Positions 1 through 9,038 of a stretch of 9,038 nucleotides of DNA are shown piece after piece. Numbering within the stretch: the stretch's first letter is position 1; each line of letters opens with the position of its first letter. This DNA is from Bacteriovoracaceae bacterium UBA1018. Its GTDB lineage: Bacteria; Bdellovibrionota; UBA1018. The notes under the pieces are model-generated. The model did not search any database. It saw only the letters and a program-made list of their open reading frames with translations, and was not told where the DNA came from. Position numbers and translations under genes: made by a program. The stretch covers positions 4,871 through 13,908 of the forward strand of contig DBAE01000134.1 in NCBI GenBank assembly GCA_002291495.1, written 5' to 3'.

Positions 1-957
1 GAGATCAACGAAAGTAATCCCGGGTTGATTGAGCGCCCCCTCCTTCGAAATCCCACTAAACGCACCTTCGTGGGGAGTAATAGCCGCGGATTGCCCATAG
101 TGATTCCAACTCGGCGTAGGGTTACCGACGGTTCCGGTGAGGAGCACATAGGCATGGTGTTCGACAGCTCGAGCTTGCGATGTCCAACGCACGCGGTTTA
201 GTCCTGCTTTTGACTCTGTCATCGAAGGGATGAACAAAACTTCAGGCTGATCCTTTACTAAAGCGTTTGAAATCCCAGGAAACTCAGAATCATAGCAGAT
301 GAGAATCGAGAAACTTCCCCAGGGACCTTGGAAAACCTTGAGTTCCTTACCACCGCTGAATCCATTCTTTACTTCCCAGGCCGTGGGAAATAACTTGTCT
401 TGTGTCACTTTAGTACCATTCGGAAAAGCCATGAACGCAGTATTGTAAAGTCTTCCATCCCGGAGCAAAGGGCCTGAACCAGCAAGGATAGTAATCTTGT
501 TACGACGACTTAGACTGACCACTTCGCTGAAAAACTTTTCAGTAATCTGGGAGGCGATTTCTTTTAGTACCTCTGGCTCACTGACTTTAGTTTTCTTTGG
601 CCAAGCATCCAGCACGAGATGTTCCGGAAATACGACCACATCGGCACCGTTTGCTTTTGCTTCGACAACGTATTTTTCCGTTTTTTTTATGATTCCCTTA
701 AGATCTTGATCGCTTTCAATGGGATACTGAACGAGCGCAAATCGAGTTACCTGAGCGCTTAGCGCTTCCGTGGGCCTCTTCTCTAAAGCGGAGCATCCTG
801 AAAAGAAACTCAGAACCGATATCGAAACAAAGAAAGTCATCCAGTCAAAAGCATGATTATTTGGAGAGACGGCACGTTCAATTTTCTTAAAAATTCGGTC
901 TTGATCGTGTTTCGCATTATCGGCTCCACAGTCTTTCATTCGAAACTCGACACTCAT
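1..957 (-). CDS. Carbon-nitrogen hydrolase (nitrilase superfamily), possible lipoprotein, C-terminus off the window
   Basis: Read on the minus strand, the frame stays open for 319 codons from ATG 957 to the window edge, so the C-terminus is missing. Motifs match the nitrilase/amidase superfamily, which hydrolyses non-peptide C-N bonds: Glu112 in VVVFPEHLV, Lys188 in QDKLFPT followed by Glu195, nucleophile Cys221 in ILICYDSEFP, then RWTSQARAVEHHAYV. From the usual family length I infer that only a short tail is lost. Residues 40-55 form a short hydrophobic stretch ending in FFSGC, which resembles a lipobox. It follows a 39-residue hydrophilic N-terminus if ATG 957 is used. ATG 840 would put the hydrophobic stretch first but has no ribosome binding site and no basic n-region; ATG 939 is a third option. 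The start and the lipidation are uncertain and the substrate is unknown. The superfamily call is solid. Confidence 0.9.
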   Translation of the reverse strand, partial: MSVEFRMKDCGADNAKHDQDRIFKKIERAVSPNNHAFDWMTFFVSISVLSFFSGCSALEKRPTEALSAQVTRFALVQYPIESDQDLKGIIKKTEKYVVEAKANGADVVVFPEHLVLDAWPKKTKVSEPEVLKEIASQITEKFFSEVVSLSRRNKITILAGSGPLLRDGRLYNTAFMAFPNGTKVTQDKLFPTAWEVKNGFSGGKELKVFQGPWGSFSILICYDSEFPGISNALVKDQPEVLFIPSMTESKAGLNRVRWTSQARAVEHHAYVLLTGTVGNPTPSWNHYGQSAAITPHEGAFSGISKEGALNQPGITFVDL

Positions 958-965
958 AGCCTTAC

Positions 966-994
966 ACTCTACAGCGACTTCGATCGGGCGTCCA
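966..994 (-). promoter_or_regulatory. Candidate sigma70-like promoter for the C-N hydrolase
   Basis: On the minus strand TGGACG (994-989) and TAGAGT (971-966) are separated by 17 bases. Each matches four of six consensus bases. The -10 ends 8 bases before ATG 957, and no Shine-Dalgarno is seen, so transcription would start almost on the ATG. Weak as an isolated site; supported by the same geometry at other genes here. Confidence 0.35.
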
Positions 995-1023
995 GCGCCG
1001 TACTTGGGTCATGTAGTGAATCT

Positions 1024-1037
1024 CTTTGACTTCAAAG
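1024..1037. repeat. Perfect short palindrome, possible operator
   Basis: CTTTGA-CT-TCAAAG is a perfect 6-2-6 inverted repeat in the 193-base region between the divergent hydrolase and DUF2157 genes. It lies upstream of both candidate promoters, so it could bind a dimeric regulator. Short palindromes also occur by chance. Confidence 0.3.
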
Positions 1038-1113
1038 TACAGCGATAAGCAGCTAAAAATAGGAATTTAAAACCGCCTTAGCTACTCTAGCCAAGACGTA
1101 ACCATTTCCAAAT

Positions 1114-1142
1114 TTGACGACTTGGAACTACCAGCTTAACCT
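1114..1142 (+). promoter_or_regulatory. Candidate promoter for the DUF2157 membrane protein, leaderless geometry
   Basis: TTGACG (1114-1119) and TAACCT (1137-1142) are spaced by 17 bases. The -10 keeps only the T1, A2 and T6 consensus positions but ends 8 bases before ATG 1151. No Shine-Dalgarno precedes that ATG, so a leaderless transcript is plausible. Confidence 0.35.
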
Positions 1143-1150
1143 ATGTCTAT

Positions 1151-2188
1151 ATGAAAATAATCCGTTCGGATCTGACGTGGGCTGTTGATCAAGGGATAAT
1201 TACCACCACTCAAGCAGCATCCCTCTGGGAAGCTCTTACAAAAAGATATGAGCACCAGCCTCGATTCACTTTCGGACATATCATCTATTATCTAGGCGCC
1301 TTATTAGTCATTTCTTCAATGTCCTGGTTTATGGTTACAGCTTGGGAAAGGCTTGGGGGTGGAGGCATTTTCGTGGTGTCAGCATCCTATGCCGCCTTGT
1401 TTTGCATAGCAGGTAGGAATCTCTGGCAGAAACCTGCGTTCAGGATTCCGGGTGGCCTTTTATATACTGCGGCAGTGTGGATGACTCCACTTGCAGTTTA
1501 TGGGTTTCAAAGAATGCTAGGATGGTGGCCACAAGGGGACCCCGGCACTTACCGCGATTATCACATCTGGGTAAAAGGCAGCTGGTTCTTTATGGAGGTT
1601 GCAACAATTTTGGTAGGCGCTCTGGTGCTGAGAAAAGTAAAGTTTCCGTTCATCACTTTTCCGATCGCGTTTGCCCTTTGGTACATGTCTATGGACCTGA
1701 CTCCACTACTCTTTGGAAAAACCGAATTTTCCTGGAATGAGCGCAAGTGGGTATCCGTTGTCTTTGGCGCCACCATGCTGGTCGGCACTTACTTTATTGA
1801 TCGAAAAACAAAGGAAGATTTCGCGTTCTGGGGTTACTTGTTTGGTCTCCTTGCTTTCTGGGGTGGTCTGTCGGCGATGAACTCGAACAGCGAGCTTGGG
1901 AAACTGATTTATTGCCTCATCAACCTGTTCCTAATCTTTCTCTCTGTTTTCTTGGGGCGCAAGGCATTCGCGGTCTTGGGTGCCATCGGAATGTTTGGCT
2001 ACTTTGGACACCTCGCGCACTCTGTTTTCAAGGACGTCATCCTATTCCCTTTTGCACTCAGCCTTTTAGGGATTTTTGTGATCTTCCTAGGGGTCACTTA
2101 CCAGAAGAACCAAGAACGAATTGAAAACTGGTTCATCCGATCTCTGCCGGAAACGTTACGTAAACTGCGACCTTTGAAAAGGTGTTAG
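1151..2188 (+). CDS. DUF2157-type polytopic membrane protein
   Basis: The 345-aa product starts with a soluble stretch (MKIIRSDLTWAVDQGIITT, then QAASLWEAL) of the kind seen at the N-terminus of DUF2157 proteins, where a short helical domain precedes the membrane part. About ten hydrophobic segments follow, near residues 43-63, 72-92, 101-120, 146-162, 166-188, 201-216, 224-243, 250-268, 272-290 and 296-316. The last 30 residues are basic and probably cytoplasmic. The family is an inner-membrane protein group without an established function as far as I know. ATG 1151 has no Shine-Dalgarno, but the N-terminus fits the family and a promoter lies directly upstream. A tiny ATG-TCT-ATA-TGA frame overlaps the start and is probably chance. 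Family assignment is from memory of its pattern, so moderately sure; membrane topology is clear. Confidence 0.8.
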   Translation: MKIIRSDLTWAVDQGIITTTQAASLWEALTKRYEHQPRFTFGHIIYYLGALLVISSMSWFMVTAWERLGGGGIFVVSASYAALFCIAGRNLWQKPAFRIPGGLLYTAAVWMTPLAVYGFQRMLGWWPQGDPGTYRDYHIWVKGSWFFMEVATILVGALVLRKVKFPFITFPIAFALWYMSMDLTPLLFGKTEFSWNERKWVSVVFGATMLVGTYFIDRKTKEDFAFWGYLFGLLAFWGGLSAMNSNSELGKLIYCLINLFLIFLSVFLGRKAFAVLGAIGMFGYFGHLAHSVFKDVILFPFALSLLGIFVIFLGVTYQKNQERIENWFIRSLPETLRKLRPLKRC

Positions 2189-2314
2189 CGGCAATCATCT
2201 GAAGTCCCTTTCAACGTGTGCTATTAAGCGTGTGCGGTCGATTCATGGACTCCAATATTTGACTGTGCTTAAATCTAGAACTCAACTATCTTTACCTTCC
2301 AATCGAAAGAGGCC

Positions 2315-3523
2315 ATGAACCCTACTCTCCCTAAAGTTGAAAGTGATAATAGCGACAGAGCTCCTACGCCGCTAGCACCTGCTCATCGCAATAACGTGAT
2401 CGATTTTCTTCGAGGAATTTCCATCTTGTTAGTCGTGATGCGACACATGCAGATCAGGATCCCTTTTGAGAAAACGCCACTTCTTCAAGACCTTCCGAAA
2501 CCCATTTGGAGCTTTCTATTTAAAAGCGGATCCGAAGGAGTGCGGATCTTCTTTGTCATTTCTGGCTTTCTCATCACACTGCATACGCTTAAGCGCTGGG
2601 GCAGACTAGATCGAATCGAAATTTCGCGTTTTTACCAAATGCGTTTTGCCCGCATTGCACCCTGCCTCTTGGCTCTTCTGGGAGTCCTATCGGTTCTACA
2701 CTTTCTGAAAGTGGAACATTATACGATTCAGGAGAGTGTAGTTTCCCTGGGGCGAGCGCTATTTTCAGCACTGACCTTTCACCTCAACTGGATTGAAGGA
2801 AAATACGGATATCTACCCGGAAATTGGGATGTTCTATGGTCACTCAGCGTCGAAGAAATGTTTTATCTCTTCTTCCCAACGATCTGCCTCTTTTCCCGCT
2901 GGCGATGGTTGCCTTATTTAATTCTTGTCGCTTTTGTGGTGTTAGGCCCACTCTCTCGCATCCAGTATGCGTCGAATCCAATCTGGCAGTCTAAAGCATA
3001 CCTAGCGGGAATGGACTCCATCGCTCTAGGTTGCCTGACTGCGCTATTTGTATGTAGGCGGGAGATCACAAATCAAACTGCAAAAGTCTATGCCGTAGTA
3101 GGTGGCCTCATTTGCGTCGGAATGTTGCTCTTTAAGCACGAAGCTGAACTGCATCGGGTTTCGGCTCTCGGACTCAGTCCGACTCTGCTCTCTTGCGGCG
3201 TAGCGTTTTTGCTGATTGCAAGTTCAAGACTTCAGTTTCGAAGTTTATCCTATCAAATACTGAGTCCGGTCATTTGGTTTGGTCGAGTGAGTTACGAAGT
3301 CTATCTGACCCATATGTTTGTCGTCTTCACGGCGACATCTCTCTTTCCCATTAGCTCGTCGAACTGGGTATATGTTGAATTGTTGGCAGTGATTAGTGTG
3401 TCCGCAGTGATCGGCCATCTGATCGAAAGTCGATTTTCTGCTCCGGTCAACCTGTGGCTACGAACTGGTTTTCCGAGGGCGTCACTCTTATTTGCCAGAG
3501 CTCAAATAGATACTTCGAGATAA
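2315..3523 (+). CDS. Acyltransferase 3 family membrane protein (OafA/YrhL type)
   Basis: The 402-aa protein belongs to the acyltransferase-3 family, integral membrane enzymes that transfer acetyl or other acyl groups to sugars of lipopolysaccharide, exopolysaccharide or related glycans. Diagnostic features are FLRGISILLVVMRH, containing the conserved Arg33-x10-His44 pair; GVRIFFVISGFLIT (75-88); the basic RFYQMRFARIAP segment (105-116); WSLSVEEMFYLFFP (175-188); and a late SYEVYLTHMF segment (326-335). About ten hydrophobic helices are visible and the length is normal for a stand-alone member without a SGNH domain. AAAGAGG lies just before the ATG with only two bases of spacing, closer than ideal, but no better in-frame start precedes the family domain. 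The acceptor cannot be predicted, as no glycan genes flank it. It sits 126 bases after the DUF2157 gene, so co-transcription is possible but unproven. Confidence 0.92.
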   Translation: MNPTLPKVESDNSDRAPTPLAPAHRNNVIDFLRGISILLVVMRHMQIRIPFEKTPLLQDLPKPIWSFLFKSGSEGVRIFFVISGFLITLHTLKRWGRLDRIEISRFYQMRFARIAPCLLALLGVLSVLHFLKVEHYTIQESVVSLGRALFSALTFHLNWIEGKYGYLPGNWDVLWSLSVEEMFYLFFPTICLFSRWRWLPYLILVAFVVLGPLSRIQYASNPIWQSKAYLAGMDSIALGCLTALFVCRREITNQTAKVYAVVGGLICVGMLLFKHEAELHRVSALGLSPTLLSCGVAFLLIASSRLQFRSLSYQILSPVIWFGRVSYEVYLTHMFVVFTATSLFPISSSNWVYVELLAVISVSAVIGHLIESRFSAPVNLWLRTGFPRASLLFARAQIDTSR

Positions 3524-3647
3524 TCCATTCATGTGACGTCAGCCGCCCAGGACGGTGACTCGTGTTGGGGTGAGCCGGCGCATTTGATGAGCGTGAAGCG
3601 GAAAAATTAGTGGTGGGTTCTTTCCTCTGTTTTGCTTAGGTTATTGA

Positions 3648-3662
3648 GAGACTAAGAGTCTC
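3648..3662. repeat. Short perfect hairpin
   Basis: GAGACT and AGTCTC form a 6-bp stem around AAG. Neither strand has a T-run after it, so I do not call it an intrinsic terminator. It could be part of a weak 3' end for the acyltransferase transcript. Confidence 0.3.
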
Positions 3663-3692
3663 GTTATCACTGGCTCTCATTCACGCATCGCA

Positions 3693-3723
3693 ATTATTTT
3701 AGAACGTTTAATTTTAAAATAAT
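3693..3723. repeat. AT-rich 12-bp hairpin
   Basis: ATTATTTTA (3693-3701) is perfectly complementary to TAAAATAAT (3715-3723). Three further pairs, one a G.U, extend the stem inward to 12 bp with a 7-base loop. It lies in the gene-free region and has no U-tract after it on either strand. Possible transcript 3' end structure, protein-binding site or mobile-element remnant. Confidence 0.45.
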
Positions 3724-4124
3724 GCGCTTGTGTACCTCTGTCTCTAGCGAGCTAAACAGCAGGTAGACAACGAAAGCAAAGCACAGAAAGGTTTTCCCTT
3801 TGATATTTCAATTTTAGATACCGTGAGGATTGAGGGAGTCAAACCGGATTAAATTATAAAACCAAAAACAGGTGCCGCAATAAGTCGCAAAAAACCTCGC
3901 GAGCCCAAACCAAATTGGAAGAATCTACTCGGGAATGCCGAAGGTTTTATTTCTAGACAGACAATCAGCTTAGCAATTGGAAGGCGCTTAATGTCATTTC
4001 CCCATACCCTTCCAAGTAACGCAAAAAGACCGATATAGCATCCTTCTATAGTAATTAGGCGAGCCAGATTACAAAGAAAGTACTAGTGCGATAAACGAGG
4101 ACTAGTTCTTCAAGCAGGAAAAGA

Positions 4125-4895
4125 CTACTCTTCAACCTCGAGAGAAAGGTTCGTCTCCACGTGTCTAACGCCCAAGGGGGACATGATTACTATTCCGGTC
4201 TTATCGTTGTAATCTAGAAGCCTCTTCTTATGTAGAGCTGCAAGCACTTTCGACTTGAAAAGCGAAGAATTGGTATATTCGACCCACGAACAAAGCTGGT
4301 CATCTTTCGCTCCTGAAGGAGGACAGGAGTAGAGCAATAGTAGAACCTGCTCCCACTTTTTTAGATTTGGATCCAAGACCCTTTTTCCATGGCTTGTACT
4401 CCAGACGACTGGTGTTGTGCGTTCAATAATTAACTCAACGGCTTCCGTCGCTGCTTCAGTGGTTACACCGTGAAAAATTCGAACTAGTTCTGCCAAGAGC
4501 CATTTGGAAATAGAAAGGACGACTTCTGAATCCATTCGATTCGAATCCACGTCTCCACCAACGTGGCCAACACCTCGATTATTTCTAACTTCGTAAAGCG
4601 AAATCAACATCCTGGGAATCTGAATCCGAACTGACCTGGGAAACTTATTCTGGTCGGCATTCTCGAAATCCCTGCATGCTTGTACCATATTCGCGGGCTT
4701 ATACGGTTTGACGACAAAATTGCCGTCCACGTGCCCCTTCAATATCGTGTAAACTACTTCACTTAGCCTGCCGCCATCCAGCTCAGCGGGCTCCCATCTA
4801 TCTTCGCGGTAGTTTTTCAACAGCTTGTTAAACTCGGCGATGAGCGCTTCCCGCAAAGTGGTCGGAATACTTTTTAGTATCTCATCCTTTTTCAT
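4125..4895 (-). CDS. HEPN-motif protein with C-terminal winged helix, unknown function, candidate RNase of a defence-like module
   Basis: The 256-aa protein is mostly helical. Residues 101-114 read YEVRNNRGVGHVGG, giving Arg104-Asn-x5-His111, the R-polar-x-H pattern of HEPN ribonucleases found in abortive-infection and toxin-antitoxin systems. The helices around it (86-103 and 121-142) suit the HEPN four-helix bundle. An ELDGGRLSEVVYTILKG segment (38-54) seems to be another family signature. Residues 178-248 look like a winged helix: a leading helix, a possible recognition helix (SSLFKSKVLAALHKKRLL) and a wing ending in IVIMSPLGVRHVE. The start codon overlaps the stop of the preceding gene as ATGA. 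A weak AAGG lies about 15 bases upstream, so translational coupling is likely. It is the last gene of a three-gene operon. Nuclease activity is inferred from the motif alone. It could instead be a non-catalytic helical protein. Confidence 0.8.
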   Translation of the reverse strand: MKKDEILKSIPTTLREALIAEFNKLLKNYREDRWEPAELDGGRLSEVVYTILKGHVDGNFVVKPYKPANMVQACRDFENADQNKFPRSVRIQIPRMLISLYEVRNNRGVGHVGGDVDSNRMDSEVVLSISKWLLAELVRIFHGVTTEAATEAVELIIERTTPVVWSTSHGKRVLDPNLKKWEQVLLLLYSCPPSGAKDDQLCSWVEYTNSSLFKSKVLAALHKKRLLDYNDKTGIVIMSPLGVRHVETNLSLEVEE

Positions 4896-5434
4896 TGTTT
4901 GAGTTTAGCCTTGCGTTTCTTTCGGGAATTAGTATTCGCAGAACTCGCCTTTTGACGGCCAGGAAGCGCATCTACAAAATTTTGCCCAAAATAAGAAAGG
5001 TGATGCATATGGCTCGCTTTTCCACCTTTTACAAAGAGGCCCGCCTTTTTCGCATTCCTCATGTCGAACGCAAAATTTACGGCATCAAAATTACGTCTCG
5101 CCTCACCAAAAATATTCTCGAAGTCCTTCTTCGAGTGCTTCTGGTCACCTCTAACAATCTCACGAAATCGAGCCGCAACAGCTAATTCCTCCTGTTTGTT
5201 CTTTGGATCTTTGGCAGCAAAATATCCTACTGGGTCACTTAGATTCCCCGTTTCTACACGGGGAAGAGGGAGAGAATCTCTAGGAGAATGCGTGGCATTC
5301 CCAGGAACAGGAACTGGATCATTTCCAAACAGGGTAGCCACAGCACCAAGAACCCTCGTAATGTCTTGTGGAGATAAATCCTTCAGCAATTCGTAGACTT
5401 TTCCCACCAATACGCCGATATTATCGACTGTCAT
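4892..5434 (-). CDS. Winged-helix-like protein with basic tail, unknown function
   Basis: The 180-aa product has three parts. Residues 1-37 form a short helical segment (VYELLKDLSPQDITRVLGA). Residues 38-66 are a Pro-rich, probably flexible linker. Residues 67-158 resemble a winged helix (YFAAKDPKNKQEELAVAARF, then SKKDFENIFGEARRNF, then NAKKAGLFVKGG, ending LSYFGQNFVDALPG). The tail at 161-180 is strongly basic (RKKRKAKLKQ) and could bind nucleic acid. I do not recognise a named family. The start is supported by GGAGAAGGG just upstream of ATG 5434. It overlaps the preceding gene by 14 bases and the following HEPN-motif gene by 4, so the three are surely co-transcribed. The winged-helix core resembles the C-terminal half of the divergent protein at 5903-6382. 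A DNA- or RNA-binding partner or regulator of the HEPN protein is a reasonable inference. Confidence 0.8.
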   Translation of the reverse strand: MTVDNIGVLVGKVYELLKDLSPQDITRVLGAVATLFGNDPVPVPGNATHSPRDSLPLPRVETGNLSDPVGYFAAKDPKNKQEELAVAARFREIVRGDQKHSKKDFENIFGEARRNFDAVNFAFDMRNAKKAGLFVKGGKASHMHHLSYFGQNFVDALPGRQKASSANTNSRKKRKAKLKQ

Positions 5435-5696
5435 GCCCTTCTCCGTGCTGATGCGCCCGGAAGGCAGCGCGGTTTATAGTTTTAAAAAGTTCTTCAGTCC
5501 TACCGTCGGAATAGTTCATTTTGGACTTTAGTGATTTTTCACAGAAACAGGCATACCTATATAACGACACATCGTCGTCTGCCGGACATTGTTGTTTATA
5601 CCAGCGGAAAAACAACACACTCAATGGGTAAGTTACATTTAAAGAACGAAGGCGATTATAATACCACATTTGAAAATTCTGTTTGCGCGCCGCCAC
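5421..5696 (-). CDS. Small aromatic-rich protein, first gene of the HEPN operon
   Basis: The 91-aa product is unrecognised. It is rich in aromatic residues (WYYN, FFRWYKQQ, YRYACFC), has three cysteines (37, 50, 52) with no clear metal-site spacing, and a His-rich end (AHQHGEGH). No signal peptide or membrane segment is evident. The start is uncertain: GTG 5696 has GGAGG only one base upstream, while the next in-frame start, ATG 5669, has no ribosome binding site. The frame remains open upstream to about 5790 without a start codon. The 14-base overlap with the next gene and its place behind a good promoter support it being real. It may be a small adaptor or antitoxin-like partner, but the sequence alone does not show that. 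Confidence 0.6.
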   Translation of the reverse strand: MAARKQNFQMWYYNRLRSLNVTYPLSVLFFRWYKQQCPADDDVSLYRYACFCEKSLKSKMNYSDGRTEELFKTINRAAFRAHQHGEGHDSR

Positions 5697-5728
5697 GCCT
5701 CCACTACAGACTTCTTTTTGGGTCTTCG

Positions 5729-5782
5729 AATCAGACTGGACGGACTTGAGAGCCGCGGCCCTAGAGGGTAAAGAGTCTGATT
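5729..5782 (-). promoter_or_regulatory. Foldable 5' leader of the HEPN operon
   Basis: AATCAGACT (5729-5737) and AGTCTGATT (5774-5782) are perfect 9-bp inverted repeats. With the promoter at 5790-5817 the transcript would begin near 5783, so this stem would form at the very 5' end of the leader. The enclosed 36 bases can pair further through AGGGC/GCTCT around CGCG (one G.U). It could affect mRNA stability or translation, or be a protein-binding site. Confidence 0.45.
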
Positions 5783-5789
5783 TCCGCCG

Positions 5790-5817
5790 ATTCTAACGGG
5801 AATCAATTTTCAATCAA
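5790..5817 (-). promoter_or_regulatory. Candidate sigma70-like promoter of the HEPN operon
   Basis: On the minus strand TTGATT (5817-5812) and TAGAAT (5795-5790) are spaced by 16 bases. The -10 matches five of six consensus bases and the -35 four. Predicted start is near 5783, giving a leader of about 87 bases to GTG 5696. An AATCAATT direct repeat covers the -35 and spacer, suggesting repression. Confidence 0.5.
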
Positions 5818-5819
5818 TT
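5801..5819. repeat. Two AATCAATT direct repeats, 11-bp period, possible operator
   Basis: AATCAATT occurs at 5801-5808 and again at 5812-5819. The 11-bp period puts the copies on nearly the same DNA face, as for side-by-side binding of a regulator. They overlie the -35 and spacer of the minus promoter and lie upstream of the divergent gene at 5903, so one regulator could control both. Confidence 0.4.
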
Positions 5820-5902
5820 CCATTAAGAATACTGAATTTTGTCCGATACTAATTTGGAGTTACAGCAGAAATGAACGTGGCATATTCTAGACGAGGATAA
5901 AG

Positions 5903-6382
5903 ATGAACGGCAAAGTAAGAATCAAATTTGGTGCAATGGAAATTGATTTTGAAGGTTCAGAACAGTTTTTGAAGGATGAATTTCTCGAAATGATCACGAC
6001 TATTTATGGCTTAGCAAAAGAATCAGGAGTCGATCTATTTCAGAATAGTATTCGGCAATCTGAAACCAATTCTTTTGTCAACTCAATTGGTACGATAGGA
6101 ATGAACACCGTAGCACAAAAGCTATTGGCAAATAATGGTCCAAGTCTCACCTTGGCTGCCGCGGTAAAGCTGGATGTCGTCGATAAGAAGTCAAAATTTA
6201 CGAGTAAAGAAATACTTGCTGAGATGAGAAAAGCCACTTCTTACTTTAAAAGCTCGTACTCAAAAAATTGCGCCACAAATATTTCGTCCCTGATAAAATC
6301 GGGGAAATTAAATGATGTAGGTTCAGGATACTATTCAATACCTGCAACCCTAAAAGGCGAGTTAGCTAATAAACTAAAATAA
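5903..6382 (+). CDS. Winged-helix-like protein divergent from the HEPN operon, unknown function
   Basis: The 159-aa product opens with a beta-rich segment (KVRIKFGAMEIDFEGSEQFL, residues 4-23), then a helix (24-39), a polar linker (43-65) and a C-terminal domain (70-159) that reads as a winged helix: SLTLAAAVKLDVVD, FTSKEILAEMRKATSYF, a central NCATNISSLIKSGKL and GYYSIPATLKGELANKL. The C-terminal half resembles the winged-helix part of the 180-aa protein encoded at 4892-5434. I recall similar proteins annotated only as hypothetical. ATG 5903 has GAGG six bases upstream, a good ribosome binding site. The gene is divergent from the HEPN operon across a 206-base regulatory region and could regulate it or take part in the same system. 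Its 3' end overlaps the convergent gene by 17 bases. No clear own promoter was found. Confidence 0.8.
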   Translation: MNGKVRIKFGAMEIDFEGSEQFLKDEFLEMITTIYGLAKESGVDLFQNSIRQSETNSFVNSIGTIGMNTVAQKLLANNGPSLTLAAAVKLDVVDKKSKFTSKEILAEMRKATSYFKSSYSKNCATNISSLIKSGKLNDVGSGYYSIPATLKGELANKLK

Positions 6383-6773
6383 CACGAACGCACATCAATA
6401 AATAATATAAGAAACCATCTCCTGATTTGATTCGATTTCTTGTACCGGACTTATTGAAAAAATCAATCTCTCCATTCATCGCCACGCGCACGCGAAAGCC
6501 ATTGGGGAGTTTTACAAAATTAGACTTGTAACCACTGGCTCCGTACTTAGACAGTGGGATCTTTGCACTCACTTGGATCAGCGCATCCGCCGCAACGCCA
6601 TCGCATAGACCTACGCCCTGCTTGCTTGCCAGTTTTCTGACCGCTGGTAATTGAAGTAGCTCAAAGAGGGCCTTGGGTGGTGCCACGCAAGAGTCGACCA
6701 CTTGCGACGCAGCACCTACATGGGTCGCGACCATCAAAGGCACTAGAGCTAGGATATAAAGGCTATGGAACAT
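6366..6773 (-). CDS. Small secreted protein, unknown function
   Basis: The 135-aa product begins with a Sec signal peptide: hydrophobic residues 5-19, likely cleavage after the VGAA stretch at 19-22. The mature part has Cys29 and Cys57 (DSCVAPP, GLCDG), which could form a disulfide in the periplasm, a helical region (34-52) and a probable beta part (VKLPNGFRVRVAMNGEIDFF). AGGGAG lies five bases before ATG 6773, a strong start. I do not recognise a family. The last 16 residues (GFLYYLLMCVRVILVY) are unexpectedly hydrophobic and lie in the overlap zone with the convergent 159-aa gene. This may be a frameshifted or read-through end: another frame gives a TGA at 6397-6395 that would avoid the overlap. 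The signal peptide and start are well supported; the C-terminus is not. Confidence 0.7.
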   Translation of the reverse strand: MFHSLYILALVPLMVATHVGAASQVVDSCVAPPKALFELLQLPAVRKLASKQGVGLCDGVAADALIQVSAKIPLSKYGASGYKSNFVKLPNGFRVRVAMNGEIDFFNKSGTRNRIKSGDGFLYYLLMCVRVILVY

Positions 6774-6916
6774 GCAGTCTCCCTGTCCTTTTATCGGACA
6801 AAGAGAGGGTGTTCTTTATTTCGAAGCGTTCGGTTTAGATTCTTGAGGCGAGGCTACACACTTGGTAAGCATGATCATAACTTATTGTATTTATTATTGA
6901 ATTACTAACTTGTATT

Positions 6917-6941
6917 ATTGTTGACGGTTATAATCAACTAT
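6917..6941. repeat. Imperfect inverted repeat inside the promoter, possible operator
   Basis: ATTGTTGA (6917-6924) and TCAACTAT (6934-6941) match as an inverted repeat in seven of eight positions, with GTTGA/TCAAC exact, around a 9-base centre. It spans the -35 and spacer of the promoter at 6921-6949, where a bound repressor would block polymerase. Confidence 0.35.
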
Positions 6942-6949
6942 TATATAAC
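6921..6949 (+). promoter_or_regulatory. Strong sigma70-like promoter for the 150-aa secreted protein
   Basis: TTGACG (6921-6926) and TATAAC (6944-6949) are spaced by the optimal 17 bases. Each matches five of six consensus bases. Surrounding sequence is AT-rich, with three TTATTG copies upstream (6882, 6894, 6915). Transcription would start near 6956, leaving about 94 bases of leader before ATG 7050. Confidence 0.6.
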
Positions 6950-7008
6950 GTCCTCGCTCTATATTGTACTGAAGATTCGGGATCGATAGATGGAGCCAGC
7001 TGACAAAG

Positions 7009-7026
7009 AATGGATTTTTATCCATT
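7009..7026 (+). promoter_or_regulatory. Hairpin in the leader of the 150-aa secreted protein
   Basis: AATGGAT-TTTT-ATCCATT is a perfect 7-bp stem with a 4-base loop. It lies in the predicted leader and ends 14 bases before the GGAG ribosome binding site (7041-7044). It could stabilise the mRNA or be an RNA-binding site. It does not sequester the ribosome binding site by itself. Confidence 0.45.
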
Positions 7027-7049
7027 GGATTCAGAGTTACGGAGACCTT

Positions 7050-7502
7050 ATGAAGAAAATTGTAATCCTATTGTGCGCAGTAATATTACCAGTCGCTATC
7101 GTCCACGCCGAAGAGCCCGTCGAAATTTTTTGCCATGGAACAGTTGGCGGGAAATTTACAGACTCGCTTCGCATTCGCCAGAATAATCTCGAACGTGAAA
7201 GAGCGGAAGTTTTCAGTTCATTCGATGGCACGCTAGGAAGAGCCTCAAATGCAGGCACGTTCGCAAGAGAACAAGGAACGTTTTCTCGCGTTGGAAATTT
7301 CGTCTTCGTAAATAAAGTCTCAACTGCAGGAAAGTTATCAGTGGTCGTTGATTTAGATTCAAAGATGGCCGTTGCGAAGGGCTTAATTAACTACGCGGAT
7401 ATGGACGAAACTGGCTTCGATCAGGACGAGATTACATTGTGGAAAGGTCGTCTGACCGATGCCCAGAATCAAGATCTACCTGTAGCGTTCGTTTGCGAAT
7501 AA
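7050..7502 (+). CDS. Small secreted protein with a terminal cysteine pair, unknown function
   Basis: The 150-aa product has a textbook Sec signal peptide: MKK, hydrophobic residues 4-18, and V-H-A cleavage before Glu21. The mature protein (EEPVEIFCHG...) alternates short polar and hydrophobic stretches typical of a beta-sandwich or barrel and has only two cysteines, Cys28 near its start and Cys149 near its end, probably disulfide-bonded in the periplasm. No family recognised. I chose ATG 7050 because GGAG (7041-7044) sits five bases upstream and the signal peptide then begins at residue 1. An in-frame ATG at 6990 would add 20 residues in front of the signal peptide and has no better ribosome binding site. 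It is preceded by a strong promoter and a leader hairpin, so it may be well expressed. It converges with the NTF2-like gene, only 7 bases apart. Confidence 0.75.
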   Translation: MKKIVILLCAVILPVAIVHAEEPVEIFCHGTVGGKFTDSLRIRQNNLERERAEVFSSFDGTLGRASNAGTFAREQGTFSRVGNFVFVNKVSTAGKLSVVVDLDSKMAVAKGLINYADMDETGFDQDEITLWKGRLTDAQNQDLPVAFVCE

Positions 7503-7509
7503 TTAAAAC

Positions 7510-7902
7510 TCACGACCAGACTTGATCAAACAAGTACAAGTCGCGCGGGTATTCGTATCCAGCTAGGGGTTTACCTTTTGAAAATCTCCAGACGTGAACG
7601 GTACGGAGTTCAGTCTTCTTGCCACCTCGCTCAATTTTCTGAGTCGCAAGCACTGTCGCATGAAGATCGCTCGAAAGAATGTCGTGAATTTCAAGTGAAT
7701 GGCTTCCACCCGATAGTTCCTTGAGTTGCAAAACAAACTCTTGGATAAACGTAGACTTCGTAAATTTACCAGCAATTTTACTTTTTCCTGGAACTTGAAA
7801 GGTAAAAGCGTCGTCGCAAGCATCAAGCGCGGAAGCAAATTCTCCGGCAGCAAGCTGAGCATAAAGCTTCTCTAATAAGACCACGTGAGGATGTTTATTC
7901 AT
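7510..7902 (-). CDS. NTF2/SnoaL-like protein
   Basis: The 130-aa length and pattern fit the SnoaL-like/NTF2 fold: an N-terminal helix pair (VVLLEKLYAQLAAGEFASAL), DAFTFQVPG as the first strand, a helical insert (STFIQEFVLQLKEL), then strands SLEIHDILSSD, HATVLATQKIERG, LRTVHVWRFSKGK and the end YPRDLYLFDQVWS, typical of this group. Members are small cone-shaped proteins acting as isomerases, hydrolases or ligand binders; many have no known activity, and no substrate can be assigned here. AAGGAG lies seven bases before ATG 7902, inside the end of the upstream gene, and the ATGA overlap links the two in one operon. It is convergent with the secreted protein gene ending at 7502. The fold call is good; the function is open. 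Confidence 0.85.
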   Translation of the reverse strand: MNKHPHVVLLEKLYAQLAAGEFASALDACDDAFTFQVPGKSKIAGKFTKSTFIQEFVLQLKELSGGSHSLEIHDILSSDLHATVLATQKIERGGKKTELRTVHVWRFSKGKPLAGYEYPRDLYLFDQVWS

Positions 7903-8222
7903 GGGTTTACTCCTTCTTTGCGGATCACTTCAACGATGAGTTGTTCGCCTTTTTTCATTGCTCCTGGCAATTGGATCCCAGTGCGTTCTCGACTCCCGGG
8001 CGTGAGTTTCTTGACCAAGAACTGAAATGGGAGGCCCTCTTCGACGAAGAGCTCGGCATAGCGCTCATCGATCGTTGACCAGTCTTGATCTAAGTAAGCA
8101 GATACCCGGACAGTCGGCACATCGCTATTTTTCAAATATTCAAACGTATTGTCTTTGATTTCGACGGTGATGTCGTTCGGACTTGAACTTCCAATGGTTG
8201 AACGCAGCGTAACAATAGGCAT
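7899..8222 (-). CDS. Unknown 107-aa protein in an operon with the NTF2-like gene
   Basis: The product is unrecognised. It reads as a mixed alpha/beta soluble protein (ITVEIKDNTFEYL, TVRVSAYLDQDW, ERYAELFVEEGLPFQFLVKK, EQLIVEVIRKEG) with no signal peptide, membrane segment or cysteine. The MPIVTLRS start recalls tautomerases with a catalytic N-terminal proline, but the rest does not follow that family. No Shine-Dalgarno precedes ATG 8222. Instead a strong promoter places the transcript start at about the ATG. The stop overlaps the start of the NTF2-like gene as ATGA, so the two are probably functionally linked. Confidence 0.75.
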   Translation of the reverse strand: MPIVTLRSTIGSSSPNDITVEIKDNTFEYLKNSDVPTVRVSAYLDQDWSTIDERYAELFVEEGLPFQFLVKKLTPGSRERTGIQLPGAMKKGEQLIVEVIRKEGVNP

Positions 8223-8227
8223 AACCG

Positions 8228-8257
8228 CTTATCGTTCGGAATGAAGTGTTTTGTCAA
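8228..8257 (-). promoter_or_regulatory. Sigma70-like promoter with leaderless geometry for the 107-aa/NTF2-like operon
   Basis: On the minus strand a perfect TTGACA (8257-8252) is followed after 18 bases by GATAAG (8233-8228; four of six). Only five bases separate the -10 from ATG 8222, so transcription should begin at or next to the A of the start codon. No ribosome binding site is present. Confidence 0.6.
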
Positions 8258-8340
8258 GGCATACCCATCTAAGTCTTAGGTAAAACTCAGAGTGGATTTA
8301 AATATAGGTGATAGATATCCATAGGCAAAAGCCGTAACTT

Positions 8341-8895
8341 TCATCCCGCTTTTCGCCTAAAATGCATCGCCTGCGCGCCCGATTTGAACCCCTGCGTTGA
8401 CAGAAGCTCGAGATGTCGCGCACTCGAAAGCCCATGAAACAAACTCGGCCCGTGGCCACTGATGACGGGATGGACGACGATGCGATACTCGTCAATGAGC
8501 CCAAACTCCTCAAGCGCAGTCGCGAGCTTCGGTGCGCCAACGAGCACTCCCCGCTCGGTCTTCGTTTTTAGTGCTAAGATCGCTTCGCGAAGGTCACCCT
8601 CAACCTTGATCGTGTTCTGCCACGGAAAGTCGCTTCGCGAATTCGACACGACGTACTTGGCCTTAGCTTCGAGCTTCTGCGCCCATTCGCGCATCGCACG
8701 CGGCGCCTTTTCATCACGTGCCACAGCAGGCCAGGCTCCCTCCATCAGCTCGTAGGTGTTGCGACCAAAGAGCATCGCGCCACTCTGATCCATGAGCTTA
8801 GTCCAATAGTCGTGCAGCTCATCGTCAGCGATCCCCTGATTGTGATCGATACATCCGTCCAAAGTCACGTTAAGACCAAAAGTGAGTAAACCCAT
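8341..8895 (-). CDS. Dihydrofolate reductase family (RibD C-terminal-like) protein
   Basis: The 184-aa product has the layout of the RibD-C/dihydrofolate-reductase-like family, NAD(P)H-dependent reductases often annotated simply as dihydrofolate reductase family protein. Seen in order: the first strand and loop FGLNVTLDGCID (6-17), MLFGRNTYELMEGAWP (41-56) for the nucleotide-binding region, KYVVSNS (80-86), RGVLVGAPKLATAL (115-128) and LIDEYRIVVHPVISGHG (133-149) near the C-terminus. Length is normal for a stand-alone member. True folate reduction cannot be claimed; many relatives act on unknown substrates. ATG 8895 fits the family start. An upstream in-frame TTG (8931) would add 12 unsupported residues. 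No Shine-Dalgarno is visible, but a promoter ends seven bases before the ATG. It is separated by 118 bases from the next minus-strand operon, which has its own promoter. Confidence 0.9.
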   Translation of the reverse strand: MGLLTFGLNVTLDGCIDHNQGIADDELHDYWTKLMDQSGAMLFGRNTYELMEGAWPAVARDEKAPRAMREWAQKLEAKAKYVVSNSRSDFPWQNTIKVEGDLREAILALKTKTERGVLVGAPKLATALEEFGLIDEYRIVVHPVISGHGPSLFHGLSSARHLELLSTQGFKSGAQAMHFRRKAG

Positions 8896-8902
8896 GATGT
8901 GA

Positions 8903-8931
8903 AATTTACTTGAAGCTTGCCTAGCAGGCAA
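8903..8931 (-). promoter_or_regulatory. Promoter and overlapping palindrome upstream of the reductase gene
   Basis: On the minus strand TTGCCT (8931-8926) and TAAATT (8908-8903) are spaced by 17 bases, four of six matches each. The -10 ends seven bases before ATG 8895, implying a leaderless mRNA. The -35 is one arm of the perfect palindrome TTGCCT-GCT-AGGCAA (8917-8931), a plausible operator, since a bound dimer would cover the -35. Confidence 0.45.
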
Positions 8932-9038
8932 TCACCGAATCGGGCTCACACGACGTATCAACCCTTCTGACGAAGAGCTCCGCCTAGGTGAGCCTTAGAC
9001 TTGCGAAAGCCCCTGCCTCAATCCAAACTCCTGGGCAA
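8932..9038. other. Right edge, no gene assigned
   Basis: One minus-strand frame reads into the window for 13 codons and stops at TAA 8997-8995. It may be the C-terminal end of a gene beyond the edge, but other frames also stop soon after and nothing is recognisable. No terminator hairpin with a T-run is seen. Confidence 0.25.

What the first reader, a model, noticed from the sequence alone, without database searches (positions are those of the whole stretch)
4125..6382. Candidate uncharacterised defence-like module: HEPN-motif protein, two winged-helix-like proteins and a small aromatic protein
Three minus-strand genes overlap by 14 and 4 bases, ending in a protein with an R-N-x5-H motif of HEPN type and a C-terminal winged helix. 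A divergent gene shares the winged-helix-like domain with the middle gene. HEPN nucleases are common effectors of abortive-infection and toxin-antitoxin systems, usually paired with a DNA-binding regulator or sensor. I do not recognise this combination as a named system. The defence role is inference; the overlaps and motifs are seen directly.
Basis: partly seen in the sequence, partly recalled or inferred. Interest (0 to 1): 0.7.

Follow-up and report, generated by a model that had tools for sequence, protein, structure and literature searches.

The report
Shared switch protein for swappable toxins
Next to a predicted RNA-cutting (HEPN) enzyme, this bacterium carries genes of a partner-protein family that in other genomes sits beside several different toxin-like enzymes; together they likely form a self-shutdown defence against viruses, which has yet to be tested.

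Summary
The HEPN gene (4125-4895, minus) is real and belongs to a large unnamed family: 2970 homologues with E<=0.001 and no confident Pfam, NCBIfam, PADLOC or PHROG match for the window protein. R104 and H111 are present in 79 of 79 diverse members. The models show a HEPN-like bundle followed by a MarR-like winged helix.

The middle gene (4892-5434) is its conserved partner: in 74 of 80 distinct loci a same-strand gene lies directly upstream of the HEPN gene, 68 of these overlapping it or within 20 bp. The divergent gene (5903-6382) is a second partner of another subtype. The 91-aa ORF is doubtful.

The partner family is not tied to this HEPN. Searches of three taxa found it in 36 of 811 genomes; in 35 a toxin-like gene is adjacent (29 by profile, 6 by my reading): this HEPN, a second HEPN family with reversed domain order, ParA plus RelA/SpoT-like synthetase, or rarer ones. 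In G241 the same two partner types flank the second HEPN. This is a modular toxin/partner system, probably anti-phage. Defence, toxicity and neutralisation are inferred; enrichment near known defence genes was not shown.

The parts
4125..4895 (-). HEPN1 effector gene, 256 aa: N-terminal HEPN-like helical domain (residues 1-158, about 4422-4895) and C-terminal MarR-like winged helix (residues 174-256, about 4128-4376)
   Evidence: 2970 homologues with E<=0.001; AF2 models with mean pLDDT 91.1 and 90.9; structure comparison; 79-member alignment
4563..4586 (-). HEPN active-site motif R104-N105-x5-H111
   Evidence: R104 and H111 in 79 of 79, N105 in 77 of 79; R104 near the end of helix 87-105, H111 in the following loop, as described for HEPN domains in PMC3710099 (passages)
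4892..5434 (-). A-type partner gene, 180 aa, directly upstream of and overlapping the HEPN gene by 4 bp; probable winged-helix protein with a Lys-rich tail (fold not modelled)
   Evidence: 74 of 80 distinct loci have a same-strand gene at this place; partner profiles
5903..6382 (+). DIV gene, 159 aa: second partner, of a D-like subtype, divergently transcribed
   Evidence: The DIV-family profile picks D-type partners out of 7438 ORFs (best 2.4e-6); hhalign 88.4%, E 2.8e-6; a relative stands next to an A-type partner again in L138
5421..5696 (-).
   Evidence: No match outside this genome in the collections searched, negative codon score, 141 of 2000 shuffles as long

Best explanation
The window carries a small module in which a predicted RNA-cutting HEPN enzyme is likely held inactive by one or two partner proteins encoded beside it and would be released by an infecting virus, stopping the cell. 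Shown: a HEPN-family protein with an R-N-x5-H motif is encoded directly downstream of a partner gene in scattered genomes of many phyla; the partner type changes together with the HEPN lineage; some loci carry a second partner, nearly always of another subtype; and the same partner family sits beside other toxin-like effectors in place of this HEPN. Inferred: the HEPN domain cleaves RNA; the partner, made first and co-translated, binds and restrains it; the fast-changing partners carry the sensing of a trigger; the trigger is phage infection; the outcome is growth arrest or death. The exchange of effectors while partners stay is what a guard/toxin design predicts.
Confidence: 0.6

Rival explanations
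1. A plain type II toxin-antitoxin or addiction module: the HEPN RNase is the toxin and the partner the antitoxin; it maintains itself or its island or responds to stress, without a phage role.
For: Gene order partner first with overlapping ends; effector exchange resembles the antitoxin partner swapping described in PMC10440598 (passages); VapBC near the plasmid copy; RelA/SpoT-like effectors.
Against: Usually one copy per genome (25 copies in 24 genomes) and rarely on plasmids; two or three different partners beside one effector are unusual for a simple addiction pair.
Confidence: 0.22
2. The winged-helix parts bind DNA and target the HEPN protein to foreign or damaged DNA, so that it acts like a restriction-type nuclease rather than a restrained toxin.
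For: Both effector HEPN families appear to carry a winged helix, at opposite ends (modelled for the first; read from the sequence for the second); MarR-type fold; giant HEPN/wHTH proteins were proposed to recognise invading DNA directly (PMC3710099, passages).
Against: RelA/SpoT-like and phosphorylase-like genes in the same slot are not nucleases (by reading), so DNA targeting is unlikely to be the common theme.
Confidence: 0.1
3. A chromosomal regulator or RNA-processing pair with a housekeeping job in the species that have it.
For: Mostly single copy; the HEPN protein is strongly conserved across phyla.
Against: 3 of 368 genomes in the host phylum, 5 of 163 in another family; the HEPN branch with D-type partners holds five named phyla and one unlabelled row.
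Confidence: 0.05

Closest known systems
Panacea (PanA) hyperpromiscuous antitoxin network, NetFlax (PMC10440598; passages read)
   Same: One antitoxin-like family next to many unrelated toxins, including RelA/SpoT-type toxSAS; two-gene modules; a sensor role is proposed for the shared domain.
   Different: A Pfam scan of 69 partner proteins at E<=0.01 gives three families with one member each, none of them Panacea. Here two or three partner genes, mostly of different subtypes, can lie beside one effector. Nothing has been tested experimentally.
HEPN/MNT (HepT/MntA) toxin-antitoxin (PMC7641770; start of abstract in search listings)
   Different: The partner shows no similarity to a nucleotidyltransferase in the Pfam scans. 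HEPN1 carries an extra winged helix and an R-N-x5-H spacing.
AbiV, an RNase in a two-component antiphage system of Lactococcus (PDB titles 9bj5-9bj7)
   Same: HEPN RNase in a two-component antiphage system; Foldseek lists many AbiV chains for the domain model.
   Different: The Foldseek matches are weak (E 0.68 and worse). PMC3710099 describes AbiV as lacking the H of the Rx4-6H motif (passages), whereas HEPN1 keeps it in 79 of 79.
Abi_C (Pfam PF14355) and other weak Pfam matches
   Same: 2 of 79 HEPN1 members give a weak Abi_C match, best E 0.04.
   Different: Far from a confident assignment. Two other families match as weakly (UBM 6 of 79, best 6.1e-4; DUF3197 3 of 79, best 7.6e-4), and the window protein has no Pfam match up to E 1.
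PADLOC candidate PDC-M16B (PADLOC-DB 2.0.0)
   Same: 2 of 69 partner proteins match it, best E 1.6e-5, so some relatives may already sit in a candidate list.
   Different: 67 of 69 partners (E<=0.01) and all 79 HEPN proteins (E<=0.1) do not match it; a paper search for the name found none.

Membership tests
HEPN superfamily | Rx4-6H motif with a polar residue after the R | tested here: met
   R104 and H111 in 79 of 79, N (77) or S (2) at 105; six residues between R and H, at the upper end of the range given in PMC3710099 (passages)
HEPN superfamily | Helical bundle with R at the end of a helix and H in the following loop | tested here: met
HEPN superfamily | Metal-independent RNase activity | not testable with these tools
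   Needs expression and an RNA cleavage assay
Type II toxin-antitoxin | Two-gene operon with the antitoxin-like gene first and overlapping or near-overlapping ends | tested here: met
   74 of 80 distinct loci same strand; 68 of the 74 overlapping or within 20 bp
Type II toxin-antitoxin | Toxicity of one protein and neutralisation by the other | not testable with these tools
   No experiment
Panacea (PanA) antitoxins | Panacea domain in the partner | tested here: not met
   Pfam scan of 69 partner-family proteins at E<=0.01: only single matches to PadR, DUF5860 and CHS4; that Pfam holds a Panacea model is recalled
HEPN/MNT | MNT nucleotidyltransferase partner | tested here: not met
   No nucleotidyltransferase family in Pfam scans of the window partner and of 69 partner proteins
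Known PADLOC defence systems | Model match for the system's proteins | tested here: not met
   Window proteins: only weak matches, best AbiEi to DIV E 0.005 and PDC-M24A to the middle protein 0.036; 79 HEPN proteins: 17 families with 1-2 members each, best E 0.0012; 69 partners: best PDC-M16B, 2 members, 1.6e-5
Defence-island resident system | Enrichment of known defence genes nearby | tested here: inconclusive
   Matched scans of 148 near and 126 control genes; some loci do have R-M-, Vsr- or RloB-like neighbours by sequence reading

The most novel reading that the evidence does not exclude
The partner proteins are a previously undescribed, highly promiscuous family of guard/sensor proteins, working singly or in sets of two or three, that arms at least five kinds of toxin (two HEPN RNase families, ParA plus RelA/SpoT-type synthetase, a PLD-like nuclease, a nucleoside phosphorylase) across bacterial phyla; different partners beside one toxin would let it answer to several different phage triggers.
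Probability: 0.45. Interest if true: 0.85.

Novelty: new variant of a known kind. Interest (0 to 1): 0.7.

Why it matters
It would also be a second natural example, beside Panacea, of one guard family controlling unrelated toxins. The sets of different partners around one effector make the question of how such systems recognise several triggers directly testable.

Tried and rejected
Considered and rejected: (a) the 91-aa ORF as a component. (b) A direct relation of the divergent gene to the middle gene by profile comparison (0.7%); only the indirect link stands. (c) A conserved third gene beyond partner and HEPN: clustering of the neighbours shows none at a fixed offset. (d) Free mixing of partner types among HEPN lineages: the opposite was found. 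A Pfam scan of the same 148 neighbours lists phage integrase 2, rve integrase 2 and phage capsid 2; it has no control.

Led nowhere: PDB sequence searches with HEPN1; plasmid, phage and viral-contig searches with HEPN1 (one search found one remote relative); plasmid searches with two partners (one found only itself, one nothing); PDB sequence checks of the PLD-like, HEPN-like and Mrr-like neighbours, which stay motif readings from recall. A weak match of the second HEPN family to PDB 9wx2 'Dandelion-hepn' (E 0.39) could not be followed: none of the ten papers listed, of 430, was about it.

Literature: eight answered searches listed no paper whose title or abstract start describes this pair or the partner family. 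I read passages of PMC3710099, PMC10440598 and PMC13092281 only. The library lacks most subscription papers and holds few preprints, so this is weak evidence of absence.

Limits of counts: one search counted the window's locus twice (as L001 and W); one search gives the distinct numbers used here. Partner subtypes A-E were assigned by eye for 58 of 70 distinct upstream proteins and the profiles were trained on them. In one search, 10 of 82 loci have a second partner ORF; in L005 both are A-type and the second belongs to a ParA/RelA-SpoT unit; the window itself is not among the 10 at that threshold. Alignment A3 contains the window's own divergent protein, so its hit is by construction. The centre genomes were positives by choice and are counted. 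Of the 8 HEPN1 loci in the family of G373, L239 is broken (hits in two frames, and the motif histidine is an arginine) and L242 is short; of the 8 second-family loci, L247 is split. L186 and L184 are cut by contig ends. The PLD-like, phosphorylase-like, HEPN-like (L183, L231) and 'RGTA' (L184, L240) labels are my reading of the sequence, from recall. List limits: one search keeps 80 of 96 loci; one search lists 120 of 2970 proteins, of which 42 were aligned (A1); the domain model used 57 sequences (A7).

Full report
The observation. The ORFs named in the finding exist at the given coordinates; the overlaps are 4 and 14 bp. Three of the four behave like genes: the HEPN gene, the middle gene and the divergent gene score positive in their own reading frame (+0.067, +0.118, +0.106 per codon; a small training set). 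The 91-aa ORF does not (-0.020), 141 of 2000 shuffles of the spacer give an ORF as long, and it has no relative in the phage or plasmid collections. The window lies in a draft genome of 294 contigs. A 61%-identical relative of the divergent protein is labelled Bdellovibrionota, so the host is probably of that phylum (inference).

The partner. In 74 of 80 distinct loci the gene directly upstream is on the same strand; 70 of these are 110-270 aa long, and 68 of the 74 overlap the HEPN gene or lie within 20 bp. These partners are far more variable than the HEPN protein (mean column identity 14% in A3 against 43% in A2). I sorted 58 of 70 by eye into five subtypes A-E. Of ten pairs of subtypes, hhalign links six: A-C 97.5% (over 44 columns), B-E 96.5%, A-E 93.3%, A-B 90.1%, B-D 88.0%, C-E 81.5%; A-D, B-C, C-D and D-E are not linked (0.2-20.9%). 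Profiles trained on these find a partner in 75 of 82 loci (17 of the 24 loci not used for training) and in none of 20 control regions with 1755 ORFs from the same genomes. On the HEPN tree partner type needs 8 changes against a least possible 4 and a shuffled mean of 35: partner and HEPN stay together through horizontal spread. A genome-wide search of 27 genomes (24 HEPN1-positive ones, the window's own, G120 and G241) gives 34 partner matches, all beside an effector (effector places).

Second partners and the divergent gene. In 10 of 82 loci a second partner ORF lies within 0.7 kb of the HEPN gene, in 9 of them of another subtype. Sets of three are seen in L233 and L235. The window's divergent gene is such a second partner: the profile of its own family (8 proteins) picks D-type partners out of 7438 ORFs (L068 2.4e-6, L060 4e-5; L057, unsorted but in the same tree branch, 8e-6), and hhalign gives 88.4%, E 2.8e-6 over 141 columns. 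Locus L082 has the same divergent layout. P0132 (a relative of the divergent protein) and P0010 (a HEPN relative) both list a longest contig of 9931 bp, probably one contig; not verified.

Exchange of the effector. A search for the partner, not the HEPN, in whole genomes gave 7 of 368 (host phylum), 8 of 195 (family of G372) and 21 of 248 (family of G373), the centre genome counted each time. I read the surroundings of all 36. HEPN1 is adjacent in 12 (one copy broken, L239). A second HEPN family, 237-251 aa where intact, with a winged-helix-like N-terminus and a motif R-x4-H at the C-terminus, is adjacent in 14 (one split, L247); of 15 such proteins aligned (these 14 and the plasmid copy below) 11 keep the motif R. 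ParA plus a RelA/SpoT-like synthetase follows an A-type partner in 4 (G242, G677, G714, G773; G714 also has the second HEPN). For the G242 copy, PDB sequence matches name these two proteins ParA/Soj-like (best 7.2e-29 to an uncharacterised protein, ParA 9.6e-13) and GTP pyrophosphokinase (1.5e-5). That makes 29 of 36 by profile. Six more were read by me from the sequence and are not confirmed by a library: a PLD-like protein (L185), HEPN-like proteins with other motifs (L183, L231), a phosphorylase-like protein (L244) and a family with an RGTA-ELREVL motif (L184, L240). One partner is an orphan (L237). In G241, a member of the host phylum without HEPN1, an A-type partner and a relative of the divergent protein flank the second HEPN. 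This is the window's module with another effector in it. The divergent type also stands directly upstream of the second HEPN in L204, L232 and L235. A B-type partner precedes the second HEPN on plasmid pLM19O1 of Ochrobactrum, near VapBC and an integrase. L005 and L201 carry the ParA/RelA-SpoT version beside a HEPN version.

How it most likely works. Shown: co-occurrence, gene order, motif, effector exchange and patchy spread; the fold is predicted. Inferred: the HEPN domain is a toxic RNase; the partner, translated first, restrains it; the rapidly changing and sometimes multiple partners sense a trigger; release of the effector arrests the cell and limits phage. The variety of effectors (RNase-like, a synthetase related to alarmone enzymes, nuclease-like and phosphorylase-like proteins) fits a guard that is indifferent to the toxin it holds, as proposed for Panacea (PMC10440598, passages).

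Against. The neighbourhood test did not show enrichment in known defence genes. HEPN1 was not found in plasmid, phage or viral collections beyond one distant archaeal plasmid relative. DefensePredictor (PMC13092281) reports four HEPN-containing systems among those it validated; the passages I read do not describe this pair. No experiment exists.

Novelty. The parts are of known kinds. The partner family and its range of effectors are not named in Pfam (69 partner proteins), in NCBIfam or PHROGs (window proteins only), in PADLOC (apart from two weak members), or in the titles and abstract starts that my searches listed. I rate it a new variant of a known kind (promiscuous toxin/antitoxin-like defence modules) with a fair chance of being more.

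Noticed in passing
L138:6496-8380 (G241:C62): A-type partner, wHTH-HEPN protein (motif LRNSCGHPN) and a relative of the window's divergent protein side by side in a genome without the window's HEPN family.
   Followed up: yes
L186:1-2024, L200:5487-7838, L201:6155-8499, L241:5148-7405, L005:11398-13721: Recurring three-gene unit: A-type partner, ParA/Soj-like ATPase and a RelA/SpoT-like synthetase; in L005 and L201 it lies beside a HEPN version.
   Followed up: partly
L202:2489-7436 and L203:3589-8534: A long partner plus second HEPN preceded by an ATPase and a RloB-like protein and followed by a 343-aa protein, in the same order in two genomes; possible composite defence locus (labels by reading).
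   Followed up: no
L239:475-1300: A naturally broken HEPN1 copy: hits in two reading frames and the motif histidine replaced by arginine.
   Followed up: no
L140:5681-6870 (G048): A distant HEPN1 relative (27% identical) with a short partner of another subtype (F) downstream, near an integrase-like gene and a large R-M-like gene (labels by reading).
   Followed up: partly
L183:4359-8465 (G319): Partner between an Mrr-like fragment and a HEPN-like protein (DYRNYIHP), with Vsr-like and cytosine-methyltransferase-like genes next door; labels are by reading.
   Followed up: partly
window 3524-4124: About 600 bp without a listed ORF of 60 aa or more downstream of the HEPN gene; no tRNA found in the window.
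   Followed up: no
window 6366-6773: A 135-aa minus-strand ORF overlaps the 3' end of the divergent gene by 17 bp (convergent); no Pfam family above its cut-off.
   Followed up: no
PDB 9wx2 ('Dandelion-hepn'): Solved HEPN structure with an unfamiliar system name, weakly similar (E 0.39) to the second HEPN family; no paper on it was found in one search.
   Followed up: partly
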